Assembly: GCA_947624345.1 (NCBI GenBank)
Contig: CANQJW010000002.1
Coordinates: forward strand, 1-60,343
From: an uncultured Clostridia bacterium
GTDB lineage: Bacteria > Bacillota > Clostridia > Oscillospirales > Ruminococcaceae
Length of the DNA stretch: 60,343 nt
Reading direction: 5' to 3'
Each line of letters starts with the position of its first letter. Position 1 is the stretch's first letter. Shown piece by piece: positions 1 to 60,343 of this stretch. The notes under the pieces are model-generated. The model did not search any database and was not told the origin of the DNA. It was given only the letters and a program-made list of their open reading frames with translations. Made by a program: the position numbers and the translations under genes.

Positions 1-107
1 TTTTGGCATCTTCATTATACCATATTTTGAAGTTACTTCTCTTTTTTATTGGGTCATATCATTTTAGCACATACAAGGGCGCTGTAATACCGTAATATTT
101 ACAAAAA

Positions 108-134
108 ACCGTCGGAAGATTTACTCCCGACGGT
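108..134 (-). terminator. Rho-independent terminator of the LRR protein gene
   Basis: Minus strand ACCGTCGG-GAGTAAATCTT-CCGACGGT followed by TTTTTTG; lies just past the stop of the 161-2134 CDS. Confidence 0.85.
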
Positions 135-160
135 CTATTAAACTCTAAAATGCAATTGGA

Positions 161-2134
161 CTATTTCACCTTTACCTTCTTCTTACTCTTGAACCACTTA
201 CTATACACCTTCTGCGTCTTGCCCTTTGCGTCCTTGTAAGTCGTATATGCTCTTACCCTTACAAAGTATTTCTTCTTGCTCTTTAGCTTCTTGATAACAA
301 GCTTGTTCTTGACAGTCGCCTTATTGACTACGTTCTTCTTGAAGTTCTTCTTAGTAGACGCCTGTACTTCATAGCCTACCGCCTTTGCAACCTTCTTCCA
401 AGATACAGTTATCTTCTTCTTGCCCTTAGCCTTTGCTGTAAGGCTTGTTATCTTAGCTTGTTTAATCGCCTTTTCAGCATCAGCCTTAGCCTCTGAAGCC
501 TTTTGAGCCGGTGACGTTGTCTTTTTAACATTACCGCCTGTTGGTTTTGTCGGGTTTGTTGGATTTGACGGATTTGTCGGGTCAGAGCTGTCTGATGGGG
601 CTGACGGGTCTGATTCGGACGGGTTTGTTGGGTCTGACGGGGTTGATGGGTCTGTCGGGGTTGATGGGTCTGTCGGGGTTGATGGGTCTGTCGGGGTTGG
701 TGGCTCGTCTTTCTTTTCTTCTAAACCTTCGATTGCTGAATATATATCCTCTGTAAGATATTTCATACCTAATATGTGTGATTTATCGCTCTTGGTAGAT
801 GCTTGCTCTAGCAATTCTTTTAATACTCCGTAGCTTTCTTCTGTATAATCTTTTTCTGAGTATTTATTTGCCTCTTTTACCGCTGTGTTTAGTTCCTTAT
901 AGGTTTTTGACATTTCTTCTTCTATATCACTACAAGTTCTCTGGCTCTTTGCCACCGAATCCCAATAGCAAAATACTCTTGCACCTTCTGATATTGCATC
1001 TGCTGTTCTTGAGTATAAATATACGTTTTCTATTGATGCTGAAAGAAAAGGTTTATTTACACTATATGAAACAACATTTTCAGGAATTTCTATAACTTTA
1101 AGATTTGTACAGTTAAAAAACGCATTTGATGATATTTCAGTAATCTGTGAGCCATCTGCAAACGCTACTTCCTCCAATGCTGTTTCACTGATATCATCAC
1201 TCTGATATTTACCACCAGCAAACCCATAGCTAAGGTCTGTCACCGAAGCAGGTATTACTATCTTTTTTAACTGCGGACATTGAAGAAATGGCGAGTTTGT
1301 AATGCATTTAATTCCCTCTTTAAATGTAACTGATGAGAGCTTTGCACATTTGGCAAATGCACAATTTTGATAAGAAGTTCCATTGTTGCCGGCAATTTGA
1401 TCCCATCTCTCTATCGTTGATGGGATTACAACACTTTCAACACCTGTATTTTGAAACGCAGCTGCTCCAATAAATGTTAGTCCTTCAGGAAGTGTTATGT
1501 TCTTTAATGATGTGCAATTCCTAAATGTATTATTCCCCCAATCAGAATCAGAAGATCCAACAAAACCACCAGGATGTTCACAAATAAGAGTTGACGGTAT
1601 TTTTACACTTTCTAACGAAGTGCAGCTTTCAAATGCCGCTCCACCTAATGCTGTCATACCTTCTGCTAATGTAACATTTCTAAGAGACGTACATTCTGCA
1701 AAAGCATAAGAGTAACGAATTCCACCAGTATCTTTTCCCTGTACCCAACTATTAAATTTTCTTATTGTCGATGGTAAAACAACAGTTTCAAGATTAGGCA
1801 TTTTATAGAACGCACAGTATCCTATTGATGTTACGCCTTCTTCAATTACCACCTCTTTGATATCCTCTTTATGCTCTTTTTTATATGTATAAACGCTCTC
1901 ATAATCTTCAATCACAGGTGCTTTAACACCACTACCACCCTCATAAGTGGGTGCTGATGCCATTTCACCTTTACCCGAAATTGTAAGTTTGCCGTCCGAG
2001 TCCAATGTCCATGTTATTCCGTCTCCACAAGTGCCGTTAGCAACTTCACTTGCTGAAGCTGTCATTGCACCAGTGATTGCTGTTAGTGCCATTGCCAATG
2101 ATGCCAACAATGACAAAATTCTTTTAAGTTTCAT
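161..2134 (-). CDS. Secreted BspA-type leucine-rich-repeat protein with Pro/Thr/Asp/Ser linker and C-terminal cationic FnIII-like module
   Basis: Signal peptide MKLKRILSLLASLAMALTAITGAMTASA; repeated 'LKNITLPEGLTFIGAAAFQNT' LRR_5-like units; PTDPST linker. Start moved to the second Met because AAAGGTGG lies upstream of that ATG and the longer start is a GTG inside the SD. Confidence 0.85.
   Translation of the reverse strand: MKLKRILSLLASLAMALTAITGAMTASASEVANGTCGDGITWTLDSDGKLTISGKGEMASAPTYEGGSGVKAPVIEDYESVYTYKKEHKEDIKEVVIEEGVTSIGYCAFYKMPNLETVVLPSTIRKFNSWVQGKDTGGIRYSYAFAECTSLRNVTLAEGMTALGGAAFESCTSLESVKIPSTLICEHPGGFVGSSDSDWGNNTFRNCTSLKNITLPEGLTFIGAAAFQNTGVESVVIPSTIERWDQIAGNNGTSYQNCAFAKCAKLSSVTFKEGIKCITNSPFLQCPQLKKIVIPASVTDLSYGFAGGKYQSDDISETALEEVAFADGSQITEISSNAFFNCTNLKVIEIPENVVSYSVNKPFLSASIENVYLYSRTADAISEGARVFCYWDSVAKSQRTCSDIEEEMSKTYKELNTAVKEANKYSEKDYTEESYGVLKELLEQASTKSDKSHILGMKYLTEDIYSAIEGLEEKKDEPPTPTDPSTPTDPSTPTDPSTPSDPTNPSESDPSAPSDSSDPTNPSNPTNPTKPTGGNVKKTTSPAQKASEAKADAEKAIKQAKITSLTAKAKGKKKITVSWKKVAKAVGYEVQASTKKNFKKNVVNKATVKNKLVIKKLKSKKKYFVRVRAYTTYKDAKGKTQKVYSKWFKSKKKVKVK
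629..706 (-). repeat. 18-bp in-frame tandem repeat (about 4 units) encoding PTDPST
   Basis: 'gggttgatgggtctgtcg' repeated head to tail on the plus strand. Confidence 0.85.
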
Positions 2135-2168
2135 ACTAGAAACCACCTTTCTTTTTTAATAATAATCT

Positions 2169-2187
2169 ATGTAATTTAAAATTACAT
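2169..2187. promoter_or_regulatory. 19-bp perfect palindrome upstream of the LRR gene
   Basis: ATGTAATTT-A-AAATTACAT. Confidence 0.4.
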
Positions 2188-2202
2188 CAAAATATACAAA
2201 AA

Positions 2203-2230
2203 GACGCAGTACGCCTATGCATACTACGTC
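2203..2230 (-). terminator. Rho-independent terminator of the small ORF
   Basis: Minus strand GACGTAGTA-TGCATAGGCG-TACTGCGTC followed by TTTTTG. Confidence 0.75.
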
Positions 2231-2257
2231 CTATTTACAATATTTAAATCTAAAGAA

Positions 2258-2338
2258 CTATTCTGTACACAGCAAATAAAGGTTAGGCAAAATGCCCCCC
2301 CCCCCGTTTACAAATACTGGGTAATTTGCGTTGTACAT
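2258..2338 (-). CDS. Small ORF, 26 aa: MYNANYPVFVNGGGGILPNLYLLCTE
   Basis: Not in the ORF track (too short). SD AAGGAGGGACTGCT-ATG, promoter TTGACA-17-TATATT upstream, terminator downstream, G11 tract inside the ORF. Confidence 0.55.
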   Translation of the reverse strand: MYNANYPVFVNGGGGILPNLYLLCTE

Positions 2339-2367
2339 AGCAGTCCCTCCTTAAACTTGGTATCTAT

Positions 2368-2396
2368 AATATAACATATTTCGAGAGGGGTGTCAA
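2368..2396 (-). promoter_or_regulatory. Sigma-70-type promoter of the small ORF
   Basis: Minus strand TTGACA (2396-2391), 17-nt spacer, TATATT (2373-2368). Confidence 0.75.
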
Positions 2397-2496
2397 GGGG
2401 TTGGGGGAAATTTTTTGAAAAATTCTGTTGTAAAAAGATGTGAACCATTTTAGTCTTATCTTTTTATTAAATCAAATTATATTCATAGTATTATAA

Positions 2497-2522
2497 AAGC
2501 CCAGAGCAGAACTCTGAGCCTT
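2497..2522 (-). terminator. Terminator of the rpsF-ssb-rpsR operon
   Basis: Minus strand AAGGCTCAGAG-TTCTG-CTCTGGGCTT then TTATAATA. Confidence 0.7.
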
Positions 2523-2537
2523 GTATTGGTTTTAGAT

Positions 2538-2774
2538 TTATTCAGCTGTATAAGGAAGCAATGCAACGTGGCGTGCTCTCTTGATAGCTGATGTAAGTTC
2601 TCTTTGGTGATATGCACAAGTTCCTGTAACACGGCGAGGGAGAATCTTTGCTCTATCTGTCATGCACTTTCTTAACTTAGCTACATCTTTATAATCAATC
2701 TTTTCTGATCTCTCAACGCAGAACATACAAACCTTTTTACGACCTCTCTTGTTAGGTCTATTGGTTTTCTCCAT
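2538..2774 (-). CDS. rpsR: 30S ribosomal protein S18
   Basis: [12 protein letters not shown]...[32 protein letters not shown]. Confidence 0.97.
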
Positions 2775-2831
2775 GGTCTTTTCCTCCTTTTACCTGATTT
2801 AACTTTGATTTTAATAATCTGATTGTCTTGA

Positions 2832-3296
2832 TTAGAACGGTACTCCGTCGTCTGAAATAACGACCTCAAAATCATCTATATCGCCAATAGCAATAGACTC
2901 ATTTCCGGAATCGTTATTGACAGGATTGTTTTGAACCGGTGTGCTAAAAGTGGAGCCTGTAGTGCTGCCCTGCTGTTTCGGCTCACCAGTGAATGATGCG
3001 TTATCAACAATTACCTCTGTGACATAATGTTTAACGCCATTTCTGTCCTCATAGGTTCTTTTCTGAAGATTTCCTTCAATGGCAATCATTCTGCCCTTTG
3101 AAAAATAACTGTTTATAAACTCTGCTCTCTGACGCCATGCAACACAATCTATAAAGTCTGTCTGTTTTTCCTCTCCCTGTCTGGCATATCCTCTGTCAAC
3201 AGCAACAGAGAATGACAAAACACTAACTCCGCTTTGTGTCTGCTTAAGCTCCAGATCCTGTGCTATTCTTCCCATTAAAATAACTCTGTTTAACAT
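2832..3296 (-). CDS. ssb: Single-stranded DNA-binding protein
   Basis: MLNRVILMGRIAQDLELKQTQSG...; acidic C-terminus ending DDGVPF; between rpsF and rpsR. Confidence 0.97.
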   Translation of the reverse strand: MLNRVILMGRIAQDLELKQTQSGVSVLSFSVAVDRGYARQGEEKQTDFIDCVAWRQRAEFINSYFSKGRMIAIEGNLQKRTYEDRNGVKHYVTEVIVDNASFTGEPKQQGSTTGSTFSTPVQNNPVNNDSGNESIAIGDIDDFEVVISDDGVPF

Positions 3297-3320
3297 AACG
3301 CATTTTCCTTTCTGTCAGTA

Positions 3321-3611
3321 TTAAGCAACTGTAACTAAAAATCTCAGAACGCCGTCAGTAATCTTGAGTACACGCTCCAGCTCTGCCGGAAAGCCTGGCT
3401 TTGAAACAAAGTTCCAAAGAATATAGAAGCCTTCATTTTCATAATTGATAGGATAAGCAAGTCTTCTCTTGCCCCACTCGTCAATTGAAACCTCCTCGGC
3501 ATTTGCTGAAATCAGGTCACCAAACTTTTGCGTAAGAGCTTGCATTTCCTCTTCGCTTAGCTTTGTGCTGAGTACGACCATAGCCTCGTACTTTTCTGTA
3601 ACCTTAGCCAT
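3321..3611 (-). CDS. rpsF: 30S ribosomal protein S6
   Basis: KYEAMVVL...DEWGKRRLAYPINYENEGFY; strong SD AAAGGAGG. Confidence 0.97.
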   Translation of the reverse strand: MAKVTEKYEAMVVLSTKLSEEEMQALTQKFGDLISANAEEVSIDEWGKRRLAYPINYENEGFYILWNFVSKPGFPAELERVLKITDGVLRFLVTVA

Positions 3612-3699
3612 AATATCTGCACCTCCTTTTAGATTTCGCCTATATCTTTTGATACAAGCAAGGATAACTAGTGAATTATATCACAAAAATAATTTTTTG

Positions 3700-4581
3700 T
3701 CAACTATTTATTTTTTTTGCTAATTTTACTATCAGATTTTCCAGATCTTCCCTTACTTCAGGATGTTTAAGTCCAACCTCGATAGATGCCTCTAACATAC
3801 CGTATTTACTTCCCATATCATATCTATCGCCTAAAAAGTCAATACCGGTCATACCCTTATCTCTGGCGAGTACTGCCATAGCATCAGTAAACTGATACTC
3901 ACCGCCTTGACCTTTAGGGATATTTTCAAGTATGCCAAAAATTTCAAAAGGCAAAACACATCTACCAAGAATAGAAAAGTTAGAAAACTTGTCCTCAAGA
4001 GAAGGCTTTTCTATCATATCGGAAATAGAGTAAACATTATCCTTCATTTTTTCACATTTCATTGAGGAATACTTAACTATAAATTTGTCAGATACCTCTT
4101 TTATAGCAACAGCTCCCAAGCCATACTCTTCATAGGCATCGCAAATCTGCTTACAGCATGGTATATCTCCTATGATCACATCATCTCCATACAAAACCGC
4201 AAACGGCTCACCGTTCACAAAATCCTTTGCCAGAGAAATAGCATGTCCCAACCCCAGTGCTTTTTCCTGAATGACATATGTGATATTCGCCATGCGAGAA
4301 ATTTTTTGAACTTCCTCTAATATCTGAGTATACCTCTCTCCGCCGTTTTTCAAATGCTCTTCAAGTCGGACGCTAGGAGAAAAATGATTTTTCACTATGT
4401 CCTTGTCAGGGCTTAGAATAATACATATATCCGTTATGCCGCTTTTCACAGCCTCCTCGACGTTATACTGAATAGCAGGCTTATCAACAATAGGCAAAAG
4501 CTCTTTTGGTATAGCCTTTGTAGCAGGCAGGTCGCGGATTCCCCAACCACCGGCAGGAATTATAGCCTTTTTTATATTCAT
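3700..4581 (-). CDS. galU: UTP-glucose-1-phosphate uridylyltransferase
   Basis: KKAIIPAGGWGIRDLPATKAIPKELLPIVDKPAIQYNVEEA nucleotidyltransferase signature. Confidence 0.95.
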   Translation of the reverse strand: MNIKKAIIPAGGWGIRDLPATKAIPKELLPIVDKPAIQYNVEEAVKSGITDICIILSPDKDIVKNHFSPSVRLEEHLKNGGERYTQILEEVQKISRMANITYVIQEKALGLGHAISLAKDFVNGEPFAVLYGDDVIIGDIPCCKQICDAYEEYGLGAVAIKEVSDKFIVKYSSMKCEKMKDNVYSISDMIEKPSLEDKFSNFSILGRCVLPFEIFGILENIPKGQGGEYQFTDAMAVLARDKGMTGIDFLGDRYDMGSKYGMLEASIEVGLKHPEVREDLENLIVKLAKKINS

Positions 4582-4600
4582 AATATATTCTCCCTGATTA

Positions 4601-5569
4601 TCAGCTTATAAGTAAAAGGATTACCCTTATTATCAATTGATAAGCAACGACAGCTCCGATTGCTATGCCAAATGAAGTTCCGCCTTTCTGGGCAATGGTA
4701 AATTTTCGTTGTGTATCTGTCTGTGGGACCTGATCTATTTCTAATATATCTTGCTTTGTCTTTTTAAAATACCAGAAGTTTGAAAACATTCCGCTGATTA
4801 TACAAAGAACAAGTGATAGTAGTGAAAGCCCAAAAAACACTCCTGACCATAGAGGTGAGGCAGAAATCTTTTCGACGATTTCAGCTGTTTCAACACCCGT
4901 AGACATTCCGAATTTCAAAAACATACTCTGTAAAAATACAGACATTGCAATTTTGAATGTCAAAAAGAAAAATCCGTATCCCAGCATTTTTCTATAAAAA
5001 TAATAATATTCAGGGAACAAAAATGCACAGAAGTTAAACGACCTCTTTATTTTCAGCTTTGCAAATCTCATAAACTGTGCCAGAAAATAAAACTTGTTGC
5101 TTCCGACATAATCGGCAATATCCCTTGCTCTCACACCATCAATATCAGTGTCGTCCTCAACAGACACAAAGCCACCCATAAAAGGATTAAAGGGTTGTCC
5201 CTGCTGACTGCCATAGCCTTGTCGGTCATTACCAAAATCGTTGAAAGGGTTATCTTTATTCTCAAAATAAGCATCAAGAGGCAGACCGCACTGAGAACAG
5301 AAATTTTCACCTTTCTCATTGCTAAATCCACACCTCGGGCAGATTATTATATCTGGCTGTTCTGTTTCCTCTGATTCAACTTCGTCTTTATTATTTATCT
5401 GCCTCCATGAGCCTCCCTCAGCATGAAGTGAGGTGTTTATACACTCGCCAACCTGATTATAGCAATCCCTGTGATAGGGAGTTCCACATTCAGGGCAGAC
5501 AACAATATCGTCAGTCTCTTCAAAATCCCTGTCACATACAATACATTTGAATCCTTTGTAATTAGCCAT
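4601..5569 (-). CDS. Membrane protein with N-terminal RING-like Cys/His motif, zinc ribbon and DUF2628-like C-terminal region
   Basis: CIVCDRDFEETDDIVVCPECGTPYHRDCYNQVGEC, then ICPRCGFSNEKGENFCSQCG, then hydrophobic segments. Confidence 0.7.
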   Translation of the reverse strand: MANYKGFKCIVCDRDFEETDDIVVCPECGTPYHRDCYNQVGECINTSLHAEGGSWRQINNKDEVESEETEQPDIIICPRCGFSNEKGENFCSQCGLPLDAYFENKDNPFNDFGNDRQGYGSQQGQPFNPFMGGFVSVEDDTDIDGVRARDIADYVGSNKFYFLAQFMRFAKLKIKRSFNFCAFLFPEYYYFYRKMLGYGFFFLTFKIAMSVFLQSMFLKFGMSTGVETAEIVEKISASPLWSGVFFGLSLLSLVLCIISGMFSNFWYFKKTKQDILEIDQVPQTDTQRKFTIAQKGGTSFGIAIGAVVAYQLIIRVILLLIS

Positions 5570-5570
5570 A

Positions 5571-5600
5571 TTATATGCCCCCTTAAAGGGCTCCTCCTTG
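5571..5600 (-). promoter_or_regulatory. Hairpin-bridged SD leader (AGGAGGA + GCCCTTTAAGGGGGC + 7 nt + ATG)
   Basis: Minus strand CAAGGAGGAGCCCTTTAAGGGGGCATATAATATG. Confidence 0.5.
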
Positions 5601-5741
5601 AATTTAAAATTTATATCTACTTAATTATAGTTATTATAACATACAATTTATAAAAAATAAAGTTATTTATTTATATTCTTTACTTTTTATCCAAAATAAA
5701 GTATAATTGTTATAATAAATTCTTAATATTCGGAGAAAACT

Positions 5742-6839
5742 ATGGTTATTTTAGATGAAATAAAACAGGAGCTTTCCGGCTTTTCGCCTAAGATTTCAGA
5801 GCTTTATAAGGTTCTGGAAATTGACAACAACAACGTAAAGCTCAAAGAGCTTCAGGATAAAACTCTTGATACTGATTTCTGGAACAATACTGACAATTCT
5901 CAAAAGGTATTAAAGGAAATAAAAGCAATCGAGGATACTATAAAGTCATACACCGACGCCAAAGAAAAGTATGATGAAATTTCTCTTATGCTGGAGATTG
6001 CCGACGAAGACAACGACGAGAGTCTGGCTTTAGAGGCAAAGGCAGAACTGAAAAAGTTTGCAGAAAATCTTGATAAACTAACTATCGCCACACTTCTGAC
6101 AGGTGAATATGACCACAACAATGCAATCGTTTCCTTTCACCCTGGTGCTGGCGGAACAGAGGCTCAGGACTGGGCGGAAATGCTGCTCAGAATGTACACA
6201 AGATACGCTGAAAAGCACAATTTTAAGGTAACTATGCTTGATTATCTTGAGTGCGGTGAGGCAGGAATCAAAAGTGCTGCTATTCTTATCGAGGGCAGAA
6301 ATGCTTATGGCTTTTTAAAGAGCGAGGCGGGTATTCACCGTCTTGTGAGAATATCACCTTTTGACAGCTCGGGAAGCAGACACACCTCCTTTGCAGCTGT
6401 TGATATAATGCCGGAAATAGACGACAGCACTCCCGTTGAAATAAGACCTGAGGACATCAAAATGGACACCTATCGTGCAAGCGGTGCCGGAGGTCAGCAT
6501 ATAAATAAAACGGATTCTGCTGTTAGAATAACTCACATTCCCACAGGGATAGTCTGCTCCTGTCAGACACAGAGGTCACAGCATCAGAACAGAGATTATG
6601 CAATGAAAATGCTTAAAGCCAAGCTTATTGAAATAAAAGAGCGTGAGCATTTAGAAAAAATTGAGGATATCAAAGGCGAACACAAGGACATCGCCTGGGG
6701 AGCTCAGATTCGCTCGTATGTGTTTATGCCATATACCCTTGTTAAGGATCACAGAACAGGCTGTGAGGTTAAAAATGTCGAGTCTGTTATGAACGGAAAT
6801 ATCGATCCGTTTATTGATGCTTATTTGAAGCAACGATGA
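5742..6839 (+). CDS. prfB: Peptide chain release factor 2, single uninterrupted frame
   Basis: YRASGAGGQHINKTDSAVRITH with the GGQ motif; SPFDSSGSRHTS. Confidence 0.97.
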   Translation: MVILDEIKQELSGFSPKISELYKVLEIDNNNVKLKELQDKTLDTDFWNNTDNSQKVLKEIKAIEDTIKSYTDAKEKYDEISLMLEIADEDNDESLALEAKAELKKFAENLDKLTIATLLTGEYDHNNAIVSFHPGAGGTEAQDWAEMLLRMYTRYAEKHNFKVTMLDYLECGEAGIKSAAILIEGRNAYGFLKSEAGIHRLVRISPFDSSGSRHTSFAAVDIMPEIDDSTPVEIRPEDIKMDTYRASGAGGQHINKTDSAVRITHIPTGIVCSCQTQRSQHQNRDYAMKMLKAKLIEIKEREHLEKIEDIKGEHKDIAWGAQIRSYVFMPYTLVKDHRTGCEVKNVESVMNGNIDPFIDAYLKQR

Positions 6840-6901
6840 CTTTGCAACTGGTCAATTGTAATGAATAATGGACAATCGATAATGATAATCGCTAATATCA
6901 C

Positions 6902-6932
6902 AAAAGCGTTCAGGTTTAACCTGAACGCTTTT
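6902..6932. terminator. Bidirectional terminator between convergent prfB and GH5 genes
   Basis: Perfect AAAAGCGTTCAGGTT-T-AACCTGAACGCTTTT. Confidence 0.85.
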
Positions 6933-6965
6933 ACTATTGCCTCTTACCTCTTGCAGAACTCGTCG

Positions 6966-9023
6966 CTATTTAACTTTGACTTTACTTACTTTATTAACCC
7001 ATCTGCTATAAACCCTTTTAACATTATAATTTGCGTCCCTATATGTTGCATAGGCTCTAACTCTTACAAAATAGGTCTTTTTTCTCTTGATTTTCGGATT
7101 CTTAGCTGTAATCTTAGCCTTAGAGGTTATCTTCTTGAAGACGATCTGCTTATCCTTGAACTTCTTTTTCTTAGCTACCTGAACCTCATAACCTACTGCT
7201 TTACTTATTTTCTTCCAAGTTACAAGTATCTTCTTTTTAGATTTGCTCTTAACTTTCAGCTTTGTGATTTTTGCCTGTTTCATTTTATTTTGTGCTTTGC
7301 TCTTATCTTTTGCTACATCTGCAGCACTTCGTGTTTTAAATTCATCAACTATTGATGCAGGTGCAGGTGTCGGTTTGTTTGTCTTGTCAATAGTCTTTAT
7401 AACATTTCCATTTGTGTCAAGGAATTTTACGCATCTGATTAAGAATATATAGTCCTCAGAATTACCCCATGAGTTTGTATACATAGAAATACTGTAGCTG
7501 TCACCTGTTTTTATCGGATTTTTCAAATCTAGTGCCACGCTATTTTCAGTAGTTCCGGTAATATCGCTGTTACCCTTTACAGAGGTTGATGAATTTGTTC
7601 CTGCAACAGTTGCAGACAAATCTAAATTTGTATATGAGTTGAAGGATACATCTTGAGCACAGTCAAATATATATCTGATTTGTGTAGCACCATTCATCGC
7701 CTTATCAGCAACACCTGAAACTATTGTCGCAGCATCATCCCAGTAAATTACTGCTAGTGCATCTTCCTTTGGGAAGGTTTCAACCTCTTCAGGGGGAGCA
7801 ATGGTTCCGTTTCTTATTTCCTCAGCAAGCTTTTGTATAAGCTCAGCATCGGTTTGTGATTTTATTTTACAATCGGTTCTTGAATAGAAATTATCATTTG
7901 TATCCCACAAAACAGGAACAAAGCCATAACTCTTTATCAGTCTGAGTATATGATCCATAGCATCACTGCCATCATTTATTATACGATCATTCCATGACAT
8001 ATGAACACCATTGTCGGACGCATATGACGTTGATGTAGTTGTTTCACCTATAAATACAGGTATACCCTTATCATAAAATGCCTTTTTGAGAAGTTTCAGC
8101 TGGCTCAGACTATACGACTCCCAATACTCGCTTCCGATTTGATTTGTCCAGTACATGCTATTGTCAACATAGTGAACAGATACCATCAACCTGTCCTCAG
8201 CTGTATCAGTTGGCATTTTGAAGGCTTCACCTGTTGTTTTGTCAATATTAGTCCAACAACCCGATGCGATAAGCATTCTCTTTGCATTGTTTCCGCCAGT
8301 AGCTCTTACTGCATCAACAAACACCTGATTGAGTGTGTTAGTCCAGTCCAAGGCATCTCTTGTGGACAGATCTTCAATTGTATCAGTCTCTGGGTTTATC
8401 TGACCGCCGCCTAAGTATTCGTTATATCCCTCAAATACAAGGTAATCAGAATAGTCCTTGAAGTAGTTAGCAATCTGTGTCCAGAGCTTTGTGAAAATCT
8501 CAGCAGATTTTTCTTTAGAGTTACGCCTGATAATAAATTCATCATAATGGTGAATGTTTATTACAGCGTAAAGACCATCCTTGCGGCAATAATCGACGAT
8601 TTCCTTAACACGAGCGATAAGATCAGCATTGATATTATAATTGCCGTCATTTTCCATCATATTCCCCCAGAAAACAGGGATTCTCACTGTATTAAAGCCA
8701 GCATCTTTCATACCGTCAATAATCTCTTGGGTAGTGATCTCAGCACCCCAGCACCTTTCATAATCCTGAGGTGTATTTTCCCCTACAACGGGTGGCCAAG
8801 TAAAGTTAATGCTCTCACAATTCGTCGAGTCATACGCTTCCATTGTGTTTCCGAGATTTATTCCAAGCCCCATTTCATCGGCGTAATCCTGAGCGGTCAT
8901 ATTATCACGCATTACACCTCCGTCAGCAGCAATTCCGGTCACAGAGGATATCCCCTGCAAAGATAATGCACCAAGCATCACACAAACTGTCAATATACAA
9001 GATATAACCTTTTTGATTTTCAT
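6966..9023 (-). CDS. Secreted glycoside hydrolase family 5 enzyme (endoglucanase-like) with C-terminal cationic FnIII-like module
   Basis: Signal peptide; MGLGINLGNTMEA...GFNTVRIPVFWGN...YAVINIHHYDEF...EGYNEYLGG...FIGETTTS. Confidence 0.88.
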   Translation of the reverse strand: MKIKKVISCILTVCVMLGALSLQGISSVTGIAADGGVMRDNMTAQDYADEMGLGINLGNTMEAYDSTNCESINFTWPPVVGENTPQDYERCWGAEITTQEIIDGMKDAGFNTVRIPVFWGNMMENDGNYNINADLIARVKEIVDYCRKDGLYAVINIHHYDEFIIRRNSKEKSAEIFTKLWTQIANYFKDYSDYLVFEGYNEYLGGGQINPETDTIEDLSTRDALDWTNTLNQVFVDAVRATGGNNAKRMLIASGCWTNIDKTTGEAFKMPTDTAEDRLMVSVHYVDNSMYWTNQIGSEYWESYSLSQLKLLKKAFYDKGIPVFIGETTTSTSYASDNGVHMSWNDRIINDGSDAMDHILRLIKSYGFVPVLWDTNDNFYSRTDCKIKSQTDAELIQKLAEEIRNGTIAPPEEVETFPKEDALAVIYWDDAATIVSGVADKAMNGATQIRYIFDCAQDVSFNSYTNLDLSATVAGTNSSTSVKGNSDITGTTENSVALDLKNPIKTGDSYSISMYTNSWGNSEDYIFLIRCVKFLDTNGNVIKTIDKTNKPTPAPASIVDEFKTRSAADVAKDKSKAQNKMKQAKITKLKVKSKSKKKILVTWKKISKAVGYEVQVAKKKKFKDKQIVFKKITSKAKITAKNPKIKRKKTYFVRVRAYATYRDANYNVKRVYSRWVNKVSKVKVK

Positions 9024-9072
9024 ATAAATACACCTCTAATTTTTCCATAATGTTTATGTAATCATTTTTATA

Positions 9073-9093
9073 CATTATGATATTATCATAATG
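9073..9093. promoter_or_regulatory. 21-bp perfect palindrome in the GH5 promoter region
   Basis: CATTATGATA-T-TATCATAATG, next to TTGAC-AAAA-GTCAA (9095-9108). Confidence 0.5.
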
Positions 9094-9167
9094 TTTGACA
9101 AAAGTCAATATAAATAAAAGTTTTATTGCGATATATATTATTTTTATAAGAATTGTTTTTAAAAAAA

Positions 9168-9189
9168 GAACGGGAATAAAATCCCGTTC
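9168..9189 (-). terminator. Terminator of the ispH-rpsA gene
   Basis: Minus strand GAACGGGA-TTTTAT-TCCCGTTC followed by TTTTTTT. Confidence 0.88.
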
Positions 9190-9222
9190 ATTGATATTGT
9201 TGCATATTTATTTGATTAAGCA

Positions 9223-11664
9223 TTATTCTGCAGATTCCACAGCAGGCTCTTCTGCTTTTTCCGGTACGGGTTCCTCTGCAGTTTCTTCAACAGCCTCGTC
9301 TGCTTTTTCTTCAGTAGGTTCTTCTGCAGATTCCTCAGCAGGTTCTTCTGCAGATTCCTCAGCAGGTTCTTCTGCTTTTTCCTGTGCAGGTTCCTCTGCG
9401 GTTTCTTCAGCAACCTCGTCTGCCTTTTCCTCAGTAGGTTCTTCTGCAGATTCCTCAGCAGGCTCTTCTACTTTTTCCGGTACGGGTTCCTCTGCGGTTT
9501 CTTCAACAGCCTCGTCTGCTTTTTCTTCAGTAGGTTCTTCTACAGATTCCTCAGCAGGTTCTTCTGCTTTATCCAGTGCGGGTTCCTCTGCAGTTTCTTC
9601 AACAGCCTCATCTGCTTTTTCTTCAGTAGGTTCTTCCTCTTCATCAAAGGTAGGAGGATTCTCAGTTGAATATACTACATTCGGTTCGTCTGATAAAGCC
9701 TCAGCAGTGTCTTCCTCCTCAACAGGCTTCTCAACCTTTTCAGGCTCAGGCAACAATGCCCTCATAGAAAGGCTGATTCTCTTGTTATCCTCGTCGATTT
9801 CAGTAATCTTAACCTCAACCTCTTGTCCAACACTCAAAATATCAGCGACATTGTCAACCCTCTGGTTAGCAATTTGCGAAATATGAATAAGTCCGTCAAT
9901 ACCCTCGATAATCTGAGCGAATGCTCCGAATGATGTTATCGAAACTATCTTAACAGTGATAACCTGCCCTACGCCGTAATTCTTGCTGAAAATTATCCAA
10001 GGATTGTCCTCTTCCTTTTTGAGTGAGAGTGATACCTTCTCGCTTTCTTTATCAATGCTCTTGATAGTAACCTCTATCTCGTCACCAACAGAAACAACAT
10101 CAGATGGGTGCTTGATTCTTGCCCAGGTGAGATCAATCTTTCTTACTAAGCCGTCAACTCCGCCGAGATCAACAAATGCTCCATAGTCGGTAACAGATTT
10201 AACCTTACCGGTTACAACCTGACCAACCTCAGCACTCTCGAAGAATTTTGCTCTTTCCTCTGCACGCTTTTCAGTTGCGATGATTCTGATAGAGCCTACT
10301 GCTCTGTTCCTTGTTTTATCAACATCAATAATCTTAAAATCAACAGTCTTATTCAACAAATCATCAAGACTGTCGCCGCGTCTTTCGGTAGCCTGTGATG
10401 CAGGGATAAATACCTTAAAGCCCTTTGTTGAAACTAAAACTCCACGCTTCAGAATATTAGTAACAACACCTGTTAATACAGTCTTTTCCTCATATGCCTT
10501 AACAACATTTTCAAAGCCTACCATTGCATCAACCTGCTTCTTTGAAAGTGTGTCTACACCCTCTTGGTCATTGGTCTTTAAAACTATAACCTCAACCTCA
10601 TCGCCTACTGATACAACCTCCTCAGGCAACTTAGAAGAATCAGCAGAAAGCTCATCTCTTGGTATAACACCGGTGTGCTTTGTACCAATGTCAACTAAAA
10701 CTTCTGTTTTGTTTACAGCAGTTACAATTCCGGTTACCCTTGCTCCTATATATATTCTTTTAAGAGACTGCTCAATAGCCTCTTCAAAATTAAATTCTTC
10801 TTCTTTGTTTTCGAGAATATCACTCATTGTTTTTTTTACCTCCTGTATAATGTACGCCGGTGTTGATGCACCAGCAGAAATACCTAAATAATGCACGCTG
10901 TAAAAATCCAGATCATACAGCTCTTTTGCTTCCTCAACAAGATAGCAGGGACAATATTCAGAGCAGATAGACTTAAGCTTTAAAGTGTTAGAGCTGTGAC
11001 GGTCTCCGACAATAATCATTTTGTCAGCCTTAGATGCAATACTTATTGCCTCCTCCTGACGCTTTGAGGTAGCATCACATATAGTGTCAAAAATCAATGC
11101 TGATTTATTAACACTTTGTATGTATTCTTTGCACCTTTCCCAAAGCTGTTTATTGAAGGTAGTCTGAGCTACGAAAATCATATTTTCATTCTCTACCTGT
11201 GATAAAAGTAACTTTAGTTCATCAAGTTGTGAGAACACATAACATTCACTCTCACAATGTCCGCTTATGCCGATTACCTCAGGGTGAGTTTTATCCCCTG
11301 CAATTGCAACAAGATAGCCGTCTCTTGATTTCTCTTTCACAATTTTGTGAATCCTTGATACAAAAGGACAGGTAGCATCAACAACATTGACATTCATCTC
11401 GCTCAAACGCTTATATACATCGGCCGAAACGCCGTGAGAACGAATTATAACCGTCTGACCGGACTTTACATCATCAACATCATTAACTACCCTGACGCCC
11501 TTGCTCTCAAGATCAGAAACAACACTCTGATTATGAATAATCGGGCCTAATGTGACAACATTATTCAAGTTATTTAAATTATTATACACTATTTTAACTG
11601 CTCTGTCTACACCAAAACAAAAGCCAGCTGTCCCTGCAACTAAAATTTTACATTTTGTTAACAT
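9223..11664 (-). CDS. ispH-rpsA: IspH (HMBPP reductase) fused in frame to ribosomal protein S1, with Glu-rich repeat tail
   Basis: N-term AGFCFGVDRAVK..., ATCPFVSRIHKIV; then several S1 domains (e.g. GQVVTGKVKSVTDYGAFVDLGGVDGLVRKIDLTW); C-term EEPTEEKADEAVEETAEEP repeats. Confidence 0.93.
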   Translation of the reverse strand: MLTKCKILVAGTAGFCFGVDRAVKIVYNNLNNLNNVVTLGPIIHNQSVVSDLESKGVRVVNDVDDVKSGQTVIIRSHGVSADVYKRLSEMNVNVVDATCPFVSRIHKIVKEKSRDGYLVAIAGDKTHPEVIGISGHCESECYVFSQLDELKLLLSQVENENMIFVAQTTFNKQLWERCKEYIQSVNKSALIFDTICDATSKRQEEAISIASKADKMIIVGDRHSSNTLKLKSICSEYCPCYLVEEAKELYDLDFYSVHYLGISAGASTPAYIIQEVKKTMSDILENKEEEFNFEEAIEQSLKRIYIGARVTGIVTAVNKTEVLVDIGTKHTGVIPRDELSADSSKLPEEVVSVGDEVEVIVLKTNDQEGVDTLSKKQVDAMVGFENVVKAYEEKTVLTGVVTNILKRGVLVSTKGFKVFIPASQATERRGDSLDDLLNKTVDFKIIDVDKTRNRAVGSIRIIATEKRAEERAKFFESAEVGQVVTGKVKSVTDYGAFVDLGGVDGLVRKIDLTWARIKHPSDVVSVGDEIEVTIKSIDKESEKVSLSLKKEEDNPWIIFSKNYGVGQVITVKIVSITSFGAFAQIIEGIDGLIHISQIANQRVDNVADILSVGQEVEVKITEIDEDNKRISLSMRALLPEPEKVEKPVEEEDTAEALSDEPNVVYSTENPPTFDEEEEPTEEKADEAVEETAEEPALDKAEEPAEESVEEPTEEKADEAVEETAEEPVPEKVEEPAEESAEEPTEEKADEVAEETAEEPAQEKAEEPAEESAEEPAEESAEEPTEEKADEAVEETAEEPVPEKAEEPAVESAE
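9241..9640 (-). repeat. 96-bp (32-aa) in-frame tandem repeat in the S1 C-terminal tail, about 4 units, one with a 24-bp internal duplication
   Basis: 'ggttcctctgc' anchors at 9269, 9389, 9485 and 9581 (spacings 120, 96, 96). Confidence 0.85.
10825..10844 (-). promoter_or_regulatory. Internal SD and ATG at the IspH/S1 junction, with an A8 run between them
   Basis: Minus strand AGGAGG-TAAAAAAAACA-ATGAGTGAT, S1 start candidate at 10827. Confidence 0.6.
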
Positions 11665-11693
11665 TTAAACCTCCGAAGAGTTAGTAAATATCG

Positions 11694-13106
11694 CTAATTA
11701 TCCAAATTATTCAGGTAAGGGTTATCAGTTTCAACCAGATCAACAATTTCGTTCATTATAGTTTGTCTTAATTTCTTTAGCTCCCTAGGATTTGAACATG
11801 ATATATTAAGCTCCTCAGGTGAGATAGCCTTTCCGAACTTAACAACAACCTTTTTTCTAAATTTTAACTTTCCATCAAAAACAATTCCAACAGGAATCAC
11901 AGGAACCTGTGCAATTGCCGCAACAAGTGCTACTCCTGTTTTACCCTTGCCAACTCTGCCATCCTTCGAGCGTGTTCCCTCAGGGAAAATCAGAAGATTG
12001 CGTCCTTTATTCAAGCACTCAAGAGACTTATCAATTACCGAGGTGTCCCCTTTTCCCCTTGTTACAGGAAACGCTCCCAATGATTTTATGAGAAATGTAA
12101 AGAAGATGTTTTGCTTAAAAAGCTCCTCCTTTGCCATAAACGAAAACGGAACTCTGACAGGAAGTGAAATAAGAACAGGATCAGCATAGCTTCTATGATT
12201 GCTGGCATAAATATAAGAGCCATCCTTTGGAATATTCTCTTTGCCTTCAAATTTGATGTTATAAAAAACACGATAAACAACCAGCACTAAACATCTTATA
12301 AAGTTATACCAAAGCATATTCAAAAACGGTAGTCTGTTGCCTCTTTTAACAGGACTTATCGCAGGCATCTCTCTAAAAAAACCGCTGTTATACTTGCCTT
12401 TAGATGAATCCCTATTTTTCTTATCATCACTTTTTTGTATCTTTAGCTTTTCAATAATAGTGTTGTAAATCATCTCAACAGACTCGTCAAGATTAAGACT
12501 TGTTGTGTCTATCTCGATAGCATCGTCCGCCTTTTTCAGTGGTGCTATCTCTCTGTGCATATCGTTGTAATCACGCTGTTTTATATCCGCCAGAACCTCA
12601 TCATAAGTGGACTTATCGCCCTTTTCCTGAAGTTCCTTAAATCTTCTGGCTGCACGCTCCTCCGCAGAAGCGGTCAGAAAAATCTTAACATCAGCATTAG
12701 GCAAAACAACCGTTCCTATATCCCTGCCGTCCATAATTATGTTGTTTTCCTTTGCGATATTCTGTTGCAGATCAAACAGAAACTCTCTGACGGCCGGAAT
12801 TGCAGAAACCTTTGAAGCACCCATTGAGATTTCGGGCGTTCTTATTTTGTCAGAAACATCTTCCCCACAAAGCAATACCCTTTGTGAGCCGTCTATATAA
12901 GCAAGTCTTAATTCAATATCATTAAGATTTGACTTCACATCACCGGCATTATCTGTATTTACCTTATGCTCTGACATATACAAAGCGATAGAGCGATAAA
13001 GAGCTCCTGTGTCAACATAAACATATTCAAGCCTTTTTGCAACAGCCTTTGCTATTGTTGATTTTCCTGCCCCTGACGGGCCGTCTAGTGCAATGTTAAT
13101 GCCCAT
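11694..13106 (-). CDS. cmk-plsC: Cytidylate kinase fused to 1-acyl-sn-glycerol-3-phosphate acyltransferase
   Basis: IALDGPSGAGKSTIAKAVAKRL...MDGRDIGTVVLPNADVKIFLTAS, then NHRSYADP and FPEGTRSKDGRVGKGKTG. ATG at 13106 fits GGAGA better than the track start at 13112. Confidence 0.9.
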   Translation of the reverse strand: MGINIALDGPSGAGKSTIAKAVAKRLEYVYVDTGALYRSIALYMSEHKVNTDNAGDVKSNLNDIELRLAYIDGSQRVLLCGEDVSDKIRTPEISMGASKVSAIPAVREFLFDLQQNIAKENNIIMDGRDIGTVVLPNADVKIFLTASAEERAARRFKELQEKGDKSTYDEVLADIKQRDYNDMHREIAPLKKADDAIEIDTTSLNLDESVEMIYNTIIEKLKIQKSDDKKNRDSSKGKYNSGFFREMPAISPVKRGNRLPFLNMLWYNFIRCLVLVVYRVFYNIKFEGKENIPKDGSYIYASNHRSYADPVLISLPVRVPFSFMAKEELFKQNIFFTFLIKSLGAFPVTRGKGDTSVIDKSLECLNKGRNLLIFPEGTRSKDGRVGKGKTGVALVAAIAQVPVIPVGIVFDGKLKFRKKVVVKFGKAISPEELNISCSNPRELKKLRQTIMNEIVDLVETDNPYLNNLDN

Positions 13107-13127
13107 AATCATTCTCCTATATCCTAT

Positions 13128-14363
13128 TTATATAATGCTCTGTGCTGCCAGATTTGCTGTGGCGAAAGCAATTTGCAGATTAAATCCGCCTGTATATGCG
13201 TCAACATCAAGAACCTCACCGATAAAGTGTAATCCCGACACAAGCTTTGATTCCATTGTGCTTGGGTTTATCTCCTTGGTGCTTACTCCACCTCTTGTAA
13301 TTATTGCCTCATCAACAGGTCGGAATCCCTTTATGTCAATACGCAGATTTTTAAACAGTTCTATAAGCTTTTTTCTCTGCTCTCTTGAAATATTATTGAC
13401 CTTTTCAGTACCGTCAATACCTGACAACTCTATTATAACAGGAATCATTTTCGTTGGCAAAAGCTTTTTTAACGCATTGGAAAAAATCCTGTTCGGATTG
13501 TCTGAAAAATCTCTGAGTATTCGCTTATCAAGAGCCTTTTCGTCCAGTCCTGGCTTTAAGTCGATAAGAACGTAATAATCCTTTTTATCAATATTATTTA
13601 TATGTGCACTTGCTGACAGCACAAGCGGTCCTGAAATACCGAAATGAGTAAACAGCATCTCGCCTAACTCAGAAAAAACTGCCCTTTTCTTCCCGCTTTC
13701 AAAAAGGCTCAGGGTGACATTTCGCAGCGACAATCCCATAAGCTCTTTAGGAAAGCTCTGATTTGTTTCAAGCGGAACAAGTGACGGCTTTATATTGGTC
13801 ACCGTATGACCTGCATCTCTTGCGAATTTATAACCGTCCCCTGTCGAGCCTGTTCCGTGATAAGACTTACCACCCGTTGAGACAATTACGCTGTCTGATA
13901 AGAAATCCTCATCGCCACATTTTACACCTATTACCTTGTTGTCTTCAATAATCAGCCCACTCGACTTTTGATTTATTACCGTAACATCAAGTCGCTTTAT
14001 TTCATTTGAAAGAGCTTTGACTATATCCTTTGCGTCGTCGCTTATAGGGAAGACTCTGTTTCCGCGTTCGGTTTTTAAAGGAACCCCAAGCCCCTCAAAA
14101 AAACTCATAGTATCACTCGGCGTGAAAGAATATATAGCACTATATAAAAACTTTGAGTTGCGTGGAATATTGTTAAGTACAGTTTCGGCATCGCAGTTGT
14201 TTGTTACGTTGCATCTGCCTTTTCCTGTTATCATCAGCTTCTTTCCGAGAATCTTGTTCTTTTCTAAAAGCAAAACAGATTTCCCTCTGCGTGCAAGAAG
14301 AATTGAGCAAAACATACCGGATGCCCCTCCGCCGATAACTATAACATCATATTTGCGTGTCAA
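13128..14363 (-). CDS. NAD(P)/FAD-dependent oxidoreductase, HI0933/BaiN family
   Basis: YDVIVIGGGASGMFCSILLARRGKSVLLLEKN...GKKLMITGKGRCNVTN. Confidence 0.9.
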   Translation of the reverse strand: MTRKYDVIVIGGGASGMFCSILLARRGKSVLLLEKNKILGKKLMITGKGRCNVTNNCDAETVLNNIPRNSKFLYSAIYSFTPSDTMSFFEGLGVPLKTERGNRVFPISDDAKDIVKALSNEIKRLDVTVINQKSSGLIIEDNKVIGVKCGDEDFLSDSVIVSTGGKSYHGTGSTGDGYKFARDAGHTVTNIKPSLVPLETNQSFPKELMGLSLRNVTLSLFESGKKRAVFSELGEMLFTHFGISGPLVLSASAHINNIDKKDYYVLIDLKPGLDEKALDKRILRDFSDNPNRIFSNALKKLLPTKMIPVIIELSGIDGTEKVNNISREQRKKLIELFKNLRIDIKGFRPVDEAIITRGGVSTKEINPSTMESKLVSGLHFIGEVLDVDAYTGGFNLQIAFATANLAAQSII

Positions 14364-14396
14364 TATAAAATTATCCTTTCATGTGGCATAAAGGTA

Positions 14397-15272
14397 TTAA
14401 GCCTTGTAATCAGACTCGTTTTTTTCATAGACATCATATGTTTCCCAAATATCCTCCAGCCTTTTGAAGTTATTTGAAACATTCTCTTTATTACGCATTG
14501 AAACAGCGACAATCAAAGCATTTATCAAGCTTAGCGGTGCAACAAGAGAATCTACAAATGATGCCATATCGCTCTGAGCAATAAGAACATTGTCAGCATA
14601 CTTGACTAACGGCGAATTTTTGCTGTCTGTAAAGGCAATAACTCCCGCCCCGTTGTTGTGCGCATATTTAAGAGCATTAAGAGTCTGCTTTGAATATCTT
14701 GGGAACGAAAATCCTATTGCGACATCATTGCTATCAACCCTTAAAATCTGCTCAAACATCTCGCTTGTCGACGATGGACGGACTAGCTTTACGTACGGGA
14801 AAATCAGATTGAGATAATATGCAGTAAAAGATGCTAACGCCGACGAGCTTCTTGTGCCTATTACATATATGGTATGTGCATTGACGATTTTATCGACTGC
14901 CTCGTAAAAATCTTTCTTTGAACACTCGTTTAAAGTTCCTCTTATCCTGTCTATATCAAGGCTTAGAACCTTATCTAAAATATCATCTTCGCCTATCTGA
15001 TCAGATGTTACATTTATCCGCTGAAAGGAAGTCAGCTTATTTCTCATAAGGTCCTGCAAAGCCTTCTGAAAAGCAGGATAGCCGTCAAAGCCCAGCTCTA
15101 TTGCAAATCTTACAACGGTAGACTCGCTTACGCCGACTGTTTTTCCCAGTTTTGATGCGGTCATAAATGCTGACTTATCAAAATGATCTAAAACATAGCG
15201 TGCGATAAGCTTATGTCCCTTTGAAAAACTCTGAAAGCCCTCTTCTAATGCAACCAATAAATCCTTTTCCAT
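14397..15272 (-). CDS. MurR/RpiR family transcriptional regulator
   Basis: HTH_6 region (GVSESTVVRFAIELGFDGYPAFQKAL) plus SIS domain (IYVIGTRSSSALASFTAYYLN). Confidence 0.9.
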   Translation of the reverse strand: MEKDLLVALEEGFQSFSKGHKLIARYVLDHFDKSAFMTASKLGKTVGVSESTVVRFAIELGFDGYPAFQKALQDLMRNKLTSFQRINVTSDQIGEDDILDKVLSLDIDRIRGTLNECSKKDFYEAVDKIVNAHTIYVIGTRSSSALASFTAYYLNLIFPYVKLVRPSSTSEMFEQILRVDSNDVAIGFSFPRYSKQTLNALKYAHNNGAGVIAFTDSKNSPLVKYADNVLIAQSDMASFVDSLVAPLSLINALIVAVSMRNKENVSNNFKRLEDIWETYDVYEKNESDYKA

Positions 15273-15311
15273 AATCTATGACTATGCTCTTTAAAAGAGC
15301 AGTCCTCCTCT
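15273..15311 (-). promoter_or_regulatory. Hairpin-bridged SD leader of the RpiR gene
   Basis: Minus strand GAGGAGGAC-TGCTCTT-TTA-AAGAGCA-TAGTCATAGATT-ATG. Confidence 0.5.
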
Positions 15312-15331
15312 CGTTTTATACTTCTAACTTG

Positions 15332-15556
15332 CTAATCGTCAAAAGCAAGGTTCTGAAGATAAATTGATATCCTCCTTAGATCCTCTGTCTTTTCTTTGTC
15401 AACAGAATACTTTCCGTCTACATATTTTAAAACATCACCCTCGTGAATATCTCCGTCAAGCTCGCTTTGACTTATCTCAAAAAAATCATTTTCTGACCTT
15501 TCTACGGTAACAATACCGTCTTCGATCCTCTCAACAATAAGTGAATCTTTCGCCAT
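15332..15556 (-). CDS. DUF3006-like protein
   Basis: Short acidic 'VERIEDGIVTVERSENDFFEI...GDVLKYVDGKY'; sits next to a ComEC-like MBL gene, as DUF3006 often does. Confidence 0.7.
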   Translation of the reverse strand: MAKDSLIVERIEDGIVTVERSENDFFEISQSELDGDIHEGDVLKYVDGKYSVDKEKTEDLRRISIYLQNLAFDD

Positions 15557-15579
15557 TTTAATTCTTACTCCTCATAACT

Positions 15580-16506
15580 TTAACTATCAGACTTTTGGGT
15601 TTGAATGCTCATTCCTTCACCGTCCGACTCAAACACAATTGTTCCGTCTATATCGGTTGTATAAATCTCAGATGTATATTCGCCTAACCTCTCAAGAGCC
15701 TCTTCGTGCGGATGACCGTAGCTGTTGCCTGCTCCGCACTGGATAACCGCATATTCAGGCTTAACCTTTGACAAAAACAAATCACTTGACGATTCCCTGC
15801 TGCCGTGGTGGCCTACCTTTAAAACCCTTGCTGATAAATCTAGTCCTCGCTCAACAAGCTCCTTTTCGCTTTTCTTTCCCAAATCTCCTGTTATTAAAAA
15901 GCTGTTATCACCGTGAGTTATCTTTGTTGCAACAGAATAATCATTCAGATTACTATACTCTTCCTTAGGCGTATATGTGTTTATAACTGCAGAGCCCAAG
16001 TTGAATTTAGAATCATTAGCTTTTGTTATGGTAAGCCCTTTATCTATAATCGCCTTTAAAAGCTTAGTGTATGTATAAGATGTCGGAACCTGACTGTCAG
16101 GGATTTTAGGCATAATTATTTTACCTATCTCTATATCACTGTTCACAACAGCTCTTAGTCCGCCTATATGGTCGGAATGTGGGTGAGTTCCTATTACATA
16201 ATCAAGCTTTTCAATTGACTGAGCCTTTAAGTATTCTACCACATTTTCACCCTGATCTGTTTCTCCAGCATCAATCAGCATAGCCTGTCCGTCACACATA
16301 ACAAGAGTGCAGTCTCCCTGACCAACATCTATGAAATGTACCGACAAATCAGCGTTTGATGCAGGCTTGCTCACAAGTCCGCTATTCTTTATAAGCGTAT
16401 CGCCTAAGTTTGTGAAATGCGTAACAACTGCCGCAACAAGTGCAATTATTACAATAGTTATTAACGACGCTATTTTCTGAGATTTGCTCATTGATTTCCT
16501 TGCCAT
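15580..16506 (-). CDS. ComEC/Rec2-type MBL-fold hydrolase with N-terminal membrane anchor
   Basis: HFIDVGQGDCTLVMCDGQAMLIDAGE...IGTHPHSDHIGGL...LKVGHHGSRESSS. Confidence 0.9.
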   Translation of the reverse strand: MARKSMSKSQKIASLITIVIIALVAAVVTHFTNLGDTLIKNSGLVSKPASNADLSVHFIDVGQGDCTLVMCDGQAMLIDAGETDQGENVVEYLKAQSIEKLDYVIGTHPHSDHIGGLRAVVNSDIEIGKIIMPKIPDSQVPTSYTYTKLLKAIIDKGLTITKANDSKFNLGSAVINTYTPKEEYSNLNDYSVATKITHGDNSFLITGDLGKKSEKELVERGLDLSARVLKVGHHGSRESSSDLFLSKVKPEYAVIQCGAGNSYGHPHEEALERLGEYTSEIYTTDIDGTIVFESDGEGMSIQTQKSDS

Positions 16507-16524
16507 ATGATTTTACTTTCCACT

Positions 16525-19050
16525 TTAATCGCTTCTCGTGGCATTTCGCTCTAGCCACTGTTCCTTTGTCATCAAAATCTCTCTCGGCTTTGAGCCGTTT
16601 GCCTCGCCAATTACACCCATCTGCTCAAGCTCGTCCATTATTCTTGCAGCCCTTGCATAGCCAAGGCTCAGCTTCCTTTGCAAGAAGGAAGTCGAAGCTG
16701 TCTGATTTTCAACAATCACCTTGATTGCTTCCTCCAGCTTATCGTCAACATCTTCAGATAATACATCAGAATTACCTCTTTTCTCTCCCTTTTGCTGAGG
16801 AATATGGCTGTCGATCTCCTCAATAATAGTGTCGCTGTATTCTGCCTTTGACTGGTTTTTAAGAAAATTAACTACTGCTCTTACCTCGCTTGTAGGAACA
16901 AAGCTTCCCTGAATTCTCATAGGCTTGCTCAGTCCAACAGGCTTATACAAAAGATCACCCTTTCCAAGAAGCTTTTCAGCTCCTCCCTCGTCGAGGATTA
17001 CACGAGAATCCATATTGTTTGAAACCTTAAGTGCCACCCTGCTTGGGATATTAGCTTTGATAAGTCCTGTTACTATATCAACACGAGGCGACTGGGTAGC
17101 TATGATAAGGTGCATTCCTGCCGCACGGGCAAGCTGTGCAATTCTGCAAATCGAATCCTCAACCTCTTTTGGCGCCGCCATCATCAAATCAGCAAGCTCG
17201 TCTATTACAATAACTATCTGAGGCATGGGCTCCATATCTTCTTTGTTTTTGACATATTCATTGAAGTCCTGAAGATCACGCACGCCATTATCAGCAAATA
17301 TCTTGTATCTTTTAAGCATTTCCGAAACTGCCCACCCTAAGGCTCCTGCCGCCTTTCTGGCATCGGTAACAACCGGAATCAACAGATGAGGTATTCCGTT
17401 ATAGATAGGAAACTCAACCTGCTTAGGGTCAATAAGTATCAGCTTAACCTCGTCAGGCGTTGCTTTATACAAAATGTTCATTATTATCGAGTTTGTAAAC
17501 ACAGACTTACCTGCACCTGTCGTTCCGGCAACAAGCATATGAGGCATCTTTGAAATATCGCCCATAACGATATTTCCCTCTATGTCTTTACCGACAGCAA
17601 ATGAAAGCTTGCCCTTTGAGCTCCTGAACTCACTGCTGTCAATAAGCTCTCTTATAGATACACTGTCTCTCTTCTCATTAGCAATCTCTATTCCAACTGC
17701 AGCTTTTCCCGGAATAGGGGCTTCAATTCTTATGCCCTCCGCCGCAAGATTAAGTGCAATATCATCAGCAAGTCCTGTGATTTTAGATACCTTAACACCT
17801 GCCGCCGGCTGAAGCTCATAACGGGTTACAGATGGTCCTCTGTGAATATCCACTATCTTTGTCAGAACACCAAAACTTCTCAGAGTATCAACCAATATCT
17901 CCGAACGGTCAGCAAGCTCCTGCTTATAGCTTGCTAAGTTTCTTTTCTTAGCCGGAAGCTTTAAAAGAGTTATCGGTGGAATACTATAAGCACTCTTTTG
18001 ATTTCCCTCACCGAAGAATGTAGTCTGTCCGCTATCGTCTATATATAAATCGGGTGCGTTATCCTTTTCTGTCTTTTCATCAGGAATTGCATTCTTAACA
18101 ATTTCCTGCAAATCCTTTGCCTTGACAGCATCTGCCCTTTTTGATTTTCTTGTACGCTTTTTATCAAGATTTTCACTATCAGATCCCATATCCATATCAA
18201 TAAAATCAGTAGGATCGGGATCAAACAGCTTATCGGGCATTGCCCTTTCAACAGACTTTTTGCGGCTAATAGGCTTGCTGTCTGCATCAAGATATTTTGC
18301 AATATCTACCCTTGCATTTTTGTTGCGCTCTTCAAGCTCCATAGCACGCTTGTGTTCACTGTTTCTTACTCTCTGAGCGTTGTCCTCCTTAACTGCATTA
18401 TATCCCTTTTTAATCGGCTTTGATACTCCTCTGAACAAATCGACAATAGTCTTGTTTGTAAGCAACATTACAAAAACTAAAAGAAGTAATACTATTACTA
18501 TTATTGATCCTGCCTTATTTAAAAACGCATACAGCGGCCAACCTAAAATAGCGCCGAAAACTCCTCCGCCACTAAGACTAACACCACTTGTATATAGCGA
18601 TGCTACTTTCCTGAAAAACGAACTGTTTATAGGTGTAGGAAGTCCTATCATACACACATGGAACAATGCCGAAATCAATAGCAGTGAAATAACACATTCT
18701 ATCACCTTAGCAAGAACTATGCTCTGTGATTTATCACGAGCACAGGTTATCGCAATATATAAAAGCACAGGTGCGACTAAAAATACCGAAACTCCGAAAA
18801 GCCCTCTTAAACTCAAATGCATAGAATGCCAGAAAGCAGAGCCTGATACATATGTGAGCAGAAAGATAAAAACAGCCAAAGCAAATAATAATATAGAATA
18901 TGTACGGTTGTGATTTGCTCTTTCAGCTCTTGGTTGGGGTTCTGTTATGGACGAGGTTGTTTTCTTTGCCTTTGATACTGATTTCTTCCCCGTTGCCTTT
19001 GACTTTATATTTGTCTTTCGTTTTGTTGAAGGCTTTTTACTTTTAGCCAT
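16525..19050 (-). CDS. ftsK: DNA translocase FtsK/SpoIIIE family
   Basis: N-term membrane segments; MPHMLVAGTTGAGKSVFTNSIIMNILY; C-term gamma winged helix (STSFLQRKLSLGYARAARIMDELEQMGVIG). Confidence 0.96.
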   Translation of the reverse strand: MAKSKKPSTKRKTNIKSKATGKKSVSKAKKTTSSITEPQPRAERANHNRTYSILLFALAVFIFLLTYVSGSAFWHSMHLSLRGLFGVSVFLVAPVLLYIAITCARDKSQSIVLAKVIECVISLLLISALFHVCMIGLPTPINSSFFRKVASLYTSGVSLSGGGVFGAILGWPLYAFLNKAGSIIVIVLLLLVFVMLLTNKTIVDLFRGVSKPIKKGYNAVKEDNAQRVRNSEHKRAMELEERNKNARVDIAKYLDADSKPISRKKSVERAMPDKLFDPDPTDFIDMDMGSDSENLDKKRTRKSKRADAVKAKDLQEIVKNAIPDEKTEKDNAPDLYIDDSGQTTFFGEGNQKSAYSIPPITLLKLPAKKRNLASYKQELADRSEILVDTLRSFGVLTKIVDIHRGPSVTRYELQPAAGVKVSKITGLADDIALNLAAEGIRIEAPIPGKAAVGIEIANEKRDSVSIRELIDSSEFRSSKGKLSFAVGKDIEGNIVMGDISKMPHMLVAGTTGAGKSVFTNSIIMNILYKATPDEVKLILIDPKQVEFPIYNGIPHLLIPVVTDARKAAGALGWAVSEMLKRYKIFADNGVRDLQDFNEYVKNKEDMEPMPQIVIVIDELADLMMAAPKEVEDSICRIAQLARAAGMHLIIATQSPRVDIVTGLIKANIPSRVALKVSNNMDSRVILDEGGAEKLLGKGDLLYKPVGLSKPMRIQGSFVPTSEVRAVVNFLKNQSKAEYSDTIIEEIDSHIPQQKGEKRGNSDVLSEDVDDKLEEAIKVIVENQTASTSFLQRKLSLGYARAARIMDELEQMGVIGEANGSKPREILMTKEQWLERNATRSD

Positions 19051-19102
19051 TTCAATTTCTCCTTTGTTTTATCCTTTTCTCTTTTTATTTCATCACAAAT
19101 AT

Positions 19103-19945
19103 CTATGAAGCAATCTTCTCAAATATTGAAACTATAATCACGATAACTCCCAAAACTCCCGTATAATACGCAAAGATTTTGAACTTATCCGTCTTAACAA
19201 GCCAGTTTACCATTTTTATTGCACATATGCCGACTATTGCGGCAACCACAAACCCCAGAATATAAGTCCAACTGAATGACATATCTGTATGAACGGCATC
19301 TTTAACCTCGACAAGGCAACCGCCAAGTATTGCCGGTATTCCCAAAATAAATGAATACTTAACTGCTGTTTCTCTCTCAAAACCCGAAAATAATCCTGCT
19401 GAAATTGTAGAGCCTGAGCGTGAAACTCCCGGAAGGAGCGCAATACTTTGAAAAAATCCCACGAAAATGGAATCCTTGACTGTTATATCGCCAAGCTTTT
19501 TATTTCCCTTTGGGCATTTGTCAGCAAGAAGCAAAATAGCCGCTGTATATAAAAAGCATATACCCTCTGCAAATATAGACGCGTCCTCGGCAAAGCCCTC
19601 AAAAAAATCTTTAAATATGTAAAACGGAATTAGCACTGCCGTTGAAAGTATAACCATAAGCACCGCTCTGCGGTCACCGTTCATTTCTTTAAAAGTAAAC
19701 TGCCTTTTGAATATGTCTTTTATCATTCTTATAAATTCGCATATCAAATCCCATATGGTATCCCAAAATGCAATAAACACCGCAAACAGCGTCCCAAGAT
19801 GAAGTATTGCCGAAAAGAGCAGTGCACCCTCTCCGCTATTCCCTGTAAAATGCTGATACAGTGATAGATGTCCCGAGCTTGAAACGGGTAAGAATTCTGT
19901 TAGTCCCTGAATGATTGCCTGAAAAATTGCACTGATAGCTGACAT
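19103..19945 (-). CDS. uppP: Undecaprenyl-diphosphatase
   Basis: QAIIQGLTEFLPVSSSGHL...LPGVSRSGSTISAGLF. Confidence 0.96.
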   Translation of the reverse strand: MSAISAIFQAIIQGLTEFLPVSSSGHLSLYQHFTGNSGEGALLFSAILHLGTLFAVFIAFWDTIWDLICEFIRMIKDIFKRQFTFKEMNGDRRAVLMVILSTAVLIPFYIFKDFFEGFAEDASIFAEGICFLYTAAILLLADKCPKGNKKLGDITVKDSIFVGFFQSIALLPGVSRSGSTISAGLFSGFERETAVKYSFILGIPAILGGCLVEVKDAVHTDMSFSWTYILGFVVAAIVGICAIKMVNWLVKTDKFKIFAYYTGVLGVIVIIVSIFEKIAS

Positions 19946-20004
19946 TGTGTCGTCCCTTTCTGCTTTCTTAAAATAACTTGTTGTCCTTGTTCTACTATTT
20001 ATCT

Positions 20005-20208
20005 CTATTTGTTAAAGCTGTTCAAAAACCATAAGTAATCATATGGATTTGTCGAGTGAATGTTTTTCACACTCTTTCCGTTTCCAAAATCCAGATAATC
20101 ATATTTAATATTGTCCCACTCGCCTGTTTTGGTAACACAGCTTTTATTTATCCTTTCAATATCACCAAAGACATCATAGGCATTTAAAATCGTATGAAAC
20201 ATAATCAA
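20005..20208 (-). CDS. YlzJ-like small protein
   Basis: Short ORF overlapping the ClpP-like gene; position matches tepA-ylzJ-spoIIIE synteny in Bacilli. Confidence 0.5.
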
Positions 20209-20975
20209 TCACCTTTTATATTTTCATTCTCGCACTTTTTCTGATTATCCTCTGATTCTATCAAGTCATATAAGCACTCAATAGCGTCTGACAATCCACC
20301 TAGGCTGTCGATTATCCCCTCTTTGACAGCGCTCTCGCCGTCTAAAACTGTGCCGACATCCATAACAAGCTCACCGGTTGTCATCATAAGCTCTTTAAAA
20401 CGCTCGGGAGTGATATTTGAATTATCACAAACAAATCTGATGATCCTGTCCTGCATCTTATCGAAATACGAAAGCGTCTGAGGAACGCCAAGCACAAGTC
20501 CGTTCATTCTGACAGGGTGAATAGTCATAGTAGCTGATGGAACTATAAAAGATTTCTTTGAACAAACAGCCAGAGGTACGCCTATTGAGTGACCTCCACC
20601 GAGAACAATTGAAACAGTCGGGGTTTTCATTCCTGCAATAAGCTCAGCAATCGCAAGCCCTGCTTCAACATCTCCGCCAACTGTGTTTATTATTATCACC
20701 AAGCCCTCAATAGAGCTGTCCTGCTCGATTGCAACAAGCGCAGGCATTATGTGCTCATACTTTGTAGTCTTATTCTGCGGTGGAAGTATATAATGCCCTT
20801 CAACCTCGCCTATTATCGTCAGACAATGTATAAGATGCCTTGCGTTTTTAAGACTTATATGACCGACACGCTCTATTTGTTCAGTCTGATTAGGCTTATC
20901 ATTGTCCCCCTGATTTGTCTGAGATGATTGACTATCATTGTTATTCTCGTTTTCGTCATTTAACGCTTCAGCCAT
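20205..20975 (-). CDS. tepA: ClpP-like translocation-enhancing protein (TepA family)
   Basis: [47 protein letters not shown]. Start moved to Met7 (20975) because GGAGG overlaps the track TTG start. Confidence 0.85.
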
Positions 20976-21127
20976 TTTGAATAAATCCTCCAAGAAAATA
21001 TTTTTTGATATTTTCTTTTTACAAGAAAAATATATTATTATTTTTTCTTTTTATAACAAAAATTATTCAAAAGCTCTGAAATTTAACCGTTTTACAAAAT
21101 ACTATATTTAGTATTCCATATCTTTAT

Positions 21128-21155
21128 ATTATACCACTTGCATAAAATATGTCAA
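21128..21155 (-). promoter_or_regulatory. Promoter of the tepA operon
   Basis: Minus strand TTGACA (21155-21150), 16 nt, TATAAT (21133-21128). Confidence 0.65.
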
Positions 21156-21269
21156 TAATTTTGCAGGAAATTATCCACGTTCGGGCGTGTCATATATCGT
21201 TATAATCTATAAATTTTACCGCACTTTATATTAAATATTTAATATTTAATTAACTATACTGTCGAATGC

Positions 21270-21287
21270 TTGTTAAATTCTTGACAA
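21270..21287. promoter_or_regulatory. Rex-operator-like site overlapping the acn -35 element
   Basis: TTGTTAA-ATTC-TTGACAA versus the Rex-type consensus TTGTTAANNNNTTAACAA (one mismatch). Confidence 0.65.
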
Positions 21288-21309
21288 TCCCTTTCTTTTG
21301 TTTTAAAAT
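21281..21309 (+). promoter_or_regulatory. Promoter of acn-icd-rex
   Basis: TTGACA (21281-21286), 17-nt spacer, TAAAAT (21304-21309). Confidence 0.7.
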
Positions 21310-21343
21310 AAAAGAAATGATATAATGAAAGGAATTTGAGATT

Positions 21344-23284
21344 ATGGGACTTACGTTAACAGAAAAAATTCTAAAAAACCACCTTGTAGACGGCGAGTTT
21401 ATAAAAGGAAACGAAATAGGAATCAAAATTGACCAAACATTAACTCAGGACGCCACAGGAACTATGGCTTATCTTGAATATGAAGCTATGGGGGTTCCCC
21501 GTGTTAAAACGGAGCGTTCTGTAGCTTACATAGACCATAACACACTTCAGTCGGGCTTTGAAAATGCCGACGATCACAGGTTTATCGGTTCAGTTGCAAA
21601 AAAGCACGGCATATACTTTTCACGCCCCGGTAACGGAATATGCCATCAGGTACACCTAGAGAGATTTGGCGTTCCCGGAAAAACGCTTATCGGCTCTGAC
21701 AGCCACACCCCCACAGGCGGCGGAATCGGTATGATTGCTATTGGTGCCGGAGGTCTTGATGTTGCTGTTGCAATGGGCGGCGGCGCTTATTACATAACAT
21801 ACCCTAAAATAGTTAAGGTTGAGCTTATTGGAAAGCTTTCTCCTTGGGTTGCCGCTAAAGATGTTATCTTAGAAGTGCTTAAAATTCTTACTGTAAAAGG
21901 CGGTGTTGGAAAGGTTATAGAATATTGCGGCGAGGGCGTTAAAACCCTTTCTGTTCCCGAAAGAGCAACAATTACAAACATGGGTGCAGAGCTTGGCGCT
22001 ACTACTTCAATATTCCCGTCAGATAAAACAACGCTTGAATTTTTAAGGGCTCAGAACAGAGCAGATGTCTGGACAGAACTTAAAGCCGACGACGACGCGG
22101 CTTATGATGAGGAAATCAAAATTGATTTATCAAAAATCGTTCCTATGGCTGCTTGTCCTCACTCTCCTGATAATATTAAAACAGTTGACGAGTTAGGTCC
22201 AATGAAAATAGATCAGGTTTGTATAGGCTCTTGCACAAACTCATCACTTATGGATATGATGAAGGTTGCTCATATTCTAAAGGGCAAAACGGTTCACCCT
22301 GATGTATCACTTTCAATCGCTCCGGGCTCTAAGCAGGTTCTCAATATGCTTGCTCAAAACGGCGCATTGTCAATAATGATAGATGCAGGTGCAAGAATAC
22401 TTGAATCTGCCTGCGGTCCTTGCATTGGTATGGGACAATCTCCTAACTCAAATGGAATATCTTTGAGAACCTTTAACAGAAACTTTGAGGGACGCTCAGG
22501 AACAAAGGACGGACAGATTTATCTTGTTTCCCCGGAGCTTGCTGCGGCATCAGCAATTGCAGGTGTTTTAACTGACCCCAGAACTCTTGGCGATATGCCT
22601 GAATTTAAGCTGCCTGAGAAGTTCGTAATAAACGACAATATGATAGTTCCTCCTGCTCCTGTTGAGGAAATGGACAGCGTTGAGATTCTGAGAGGTCCAA
22701 ATATAAAGCCTTTCCCGAAAACTTCTCCGCTTGATAAAACTATTGACGCTCCTTGCTCGCTTAAAGTGGGTGACAATATCACAACAGACCACATTATGCC
22801 TGCCGGTGCTAAAATACTTCCTTTGCGTTCAAACATTCCTGCTATTTCAAAGCACTGCTTTACAGTATGCGATGAGGAATTCCCTGAGAGAGCACTCAGA
22901 CTTGGAAAAAGTATAATCGTCGGCGGTTCAAACTATGGACAAGGCTCTTCAAGGGAGCATGCTGCTCTCGCTCCGCTTTATCTTGGCGTTAAGGCTGTTT
23001 TAGTTAAGAGCTTCGCTAGAATACACAGAGCTAATCTTATAAACGCAGGTATTCTACCTCTTACTTTTGTAAACGAAGCTGACTATGACAAAATCGGTCA
23101 GGGCGACGAGCTTTTGCTTGAAAATGTAAGACAGAATATTGAAGACGGAAAAACTGAGCTTACTGTTATAAACAAATCAAAGAATGTTGAGATCCCTGTT
23201 TTATGTGAGCTTAGCGGACGCACAAAGGATATTGTTCTTGCTGGCGGACTTTTGGATTACACAAGAGATCAGCTGACAAAATAG
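21344..23284 (+). CDS. acn: Aconitate hydratase
   Basis: IGSDSHTPTGGGIGMIAIGAGGLDVAVAM...CIGSCTNSS...SACGPCIGMGQSP...NYGQGSSREHAAL. Confidence 0.96.
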   Translation: MGLTLTEKILKNHLVDGEFIKGNEIGIKIDQTLTQDATGTMAYLEYEAMGVPRVKTERSVAYIDHNTLQSGFENADDHRFIGSVAKKHGIYFSRPGNGICHQVHLERFGVPGKTLIGSDSHTPTGGGIGMIAIGAGGLDVAVAMGGGAYYITYPKIVKVELIGKLSPWVAAKDVILEVLKILTVKGGVGKVIEYCGEGVKTLSVPERATITNMGAELGATTSIFPSDKTTLEFLRAQNRADVWTELKADDDAAYDEEIKIDLSKIVPMAACPHSPDNIKTVDELGPMKIDQVCIGSCTNSSLMDMMKVAHILKGKTVHPDVSLSIAPGSKQVLNMLAQNGALSIMIDAGARILESACGPCIGMGQSPNSNGISLRTFNRNFEGRSGTKDGQIYLVSPELAAASAIAGVLTDPRTLGDMPEFKLPEKFVINDNMIVPPAPVEEMDSVEILRGPNIKPFPKTSPLDKTIDAPCSLKVGDNITTDHIMPAGAKILPLRSNIPAISKHCFTVCDEEFPERALRLGKSIIVGGSNYGQGSSREHAALAPLYLGVKAVLVKSFARIHRANLINAGILPLTFVNEADYDKIGQGDELLLENVRQNIEDGKTELTVINKSKNVEIPVLCELSGRTKDIVLAGGLLDYTRDQLTK

Positions 23285-23293
23285 GATGAAGCT

Positions 23294-23932
23294 ATGAATA
23301 GAAATTCAAATTGGGACGACAGACAAAATAAAAGCTATGGCGGATATGATAACAGACCTTATAAAGATAACTACTATCGCAATCCGCACAAAAGACGGCC
23401 TGTTCGCTATCCTGATAAAAGAAAAAAGCTGAACACCAAAGGAGTACCACTGCTTATAACACTTGTAAGCATATTGCTGGCTTTGGTTATTGTATATATA
23501 ATTTTATATATAAACTTTTTCAGCTACAAGCATGAGATAAAAGACGTTTTAACCGCTTCGGGCAGTGCAAGTGCAGAAATTATCGAGGACATTAAGGTTG
23601 ATGATAATCTCTATTTGTATGCTTATACCGATAAGGGAAAGCTTTCGGTTTCGTATATTGAGTCTAAAGGCTCGGGCGATTATAAAAGCTATAAATATCT
23701 GAACAAGTGTAATTCTCTTAATTTAGATACCTATAGCAAGGATATGCAAGGAAAGAAAATGAAGTTTTCCTCAAAGGGAAATTTCCATTTTGCATTGGAC
23801 TTTTCGGGAAGCGAGCAATATGAACAGTTTATAGAATACTTTGATGAAAACGGTATAAATAATTATAAATCCTGTCCTGTTAATATTGAGGGTTTAAATC
23901 AGATTTTTATAGTGTGGATGTGGAATAAATAA
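23294..23932 (+). CDS. Single-pass membrane protein of unknown function between acn and icd
   Basis: Basic Arg/Tyr/Asn-rich N-terminus, TM VPLLITLVSILLALVIVYIILYINFF, C-terminal domain without a family I recognise; same strand, tight spacing. Confidence 0.75.
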   Translation: MNRNSNWDDRQNKSYGGYDNRPYKDNYYRNPHKRRPVRYPDKRKKLNTKGVPLLITLVSILLALVIVYIILYINFFSYKHEIKDVLTASGSASAEIIEDIKVDDNLYLYAYTDKGKLSVSYIESKGSGDYKSYKYLNKCNSLNLDTYSKDMQGKKMKFSSKGNFHFALDFSGSEQYEQFIEYFDENGINNYKSCPVNIEGLNQIFIVWMWNK

Positions 23933-23953
23933 ATTTAAACGGAGGTAATTATT

Positions 23954-25174
23954 ATGGCGAAAAAAATTAAAATGAAAACGCCTCTCGTCGAGATGGACGG
24001 AGACGAAATGACAAGAATCCTTTGGAAGTGGATTAAGGAGATTCTTCTTGAGCCTTATGTAGACTTAAACTGCGAGTATTATGATCTGGGACTCAAGAAC
24101 AGAAATGAAACAAACGATCAGGTTACATTCGACAGCGCTGAGGCTACAAAGAAATACGGTGTAGCTGTTAAGTGCGCTACAATCACACCAAATGCTGCAA
24201 GAATGCCCGAGTATAATCTAAAGGAGATGTGGAAGTCCCCTAACGGAACTATCAGAGCTATTTTAGACGGTACTGTTTTCAGAACGCCTATAATAGTCAA
24301 GGGTATTTCTCCCTATATTCCTACATGGACAAAGCCTATAACGATTGCTCGTCACGCTTACGGCGATGTTTATAAGAACACTGAAATTCAGGTAAACAAG
24401 GACTCAAAGGCTGAACTTGTTGTTACAGACAAGGAGGGAAACGAGACAAGAGAGCTTATCTATGATTTCTCTGACAGCGACGGCATTGTTCAGGGTATAC
24501 ACAATAAAAACGAGAGCATTGCAGGCTTTGCAAGGGCTTGTCTTAACTATGGTCTTGATTTAAAGCAGGATGTATGGTTTGCTACAAAGGATACTATCTC
24601 TAAAAAATACGATCATAGATTTAAGGATATCTTCCAGGAGATATATGATAAAGAGTATAAAGAGAGATACGAAGCGGCAGGTATTGAGTATTTCTATACG
24701 CTTATCGACGACGCTGTTGCAAGAGTTATCCGTTCAAACGGCGGCTATATCTGGGCTTGCAAAAACTATGACGGAGACGTTATGTCTGATATGGTTTCAA
24801 CAGCCTACGGCTCGCTGGCTATGATGACTTCTGTTCTAGTTTCTCCTGACGGTATTTATGAATATGAAGCTGCACACGGAACTGTTCAAAGACATTATTA
24901 CAAATATCTCAAGGGCGAGGAAACCTCAACAAACTCGGTAGCTACAATCTTCGCTTGGAGCGGTGCTTTGAGAAAGAGAGGTGAGCTTGACGAAACTCCT
25001 GATTTGGTCGACTTTGCAAACAAGCTTGAACAGGCTACCATTCAGACTATTGAGGACGGCGTTATGACGGGTGACCTCTATCTTCTGTCAAGCTTAGAGA
25101 ATAAAACAAAGGTTGACTCTAAAACCTTCTTAAAGGAAATCGGCAAGCGTTTAGATACACTTGTAAATTCATAA
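23954..25174 (+). CDS. icd: NADP-dependent isocitrate dehydrogenase (eukaryotic-like type)
   Basis: [22 protein letters not shown]...[36 protein letters not shown]. Confidence 0.96.
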
Positions 25175-25214
25175 AGACAAGTAATAATTTTATAAGATTT
25201 AAGGGATGAAATTA

Positions 25215-25850
25215 GTGGCTAAAAATAATGATATTTCAGCCTCTGTCATAAAGAGACTGCCCAGATATTATTCATATCTAGAAGAACTGCGGAATGAAAA
25301 TGTTGAGCGTATTTCTTCAAAGAAATTAGCCGAGCGAATGAAAACAACTGCTTCTCAAATCCGTCAGGATTTAAATTGCTTCGGCGGATTCGGTCAGCAG
25401 GGCTACGGATATAATATCAAGGCTCTTCATGATGAAATCGGCAGTATTCTGGGCGTTGATAAAGAATACAAGACTATTATAATCGGTGCAGGAAATCTCG
25501 GAAAAGCCATAGCTTCTCAAATAAGCTTTGAGAAAAAGGGCTGCAAGCTTTCCGCAATATTTGATATTGACCAGAGTATTATCGGTCAGACGATTGCCGG
25601 TATTGAGATTTTGGATATTAGTGAGCTTGAAAGCTACTGCAAGAAAAATTCACCGTCAATAGCTGCTCTTTGTCTTCCGAAAGAAAATGCTTTCAGTGTC
25701 GCAAAAGAACTTATCGCACTTGGTGTAAAATCCTTCTGGAACTTTTCACACTTTGATTTGAATCTTCACTTTGACAACATCATAGTTGAGAATGTTCATC
25801 TCGGCGACAGTCTTTTAACGCTGACTTATAAGACTAAAAATCAAATGTAA
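25215..25850 (+). CDS. rex: Redox-sensing transcriptional repressor Rex
   Basis: SASVIKRLPRYYSYLEEL...TASQIRQDLNCFGGFGQQGYGYNI...IIGAGNLGKAIA. GTG at 25215 with AAGGGA is the likely start. Confidence 0.95.
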   Translation: MAKNNDISASVIKRLPRYYSYLEELRNENVERISSKKLAERMKTTASQIRQDLNCFGGFGQQGYGYNIKALHDEIGSILGVDKEYKTIIIGAGNLGKAIASQISFEKKGCKLSAIFDIDQSIIGQTIAGIEILDISELESYCKKNSPSIAALCLPKENAFSVAKELIALGVKSFWNFSHFDLNLHFDNIIVENVHLGDSLLTLTYKTKNQM

Positions 25851-25858
25851 TATACAAG

Positions 25859-25885
25859 AAGCGTTCGGAAAATTTCCGGACGCTT
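25859..25885. terminator. Bidirectional terminator between rex and the HD-domain gene
   Basis: AAGCGTTCGGAAA-A-TTTCCGGACGCTT (one GU-type mismatch). Confidence 0.8.
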
Positions 25886-25904
25886 ATATTTTACGCTATT
25901 AAAT

Positions 25905-26489
25905 TTACGTCTGCTTATCAAGAGTAAGTCCGTAAGGCGGCATAAATTCCTCTAAGAACACATCCGCCTCTTTGACTTTCAAATCCTTTATTATTTTAAG
26001 TGTTGCTTCTTCCGCATCGCTGAAATCCTTATTGCCCATCTGCTTTTCTTCAACACACTTTATAAGCGCCGATATTTTATCCGCCGCTTTCACAAGCTCC
26101 CAATGCTCAGCATCACTTTCATCTTTGTAAAGCAACGACTCGTACTCCCCTTTAATATCATCGGGGAGATAGGACAAAAGCTGCCTACTTGCATTGTCCT
26201 CTATTTCGGAATACACCGACTTAATGTCCTTGTTGTAATACTTAATCGGCGTGGGTAAATCGCCTGTCAGTATCTCGGTAGTGTCGTGATACATAGCTAA
26301 GAGCGCAACCCTCTCAGGATTTACATTTCCGCCGAAACGTTTATTTCTTAATACCGCCAAAAGATGCGCAATGAACGCAACATCAAGCGAATGCTCGCTT
26401 ATGTTTTCAACGACGGTATTCCTCATTAGGCTCCAGCGATTTATATACTTCATTCTTGAAATGATAGCAAAAAACTTACTGCTTTTCAT
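25905..26489 (-). CDS. HD-domain 5'-deoxynucleotidase, YfbR-like
   Basis: RWSLMRNTVVENISEHSLDVAFIAHLL...MYHDTTEILTGDLPTPIKY. Confidence 0.9.
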   Translation of the reverse strand: MKSSKFFAIISRMKYINRWSLMRNTVVENISEHSLDVAFIAHLLAVLRNKRFGGNVNPERVALLAMYHDTTEILTGDLPTPIKYYNKDIKSVYSEIEDNASRQLLSYLPDDIKGEYESLLYKDESDAEHWELVKAADKISALIKCVEEKQMGNKDFSDAEEATLKIIKDLKVKEADVFLEEFMPPYGLTLDKQT

Positions 26490-26510
26490 TTTAGTCCGCC
26501 TTTATTGTAA

Positions 26511-27713
26511 TTAAATTATACTTAACAATACACCTGCTGCAACAGCCGAGCCGATAACTCCGGCAACATTTGGTCCCATTGCATGCATCAACAGATAGTT
26601 TGTAGGATTTTCCTCCTGACCTACCTTTTGAGAAACTCTTGCCGCCATAGGAACAGCAGATACTCCGGCCGAACCGATAAGCGGATTCACCTTACCCTTT
26701 GTTAAAACGCACATTATCTTTCCGAAAATCACTCCGCAGGCAGTTCCCAGACAGAATGCGGCAACGCCGAGCAAAATAACTCCCAAAAACTCTTTGTTAA
26801 CTATTTTGTCCGCCGTTGTTGTTGCACCTACAGAAATACCTAAGAAAATTGTTATAATGTTCATAAGCTCGTTCTGAGCAGTCTTTACAAGTCTGTCGCA
26901 AACACCGCTTTCTTTAAGCAGATTTCCAAGCATAAGCATACCTACCAAAGGTGCCGCAGATGGAACAAGAAGTGATATAACTATTGTAACAGCTATCGGG
27001 AAAATAATCTTTTCCGTCTTTGAAACAGGTCTTAGCTGTCCCATGACGATAGAACGCTCTTTTTTGGTAGTCAGAGCCTTCATAATAGGCGGCTGAATAA
27101 TAGGAACCAAGGCCATATAGGTATATGCCGCAAGAGCAATAGTACCCGTGTCTATCTTAAAGCTGCCTGACGCCAACAGCTTTGAAGAAACATAAATTGC
27201 TGTAGGTCCGTCTGCTCCGCCGATAATCGCAATAGATCCTGCCTCAGCAGCAGAGAAGCCGAGCAATGCTGCTCCGATAAATGTGAAGAAGATTCCTCCC
27301 TGAGCAGCAGCACCGAGCAAAAAGCTCTTTGGATTTGCAATCAAAGGTGCAAAGTCGGTCATAGCACCGATTCCAAGGAAAATAAGCGGCGGATAAAGCT
27401 GAAGCTTAACGCCAAGATAAAGTATGTCCAGCAGTCCTCCGTCGTGAAGAACCTTGCCGAAATCTATACCCTCGCCTGTTATCTTCCAAAGGTCGGGGTG
27501 GTACATTTCCGTGAAAGGCAGATTTGTCAAAAGCATACCAAAAGCAATAGGTAAAAGAAGCAATGGCTCAAATCCTTTTGCAATTGCTAAATACATAAAT
27601 ATGAATGAAATACCTATCATAATCAGCGATTTCCAGCCGCCGTCAACTATAAATCCTGCAAAGCCGGAAGTCGTTGCTAAATCTACAATTGTGTCAAGAA
27701 ACTTTTCTATCAT
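26511..27713 (-). CDS. oadB: Sodium-translocating decarboxylase beta subunit (OadB/GcdB family)
   Basis: IAIIGGADGPTAIYVSSKLL, polytopic, KILLG-type region (EFLGVILLG). Confidence 0.93.
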   Translation of the reverse strand: MIEKFLDTIVDLATTSGFAGFIVDGGWKSLIMIGISFIFMYLAIAKGFEPLLLLPIAFGMLLTNLPFTEMYHPDLWKITGEGIDFGKVLHDGGLLDILYLGVKLQLYPPLIFLGIGAMTDFAPLIANPKSFLLGAAAQGGIFFTFIGAALLGFSAAEAGSIAIIGGADGPTAIYVSSKLLASGSFKIDTGTIALAAYTYMALVPIIQPPIMKALTTKKERSIVMGQLRPVSKTEKIIFPIAVTIVISLLVPSAAPLVGMLMLGNLLKESGVCDRLVKTAQNELMNIITIFLGISVGATTTADKIVNKEFLGVILLGVAAFCLGTACGVIFGKIMCVLTKGKVNPLIGSAGVSAVPMAARVSQKVGQEENPTNYLLMHAMGPNVAGVIGSAVAAGVLLSII

Positions 27714-27731
27714 AGTTTAATTATCCTTTCA

Positions 27732-28109
27732 TTAAAATGGGCGGGTATTGTCAATAAGTCCTGCGATTGCCCATTCTGTTCTCTGAGGTTTAGCAGTTTT
27801 AATGCTTCTAAGTTTAAGCTTCTTACCGCTTTTTTCGCTCATATGAGCAATCGCCGCAGTAATCACCGCTACTATTTCCTCTTCTATATTATCCTCGATT
27901 TCTGGCGCTGTTTTCAAAATTTCAGCACTAGGTGAAGCTACTTTCTCAGTTTTAACATTATTCTTTGATCCTGCTTTTTTATCTGCATAATTTCTTTGAA
28001 CCTTTGAAATAAGACCGAACAATAACAAAATAATTACCAATAAAATCAGACCACTGAATACAACAGTTAATCCTGTTACAACAACAGACGCTACATATTC
28101 AAAGTTCAT
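27732..28109 (-). CDS. oadG: OadG-family sodium pump decarboxylase gamma subunit
   Basis: N-term TM VASVVVTGLTVVFSGLILLVIILLLFGLI, C-terminal EEEIVAVITAAIAHM; start 28109 (SD GAGGAAA) or 28148. Confidence 0.8.
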   Translation of the reverse strand: MNFEYVASVVVTGLTVVFSGLILLVIILLLFGLISKVQRNYADKKAGSKNNVKTEKVASPSAEILKTAPEIEDNIEEEIVAVITAAIAHMSEKSGKKLKLRSIKTAKPQRTEWAIAGLIDNTRPF

Positions 28110-28187
28110 ATCAATTTCCTCTGACAGCAAGGAACCTATTAAATTCATACCTCAAAATCTCCCTTTATAGTAATATCATTCTTAATA

Positions 28188-28216
28188 AGTATACAGCAAA
28201 TCGAGTATATTTTCAA
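28188..28216 (-). promoter_or_regulatory. Promoter of oadG-oadB
   Basis: Minus strand TTGAAA, 17-nt spacer, TATACT. Confidence 0.6.
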
Positions 28217-28262
28217 TACTTTGCCGTTATTTTTTTCATTACCTTAATATAAATTCAAGTCT

Positions 28263-28979
28263 TTATTTATTCAGCTGTGTGGATGCTATGGTAAAACAAT
28301 AGACTGCTTTTGCTCCATTTTCTTTTAAAATTCTTGCACATTCATTAAGAGTGCTTCCTGTTGTGATAATATCATCACAAAGCAAAATTACCTTGCCGTT
28401 TACTTCCTGAATACACTTCTTATCACTTGAGTATAACCCCTTGACAGCCTTTGCCCGCTCATAACTATTAAGCTTATGCTGAGCAATGTTATTTTTCAGT
28501 TTTATTAAAAGTCTGGTGTTTCTCGGCTTGTTTATAATATTTGAAACAGTCTTTGCTATTATATCTGTCTGATTGTATCGTCTCACACGCTTTGCCGATT
28601 TGTGCATAGGTACTGATGTAACAACATCAATTTTACCTATGTCAACCATGCTTGACAACCTATCATAAATCCTATCCTCGAAAACATCAACAAGATTTAC
28701 AGCCTTATCAACCTTGAACCTGATTATTCCGTCTCTGATAATACCACTGTAATCTACAATGCTTACACAGCCGTCATAGTGGATTTTGATCTCATCACAC
28801 ATACAATTTTCTTGTCCGCATCTTTTGCAGTGCTCTGTGTTGATAAAAGGTATTTCTTCTCCACATTTTTCACAGCAATTCTCATTCCACTTTATAACCT
28901 TTCCGCAAAAGGGACATCTGTTTGGAAAGAAAATGTCGAGTATATACTTTTTTATATTATCAGAATTCGATTTCATCAT
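28263..28979 (-). CDS. comF: ComF family phosphoribosyltransferase-like protein
   Basis: CPFCGKVIKWNENCCEKCGEEI...VILLCDDIITTGSTLNECARIL; start uncertain, overlaps the recD2 stop. Confidence 0.9.
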   Translation of the reverse strand: MMKSNSDNIKKYILDIFFPNRCPFCGKVIKWNENCCEKCGEEIPFINTEHCKRCGQENCMCDEIKIHYDGCVSIVDYSGIIRDGIIRFKVDKAVNLVDVFEDRIYDRLSSMVDIGKIDVVTSVPMHKSAKRVRRYNQTDIIAKTVSNIINKPRNTRLLIKLKNNIAQHKLNSYERAKAVKGLYSSDKKCIQEVNGKVILLCDDIITTGSTLNECARILKENGAKAVYCFTIASTQLNK

Positions 28980-31209
28980 TAAATTCATCGCTGTTACCAT
29001 CCTGAATAAGCATATTTTTTAATACGGTATATCTTAAAGTTCTTCGGTTATTGTCAATCATAGACTCAAGCTTCCTTGACGAACCTATTATAATCAAAAG
29101 CTTTTTTGCCCTTGTTACAGCCGTATAAAGCAGATTTCTGTAATAAAGCTTGTCAAACCCTCCAAAAACAGTAAGTATAACCACATCAAACTCGCTTCCC
29201 TGACTTTTATGAACGGTTATTGCATATGCAAGGTCAAGGTTTTCAAGCATTGAAATTGTATAGTTGCATATCCTGCCCCCAAAATCAATGGTGACAATTC
29301 CTGTATATTTATTAGCGGCAGTGATGATTCCAATATCTCCATTAAAAATACCTGTTCCGTTTTCCTTAACACCGTCGCCCAAATCCTTTGACCACACAAT
29401 ATCATAATTGTTCTTTGTCTGCATAACCTTGTCCCCTACACGGTATGTATACTGAAAGGTTTTTATCTCCGACTTATCTTTTGACGGCGGATTAAGCTCT
29501 GCCTGAAGCCTTTTATTAAGCTCAACCGTTCCCGACGGACCTTTTCTCGTAGGCGATAAAACCTGAATATCGTCAATCGACGAATACCCATAAGCCTTTG
29601 GAAGCCTGTCCTTAGTAAGCTCTACCACTAATGACTGAAGCTCATTATGCTGGAGCCTCTGGAAAAAGAAAAAGTCATTGTCTTTTTTGCTCAAATCAAT
29701 ATGCTCTCCGCCGACAATCTTGTGTGCATTGACAACTATTGAGCTTTGTCTTGCCTGCCTGAAAATCTCTTTAAGTGTTACAATCGGCACAACTCCGCTG
29801 TCTATTATGTCTTTGAGAACATTCCCTGCCCCCACTGACGGAAGCTGATCGCTGTCGCCTACCATAATAAGCTTACAGGTCATCGGGATCGCCCTTAAAA
29901 GCGCTTCAAACAAAAGGGAATCTACCATAGACATCTCGTCTATTATCATTACGTCACAGTCGAGCAGGTTGTTTTCATTATAATTAAAGTGAGGTCTGTC
30001 CCCATCTGAAAATTTAACTTCCAGCATACGGTGAATAGTCTTTGCCTCATATCCAGTTAAATCGGATATTCTCTTTGCCGCACGCCCTGTGGGAGCGGTT
30101 ATCAGAACATTAAGCCCCTGCTGTTCAAACAATGAGATTATAGCATTTAGCGTGGTAGTCTTTCCTGTTCCGGGACCTCCGGTAAGAACCAAAAATCCGC
30201 AAGATAATGCTGTATTTATCGCCTTTTTCTGAAGATCCTCATACTCTATATTATTCTGCTCCTCTGCTATAGCGATTATTTCATCATAATTTATCTTGCT
30301 GTCAAAAAGACATTCTTTCATAATTCTCAGCCGTCTTGAAATATAATTCTCAGCTGTATAGTAGTCCCTAAGCAATATAAAAGGTCTATTTTTCTTTTTG
30401 AAAACACAAAGATTTTCTTCGTTTATTTCTTCCTCCAGAACCTCATTGAACCTATCCTCATCAATATCTAAAAACTTGCAGGTAATAAGTCTCAGCTTGT
30501 CCTCAGGCAGACAGGTATGCCCAGCATAGGAATTTTGAATAAGCACATTCGATATACCTGCTTTTATGCGATTTTCATTATCCTTTGGAAGCTCAATATC
30601 GAATGCCATTTCATCAGCCTTGAAAAAAGGAAGTTCAATTCCGGCACCGCATAACACATACGGATTTGTTCTGACCATTTCCTCTGTAGGCTGGCCCCAG
30701 CGTTTCCACGCTTTAGCACCATAGCTTGCTGAGATACCAAACTTAGACAGATACCCCATCAAAGACCGCAAACCGTTGACATTCTTAAATTCATCGGAAA
30801 TTTTTTGGCACTTCTTCTTCGTTATACCTTCAACCTCGCATAGACGCTCCGGCTCTTTTTCCATAACTTCCAGCGCCATATCACCGAATTTATCTACGAT
30901 CCTCCCTGCAATGACAGGCCCGATACCCTTTATTGCTCCGCTTGCAAGATACTTTCTTATAGCTGATTCCGTTGTGGGCATTTTTCTCTCGCATAGAGTA
31001 ACCTTAAACTGCTCGCCAAATTTCGCGTGGTTTATAAACTCACCTGTGAGGGATAGTTCCTCGCCCTCGTCTACATCACAAATCTCGCCTACAACAGTAA
31101 CAGGGTCGCCGCCAACGTCAAGCGTCAGTACGGCAAACCCGTTTTCCTCATTATTATAAATAACACAATCTACTGTGCCTTCAATCTGACAAAGCTCTTT
31201 TTCCTTCAT
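28960..31209 (-). CDS. recD2: ATP-dependent RecD2-like DNA helicase
   Basis: LTGGPGTGKTTTLNAIISLF...VMIIDEMSMVDSLLFEALL...YAITVHKSQGSEFDVVIL. Confidence 0.95.
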   Translation of the reverse strand: MKEKELCQIEGTVDCVIYNNEENGFAVLTLDVGGDPVTVVGEICDVDEGEELSLTGEFINHAKFGEQFKVTLCERKMPTTESAIRKYLASGAIKGIGPVIAGRIVDKFGDMALEVMEKEPERLCEVEGITKKKCQKISDEFKNVNGLRSLMGYLSKFGISASYGAKAWKRWGQPTEEMVRTNPYVLCGAGIELPFFKADEMAFDIELPKDNENRIKAGISNVLIQNSYAGHTCLPEDKLRLITCKFLDIDEDRFNEVLEEEINEENLCVFKKKNRPFILLRDYYTAENYISRRLRIMKECLFDSKINYDEIIAIAEEQNNIEYEDLQKKAINTALSCGFLVLTGGPGTGKTTTLNAIISLFEQQGLNVLITAPTGRAAKRISDLTGYEAKTIHRMLEVKFSDGDRPHFNYNENNLLDCDVMIIDEMSMVDSLLFEALLRAIPMTCKLIMVGDSDQLPSVGAGNVLKDIIDSGVVPIVTLKEIFRQARQSSIVVNAHKIVGGEHIDLSKKDNDFFFFQRLQHNELQSLVVELTKDRLPKAYGYSSIDDIQVLSPTRKGPSGTVELNKRLQAELNPPSKDKSEIKTFQYTYRVGDKVMQTKNNYDIVWSKDLGDGVKENGTGIFNGDIGIITAANKYTGIVTIDFGGRICNYTISMLENLDLAYAITVHKSQGSEFDVVILTVFGGFDKLYYRNLLYTAVTRAKKLLIIIGSSRKLESMIDNNRRTLRYTVLKNMLIQDGNSDEFNDEIEF

Positions 31210-31265
31210 TTTAATCTCCGTAGTTTTCTATGCAGCAACCATTATGTACAATATTTTGTCAGTCT

Positions 31266-31604
31266 CTACATCTTAGACCTTATGTAATTTTCAAGACTGT
31301 TTTGCTTGATTATTTTAACACTATCAAATTCCTCACATACATCACTCAGCTGGACGGTGCAGTTTTCATCAGGCTCATCACGCAAATATATCAAAATCTC
31401 ACTCTCATCACTACCGCCGCTGAATTTGTTATCCCAGTAAGCCGATTTTATCGTCTTTGCAATTTCAGGCATACTGTTGCTTATAGGAATGATTATAAAT
31501 TTTCTGTAATCCTGTGTCTTACCCGAATCAAGCAGCTTTTTAACAACATATATGAGAGCCATAATAAATACTAATAAAAATAGTGCAGCAAAAAGCTCAT
31601 TCAT
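31266..31604 (-). CDS. Small membrane-anchored hypothetical protein
   Basis: N-terminal TM (LFAALFLLVFIMALIYVV); ATG 31604 with GAGGTGAGGAAG upstream. Confidence 0.65.
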   Translation of the reverse strand: MNELFAALFLLVFIMALIYVVKKLLDSGKTQDYRKFIIIPISNSMPEIAKTIKSAYWDNKFSGGSDESEILIYLRDEPDENCTVQLSDVCEEFDSVKIIKQNSLENYIRSKM

Positions 31605-31740
31605 CTTCCTCACCTCTGATTCATAATATGATGAAGAGGAAGATTATGCTACAATAATTATACTATTCCGGGCAATCTTTTTCAAGTATAAAAATAAGCA
31701 CTTACACGAAAAATTATAAGTGCGTTATATATAAACCTCT

Positions 31741-31918
31741 AAAAGCTTTCGTTAAAGACTTTTTCAAAAGGCTTGCAAGTCAAGGACAGAGCCCTGTCAT
31801 CGACCGAAGTCGGCGAAATTACCTTTACATATGTGCGCTCTAAAAAAGACAAGTTTTAAAATAATTCATTGGACTATTAAAATAGGGAAATCCCTGCAAG
31901 AGAGGGGTTTCCCTAAAA
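31741..31918 (-). repeat. Dispersed structured intergenic repeat, copy A
   Basis: Reverse complement TAGGGAAACCCCTCTCTTGCAGGGATTTCCCT...GATGACAGGGCTCTGTCCTTGACTTGCAAGCCTTTTGAAAAAG aligns to copies B and C. Confidence 0.8.
31884..31914 (-). terminator. Hairpin just downstream of pnp, part of repeat copy A
   Basis: Minus strand AGGGAAACCCCTCTCTTGCAGGGATTTCCCT then ATTTTAAT. Confidence 0.6.
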
Positions 31919-31926
31919 ACAATTTT

Positions 31927-34047
31927 TTATTCGCTTTGAGCTGCTTTCTTTGCTTCAATATCAGCTAAAGCGTCTTTTCTTGAAAGATTGATTCTTCCCT
32001 GATCGTCAATCTCCATAACCTTGACTACTATTTCATCACCGATCGCAACAACATCTTCAACCTTGTTTACTCTCTGCTTATCCAGCTTTGAAATGTGAAC
32101 TAAGCCGTCTTTTCCCGGAGCAATCTCTACAAATGCTCCGAAGTTCATTATTCTTACAACCTTACCCTTGTAGATAGAACCAATCTCAGGATCGTTTGCA
32201 ATTGTATCAATAATAGAAATTGCAGCCTGACATTTTTCCTTGTCAAGACCGGAAACAAATACATTTCCGTCCTCTTCAATATCAATCTTACAATCGCAGT
32301 CAGCGGCAATTTTCTGAATTACCTTTCCGCCCGAACCTATAACGTCTCTGATTTTATCAACAGGTACCTTAGTCGTAAACATCTTAGGAGCCCACTTGCT
32401 GACTTCTGCTCTTGGCTCAGGAATTGCCTTGAGCATAATCTCATCTAAGATATAAAGTCTTGCCTTATGGGTTTTCTCAAATGCCTCTTTGATAATCTCA
32501 GGAGTAAGACCGTCCACCTTGATGTCAACCTGAATAGCTGTGATACCTTTCTTTGTACCGCCTACCTTGAAGTCCATATCTCCGTAGAAGTCCTCAAGTC
32601 CTTGAATATCAACCATTGTCTGGAAGCTTCCATCATCCTTAGTGATAAGTCCGCAGGAAATACCTGCAACAGGAGCTTTAATCGGTACTCCGGCGTCCAT
32701 CAACGCAAGAGTAGAACCGCATATTGAACCCTGAGATGTCGAGCCGTTTGAAGAAAGAACCTCTGATACCATTCTGATAGCATAAGGGAATTCCTCAACG
32801 CTTGGGATAACAGGAACAAGCGCCTTCTCGGCCAATGCTCCGTGGCCTATCTCTCTTCTTCCGGGACCTCTTGAAGGTCTTGTTTCGCCAACAGAATATG
32901 AAGGGAAATTATAGTGGTGAATATATCTCTTTGAAACCTCTTCGTCTAAGCCGTCCAGCTTCTGAGCTTCGCTTACAGGGCCAAGAGTACAAATTGTCAT
33001 TACTTGAGTTTGTCCTCTTGTAAAAATTCCCGAGCCGTGAACTCTTGGAAGAACGCCGACCTCTGACGCCAAAGGTCTGATTTCGTCTATACCACGTCCG
33101 TCAACTCTCTTGCCTTCATAAAGCCAAGCTCTTACGATCTTCTTCTGAAGCTTATAGATGATTTCATCGATCATTACAGCGTTATCTTTTTCTTCATCAT
33201 CGAACTTCTCGTGGATAGCGTCAATGATAGGCTGAAGTCTTGCGTCACGAACATTCTTGTCGTTTGTGTCGAGGGCAGCCTTTACATCTTCAGCAGCAAA
33301 AGCCTCAATCTCGTCAAATAAATCGTGATCAACCTCCTGCGACTCAAACTCAAATTTTGGCTTTCCGATTTCCTTTTGAATGTCTGCTATAAACGCAACC
33401 ATTTTCTTTATTTCCTCGTGGCCCTTTAAGATAGCCTCGAGCATTGTGTCGTCGTCAACCTCGTCAGCACCTGCTTCAATCATAACGATTTTTTCAGCAG
33501 AGCCTGCTACTGTAAGATTGAGGTGATTTCTCTCTCTTTGCTCAAGTGTTGGGTCAAAAACAATTTCTCCGTCTACAAGTCCAATGCTAAGCCCTGCAAT
33601 AGGTCCATTGAACGGAATATCGGAAATTGAAAGTGCTGCTGAGACCGCGATCATTCCTGCAACCTCGGGCGAGTTATCAGGGTCAACCGATAAAACAGTC
33701 ATTACAACTCCAACATCGTTTCTCATATCCTTAGGGAACAAAGGTCTTATCTGTCTGTCAACCATACGAGATGTCAGTATCGCCTTATCTGCTGGTTTAC
33801 CCTCTCTCTTTGTAAAAGAGCCTGGGATCTTTCCAACTGAATAAAGTCTCTCCTCGTAATCTACTGATAATGGGAAAAAGTCTATTCCCTCTCTTGGCTT
33901 TGCTGAAGCCGTTACATTTGCCATTACTACCGTTTCGCCATAGCGTACCCAACATGAGCCGTTTGAAAGCTCACAGGTTTTGCCTGTTTCAATAACAAGC
34001 GGTCTGCCGGCATAGGTAGTCTCAAAGGTTTTGAAATTCTCAAACAT
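31927..34047 (-). CDS. pnp: Polyribonucleotide nucleotidyltransferase
   Basis: Two RNase PH domains, KH (VIGSGGKVIQKIAADCDCKIDIEEDG) and S1 (GKVVRIMNFGAFVEIAPGKDGLVHISKL). Confidence 0.98.
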   Translation of the reverse strand: MFENFKTFETTYAGRPLVIETGKTCELSNGSCWVRYGETVVMANVTASAKPREGIDFFPLSVDYEERLYSVGKIPGSFTKREGKPADKAILTSRMVDRQIRPLFPKDMRNDVGVVMTVLSVDPDNSPEVAGMIAVSAALSISDIPFNGPIAGLSIGLVDGEIVFDPTLEQRERNHLNLTVAGSAEKIVMIEAGADEVDDDTMLEAILKGHEEIKKMVAFIADIQKEIGKPKFEFESQEVDHDLFDEIEAFAAEDVKAALDTNDKNVRDARLQPIIDAIHEKFDDEEKDNAVMIDEIIYKLQKKIVRAWLYEGKRVDGRGIDEIRPLASEVGVLPRVHGSGIFTRGQTQVMTICTLGPVSEAQKLDGLDEEVSKRYIHHYNFPSYSVGETRPSRGPGRREIGHGALAEKALVPVIPSVEEFPYAIRMVSEVLSSNGSTSQGSICGSTLALMDAGVPIKAPVAGISCGLITKDDGSFQTMVDIQGLEDFYGDMDFKVGGTKKGITAIQVDIKVDGLTPEIIKEAFEKTHKARLYILDEIMLKAIPEPRAEVSKWAPKMFTTKVPVDKIRDVIGSGGKVIQKIAADCDCKIDIEEDGNVFVSGLDKEKCQAAISIIDTIANDPEIGSIYKGKVVRIMNFGAFVEIAPGKDGLVHISKLDKQRVNKVEDVVAIGDEIVVKVMEIDDQGRINLSRKDALADIEAKKAAQSE

Positions 34048-34194
34048 TTTTAAAACTCCTTTTCTTTAAATTTTCTTAGTCCGAAAGCCCTTGCAATCAG
34101 ACTTATGACAGGAGCTTTAGCAAAAAATACAGGATTATTTTCAATCCGATAACCCTCTATTTATTGCTAATCACTCTCTGCCAATATACACCAA

Positions 34195-34225
34195 AAGGCA
34201 GACAGCGAATATCCGCCTCTGCCTT
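34195..34225 (-). terminator. Hairpin downstream of rpsO
   Basis: Minus strand AAGGCAGA-GGCGGATATTCGCTG-TCTGCCTTTTGG. Confidence 0.6.
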
Positions 34226-34239
34226 ATTGATAACAAAAC

Positions 34240-34506
34240 TTACTTACGGATGCCGAGCTTTTCGATAGTAGCCCTGTATCTTTCAACATCCTTCTTCTGA
34301 AGATAGCTTAAGAGATTTCTTCTCTTACCAACCATCTTTAAAAGACCTCTTCTTGAGTGGTGGTCCTTCTTGTGAACCTTTAAATGCTCAGTCAAATCGT
34401 TGATCCTCTTTGTCAGAATTGCAATCTGAACCTCTGGTGAGCCTGTGTCTGTATCGTGCTTTCTGTTAGCTTCGATTACAGCTGTTTTTTCTTCTTTTCT
34501 TAGCAT
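34240..34506 (-). CDS. rpsO: 30S ribosomal protein S15
   Basis: [59 protein letters not shown] at 34506. Confidence 0.97.
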
Positions 34507-34700
34507 AATTGTACCTCTTTTCTTGTTATTAACCACTGTCATAGATTAAGGTAAAGATACCTCCCTTTTCGGGCATTCGCCATAATCCACGGCATAGTTT
34601 TGGTTGCCTTTTATAACAACGGTAGTAATATTACCACAAATTCTCTCAATTGTAAATAGTTTTTACAATTTTTTAATAATTTTACTTTCTTGCTTACAGT

Positions 34701-35558
34701 CTATTTGATATTCCTGTTCAACTTAGCGGCTGTCAGAGTATTCTGCATAAGCATAGCTATGGTCATAGGTCCTACTCCACCCGGAACTGGCGTAATATGA
34801 CTTGCGACCTTTGAAGCAGTTTCAAACTCAACGTCTCCGCACAGCTTTCCGTTATCGAGCCTGTTCATGCCGACGTCGATAACAACAGCGCCATCTTTTA
34901 TCATATCGCCCTTTATAAGGTTAGGAACGCCTACCGCCGCAACCAGAATATCGGCTTTCTTACACTCTGCCTTTAAATCCTTAGTCTTTGAATGGCAAAT
35001 TGTTACCGTTCCGCTTTTGTGAAGTAAAAGCATCGACATAGGCTTTCCGACTATATTACTTCTTCCGACCACTACACATTCCTTGCCCTTAATATCGACA
35101 CCGGTTGAGGCTATAAGCTCCATCACTCCTGCAGGAGTACACGGCAAAAAGCTGTAATCTCCTATCATGATCTTTCCTACGTTAACAGGGTGAAATGCGT
35201 CAACGTCCTTGTTAGGGTCAATATTATTGATTATCACATTCTCGTCAATATGCTTTGGAAGCGGAAGCTGACAGAGTATACCGTCAATTTTATCATCAAT
35301 GTTCAGCTTATTCACAAGCTTTAACAGCTCTTCCTCTGTAGTCTCCTCAGGTAGGGCGTATTCATAAGAATCAAAGCCTACATACTCGCAAGCCTTTTTC
35401 TTATTGTTTACATAAATTCTCGAAGCGGGATCATCACCAACGATTATTACTGCAAGACCTGCTGTAACTCCGTACTTTTTCTTAAGCAGTGCTGCTTCCT
35501 CTTTAATTCTGTCCTTTACGTTTTGTGATACTGCTTTTCCGTCAATAATATTACTCAT
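34701..35558 (-). CDS. folD: Bifunctional methylenetetrahydrofolate dehydrogenase/cyclohydrolase
   Basis: VNKKKACEYVGFDSYEYALPEE...DGILCQLPLPKHI...VVGRSNIVGKPMSMLLL...TPVPGGVGPMTIAMLM. Confidence 0.97.
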   Translation of the reverse strand: MSNIIDGKAVSQNVKDRIKEEAALLKKKYGVTAGLAVIIVGDDPASRIYVNNKKKACEYVGFDSYEYALPEETTEEELLKLVNKLNIDDKIDGILCQLPLPKHIDENVIINNIDPNKDVDAFHPVNVGKIMIGDYSFLPCTPAGVMELIASTGVDIKGKECVVVGRSNIVGKPMSMLLLHKSGTVTICHSKTKDLKAECKKADILVAAVGVPNLIKGDMIKDGAVVIDVGMNRLDNGKLCGDVEFETASKVASHITPVPGGVGPMTIAMLMQNTLTAAKLNRNIK

Positions 35559-36867
35559 CTTGATTTTCCTCCTCTATGCTGTCAGCTTGCTCAACAGGCT
35601 CAAGCTCGTTAAGCTCTTCTATATCAGATTCATCTTCAATATTATCCATATACAGATCTAAAGACTCATCATCTTCGACGATAGGGTTATACTCTGCATC
35701 ACTATCTTCTATCTTTATATCAGGCTTAACTGCGTTCTTTCCAAACTTTTCATCATACTCAGCCTGTAAAGCAGAGAAATCCTCGCCTTTAGCTTTTGCT
35801 TCATTTATCTTTTTCTTGAGTTCCGACCTTTCAGCCTTCATTTTTTCAAACATATCATACTCAGCAAGCTGTTCCTTTGACAAAGCCGTATCAGCATACA
35901 GCTTATAATCCCCATTCCTCTTGACTATACTTCTAAACATGATTATAAGCACAACTGAAACCAGAACACAGGTTCCTGCAACAAGCTCTGATACCTTTAT
36001 ATTTGCAAGGTAAAGACTATCCGTTCTCAGCATTTCGATAAAAAATCTTCCCAAGCCATACCAACCGATGTACATCAAGAAAATCTCGCCATCGAACTTT
36101 CTGTGCTTTGCATATAAGTGAAGTATAACAAAGCCCAAGATACACCACAGAGATTCATACAAAAAGCAAGGGTGAACAGGTGCATACTGGTCAACCACAA
36201 CTCCTGCCTTATCAACAAGATCGGTCTTAACCTGTCCGAGATAATCAACTGTTTTTGCGCTCATCATTCCCCATGGAAGCGTTGTGTTTGAGCCAAAAGC
36301 CTCCTGATTGAAGAAGTTTCCCCATCTTCCTATTGCCTGTCCTATAAGAAAGCAGGGTGCAACAACATCAAGCAGAGTTATCAACTTCAGCTTTTTGATT
36401 TTAGCTATTATTCCGCCGACAAGGATTGCACCAATCAGCCCTCCGTAAATGGCCAGTCCGCCGTCACGAACACTTATTACTGCTCTCCAGTCGATAGAAC
36501 CCGATTCTGTCATATAATCGCTCAGGCTGAATATTACATAATAAAGCCTTGCTCCGATAATAGCGCCTATCAATCCGCCAATAATCGAATCGGTTGCCTT
36601 GTCAGGGTTGATCCCAAAGCTTCTCATTTTCCTGAAGCCGTATATCATTGCAATTAGAATTCCGAGTGCGATTAAAAAGCCGTACCAATAAATCACGAAA
36701 TTAGTTCCAGGGATTTTAAACATAACATTGTTAAGCTTAAATCCGTTTGTGAAGATATTATCTCCTCCCAAAAACGGGAAATAAACCTTATCAGGATTTG
36801 CAATGATTTCTCCCTGTTTAGTTTGTGATACTGTCTTTGCTAACATTTCTAGCGTCAATGCTGTCAT
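35551..36867 (-). CDS. lgt: Prolipoprotein diacylglyceryl transferase with about 110-aa acidic C-terminal extension
   Basis: YWYGFLIALGILIAM...GGLAIYGGLIGAI...IGRWGNFFNQEAFG; overlaps folD by 8 bp. Confidence 0.95.
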   Translation of the reverse strand: MTALTLEMLAKTVSQTKQGEIIANPDKVYFPFLGGDNIFTNGFKLNNVMFKIPGTNFVIYWYGFLIALGILIAMIYGFRKMRSFGINPDKATDSIIGGLIGAIIGARLYYVIFSLSDYMTESGSIDWRAVISVRDGGLAIYGGLIGAILVGGIIAKIKKLKLITLLDVVAPCFLIGQAIGRWGNFFNQEAFGSNTTLPWGMMSAKTVDYLGQVKTDLVDKAGVVVDQYAPVHPCFLYESLWCILGFVILHLYAKHRKFDGEIFLMYIGWYGLGRFFIEMLRTDSLYLANIKVSELVAGTCVLVSVVLIIMFRSIVKRNGDYKLYADTALSKEQLAEYDMFEKMKAERSELKKKINEAKAKGEDFSALQAEYDEKFGKNAVKPDIKIEDSDAEYNPIVEDDESLDLYMDNIEDESDIEELNELEPVEQADSIEEENQDE

Positions 36868-36879
36868 TTAAAGTCCTCC

Positions 36880-38166
36880 TTAGGTGTTTGATTCCACTAT
36901 CGTTATAGCAGTCTTTTTATTGTCAAATAAAATATCTATACAATCCAAAATATCCTTTTCAGTGATCTGGGCTAACGCTTCTATATTTTCAAAAGCGTCA
37001 ACTCCTATAAGCAGGTCAGATTCGAACATCAGTGTTGCACATTTCTCTGCACTGTTTAGTCCGCTTATCAGCTTACCGTATTCAGCCTTTTTAATAATCT
37101 CAAATAAACCCCTATCTATACCCTCGGCTTTTATCCTATCTATCTCAGCCTTTATTCTATTAAACACCTCCTGCGGAGACTTCGACTCACCGCAAAATAC
37201 ACTTGCAAAAAATCCGTCGCCTGAATCAACCTCTGTATAGAAATTGGAATTTATAAGTCCCTCATAATATAATTCCTTATAAAGCTCTGAAGTCGAACCG
37301 CAGATTAAATTAAGCAAAATTGATGCCTCGAGTTCTTTTTTAACTCTTTCTTTTCCATCAAACGGAATTGATTTATATCCAATGGCAAAAATCGGGGTGC
37401 CTACTGGCATTGTCACGACTAACTTATCCTCATTTACCTCTTCAGGCTCATCAGGGAAAGCAGTTTCAAGCTCAGGGTTTTCCTTAACCTTTAAATGCTC
37501 ATCGCATATTGCCAGAACCTCATCAAGCTTGATGTTTCCGGCGATAGCAAGAGCCATATTGTTCAGATTATAGAATGTGTTATAACAGCTATAAAGCAAG
37601 TCTGCGTCAATCTTTGCTATTGACTCAACAGTTCCTGCAATCTCAATTTTAACAGGGTGATTTACATAAAGACACCTCAGCAGATTAAAGAAAACCTGCC
37701 GCCATGGGGTGTCCTCGCACATTCTTATTTCCTGACCGATTATTCCCTGCTCTTTATCAACAGTTTCCTGAGTGAAGTATGGTGCCTGAACAAAGTCAAG
37801 CAAAATCTTCAGAGATTCCTGATAATTCTCTGTACAGCTGAACAGATATGCCGTCTGATCAAAAGAGGTATACGCATTTCCGCTTGCACCTGTTTCTGCA
37901 TACAGCTCAAAAACATCGCAATCCTCATTCTCAAAAAGCTTATGCTCAAGAAAATGTGCTATACCCTCGGGAACCTCTATAAAATCTTTATCTTTCTTTG
38001 TCTTGAACTTTGTGTTTATCGAGCCGTATTTTGTGCCAAACAAGGCATAGACTGACGAAAACTCAGGCATCTCCCAAACCAGAATATTAAGCCCTGATGG
38101 GTGCTTTATTTTATAATAACTCTCGCCAATTCTATCGCTTTTTATTGTTTGCTTTTCAACACCCAC
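36880..38166 (-). CDS. M16 family metallopeptidase (YmfH-like)
   Basis: PEGIAHFLEHKLFENE (HxxEH) plus downstream Glu region. Confidence 0.9.
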   Translation of the reverse strand: MGVEKQTIKSDRIGESYYKIKHPSGLNILVWEMPEFSSVYALFGTKYGSINTKFKTKKDKDFIEVPEGIAHFLEHKLFENEDCDVFELYAETGASGNAYTSFDQTAYLFSCTENYQESLKILLDFVQAPYFTQETVDKEQGIIGQEIRMCEDTPWRQVFFNLLRCLYVNHPVKIEIAGTVESIAKIDADLLYSCYNTFYNLNNMALAIAGNIKLDEVLAICDEHLKVKENPELETAFPDEPEEVNEDKLVVTMPVGTPIFAIGYKSIPFDGKERVKKELEASILLNLICGSTSELYKELYYEGLINSNFYTEVDSGDGFFASVFCGESKSPQEVFNRIKAEIDRIKAEGIDRGLFEIIKKAEYGKLISGLNSAEKCATLMFESDLLIGVDAFENIEALAQITEKDILDCIDILFDNKKTAITIVESNT

Positions 38167-39446
38167 TATTCAGCACCTCCCTTATCATCGCCTGACATAA
38201 TATAAACGGTATCCAGCTTATAGCTCTTGGCAGCTTGAATTATATCCTCTCTCTTAATGCCTTTATACTTTTCTATTGCATCCTCAGGCGAGAAATCTCT
38301 GTTCCAAACGCATAGCTGAGTAAGCCACCATGTCGCCAGACCTGAGGCACTATCATTATAAGAACGCATTGAACCGCATACCGCTGTTTTTGCATTGTCA
38401 AGCTCTTCATCGGAAAAATTACCGCTTGCCATCTCATCAAGCTGTTTTATAATTTCACTCTTTGCATTACCCAGATTTGTTTCCTCCACACCGCTGTCTA
38501 TCAGCATAACTCCCTTTTCTGATAGAATGTTTGAAGCACAATAGTAGCATAGGCTCAGCTTCTCACGGACATTCATAAACAGCTTTGATGACGGAAGTCC
38601 TCCGAACATTAGCGAAAATAATTTAAGTTGTTCTGGGTCTTTAATATCCGTTTTAAATGCAAGTACCATTTTGCTTTGAAGAACGTCGAATTTCTCATTA
38701 ACCTCGGCAGGAGTTTCCTTAAGTGGGCTAAGTGATACAAATTCATCAGATGTTACTTCTCTTTCAAGTCCGTCAAATCTGCTTTTTATCAGGCTTATTG
38801 TGTTTTCAAAATCCCCTCCGCCTGAGACTGTTATCTCTATGCGTGATGTTTTCAGCATTTCCTTATACTCTTCAAACGCCTCAACTGGAGTGAGCTTTTC
38901 AAGCGCTTCAACCGTTCCGTCCAGAGGAATACCGGCAGGCTCGTTTTGAAAAACTGTTTCAAGAGCCTTATCAATAGCATATCCCCTTTTATCGCTTATC
39001 TTGTTATTGATATTGTCAATCAGCTCACGCTTGATTATTTCAAAATCGCTTTCATTGAAAATTCCATTAACTAAATTAGGCGAAAAGATACAATCAAGTA
39101 AAATTTCAGTCACTCTATTCGTAATTTCTTCATTCTCAAGTGCAAATCTGTCGCATATACAATTTGCTCCCAGATAGAACGCCTGACAGTCACCTAGCCT
39201 GAAAACGCTTTGTGAAAGTCCTGCTCCATAAAGCCTTGCAAGATACTTTGTAAGCTTTGTTCTTGTCGGGTATTTTGAGTTAGAGGTCTGAAGCACTCTT
39301 GTAACCAAAGAATACGCAGATGCTTTTTTCTCATCTACCCTTGAAATAAATCTTACTCCTATTGTATTCACGTTAAACTTCTTATCGTGTATGGTTGTTA
39401 TATAAATCCCGTCGGAAATTTTCTCTCTTTTTTTATTATTCGCCAT
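38166..39446 (-). CDS. M16 family peptidase homologue (YmfF-like), apparently without HxxEH
   Basis: M16-like sequence (GVRFISRVDEKKASAYSLVTRVL...) in tandem with the active paralogue. Confidence 0.82.
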   Translation of the reverse strand: MANNKKREKISDGIYITTIHDKKFNVNTIGVRFISRVDEKKASAYSLVTRVLQTSNSKYPTRTKLTKYLARLYGAGLSQSVFRLGDCQAFYLGANCICDRFALENEEITNRVTEILLDCIFSPNLVNGIFNESDFEIIKRELIDNINNKISDKRGYAIDKALETVFQNEPAGIPLDGTVEALEKLTPVEAFEEYKEMLKTSRIEITVSGGGDFENTISLIKSRFDGLEREVTSDEFVSLSPLKETPAEVNEKFDVLQSKMVLAFKTDIKDPEQLKLFSLMFGGLPSSKLFMNVREKLSLCYYCASNILSEKGVMLIDSGVEETNLGNAKSEIIKQLDEMASGNFSDEELDNAKTAVCGSMRSYNDSASGLATWWLTQLCVWNRDFSPEDAIEKYKGIKREDIIQAAKSYKLDTVYIMSGDDKGGAE

Positions 39447-39528
39447 TATTATTCTCCATTCAAAAATACTATAATCATAACCGACATTACCTATGTCAAT
39501 TTTTTTAACTTACTAAACAATGCAGTAT

Positions 39529-39675
39529 TTTTAAGGAAAGCCCTCTTTTTCATTTCAGAGCTTTCCCTCTTTATACCTTTTGCTGAATTCACTACATAAT
39601 GAATTTCGTCAACTGCGGTTGATGACCGGACTCTGCCCTTGACCCTCAAGCCTTTTTCAAAAGATAAAAGCTTTT
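39529..39675 (+). repeat. Dispersed structured intergenic repeat, copy B
   Basis: ATGAATTTCGTCAACTGCGGTTGATGACCGGACTCTGCCCTTGACCCTCAAGCCTTTTTCAAAAG matches copies A and C. Confidence 0.75.
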
Positions 39676-39767
39676 AATTTTCACCAGACTTTTAAATAAT
39701 CAAAACAATTATATTTAATGTTATTATACCATAAATTATTATGTTTTACCACGATTTTTTACTTTTT

Positions 39768-42700
39768 CTACTTTAAGACAATATTATCCTCACCCAGAAT
39801 GTCTGTAAGCTGAATTAAAAATTCATTGGTAATCTTAACACCTGTAATCTCTTTGTGCATTGTTTTTTTATTTATATCATCAAAATAAAAATATACCTTT
39901 GACTGACCTTTGTTTTCCCTTGAGCATTTAACTATGTCATTGATCTTCTGCTTGTCAGATGAATTGAGCTTAAGCCATAATACCTTATCTTTAAAAGAGT
40001 TATCAAAAGACTCCAGACTCACAATATCCTCAGCAATTATTTTAGGCGGCTCGTCCTCTTTAAAGGAAATTCTGCCGCTGATAATAAGAATAGAACCGTC
40101 GCTCAGTATGTTCTTGAACTGCTCAAACTGGTTAGGGAAAATAATAACCTCCGCCTCACCTGTCTGATCCTCAAATCTGGTAAAAGCCATTTGCAAATTA
40201 CTCTTGGTCGTATACAGCTTTTTATAAGTGAGCATAGCAAAAATCTTTACCTTATCATCGTCTTTGTATTTAGATGTAAAACTAGTTTCTTCATTCTGAT
40301 TTACTATATCGCCAATGGGCGTAAATCTTGCCGCCCTAACAATTTGCGAATAACTGTCAAGAGGATGCCCCGAAACATATATGCCGATTATCTGCTTTTC
40401 CATTGCAAGCAATTCGCTTTTACTAAACTCATCAACATAAGGTATTTCCAGCTCTAATGATCTGTCACTGCTTTCGGAAACATCTCCGAACAGATCCATC
40501 TGCCCCGAAATATTTCTACGCTTATTATCATCTAAGCTTTTCAAAATCATTTCATAGCTTTGTATCATCTGTTTGCGGTTAGTCGGGAAACAGTCAAACG
40601 CTCCGCTTTTTATAAGCACCTCTATTACTCTCACATTGATATTATCATACATTCTCTCGCAGAAGTCCTGAAGCGATTTAAAGTCTCCGCGCATCTGACG
40701 CTCGGCAATTATCTTAGCAATAACCCCTTTGCCAAGTGATTTTATCGCCAATAGTGCAAAGCGTATGCCGTCCTTTTCAACGATAAAGCCCTCTTCGCTT
40801 TTGTTTATATCTAGGTTTAGCACCTTGATATTATTCTTCTCACACTCTGCAATATACTCAACAAGCTTTGTGGTGTTATCAGTTATCACAGAGGTCATAA
40901 GTGACGCCATATACGGCTTGTAGTAGTGACATTTCAAGTATGCTGTCTGATATGTCACAGTCGCATAAGCTGTCGCATGGGATTTGTTATAAGCATAAGA
41001 TGCAAAGGAAGTCATCTCATCGAAAATTTCATTTGCAATGCTCTCCTCAACTCCGTTAGCAACTGCTCCCACGCAGTTTACAGTTCCATCGGGATTTTTC
41101 TCACCGTAAATGAAAGCCTTACGCTCCGCCTCCAATATCTTGTGCTTTTTCTTTGCCATTGCACGCCTTACAATATCAGCTCTGCCATAAGAATACCCTG
41201 CCAGTGTTCTGAAAATCTGCATAACCTGCTCCTGATAAACAATGCACCCGTAAGTAACATCTAAAATATTCTTTAAAAGCGGTGTTTTGTAATTAACAAA
41301 TTCAGAGTTGTGACGGTTTCTTATATACGTCGGGATAGATTCCATAGGACCTGGACGATAGAGAGAAATGACAGCTATCAGGTCTTCAAACTTCTCAGGT
41401 TGAAGCTTCATAATAGTGGCTTTCATTCCTGCACTTTCAAGCTGGAAAACTCCGTCTGTCTTGCCTTTTGAAATCATTTCAAAAACAGCTTTGTCATCAA
41501 ATGGAATATTCTTTATATCAAAATCAGGTTCTGTATTTCGTATAAGCTTTTGGCAATTGTTTATTACAGTCAGGTTGCGAAGTCCCAGAAAATCAATCTT
41601 TAAAAGTCCAAGGCTCTCTAAAACTGTCATTGTATATTGGGTAACATTCTGTCCGTCGTTGCTCTGAAGTGGGACATATTCATCAACGGAATCTTTTGTG
41701 ATTACAACACCTGCTGCGTGGGTTGAGGTGTTTCTTGGCATTCCCTCGATATTTTTTGCCATATCAATTAGCTCTTTTATCTTCTCGTCCTTGTTATATA
41801 ATTCCCTTAGCTCTGATGACTTTTCCAAAGCCTTTTCAATTGTGATATTTATCTCTCTTGGAATAAGCTTTGCTAACTTATCTCCCGTCTGGTAAGGAAG
41901 TGCCATTGCCCTTGCAACATCTCTTATCACTGCTCTTGCACCCAGTGTTCCAAAAGTGATTATCTGAGCAACATGATCTGAGCCATATTTGTTATAAACA
42001 TAATCGATAACATTTTGCCGTCCGTCAATACAAAAATCAACATCAAAGTCGGGCATTGAAACTCTTTCAGGGTTTAAAAATCTCTCAAAAAGAAGATTGT
42101 ATTTAAGCGGGTCAACCTCTGTTATGCCAATGCAATAAGCACACAGACTTCCTGCACCTGAACCTCTTCCGGGACCAACAGGAATGTCTCGCTGTTTTGC
42201 ATAATTTATAAAATCCCAGACTATTAGATAGTAGTCGACATACCCCATTTGAATGATAACATCAATCTCGTAAGCAAGCCTTTTATAGGCCTCTTCAGTT
42301 GGTGTGCCATATCTCTCAATCAAGCCTTTTTGGCACATTTCTTTAAAATATTCTGTGTTATCATCAACGCCGTCAATATGAAAATATGGCAGCTTTGTCT
42401 TTCCAAATTCAAGTTCAACATTGCACATATCGGCAATTACCCTTGTGTTGGAAATTGCCTGAGGTGTGCTTTTAAAAAGATCACTCATCTCGTCTCCGCT
42501 TTTTACATAAAACTCCTCTGTCGGGAATTCGAGCGACTTAGGATCATTGATAGTCGTGTTGGTTGAAATGCACATCAGAATCCGCTGCGAATGTGCATCA
42601 CTCTTTGAGATGTAGTGACAGTCGTTTGTTGCAACAAGCGGGATACCAGTTTCCTCAGACAACTTAAACTGAACGGGTAAAATCCTCTCTTGGTCATAGA

Positions 42701-43238
42701 AATTCTGATTCTGAACCTCGATATAATAATTGCCCTTGCCAAAAATCTCCTGATAGAGAAGAGCCGTTTCTTTAGCGCCGTTATAATTGCCATCAGACAG
42801 CTTTCGTGCAACCTCTCCTGCCAGACAAGCCGACAAACAGATAAGACCCTTGCTATGTTTTTTAAGACTCTCTATATCGACCCTCGGCTTCGAATAAAAG
42901 CCCTCTGTGTAGCTTATTGTAACAAGCTTTATCAGGTTTTGATACCCCTCATTATTCTTGCATAGCAATATAAGATGATAAGGCGATGAATCAATTTTGT
43001 TTACCTTATCAAATCTCGTTCTTGGAGCAACATAAACCTCACAGCCGATTATAGGCTTTATCCCTTGTTTTTTACACTCGTTATAAAACAGGGCAGCGGC
43101 ATACATATTTCCGTGGTCGGTTACAGCTATAGCATTTTGTCCTAAATCATTTGCTTTTTTAACAAGATCACTTACTCTGCAAGCACCGTCTAAAAGCGAA
43201 TACTCGCTATGAACATGAAGATGTACAAAATCAGTCAT
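39768..43238 (-). CDS. dnaE: DNA polymerase III alpha subunit
   Basis: FVHLHVHSEYSLLDGACRVSDLV (PHP), PVGPGRGSGAGSLCAYCIGI, PDFDVDFC; ATG at 43238 preferred over an upstream TTG. Confidence 0.97.
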   Translation of the reverse strand: MTDFVHLHVHSEYSLLDGACRVSDLVKKANDLGQNAIAVTDHGNMYAAALFYNECKKQGIKPIIGCEVYVAPRTRFDKVNKIDSSPYHLILLCKNNEGYQNLIKLVTISYTEGFYSKPRVDIESLKKHSKGLICLSACLAGEVARKLSDGNYNGAKETALLYQEIFGKGNYYIEVQNQNFYDQERILPVQFKLSEETGIPLVATNDCHYISKSDAHSQRILMCISTNTTINDPKSLEFPTEEFYVKSGDEMSDLFKSTPQAISNTRVIADMCNVELEFGKTKLPYFHIDGVDDNTEYFKEMCQKGLIERYGTPTEEAYKRLAYEIDVIIQMGYVDYYLIVWDFINYAKQRDIPVGPGRGSGAGSLCAYCIGITEVDPLKYNLLFERFLNPERVSMPDFDVDFCIDGRQNVIDYVYNKYGSDHVAQIITFGTLGARAVIRDVARAMALPYQTGDKLAKLIPREINITIEKALEKSSELRELYNKDEKIKELIDMAKNIEGMPRNTSTHAAGVVITKDSVDEYVPLQSNDGQNVTQYTMTVLESLGLLKIDFLGLRNLTVINNCQKLIRNTEPDFDIKNIPFDDKAVFEMISKGKTDGVFQLESAGMKATIMKLQPEKFEDLIAVISLYRPGPMESIPTYIRNRHNSEFVNYKTPLLKNILDVTYGCIVYQEQVMQIFRTLAGYSYGRADIVRRAMAKKKHKILEAERKAFIYGEKNPDGTVNCVGAVANGVEESIANEIFDEMTSFASYAYNKSHATAYATVTYQTAYLKCHYYKPYMASLMTSVITDNTTKLVEYIAECEKNNIKVLNLDINKSEEGFIVEKDGIRFALLAIKSLGKGVIAKIIAERQMRGDFKSLQDFCERMYDNINVRVIEVLIKSGAFDCFPTNRKQMIQSYEMILKSLDDNKRRNISGQMDLFGDVSESSDRSLELEIPYVDEFSKSELLAMEKQIIGIYVSGHPLDSYSQIVRAARFTPIGDIVNQNEETSFTSKYKDDDKVKIFAMLTYKKLYTTKSNLQMAFTRFEDQTGEAEVIIFPNQFEQFKNILSDGSILIISGRISFKEDEPPKIIAEDIVSLESFDNSFKDKVLWLKLNSSDKQKINDIVKCSRENKGQSKVYFYFDDINKKTMHKEITGVKITNEFLIQLTDILGEDNIVLK

Positions 43239-43323
43239 ATCCAACCACTCCTTTCTATGAAACCGCTATTTAAATTAAGCAAATCTAGGCTTGAACACAA
43301 AATCACAAGCCCCAAAATATGTA

Positions 43324-43617
43324 CTAGTTTTTAGTATTATGCTTTTTATAAATAAAATAAAGAAGTCCTATTAGACAGGCAATGTTCAAAATAAAAATAA
43401 ATACAAACGCTCCTGTTCCAATTCCGCCTGACATTTTCACAATAGATGAAATAATCATAACAATTCCCATTAAAGCAAGAGAATATCCTGTTTCATTGGT
43501 AAACTCCATCTTGCTGTCGCTTTCCTTTGAACCATTCTTCTTTGCGTCTCTGACCATTTTGATAAGCCAGACACCTGCCGCTGTAATCAATACTCCTAAC
43601 AATAAAATAACAATCAT
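43324..43617 (-). CDS. Small multi-TM hypothetical protein
   Basis: Three hydrophobic segments; SD AGGAGGTATATTTATG. Confidence 0.6.
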   Translation of the reverse strand: MIVILLLGVLITAAGVWLIKMVRDAKKNGSKESDSKMEFTNETGYSLALMGIVMIISSIVKMSGGIGTGAFVFIFILNIACLIGLLYFIYKKHNTKN

Positions 43618-43662
43618 AAATATACCTCCTATTTTTTATATATCCCTATCTGCCTTATGCAG

Positions 43663-44586
43663 TTATTTATTTTTCGTCAATTTTCTCTGCCTTATTTCAT
43701 CTGCCGCTTTTCTTATCCGCTCCAGCCTGTGATTTGCTCCAGAGCGTGAAATCGGCGGATTAAGGGCAAGCCCTAGCTCCTTTAAATTGTAATCAGGATT
43801 GTTATATCTTATCTCAGCTATTTCTCTTAAATCATCTGAAAGACTTGAAAAACCGATTGTTCTCTCAATAAGCTCTATATCCTCGATCTGCCTTTCGGCA
43901 GCCTTTAAGGATTTCTCTATGTTTGCATTATCACAATTTACTGCTCTGTTTATCTTGTTTCTCACATCCTTGAGAATTTTTACATTCATAATCTCAAGGC
44001 TTGCCTTTGAAGCCCCCATAAGGGTGAGCATATCCTCTATGTTTTCGCTCTCCTTTATATAAACTATATTTTGGTTTTTTCTCTCTGTGTGCTTGGCCAA
44101 AATATCAAAGTAATCAATCAGTATAAGTCCGAAATCATTGCAAAGCTCTAAACTCGGCATTACAAACTCAATATGATATTCCTTATTGGGATCAATAACA
44201 CTTCCACAGGCGAGAAAAACACCTGCAACCAAGTTTGGTATAAATTTTTTCTTGGGCAAATCCTCTTTTGAAAGCCTTTTGTTTTTTATCTTAAAAAAAT
44301 CTATGATAAAATCTCTATCTTCTTGATTATCAACACTTACCGTAAAAAGATTTGATTTTTCTGACTTTCTTAAATCCTTAATGCTTGCAGCTTCGTGACC
44401 GCAAATTTTATTTAACTGATTAGCTAAAAAGTCTGCAACCTTTTCATTTTCAGTTGTCAGAACTATATTATCCTTGTCAAAGCTCTTTGAAAGCTTTAAA
44501 ATCCCCAAAACCGTCGCATTGGCTCTGTCATAAGAATCTATATTATCAATAATTTCCGATTTTACAAGATACGAAAAAGACTGCAT
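43663..44586 (-). CDS. whiA: Sporulation/cell-division regulator WhiA
   Basis: LAGDG-type region (LVAGVFLACGSVIDPNKEYHIEF) and C-term HTH (LKELGLALNPPISRSGANHRLERI). Confidence 0.95.
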   Translation of the reverse strand: MQSFSYLVKSEIIDNIDSYDRANATVLGILKLSKSFDKDNIVLTTENEKVADFLANQLNKICGHEAASIKDLRKSEKSNLFTVSVDNQEDRDFIIDFFKIKNKRLSKEDLPKKKFIPNLVAGVFLACGSVIDPNKEYHIEFVMPSLELCNDFGLILIDYFDILAKHTERKNQNIVYIKESENIEDMLTLMGASKASLEIMNVKILKDVRNKINRAVNCDNANIEKSLKAAERQIEDIELIERTIGFSSLSDDLREIAEIRYNNPDYNLKELGLALNPPISRSGANHRLERIRKAADEIRQRKLTKNK

Positions 44587-44604
44587 TTTAATCACCTGAA
44601 ATAT

Positions 44605-45480
44605 TTATGTGTACTTGTTTATATCCCTGTGAGAAATCCTTACCTTGTGATATTTTTTTGATAGATATTTCATCATATTTTCTGCAAAGGTAACGCTCCT
44701 GTGTTTTCCTCCCGTACAGCCAAAGGCAATGACAAGCTGGCTCTTACCCTCTTTCTTATATAGAGGAATCAGAAAATCCATTAAGTCCTCAAGCTTTGCT
44801 TTAAGCTGAGTGGCCTGTTTAAATTTCATTACATAACTTGATACCTCTGTGCAAAGACCTGTTTTTGGACGAAGCTCATCTACATAATATGGATTCGGCA
44901 GACATCTTACATCAAAGACTAAATCCGCCTCTCGCATAGGTCCGTACTTAAACCCAAATGACATAATATCAATCTGCATAAATTCATCATCATCAGTCAA
45001 GAACATATTTTTGACCTTTTCTTTGAGCTGATTTGTAGAGAGAAATGATGAATCTATAAAATAATCGGAAATCCCCTTGACATTGGCAAGCATATCACGC
45101 TCTGCCTGAACTGCCTTTTCTATATTGCCTTTCATCAGTATGTCCAGCGGGTGCTTTCTTCTTGTTTCCTTATATCGGCTTATAATTATATCATCGCTTG
45201 CATCTAAAAAGAGAACCTTTAGATTTATATGCTCTTTCTGAAGCTGTTTAATTGTATCATAAAGATGGTTGAAGAAATTGCCTCCTCTGACATCAGTTAC
45301 AAAAGCAACCTTTTCAATCGTTCCTGCTCCTGATCCTGTCGTTATATCTGTAAACTTAAGTATAAGCTCGGGCGGCATATTATCAATGCAGTAATACCCC
45401 ATATCTTCTAAGACATTTACCGTAGTCGATTTACCTGAGCCTGACATTCCTGTAACAATTACAAACTCCATTTTCTTCAC
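44605..45480 (-). CDS. rapZ: RNase adapter protein RapZ (YvcJ)
   Basis: VIVTGMSGSGKSTTVNVLEDMGYYCIDNMPPEL...IAFGCTGGKHRSVTFAE. Confidence 0.96.
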   Translation of the reverse strand: MKKMEFVIVTGMSGSGKSTTVNVLEDMGYYCIDNMPPELILKFTDITTGSGAGTIEKVAFVTDVRGGNFFNHLYDTIKQLQKEHINLKVLFLDASDDIIISRYKETRRKHPLDILMKGNIEKAVQAERDMLANVKGISDYFIDSSFLSTNQLKEKVKNMFLTDDDEFMQIDIMSFGFKYGPMREADLVFDVRCLPNPYYVDELRPKTGLCTEVSSYVMKFKQATQLKAKLEDLMDFLIPLYKKEGKSQLVIAFGCTGGKHRSVTFAENMMKYLSKKYHKVRISHRDINKYT

Positions 45481-45534
45481 TTTAACATCTCCATTTCAAG
45501 CCTTTGCAAAACAAAAGCCTAAAGCCTTTTATCG

Positions 45535-46461
45535 TTAATCACTTTTATATTCTACTATCTCAACTTCACATTCTAAGAAAAATCCTGTTTTTTCTTTGAC
45601 TGTTTCCTGCACCTTTTTAATAAGGCTTGTTACCTGTTCAAAGGTGGCGTTCCCCTTATTTATTACAAATCCGCAGTGCTTTTCTGATACCTCTGCATTC
45701 CCGACGCTGAATCCCCTCAGTCCGCTGTCCTCAATAAGCTTGCCTGCAAACTGTCCTGTCGGTCTTTTAAAGGTTGAACCGCCGTTTGGATATTCCAATG
45801 GCTGTTTGGTTTTTCTTCTGTTTAAATAATCGTCCATCAAAGCCTTGATTTCAGACTTTTCCTTTTTAACCAGCCTAAAAACAGCTTCGGTTATAATAAA
45901 ACCATTCTCCTGAAAAATGCTGTGCCTGTATGACAAGTCCAAATCATCAAGATGAAATTCTGATATTTTGTCTCCGCTTATAGCTTTGACGGAAATTATA
46001 ACATCTTTTATCTCACCGCCGTATGCACCTGCATTCATATATACAGCTCCGCCTACCGAACCGGGTATTCCAAACGCAAACTCAAGTCCTCCAAGTCCAT
46101 TTTCATAGGCGAATCTGCAAACATTTATAAGAGAACAGCCCGCTTCAGCTTTTATAGTTGTATCGTCGATAAGACTTATTGATGAAAAATCACCGCCCAA
46201 ATGAAATATTATTCCGTTGAATCCCCTGTCGTCAAAAAGCAGGTTAGAGCCTTTGCCTAAAACAAAATACGGATAGTTGAAATCTTCGGCAAGCTGAATA
46301 AGCTCACATAAACACTCACCGCTGTTTATTGATATAAACGCCTTGCACGGACCTCCGATTTTAAAAGTAGTATGCTTACTCAAGTCCTCATTATGTAAAA
46401 CATTACAGCCGTATTCTTCGGCTTTTTCTATTATTTTCGCAATAACATTGTCTTCTTTCAT
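45535..46461 (-). CDS. murB: UDP-N-acetylenolpyruvoylglucosamine reductase
   Basis: KHTTFKIGGPC...VLGKGSNLLFDDRGF...FGIPGSVGGAVYMNAGAYGGEI. Confidence 0.97.
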   Translation of the reverse strand: MKEDNVIAKIIEKAEEYGCNVLHNEDLSKHTTFKIGGPCKAFISINSGECLCELIQLAEDFNYPYFVLGKGSNLLFDDRGFNGIIFHLGGDFSSISLIDDTTIKAEAGCSLINVCRFAYENGLGGLEFAFGIPGSVGGAVYMNAGAYGGEIKDVIISVKAISGDKISEFHLDDLDLSYRHSIFQENGFIITEAVFRLVKKEKSEIKALMDDYLNRRKTKQPLEYPNGGSTFKRPTGQFAGKLIEDSGLRGFSVGNAEVSEKHCGFVINKGNATFEQVTSLIKKVQETVKEKTGFFLECEVEIVEYKSD

Positions 46462-46484
46462 AAGCTATCCCCCACAATTTATTT

Positions 46485-47207
46485 TTATAGCTCAATCCAT
46501 GGTCGTTTGTTTTTTATTCTCTCTTTTAACTTTTCTATATCTTTGTTTATAATTAGCCTTTCCGGAAAATCCAGTTCATCAAGCAGCTTTTCTACATTTG
46601 CAACATCGCCTATATTATAGCAGAAATGCGCGTCGGAATCCACTGCAACGAACATTTCATACTTTTTACAAGCCTTTATAAGATCAATCAGTTTATCCTT
46701 TTTTGTCCTTCCCGAAATTAAAGACGCCTCGTTCAGTTCAACTAGCTTGTCATACTCTTTAAACAGCTTTGCAAGCCCTTCTGCATCATAATCAAAATCT
46801 CCTGTTGTAGGATGACCTATCAAATCAACGTGAATGTTCAAACAAACTTGTTTATAAGCGTCATAAAGCTCTCTTGTATTTTCAGGCCAGAAAACCGGAC
46901 TGTGAAAGGACGCTACAACCCACTCAAGTCTGCTTAGTACACGCTCGCTTATATCAAGTGAACCCTTTGAATTACATATATTAGCCTCAACACCCTTTAA
47001 TACTCTTACATCCTTTATTCTGTCGGGAAGTATACCGAGATTTTCAATATGCCATATGTGCGGAGAATCAGGCTCCATAGGGTCATGATCGGTCATTGCT
47101 ATCATCTTAATACCCTTTTCAGCCGCCACTTTGCAATTTTCCATTATTGTCGAATAAGCATGCGTTGACGCTAATGTATGTGTGTGTAAATCTGCTAAAT
47201 AATTCAT
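46485..47207 (-). CDS. PHP-domain phosphatase (YcdX-like)
   Basis: ADLHTHTLASTHAYSTIMENC...MTDHDP...VDSDAHF; ATG at 47207 with AAGGAA. Confidence 0.88.
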   Translation of the reverse strand: MNYLADLHTHTLASTHAYSTIMENCKVAAEKGIKMIAMTDHDPMEPDSPHIWHIENLGILPDRIKDVRVLKGVEANICNSKGSLDISERVLSRLEWVVASFHSPVFWPENTRELYDAYKQVCLNIHVDLIGHPTTGDFDYDAEGLAKLFKEYDKLVELNEASLISGRTKKDKLIDLIKACKKYEMFVAVDSDAHFCYNIGDVANVEKLLDELDFPERLIINKDIEKLKERIKNKRPWIEL

Positions 47208-47236
47208 ATGTTCCTTTTTCCTTATGCTTTTAATGT

Positions 47237-48196
47237 CTAAAATACATCCCAATTTTTTATTGTATCTTTTTTATCTACTTCTAAACCTAAATTGTTCAAA
47301 AGCTCCTGAGCCGCATTATATCCCATCTTCTTCTGACGGTTGTTCATAGCAGCAACCTCTATGATAATAGCCAGGTTTCTTCCCGGTTTTATAGGAATAG
47401 TAAGGCTCGGTATCTGAATTCCGAAAATTGTAGTATACTCATTATCTACTCCCATTCGGTCATATACCTTTGTAGAATCCCAGACCTCCAGCTCAATAAC
47501 TAAGTCTATCTTTTCGGTAACCTTAACAGCACCCATACCGAACAATCGTCTGGTATTTATAATTCCTACTCCACGAAGCTCTAAAAAATGCCTTATATTA
47601 TCAGGCGACGAGCCAACAAGGCTTTTGTTTGAAACCTTTCTGATTTCGACAGCATCGTCAGCTACAAGTCGGTGACCACGCTTGACTAGTTCAATAGCAG
47701 TCTCGCTTTTTCCAACTCCGCTTTCTCCTACGATAAGTATTCCTTCGCCGTAAACCTCAATAAGAACTCCATGACGGGTAATTCTCGGTGCAAGGTGCAG
47801 ATTTAAAAATCCTATCAGCGCCGCAATAAAGCTTGTAGTGCTGTCCTCTGTTCTTAGCAAGGGTATATTATACTCTTTAGCGGCTTCAATAACCTCTGGG
47901 AAAATGTCGTGTCCTCTTGCAACAACAAGTGCAGGAATCTTTGTTTCAAAAAGCCTGCTTACGGCTTCTTTTCTATCCTCAGATGATATTGATTCCAAAA
48001 AGGCAAACTCCATATTTCCGCAAACCTGAATACGCTCAGAATTAAAGTATTCATAAAATCCTTTAAGCTGAAGACCGGGTCTGTTAAGGTCATTATCTGA
48101 AATCATAATTTCATCTAAATTTTCGGGTGCATAAATAACCTCTAGTTTAAAATCGTCAATTATATGCTTTAGCCCTACTGTATATACTTCGCTCAT
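47237..48196 (-). CDS. hprK: HPr kinase/phosphorylase
   Basis: ILIVGESGVGKSETAIELVKRGHRLVADDAVEI; ATG 48196 with AAGGAAGGTGA. Confidence 0.96.
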   Translation of the reverse strand: MSEVYTVGLKHIIDDFKLEVIYAPENLDEIMISDNDLNRPGLQLKGFYEYFNSERIQVCGNMEFAFLESISSEDRKEAVSRLFETKIPALVVARGHDIFPEVIEAAKEYNIPLLRTEDSTTSFIAALIGFLNLHLAPRITRHGVLIEVYGEGILIVGESGVGKSETAIELVKRGHRLVADDAVEIRKVSNKSLVGSSPDNIRHFLELRGVGIINTRRLFGMGAVKVTEKIDLVIELEVWDSTKVYDRMGVDNEYTTIFGIQIPSLTIPIKPGRNLAIIIEVAAMNNRQKKMGYNAAQELLNNLGLEVDKKDTIKNWDVF

Positions 48197-48216
48197 AAAA
48201 TCACCTTCCTTATATC

Positions 48217-49482
48217 TTAGATCAATCCTTTTTTCAACATTTCCATTGCCGAGAGTATTACGCCAAGCTTTCCTGTCGGATATGTAATGCCTCCCTGAAG
48301 CCATGCAGCGTATGGCTCTCTTATAGGTGCGTCTGCCGAAAGCTCAATAGACGCTCCCATCGTAAATGCTCCTGCTGCCATTATGACCTTACTGTCATAG
48401 CCTGGCATATCCCAAGCCTCAGGAACAGCAAAGCTGTCAACAGGAGAACCCTTTTGTATTCCCTGACAAAACGCAGTTAGCCTTTGTTCGTCTCCCAACA
48501 GAATTGAAGCTATTATATCAGTTCGCTTTTCATAGCTTTCAGGAAATATCTTAAAGCCCAGTTTTTCATAAAATCTACAGGCAAATGCAGAGGTTTTGAG
48601 TGCCGACTGGACAACCTGAGGCGCCATAAAAAATCCGAGCAGAATCTCTCTATTCTGATTAAGAGAACAGCCTACCTCTTTTCCCATTCCAACACAGGTC
48701 AGCCTGTCTGCACACTTTTCTATCAAATCAGCTTTTCCGGCTATATATCCGCCGGTTGATGATATTCCTCCGCCCGGGTTTTTTATCAATGAGCCTATTA
48801 TCAGATCAGCCCCGACATCAAGAGGTTCACGCTTTTCTACAAACTCGCCATAGCAGTTATCTACCATAACTATTACATTTTTATTAGCTGATTTTGCAGA
48901 CTGAACTATCTTTTCAATAGCATCAATGCAAAGCGACGGGCGAAGGGAATATCCTCTTGAACGCTGAATATATATAACCTGTGCAGTCTTTGCTTTTTGT
49001 GATATTTCATCATAGTCGGGTGTTCCGTCGGGGAGCAAATCAACCTGATCATATATAACGCCAAAATCCACAAGCGAACCGCTGCCCTTTGTATTTCTTA
49101 TCCCGATTACCTCTTCTAATGTGTCATAAGGCTTTCCTGTTACCGAAACCATTATATCCCCTGCTCTTAACACCCCGAACAAAGCAGTAGAAATAGCGTG
49201 AGTTCCGTTGACAAATGTGTGACGTACCAAAGCGTCCTCTCCGCCGAAAGCCTGAGCAAAAACCTTGTCTATTGTATCTCTGCCCATATCTCCATAGCCA
49301 TAGCCGGTTGTACCCTTTAAACAGCTTTCCGATACGCGGTTATCTATAAAAGCCTTTAAAACCTTTTGACCGTTATAATCGGCAATGTTGCTGAACTCAG
49401 AAAAAATCTCTTTGCACTCATCTTCAGCCTCATCAGCAAGACTTAAAAGCCTTTTATCTATATCAAAAAAAGAATTATCCAT
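48217..49482 (-). CDS. YnbB/methionine gamma-lyase-like PLP enzyme ('aluminium resistance' family)
   Basis: GTTGYGYGDMGRDTIDKVFAQAFGGEDALVRHTFVNGTHAI; SLIKNPGGGISSTGGYIAG. Confidence 0.9.
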   Translation of the reverse strand: MDNSFFDIDKRLLSLADEAEDECKEIFSEFSNIADYNGQKVLKAFIDNRVSESCLKGTTGYGYGDMGRDTIDKVFAQAFGGEDALVRHTFVNGTHAISTALFGVLRAGDIMVSVTGKPYDTLEEVIGIRNTKGSGSLVDFGVIYDQVDLLPDGTPDYDEISQKAKTAQVIYIQRSRGYSLRPSLCIDAIEKIVQSAKSANKNVIVMVDNCYGEFVEKREPLDVGADLIIGSLIKNPGGGISSTGGYIAGKADLIEKCADRLTCVGMGKEVGCSLNQNREILLGFFMAPQVVQSALKTSAFACRFYEKLGFKIFPESYEKRTDIIASILLGDEQRLTAFCQGIQKGSPVDSFAVPEAWDMPGYDSKVIMAAGAFTMGASIELSADAPIREPYAAWLQGGITYPTGKLGVILSAMEMLKKGLI

Positions 49483-50260
49483 CTATGTCTTTCCTTTCAA
49501 ACACTATATCGTTATAAATCGGAAGAAAGCCTATTTCTGTGTAGTAGCTTACATTATAGCTCCTTGCAAAAAGCTGAACGGAAAGTCCGTCTTCATTAAG
49601 TCTTTCTCCCAGCCAATATAAAAGCTCTCTTGCGTAGTGCTTTCCCCGCTCTTTTGGTATTGTAGCAACGTGACCCACAAAGGCAATGCCATCGATTATA
49701 TACTGAATAGTCGCAGATGTGCAGTTATTAAGCGTAAAGCTTTGTGATAATCCCTTTCTTACTCTATGCGACGTATCGGTCAGCCACAGCGAATAAGAGT
49801 TTTTTATTGCAGGAAAGCTGGTTGACAAAATGTTATACACATCATCAAGTCTAGGGATCTCATTAACATCAAGCTTTGGAATGTGATTTTTGCAGACAAA
49901 CTCAAACATCGTTCTGTCAAACTCGTTATACTCGTCATCAATCATACTACTTAGTTTTTTTGAATAGTCAAGCCCCAGTTCAACAGTAACAGGCTTTGTC
50001 ATAGAAATAAGCAAAGAAAGCTCAGAAATCTCGTTATCCGAGAGGGTATGGCCTTCAAAAACAGAAACAACCATTGACGAATTGAAAATTGATACTACAG
50101 CATCGTTAAGCGAGCTCTCATTCTCTTTGGCAAAATAAAATCTGCAAAAATCATAGCCTGTTCCGTATGCTAAGAAATGCGATTTTATTCGCCTTGAATA
50201 GTGATTCTTCTCAAGCGTATTCAATATTTCTTCCGTTATGTCGTGAGTTTCTGTTATCAT
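49475..50260 (-). CDS. GNAT family N-acetyltransferase
   Basis: C-term AFVGHVATIPKERGKHYARELLYWL...LFARSYNVSYYTEIGFLPI. Confidence 0.8.
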   Translation of the reverse strand: MITETHDITEEILNTLEKNHYSRRIKSHFLAYGTGYDFCRFYFAKENESSLNDAVVSIFNSSMVVSVFEGHTLSDNEISELSLLISMTKPVTVELGLDYSKKLSSMIDDEYNEFDRTMFEFVCKNHIPKLDVNEIPRLDDVYNILSTSFPAIKNSYSLWLTDTSHRVRKGLSQSFTLNNCTSATIQYIIDGIAFVGHVATIPKERGKHYARELLYWLGERLNEDGLSVQLFARSYNVSYYTEIGFLPIYNDIVFERKDIDG

Positions 50261-50295
50261 TTATATGCCATGCTCTATAAGAGCCTTCCTCCGTC
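50261..50295 (-). promoter_or_regulatory. Hairpin-bridged SD leader of the GNAT gene
   Basis: Minus strand CGGAGGAAG-GCTCT-TAT-AGAGC-ATGGCATATAA-ATG. Confidence 0.5.
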
Positions 50296-50310
50296 TTTGT
50301 TCTTTAATCT

Positions 50311-51339
50311 CTATCTGTTGTGAAGCTTATTTAAAAGAGCTTTCACAAGCGTCAGCGAATTTAACATATCATCCTTATTTGCCACACAAGACGGCGAATG
50401 AATATATCTGCACGGAACTGAAACCGATATTGTTTTAACTCCGCCACGGGATATATGAATAGCGCCCGCATCATTTCCGCCGGCTATCATTGTTTTAGTC
50501 TGGCAGGGAATGCCTTGCTCCTTTGCAGTAACAAACGCCAGATTATAAAGCTCTTTATTATAAATAGTTGATCTGTCCATAAAGGATATTACAGGTCCGT
50601 CTCCGCATTTACAGACAGACTTTTCTCCCTCCGACAAAGGAATATCCGCCGCTGTTGTAGCCTCTATAACAATCGCATAATCAGGATTTACTGTATATGA
50701 AGCAGCAGTTGCTCCACGAAGCCCTATCTCCTCCTGAACAACAAAGGTAAAATAAGTGTCATACTCAAGATAGCTTTCTATAAGCTCAAGCATCAGAGCG
50801 CAGCCGAATCTGTCGTCAATAGCCATTGCCTTTATAAAGCCCTCTCCAAACTCAATGAAATCAGATTTGAAGTAAACGCTATCGCCGAGTGTTACTATCT
50901 TTTCCGCATCACTACGGCTTTCAGCACCAATGTCGACAGTAAGCTTGTCAAAAGGAACAGCCTTTTCCTTTTCATCAGAAGATAAGTTGTGGATTGCAAC
51001 TCCTCCAATGACTCCGACTGTGTTATTCCTGCCGACAGTGACCTGCCGTCCAAAAACAACTCTCGGGTCAACTCCGCCAACGCTATCAACCTTTAAGCTT
51101 CCGTCGTCGTTTATATATTTGACTATCAGTCCTACCTCATCCATATGAGCAGACAGCAGAACTTTATTTTCAGGCGTTTTCCTACCCTTTTTAAAAGCAA
51201 TAATATTGCCTAAGTTATCAACCTTATAATCACACTTATCTGAAATTTTTGAGATAATATAATCCCTAACTTTATCCTCGTCGCCTGAAATTCCGTTTAT
51301 AAGGCAGAGGTCACGCAATTTATCAAGCATCAGCTTCAA
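50311..51339 (-). CDS. M42 family metallopeptidase
   Basis: LLSAHMDEVGLIV...AIDDRFGCALMLELI...VVQEEIGLRGA. Confidence 0.93.
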   Translation of the reverse strand: MKLMLDKLRDLCLINGISGDEDKVRDYIISKISDKCDYKVDNLGNIIAFKKGRKTPENKVLLSAHMDEVGLIVKYINDDGSLKVDSVGGVDPRVVFGRQVTVGRNNTVGVIGGVAIHNLSSDEKEKAVPFDKLTVDIGAESRSDAEKIVTLGDSVYFKSDFIEFGEGFIKAMAIDDRFGCALMLELIESYLEYDTYFTFVVQEEIGLRGATAASYTVNPDYAIVIEATTAADIPLSEGEKSVCKCGDGPVISFMDRSTIYNKELYNLAFVTAKEQGIPCQTKTMIAGGNDAGAIHISRGGVKTISVSVPCRYIHSPSCVANKDDMLNSLTLVKALLNKLHNR

Positions 51340-52372
51340 CCCCGTTTCTTAAAAAATCTGCAATAAGGCGTGCTGAGTTTTCAATATCAGAAATTGAAAT
51401 AACCTCAACAGGTGTGTGCATATATTTAAGCGGTATTGAAACGGTAACAGTCTTTACCCCGCCTCTTGTAACGCCAATAGCGTCGGCATTTGTTCCTGTC
51501 GTTCCGCCCATAACTTCAATCTGATACGGAATTTCCTCAGCCTTTGCAATCTCACAAAGCCTGTTCGACATTGTCCTTGAAAGAGAAGGTGAAACTCCAA
51601 TCATAGGGCCTTTTCCCATCTCTCCGCAGGTATCATTTGACTCGCCAAAAACCTTTGCAAAAGAAACATCAACAGCTATCGCCATATCGGGTTTTACTTT
51701 ATAAGCCGCAGTTTTAGCTCCCCTCTCGCCTGTTTCCTCCTGAGATGAGAACACCACCGAAAACGAACAGCTAAGACTGTCAAGCTCATCCTTCAATAAA
51801 TCAAGAGTTTGAATAAGTGTTAAAACTCCTGCTCTGTCGTCAAGACATTTTGATGTAACCCTATCTCCTAAAAGCTCGCACGGACAATTTGATATAACAA
51901 CCCTGTCTCCCAGTGAGACAAGCTCTTCTGCCTTATTCTTTGTCATACCGATATCAACAAAGATGTCCTCCAGCTTAGGTGCTTTTTTGTCATCTGATTC
52001 TAAATGCGGCGGCGTCGAGGTGATAACGCCGAAAATTTTACCGCCATTTGAGCATAGCACCTCAACCTGCTGAGCCAAAAGCAAGCGTCTGTCTATTCCG
52101 CCGCAGTTTGAAACCTTTAAAAATCCCTCGTCGGTAATATAGGTCACAATAAGCCCTATTTCGTCTATATGAGCGTCAAGCATTATGTGGGGCTTTCCCT
52201 CTTCACGGTTACCTACATTTGCAATAACATTACCGAAATCATCGACCGTAATATCAGGTGTATATTCTTTAAGAATTTCCGCCGCTGTTTGTGCGGCACA
52301 AAATTCATCACCCGAAACTCCGTTTTTCTCGGTAAGCTTAAATAAAATTTCTGTTAGTTCTTTTTTATCCAT
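51323..52372 (-). CDS. M42 family metallopeptidase (second, overlapping paralogue)
   Basis: MLDAHIDEIGLIVTYI...CLDDRAGVLTLIQTL...SSQEETGERGAKTAAY. Confidence 0.93.
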   Translation of the reverse strand: MDKKELTEILFKLTEKNGVSGDEFCAAQTAAEILKEYTPDITVDDFGNVIANVGNREEGKPHIMLDAHIDEIGLIVTYITDEGFLKVSNCGGIDRRLLLAQQVEVLCSNGGKIFGVITSTPPHLESDDKKAPKLEDIFVDIGMTKNKAEELVSLGDRVVISNCPCELLGDRVTSKCLDDRAGVLTLIQTLDLLKDELDSLSCSFSVVFSSQEETGERGAKTAAYKVKPDMAIAVDVSFAKVFGESNDTCGEMGKGPMIGVSPSLSRTMSNRLCEIAKAEEIPYQIEVMGGTTGTNADAIGVTRGGVKTVTVSIPLKYMHTPVEVISISDIENSARLIADFLRNGVEADA

Positions 52373-52392
52373 AAATAATTCCTTAAATAATA

Positions 52393-53784
52393 TTAAAGTG
52401 AGTTTACTATATCCTTGAAATGTTTTCCTCTGGCTTCAAATATCGGATACATATCATAGCTAGGGCAAGCTGGAGATAGAGAAACTATATCCCCCGCCTT
52501 AGCGTTATCCCTTGCGGTTTTTACGGCTTCCTCCATATCATTTACTCTTATGATTTTCAGTCCGCTTGTTTTATATTCATCACATCCGGTAACTGCCGTT
52601 TCAAGCTTTTTAGCCGTCTTCCCCATTAAAATCAAGACCTTTACCTTTTCATTGACAGGCTTTGCAAGTGAGTCAAAAGGAATCCCTTTATCAGAGCCGC
52701 CCCCGATAACTATTATCTTCTGATTGAAAGAGTTTAGCCCTGCCATTACACGATTAGGACTTGTGGCAATAGAATCATTATAGTATTTGACTCCGTCAAC
52801 TTCTCTTACAAACTCAATTCTATGCTCAACGCCGCCAAATTCCTTAGCCGTTTTTACAATGCTATCAATTGAAACATCTCCCCAGGTGAGTGCTATAGCA
52901 GTCAGAAAGTTTTCTACATTATGAATTCCCGGAATTCTTATATCATTCATATGAACAATCTTTGTAACCTTACCAAAATCATTATAGCAAAGATAACCTT
53001 CACTATCTAAAAAGCTTCCCTGCTCAGGAACAGCCTTTCTGCTGAACAGAGAAAGCTTTCCTCTCACTAAATCGCACAGCTTCATTGTTTCATCATTATC
53101 CATATTGAGGACTGTCCTTGAAAAGGCATTCTGGTGAACAATTATATTGCTCTTAGCATAAATGTATTCCGCCATCGCTCCGTGAACATTCAGGTGGTTT
53201 TCTGATATATTTGTTATAGCCGCAGCATATGGTGATTTTCTCATAGAGATAAGCTGAAAGCTTGAAAGTTCAATGACTGCGATATCAGTTTCTTCGATTT
53301 TCTCAATCTTATATAAAATAGGCTTTCCGATATTTCCTCCGAGATGGACCGTTTTTCCATCAGCTTTGAAAAATTCAGATACGAGAGTAGTGGTAGTAGA
53401 TTTTCCGTCTGAGCCTGTTATCGCATAGATTTTACACGGACAAAGATCAAAAAAGACCTCCATCTCACTGGTTATGATAATCCCCTGTTTACGAGCTTTT
53501 ATCAATCGCGGATCGTTGTAATACATTCCCGGCGTTCTGAAAACTATGTCGCTGTTAAAAATCTCGTCAAGATAATTTTCACCTAAAGAAAATTCTGCCC
53601 CTGCCTGTTTGAACTCGTTATATAGTTCAAAGTTTTTTTCTTCAAGATTATTCTTATCACAGATAACAATATCATAGCCCTTTTTCAAAAATAATCTTAT
53701 AAGCTCATTATGGCTGACACCTATTCCTATGAATGCAATTCTCTTTCCCTTTATCTCATTAAAAAACATTTCTACTTTTGTCAT
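52393..53784 (-). CDS. murD: UDP-N-acetylmuramoylalanine-D-glutamate ligase
   Basis: YAITGSDGKSTTTTLVSEFF...NISENHLNVHGAMAEY...YNDSIATSPNRVMAGL. Confidence 0.96.
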   Translation of the reverse strand: MTKVEMFFNEIKGKRIAFIGIGVSHNELIRLFLKKGYDIVICDKNNLEEKNFELYNEFKQAGAEFSLGENYLDEIFNSDIVFRTPGMYYNDPRLIKARKQGIIITSEMEVFFDLCPCKIYAITGSDGKSTTTTLVSEFFKADGKTVHLGGNIGKPILYKIEKIEETDIAVIELSSFQLISMRKSPYAAAITNISENHLNVHGAMAEYIYAKSNIIVHQNAFSRTVLNMDNDETMKLCDLVRGKLSLFSRKAVPEQGSFLDSEGYLCYNDFGKVTKIVHMNDIRIPGIHNVENFLTAIALTWGDVSIDSIVKTAKEFGGVEHRIEFVREVDGVKYYNDSIATSPNRVMAGLNSFNQKIIVIGGGSDKGIPFDSLAKPVNEKVKVLILMGKTAKKLETAVTGCDEYKTSGLKIIRVNDMEEAVKTARDNAKAGDIVSLSPACPSYDMYPIFEARGKHFKDIVNSL

Positions 53785-53984
53785 ATGCTGTTCTCCTCTT
53801 TTGTCAGTTAGACTGAAATTTGTTATATTACCACTAAGTTAAAATGGATATAAAAACTCTATTTTATTATATACTATTTCATAATAAATAGCAATATTTT
53901 TTCTTGTTTTTCACTGCAAAATGTTAAAACAAATTATTGTTTTATAAACTTTTTTTGTGAAAGAAAAAAATATGAAAAAAAGTA

Positions 53985-54013
53985 TTGTAAAATAAGACAA
54001 AATACCTTATAAT
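53985..54013 (+). promoter_or_regulatory. Promoter of potABCD
   Basis: TTGTAA, 17-nt spacer, TATAAT. Confidence 0.65.
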
Positions 54014-54044
54014 CATCTTAGTGTCTGTAATAAAAACATTATGA

Positions 54045-55106
54045 TTGGAAGTGTTAAAAAAGTTGGAAAACATTATTATCAGTCTTAAAGACGCCATTGT
54101 TGAATTCGATGGGGAACAGATTTTAAAAAAGATAAATCTGGACATAATTGATAAGCAGTTTGTTACTCTGCTTGGCCCGTCAGGCTGCGGAAAAACTACA
54201 ACTCTCCGTATTATCGGAGGATTTCAGCAAATGAAAAGCGGCTCGCTTTATTTCAATAATAAGGATATAACCAAGCTGCCGCCGCATAAAAGACAGGTTA
54301 ATACTGTTTTTCAGAAGTATGCTTTATTCCCACACTTAAATATTTACGATAACATTGCTTTCGGGCTTAAGCTTAAAAAACTGAGCGATAAGGAAATAAA
54401 ATCAAGAGTTCAGGAAGTTTTAGAACTTGTCAACCTCATAGGCTTTGAAAAGCGTTCAATCAGCAGTCTTTCGGGCGGTCAGCAGCAAAGAGTTGCCGTT
54501 GCCAGAGCGTTGGTAAACAGACCAAAGGTTCTGCTTTTGGACGAGCCTTTAGGTGCTCTGGACTTAAAGCTCAGAAAAGAAATGCAGATTGAGCTTAAAA
54601 ACATTCAGCAGGAGCTTGAGATAACCTTCATTTATGTAACCCACGATCAGGAGGAAGCTCTTACTATGTCTGATACGGTCATTGTTATGAACAATGGTGT
54701 TATTCAGCAGATAGGCACTCCTGTTGATATTTATAACGAGCCTGAAAATGCGTTTGTCGCTGACTTTATCGGTGACAGCAACATAATAGACGGAATTATG
54801 AGAAAAGACTTTCTTGTTGATTTTGCAGGAAACTCCTTTACTTGTGTTGATTCGGGATTTGAAAGAGACGAGCTGGTTGATGTTGTGATAAGACCTGAAG
54901 ATATCAAAATCGTTCCTCAGATTCAGGGAGCAATCACCGGCGTGGTTGAAAGCGTTATTTTCAAGGGCGTTCACTATGAAATGATTGTTGACGCAAGCGG
55001 ATATAAGTGGAAGGTTCAATCCACTTTACATGAAGAAGTCGGCTCTCTTGTTGGTATGAATATTGAACCTATGGATATTCATATTATGCATAAAATGGAA
55101 TGTTAA
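54045..55106 (+). CDS. potA: Spermidine/putrescine ABC transporter ATP-binding protein
   Basis: [20 protein letters not shown]...[32 protein letters not shown]; starts at a TTG/GTG/TTG cluster. Confidence 0.95.
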
Positions 55107-55174
55107 ATTGAAAATCTTTGATTTCAATTACGAGTTTTTGCTTATGATATATATGCGAAAACGCAAAAACATCA

Positions 55175-55212
55175 GAAGGAGGAATGCTCCTTTGGGGAGC
55201 GTATTATTATAA
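55175..55212 (+). promoter_or_regulatory. Hairpin-bridged SD leader of potB
   Basis: GAAGGAGGAAT-GCTCC-TTTGG-GGAGC-GTATTATTATAA-ATG. Confidence 0.5.
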
Positions 55213-56016
55213 ATGAAATCTAGAATTTTAGCTATTCCCTATATTGTATGGATGATTATATTCACTGTCATTCCGCTTGGACTTGTTATATTCTTCGCTT
55301 TTACATCTCAAAGCGGAGAATTTACCCTATCAAATATAATAGCTATGAACGATTATCTCGATGTCTTGTTCAGATCTATCGAGTTCTCTGTTATTGCTAC
55401 GATAATATGTCTTATCCTCGGATTTCCTGTTGCATTTCTGATTTCAAGGCTTGCAAGAGGAAAACAAGGAACTATGCTTATGATAGTTATACTTCCTATG
55501 TGGATAAACTTTTTGCTAAGAACTTATGCGTGGATGACACTGCTTGAGGAAAATGGCTTGATCAATCGCTTTTTAGGGCTTTTCCATCTAGGTCCTTTTA
55601 ACCTTATAAATAATTCGGGAGCTGTTATTTTAGGAATGATATATAACTATATTCCTTTTATGATTCTTCCGCTTTATTCTGTTATGACGAAGATTGACGG
55701 GAATGTTATCGAGGCCGCTCAGGATCTGGGCTGTTCGGGCTTTCATATAATAACAAAAATCATTATCCCTCTTTCAAAGCAGGGAATCTCAACAGGTATT
55801 ATAACCGTATTTGTTCCGTCGGTATCTACATTTATCATTTCAAGAATGCTAGGCGGAGGAACAAACGACCTTATCGGAGATATTATCGAGTCGCAGTTCT
55901 TGGGTAACTCGTATAATCCTCACTTAGGCTCTGCAATGTCGCTTGTTCTTATGGTTATAGTTTTATTGATTATGAGTCTGTTCAATCAGTTCGGAAGTGA
56001 GGAGGCTGTTATTTAA
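55213..56016 (+). CDS. potB: Spermidine/putrescine ABC transporter permease
   Basis: Polytopic; EAAQDLGCSGFHIITKIIIPLSKQGI EAA loop. Confidence 0.94.
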   Translation: MKSRILAIPYIVWMIIFTVIPLGLVIFFAFTSQSGEFTLSNIIAMNDYLDVLFRSIEFSVIATIICLILGFPVAFLISRLARGKQGTMLMIVILPMWINFLLRTYAWMTLLEENGLINRFLGLFHLGPFNLINNSGAVILGMIYNYIPFMILPLYSVMTKIDGNVIEAAQDLGCSGFHIITKIIIPLSKQGISTGIITVFVPSVSTFIISRMLGGGTNDLIGDIIESQFLGNSYNPHLGSAMSLVLMVIVLLIMSLFNQFGSEEAVI

Positions 56017-56831
56017 TGAATAAAATTCTATCTCGTACAATAACCGCCTTTGTTATAGTTTTTCTTTACATTCCTATATTTGTACTTATAGCCTTTTCTT
56101 TCAATGCCTCAAAGTCAAGAGCATATTTCACAGGCTTCAGTCTTAAATGGTATGAAAAGCTGTTCCACAATGAGGCAATTCTCACAGCTCTTTTCAACAC
56201 GATTGTCATTGCACTTATTTCATCTCTTTTAGCAACAATTATAGGTACAGCGGCAGCAATAGGAATTCACAGAATGAAGCCTATCACAAAAGCAACCATT
56301 ATGAATGTTACCTATATTCCGATTATAAATCCTGAGATTATTACTGGTGTATCACTGATGCTTTTGTTCAGGGCATTTACAATTTATTCAGGCTTCCAGT
56401 TCGGATTTGTGTCTCTGATTCTTGCACACATTACCTTTAATATTCCATATATAATTTACAGTATTATTCCAAAGCTGAGACAGATGAATCCTAACTTAGT
56501 TGAAGCGGCAGAGGATCTGGGCTGCAACCCAAGACAAGCCTTTTTTAAGGTAACGATTCCCGAGATAATGCCTGGTGTATTATCCGGATTTTTGATGGCT
56601 ATTACCTATTCTATTGATGACTTTATCATAAGCTATTTCAATTCGGGAACAACTGTTGAGACGCTTCCTATAACGATTTACTCAATGACAAGAAAGAAAG
56701 TATCTCCTGAAATCAATGCCCTTTCAACAATAATTTTCATAGTTATACTGGCTATTTTGATTATTAGAAACGCTATTTCAAATTATAAGCTAAGAAAAGA
56801 AAGGCTGGAATATTTAGCGTCAAAATCTTAA
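56016..56831 (+). CDS. potC: Spermidine/putrescine ABC transporter permease
   Basis: Polytopic; EAAEDLGCNPRQAFFKVTIPEIMPGVL EAA loop. Confidence 0.94.
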   Translation: MNKILSRTITAFVIVFLYIPIFVLIAFSFNASKSRAYFTGFSLKWYEKLFHNEAILTALFNTIVIALISSLLATIIGTAAAIGIHRMKPITKATIMNVTYIPIINPEIITGVSLMLLFRAFTIYSGFQFGFVSLILAHITFNIPYIIYSIIPKLRQMNPNLVEAAEDLGCNPRQAFFKVTIPEIMPGVLSGFLMAITYSIDDFIISYFNSGTTVETLPITIYSMTRKKVSPEINALSTIIFIVILAILIIRNAISNYKLRKERLEYLASKS

Positions 56832-56886
56832 TTATTTTCTTTGATAAATTTTATATTATGTATTATACTTACCAAAGGAGATTATA

Positions 56887-58236
56887 ATGAAAAAAAACTT
56901 TGTTTTATCTATTGTGTTAATTATAACGCTTGCAATGTTAATGGGGTGTTCAAACAACACTTCAACAAGTGAAAGCAGTGCTAAAAGTAAAACCCTTTCA
57001 AATATTTCGACAACTGCTGCATTTAGTACAGATGAAGGTTCTAAAGCTGCTGTTTCCCGTGATGATTTTGATATGGATACCATATTGACCAGACTTGATA
57101 AAAGTATGCTATCAAACTATGATTATTCCCGACTAAAGGATAAAAATATAACCCTCAGTGTTTGCAACTGGGGCGAATATATGGCTATTAACCAAGATGA
57201 ATACTTTGATGTAAACAGAGAATTTGAAAAGCTTACCGGCATAAAAGTCAACTATAAAACCTTTGCAACTAACGAGGAGCTTTATTCAAAAATCAAAAGC
57301 GGCGGCGGAGATTATGATGTTGTAATCCCGTCTGACTATATGATTTCCAAGATGATAAAAGAGGGACTTGTTCAGAAGCTAGATTACAGCAACATTCCTA
57401 ACTTCAGCTATATTGACAAGGATTTTGTTGGGCTTGAATACGATCCTAAAAACGAATATTCTGTTCCCTACACCTGGGGGATAGTTTGTATCGTTTACAA
57501 CAAAAATATGGTTAGCAAAGAAATAACCGGCTGGTGCGATCTTTGGGACGAGGCTAATAAAAATCACATTCTGATGTTCAACAATCCTCGTGATGCTTTC
57601 GGTATTGCGCTGACCTATTTGGGTTATTCACAAAACACCGAGAACAAGAAAGAGCTTGAAGAGGCAGCAAGCATATTAAAGCAACAGAAAAATCTTGTTC
57701 AAGCTTATGTGATGGACGAGATATTTGATAAAGTCGGCGGAGAATCATCGGCAATAGCACCTTATTATGCAGGCGATGTTCAGACGATGATTGATGAAAA
57801 TAGCAATCTTGATTTTTGTATTCCCAAGGAGGGTACTAACAAGTTTGTTGATGCAATATGCATACCAACGGCTGCAAAAAACAAAGAAGCCGCAGAAATG
57901 TATATCAATTTCCTAAATGAAATTCAGGTAGCTTATGCAAACTGCGACTATCTTTGCTATTCAACACCTCACACAGGTGTGTATAATCTGTTTGATGACG
58001 AGATCAAAGCAAATCCGCTTCGCTGTCCGCCTGATGAATATTTAGCAAATAAAACTGAGGTATTTATAAATCTTTCTGATGATACAAACACCTATATTCA
58101 AGAGCTTTGGAATCAAATTAAAATAGACAAATCAAAATCGCCTTGGCTAATGCCTGCGTTTTTGCTGATTGCTCTTGCTCTGACGATTTTCTTGAACATA
58201 AGGCGTTCAAGAAAGAAAAAACAGGATATATTTTAA
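56887..58236 (+). CDS. potD: Spermidine/putrescine-binding protein with N-terminal lipobox and C-terminal TM helix
   Basis: LAMLMGC lipobox; LSVCNWGEYM...YDVVIPSDYMISKMIKEGLVQKLD; C-term WLMPAFLLIALALTIFLNIRRSRKKK. Confidence 0.93.
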   Translation: MKKNFVLSIVLIITLAMLMGCSNNTSTSESSAKSKTLSNISTTAAFSTDEGSKAAVSRDDFDMDTILTRLDKSMLSNYDYSRLKDKNITLSVCNWGEYMAINQDEYFDVNREFEKLTGIKVNYKTFATNEELYSKIKSGGGDYDVVIPSDYMISKMIKEGLVQKLDYSNIPNFSYIDKDFVGLEYDPKNEYSVPYTWGIVCIVYNKNMVSKEITGWCDLWDEANKNHILMFNNPRDAFGIALTYLGYSQNTENKKELEEAASILKQQKNLVQAYVMDEIFDKVGGESSAIAPYYAGDVQTMIDENSNLDFCIPKEGTNKFVDAICIPTAAKNKEAAEMYINFLNEIQVAYANCDYLCYSTPHTGVYNLFDDEIKANPLRCPPDEYLANKTEVFINLSDDTNTYIQELWNQIKIDKSKSPWLMPAFLLIALALTIFLNIRRSRKKKQDIF

Positions 58237-58259
58237 ATATTTATATAAGGAGCTTTTTT

Positions 58260-59417
58260 ATGACAAGTAATACTAAAGGAGTCTTATTTGACAAGCAAAC
58301 TCAAGTAGGACCTCTCGGAATCATTGGAATGAACGGCACTCAGGAGCTTTGTGCTAAAATCGACGGGTATCTGACTAAGTGGGCTGAGGAAAGCGGAATT
58401 ATCAAGGACAGTTATCTGATAGAAGTCGATTGTCCGAGATTTTCCTCAGGTGACGGAAAGGGTATGATAAAGTCAACCGTTCGAGGAGATGACCTGTTTA
58501 TCTTATGCGATGTAGGAAACTACAACTGCACATATGATTATTTCGGAGTGGAAAATCATATGTCTCCTGATGACCACTATCAGGACTTAAAGAGAATAAT
58601 TCAGGCAGCCGGCGGAAAAGCACATAGAATCAATGTTATTATGCCAATCCTTTACGGCGGAAGACAACACAGAAGAAGCTATCGTGAATCTCTGGACTGT
58701 GCTGTTGCACTTCAGGAGCTTGAGTCTATGGGCGTTTCAAATATTCTCACCTTTGACGCACACGATCCTCGTGTACAAAACGCAGTTCCTCTGATGGGCT
58801 TTGACAATATAATCCCGTCATATCAGGTGTTAAAGGCAATGTTCAAAAACCTTGACGACATTGTGATTGATAAAGACCACTTTATGATTATTTCCCCTGA
58901 CGAGGGCGCTATAAACAGAAATATGTATTACGCATCTGTTTTGAGCGTTAATCTCGGAATGTTCTATAAAAGGCGTGACTACTCAACCGTTGTAAACGGA
59001 AGAAACCCGATTATCGCCCATGAATACCTCGGAAATGACGTTGAGGGCAAAGATGTTTTCGTAGCAGATGATATTATATCGTCAGGAGAGTCTGTTCTCG
59101 ATTTAGCATATGAGCTTAAAAAGAGAAATGCTAGAAAAATCTATGCTTATGCTACCTATGCGATATTCACAAACGGTCTTGAAAAATTCGATACGGCTGT
59201 TAAAGACGGTATAATCGACGGAGTTTTCGGTACCAACCTTACTTACCGTTCACCTGAACTTTTGAGCAGAGACTGGTTCTATGAGGTTGACGTTTCAAAA
59301 TACATTGCATATTTCATAGCGTCGTTGAACCACGATTTATCAATATCATCTATAATTGATCCTCACGAGAAAATAAAAAATCTTCTTGAACAACACAAAC
59401 ATTTGACTGTCAGATAA
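58260..59417 (+). CDS. prs: Ribose-phosphate pyrophosphokinase
   Basis: INVIMPILYGGRQHRRSYRESLDCAVALQELESMGVSNILTFDAHDPRVQ...VFVADDIISSGESVLD; ATG 58260 with AAGGAG. Confidence 0.92.
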   Translation: MTSNTKGVLFDKQTQVGPLGIIGMNGTQELCAKIDGYLTKWAEESGIIKDSYLIEVDCPRFSSGDGKGMIKSTVRGDDLFILCDVGNYNCTYDYFGVENHMSPDDHYQDLKRIIQAAGGKAHRINVIMPILYGGRQHRRSYRESLDCAVALQELESMGVSNILTFDAHDPRVQNAVPLMGFDNIIPSYQVLKAMFKNLDDIVIDKDHFMIISPDEGAINRNMYYASVLSVNLGMFYKRRDYSTVVNGRNPIIAHEYLGNDVEGKDVFVADDIISSGESVLDLAYELKKRNARKIYAYATYAIFTNGLEKFDTAVKDGIIDGVFGTNLTYRSPELLSRDWFYEVDVSKYIAYFIASLNHDLSISSIIDPHEKIKNLLEQHKHLTVR

Positions 59418-59422
59418 AAATT

Positions 59423-59453
59423 TAAGGTGTACATCTAATTTCGATGTACACCT
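59423..59453. repeat. 31-bp direct repeat (hairpin), left copy
   Basis: TAAGGTGTACATCTAATTTCGATGTACACCT, identical to 59682-59712. Confidence 0.9.
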
Positions 59454-59470
59454 CTGGGTGTAGATAAAGC

Positions 59471-59650
59471 CTTTTTAGGGGCAGCCCTCTCTTGCAGGGC
59501 ATGCCCCTCTTAAAAAACAGTCCACCGGACTATTTTTTAATTCACCCTGTGCGGAGCGCACTCCGTAAAGCATTTCGCTGACTGCGGTCAGCGACAGGGC
59601 TCTGCCCTTGACCCGCAAGCCTTTTGAAAAAGGCTTGACCGAAAACTTTT
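59471..59650 (+). repeat. Dispersed structured intergenic repeat, copy C
   Basis: AGGGGCAGCCCTCTCTTGCAGGGCATGCCCCT...CGCTGACTGCGGTCAGCGACAGGGCTCTGCCCTTGACCCGCAAGCCTTTTGAAAAAGGCTT; several nested hairpins. Confidence 0.85.
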
Positions 59651-59681
59651 AGTTTATTACGCAAAACCTTTTTCGACAGGC

Positions 59682-59712
59682 TAAGGTGTACATCTAATTT
59701 CGATGTACACCT
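59682..59712 (+). terminator. 31-bp direct repeat (hairpin), right copy; with its T-tract the likely prs terminator
   Basis: AGGTGTACATC-TAATTTC-GATGTACACCT followed by TTTTATAT. Confidence 0.75.
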
Positions 59713-59724
59713 TTTTATATAATT

Positions 59725-60186
59725 CTATAATTTCTCTCTTCTAAGCTTTTTAAAAAAATCACTAATTATCCCAGAACATTCATCAAGCAAAATCCCGCTT
59801 TCAACCTCAGGACAATGATTAAACCTTCCGTCAAACAGATTTACAGCAGACCCAACCGCGCCAAATCTTGGGTCAAATGCACCAAAGCAAACCTTTTCTA
59901 TCCGGCTGTTTATAATTGCCCCAGCACACATAGCGCAAGGCTCTAATGTCACATACATATCACAGCCAATAAGCCGCCATACGCCGAGGCTTTTACTAGC
60001 CTCATTTATGGCAATTATCTCAGCATGTGCAAGCGGAGATTTATCCGTTTCACGACGGTTATAGCCCTCTCCTATAATTTCTCCTGTTCTGTTATTCACA
60101 ACAACTGCCCCTACAGGAACTTCTCCGATCTCTGCCGCTTGATATGCAAGCTCCAACGCCCTTTTCATATATACGGTTTTATCCAT
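59725..60186 (-). CDS. tadA: tRNA-specific adenosine deaminase
   Basis: AEIGEVPVGAVVVNN...PLAHAEIIAINEASK...DMYVTLEPCAMCAGAIINSRI; ATG at 60186. Confidence 0.94.
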   Translation of the reverse strand: MDKTVYMKRALELAYQAAEIGEVPVGAVVVNNRTGEIIGEGYNRRETDKSPLAHAEIIAINEASKSLGVWRLIGCDMYVTLEPCAMCAGAIINSRIEKVCFGAFDPRFGAVGSAVNLFDGRFNHCPEVESGILLDECSGIISDFFKKLRREKL

Positions 60187-60301
60187 TTGACCTCTCCGAA
60201 ATAGTTTAGTTTTTATTATTGTATCACAAAAAGAAATAGCTGTAAACAAAAAACCACCGGAAAAGCTGCACAAGTCCAGTAAAAACGGACAATAGAAAAA
60301 A

Positions 60302-60343
60302 CACCCCCTATATGGTAGAATAAAAGAAACTACCGTAAAGGGG
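60302..60343. other. Imperfect inverted repeat at the window edge, possibly the outer end of an insertion sequence
   Basis: CCCCTATATGGTAG-AATAAAAGAAA-CTACCGTAAAGGGG, preceded by GTCC-AGTAAAAAC-GGAC; truncated by the window. Confidence 0.3.

Follow-up and report, generated by a model that had tools for sequence, protein, structure and literature searches.

A probable G-tract-gated attenuator in the leaders of surface-protein genes of gut Ruminococcus-related bacteria

What does a run of 11 G residues do inside a very short open reading frame (ORF) that lies upstream of a gene encoding a secreted LRR protein? The question arises from the window analyzed here (the whole 60,343-nt stretch of DNA), for which a preliminary description had listed, on the minus strand, TTGACA and TATATT spaced by 17 nt, a Shine-Dalgarno (SD) sequence with ATG, a 26-codon ORF and a GC hairpin with a T-run. 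All of these elements are present, and the 11 consecutive G residues are found at 2305-2295 within the leader ORF. The unit and the gene behind it are laid out as follows.

2368-2396, minus strand: sigma-A-type promoter TTGACA-17-TATATT (TTGACA 2396-2391, TATATT 2373-2368)
2346-2352, minus strand: SD sequence AAGGAGG of the leader ORF, read from the sequence
2258-2338, minus strand: leader ORF in the assembled G11 frame, 26 aa, ATG at 2338, stop TAG at 2260-2258
2332-2337, minus strand: start-codon stem, 5' side TGTACA, overlapping the ATG
2295-2305, minus strand: G11 tract (11 consecutive G), the putative frame switch, of varying length in homologous copies
2285-2297, minus strand: small stem-loop GGGCATTTTGCCT, its 5' side being the 3' end of the tract
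2264-2269, minus strand: start-codon stem, 3' side TGTACA, covarying with the 5' side
2224-2338, minus strand: alternative long leader frame, read if the tract is G10; its counterpart is open in 49 of 49 copies
2198-2232, minus strand: putative attenuator, a predicted intrinsic terminator with a 14-bp stem (2232-2201) and T-run
2135-2200, minus strand: 5' UTR from terminator to gene, with palindrome ATGTAATTTTAAATTACAT and SD GAAAGGTGG
161-2134, minus strand: the gene thought to be controlled, encoding a secreted BspA-type LRR (LRR_5) plus fibronectin type III protein of 657 aa (Pfam)

The promoter scores 11 of 12 matches in a promoter-site scan of the window, with TG preceding the -10 element, and comparison of the promoters of all leader copies found it conserved across nearly all of them. 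No minus-strand promoter-like site was found by promoter scan between the terminator and the LRR gene, and Rfam 15 gave no match above gathering score within the window. The leader folds 5.5 standard deviations below shuffled sequences (z = -5.5). Computed readings of the tract reproduced the alternative frames proposed earlier: G12 gives a peptide ending in VNGGGGHFA, and G10 opens a longer frame, MYNANYPVFVNGGGAFCLTFICCVQNSSLDLNIVNRT (37 aa), which ends at a TAG (2226-2224) within the terminator's 5' arm. Relative to the hairpin, the G11 stop falls 28 nt short, the G12 stop 53 nt short and the G10 stop inside the arm.

The locus has several other features. The perfect palindrome ATGTAATTTTAAATTACAT (2161-2185) lies between the terminator and the SD of the LRR gene, a region also compared among the copies in the same genome, others of which have a different UTR with GCAAAG..CTTTGC and CAAGTCTGC. 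The promoter spacer (2374-2390) is conserved in many leaders as CCYGTCGAAA or CCTCTCGAAA, which suggests, judging by the sequence, the site of a bound regulator. Within the LRR gene (541-720) a low-complexity TDPSTP/SDPTNP linker is coded by tandem repeats and is possibly another length-variable site.

We consider it likely, from sequence and by analogy, that the unit is a G-tract-gated, translation-coupled transcription attenuator. RNA polymerase would initiate at TTGACA/TATATT and a ribosome on the leader ORF. In the long frame (G10 in the window) the ribosome would enter the 5' arm of the terminator and block the hairpin, and polymerase would continue into the secreted LRR gene (ON). At the assembled length of G11, or at G12, the ribosome would halt 28 or 53 nt early, the hairpin would form and transcription would end (OFF). 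Tract length would be altered by slipped-strand mispairing, so that each of the more than 20 genes behind such a leader could switch on its own. The same tract could also be subject to slippage at the RNA level. Terminator activity, ribosome-dependent read-through and switching in cells are what we infer from the anatomy plus a published analogue, since the window has the geometry of the S. gallolyticus pil1 leader (discussed below) and no promoter-like site on this strand follows the terminator.

The genome that contains the window (G000; 1.70 Mb in 111 contigs, about 85% complete) carries the 211-bp unit more than 20 times, counting both full and partial copies. Full copies are 83-94% identical, nearly all tracts are G11, and about 14 contig ends fall inside the leader unit. 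Every copy whose downstream side is assembled is directly followed by a secreted-protein gene, and the genes behind these leaders encode the nearly identical signal peptide MKLKRILSLLASLAMAVTAVTGAMSVSA. Leader orientation and distance to the gene start are constant, and homology extends across the UTR and the signal peptide. Paralogous genes with the same signal peptide were found in a sample behind other promoters that lack the leader, which indicates that the leader is a regulatory module separate from the gene. Thus, what had been described as a self-contained transcription unit appears instead to be the attenuated 5' leader of the downstream LRR gene. In several copies, recurring ttgataattgacaatggataatta and aacagcgttcgaaatttttccgaacgctgtt repeats flank the leader on its upstream side. 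Some copies (L039, 4223 onward; L068, 4388 onward) have a strong SD (GGAGGTGAT) between terminator and gene and a TTG/GTG-started frame that reads into the start of the secreted gene, which would make it either another leader ORF or an N-terminal extension.

Conservation in relatives, proposed earlier as a check, was found at the level of architecture, in that a G8...CGTAGT pattern matches 11 of the 15 genomes of the genus (reversed-pattern control, 0). This recurrence, together with the more than 20 copies in one genome, places the unit far beyond chance. An assembly error could lie behind any one tract, but homologous G8-G12 tracts recur in independent assemblies. Most species of the genus have leaders of related type, and three or more divergent members lie outside it. 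Named records among the relatives are rabbit-gut metagenome-assembled genomes (MAGs) of uncultured Clostridia, and the diverged members are Ruminococcus-labelled MAGs (L130 and L147) plus L159 and L158 in two other family genera, L159 being identical to L130 across the leader region shown. Matches in Citrifermentans, Roseibacillus, Bacteroidales, Mucilaginibacter and a Klebsiella-labelled MAG look like chance occurrences, the sequence being unrelated and for the most part GC-rich; L131, L142 and L151 are the ones examined individually. The sole viral match (L207) is unrelated and the G8 tracts L188-L191 are not leaders. L193, in genome G007, is a chance match adjoining a CRISPR-like array of GTCGCCCCTCACACGAGGGGCGTGGATTGAA repeats (contig C6, partly masked as N).

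The downstream products sampled by Pfam are diverse: LRR_5/fn3 proteins, Cna_B/FctA/DUF7601 pilin-like proteins, LytTR response regulators, an ABC transporter, a dockerin protein, a VTC-domain protein and a zinc-ribbon protein. The leader precedes LytTR-type response regulators in L072, L107, L117, L185 and L110, so that the regulator itself may be phase-variable. In L181 (G009, contig C13) the tract is G26 as assembled and precedes a large protein resembling the Cna_B pilin-like protein of L179.

If the ribosome is to enter the terminator, one frame must stay open that far. The terminator was located and all three tract phases were read in 49 distinct copies. L065, at a contig end, was left out of the statistics (its hairpin had been misplaced by the automatic terminator finder); the finder also misplaced the hairpin of L158, the real one being GGCGTAG further on. 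A frame leads into or through the hairpin in 49 of 49 copies. Exactly one frame does so in 38, and two frames reach the hairpin in the other 11, such that ON/OFF would not always be one in three. The long frame mostly ends at the TAG of GRCGTAGT, and thus the hairpin's own 5' arm provides the stop; in L105, L112, L117, L118 and L178 it crosses the hairpin without stopping at that TAG. The remaining frames usually end 11-73 nt short of the hairpin. Shuffled sequences are expected to have any open frame in 50% of copies versus the 49 of 49 observed. A neutral simulation on a FastTree tree, which is substitution-only, ignores indels and relies on the alignment of short sequences, gave a mean of 52% and a maximum of 88% open tips and reached 100% in 0 of 400 replicates. 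Two relatives have no G tract, L061 in this genome and L192 in G001, and both are open into the hairpin. The L061 ORF (contig C9, 31198-31382), MCKATNIQHLPEELKMMTFISDAQNSSLDFNYRA, ends exactly at the hairpin-arm TAG. By its sequence L061 looks like a natural locked-ON form, and L192 is similar. The interrupted tracts of L070 (G3AG6) and L194 (G7AG) both put the leader in a short frame.

The peptide itself gave a different picture. In 22 disjoint closest pairs, the long-frame differences at the three codon positions were 33/45/41 before the tract and 97/109/107 after it, with no third-codon-position excess in either half. The peptide is therefore probably not the product, and the bioactive-peptide and arrest-peptide readings were dropped as favourites on this test. 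Of the earlier proposals, the phase-variable peptide thus gives way to an open path into the terminator as the thing that is kept. The leader-peptide reading is supported, the tract sitting in a leader ORF, as does poly-G as a substrate for phase variation, given that the copies have G8-G12 tracts plus one G26 (L181) and that length picks the continuing frame. An LTFIxxAQN motif recurs in the long frame. Its AQN part belongs to a helix formed with the start region (TGTGCA..TGCACA or TGTACA..TGTACA; GC, 17; AU, 7), and this covariation makes the motif mostly a pairing partner of the start region rather than an instance of protein conservation. In the four-helix structure of the leader, 97.1% of cells are paired versus 92.5% in shuffles and 27-60% when the structure is slid, and 25 cells are double-changed (compensatory) versus 6.4 in shuffles. 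The terminator stem has compensatory changes in relatives, and promoter, terminator and start-codon stem are all conserved. The small stem at the tract end has analogues in other copies (GGC..GCC, GGT..ACC and GGGTT..AACCC). Note that the long start-region stem covers the SD and the AUG; it would plausibly shut the leader to later ribosomes after the first has left, in the short frame and not in the long one.

As assembled, 10 of the 49 copies have a tract that selects the long frame. The tract has one G too many in 34 copies and two too many (equivalent to one short) in 5. The 34:5 skew among OFF copies (p = 2e-6, uncorrected; 21:5, p = 0.0025 after collapsing by genome x class) counts against free random switching, which does not predict it. 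The +1 relation is kept in L047 (a 1-nt deletion with G12), L066 (one extra base before the tract with G10) and L046 (three fewer G). The +1 excess hints either that OFF is selected as the default, a one-base insertion from ON, or that RNA-level slippage exploits this state. In the latter case the attenuator would be the same and the frame change would be programmed at the RNA level, through slippage of the polymerase or +1 frameshifting of the ribosome on GGG codons. A constant share of rounds would then read into the terminator, giving a set low level rather than heritable ON/OFF. We hold this to be possible but doubtful. It would account for the 34 of 39 OFF copies whose tract has exactly one surplus G, for the compensated indels of L047 and L066 and the difference of exactly three G in L046, and it fits a small stem that begins within the tract. 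It does not sit well with the 10 of 49 copies that are ON as assembled or the 5 that are +2, nor with the single-copy ABC-transporter leader, the tract of which differs between species (G9 in G002 and G006; G10 in G004 and G012). Moreover, tracts of 9-12 G are equally typical of DNA slippage, and L181 has G26.

Three further explanations were considered. An attenuator that senses an amino acid or an arrest peptide, stalling on Gly (GGG) codons or on a conserved nascent peptide, would explain the three to four consecutive GGG codons, the leader-plus-terminator layout typical of attenuators and the recurrence of LTFIxxAQN. We judge it quite improbable, because codon changes give no sign that the peptide itself is conserved, pairing with the start region accounts for the AQ motif, the targets are surface proteins rather than glycine metabolism and such a device has no need to keep a hairpin-open frame. 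A self-contained gene for a small peptide or sRNA, with the downstream gene transcribed separately, is unlikely: the complete promoter, the strong predicted terminator and the stable fold are what such a gene would have, but the downstream gene has no second promoter, copies with an assembled downstream side lie in gene 5' UTRs and the encoded peptide lacks codon-level conservation. Many dispersed near-identical copies in one genome could also be a MITE- or REP-like mobile repeat associated with genes by chance. This is very hard to reconcile with the constant orientation and spacing, homology that runs on through UTR and signal peptide, paralogous genes with other promoters (the unit behaves as a promoter/leader module) and retention of the open frame in diverged copies.

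The proposed G-tract attenuator resembles several known systems in part. In the poly-G/poly-C contingency loci of Neisseria, Campylobacter and Helicobacter, mononucleotide tracts of 8-12 set the reading frame, usually within the expressed gene or its promoter (reviewed in PMC11868660). Tract length likewise sets the frame here, but the tract lies in a separate leader ORF and would act via transcription termination. Attenuation of trp, his and tna employs a short translated leader and an intrinsic terminator, with ribosome position deciding termination. The present leaders share the short ORF and the terminator, whereas they have no regulated-amino-acid logic and the frame would be the switch. 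The downstream genes encode LRR, Cna_B, LytTR, ABC, dockerin and VTC proteins rather than the amino-acid metabolism expected of trp/his-type leaders. In the two folds viewed, the predicted one and the consensus one, no mutually exclusive antiterminator appears. Programmed slippage and frameshifting in bacteria occur, to our knowledge, chiefly at A/T runs of IS elements or of structural genes, none of them a G-run-gated attenuator; a homopolymer run that joins two frames is the common element.

The closest parallel is S. gallolyticus, in which GCAGA pentanucleotide repeats (13-22 units) precede the pilus loci pil1 and pil3 (PMC3894217). In pil1 a leader stop 49 bp before the terminator gives low expression and a stop 4 bp before or inside the hairpin gives high expression, chloramphenicol lowers the high expression, repeat number changes with phenotype and most populations are in the short-frame state (Danne et al. 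2014, PMC3894217). The leaders described here likewise have a slippage-prone repeat, placed within a leader ORF that has an SD and a promoter of its own, one frame that ends tens of nucleotides before the terminator and another that ends in or passes through it (49 of 49 copies), a predicted intrinsic terminator between leader and surface-protein gene, and most copies in the short-frame state as assembled. In contrast to pil1, the repeat is a G mononucleotide tract in an unrelated leader sequence, and so these leaders would work like pil1 and are not members of it by descent. They also differ in number, with over 20 copies scattered through a genome, and in their many classes of target, regulators among them; in addition, a conserved stem spans SD and AUG, and the terminator arm itself contains a stop codon. 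Tract variation here is between copies and between species (G8-G12, G26). When the full text of open-licence papers was searched for phase variation together with a leader peptide and either attenuation or a terminator, S. gallolyticus was the sole case found, and a 2025 phase-variation review mentions neither leader peptides nor attenuation. Among the papers searched, repeat-driven frame switching coupled to attenuation is thus already described only for the S. gallolyticus pili.

If the attenuator reading is right, gut Ruminococcus-related bacteria bear a modular switch ahead of more than 20 genes, for surface proteins, for pilin-like adhesins and even for regulators (in one genome or across the genus), with combinatorial surface diversity as the result. 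Metagenomes can be searched for the signature (SD-ATG, G8-12 and one frame into a terminator), and tract lengths can be counted there read by read. More tentatively, these attenuators may be deliberately held one nucleotide off-frame, with RNA-level slippage giving dozens of surface genes a level that is set stochastically for each transcript and rare tract mutations adding heritable ON states. Were that true, they would form a regulatory class that unites programmed slippage with attenuation.
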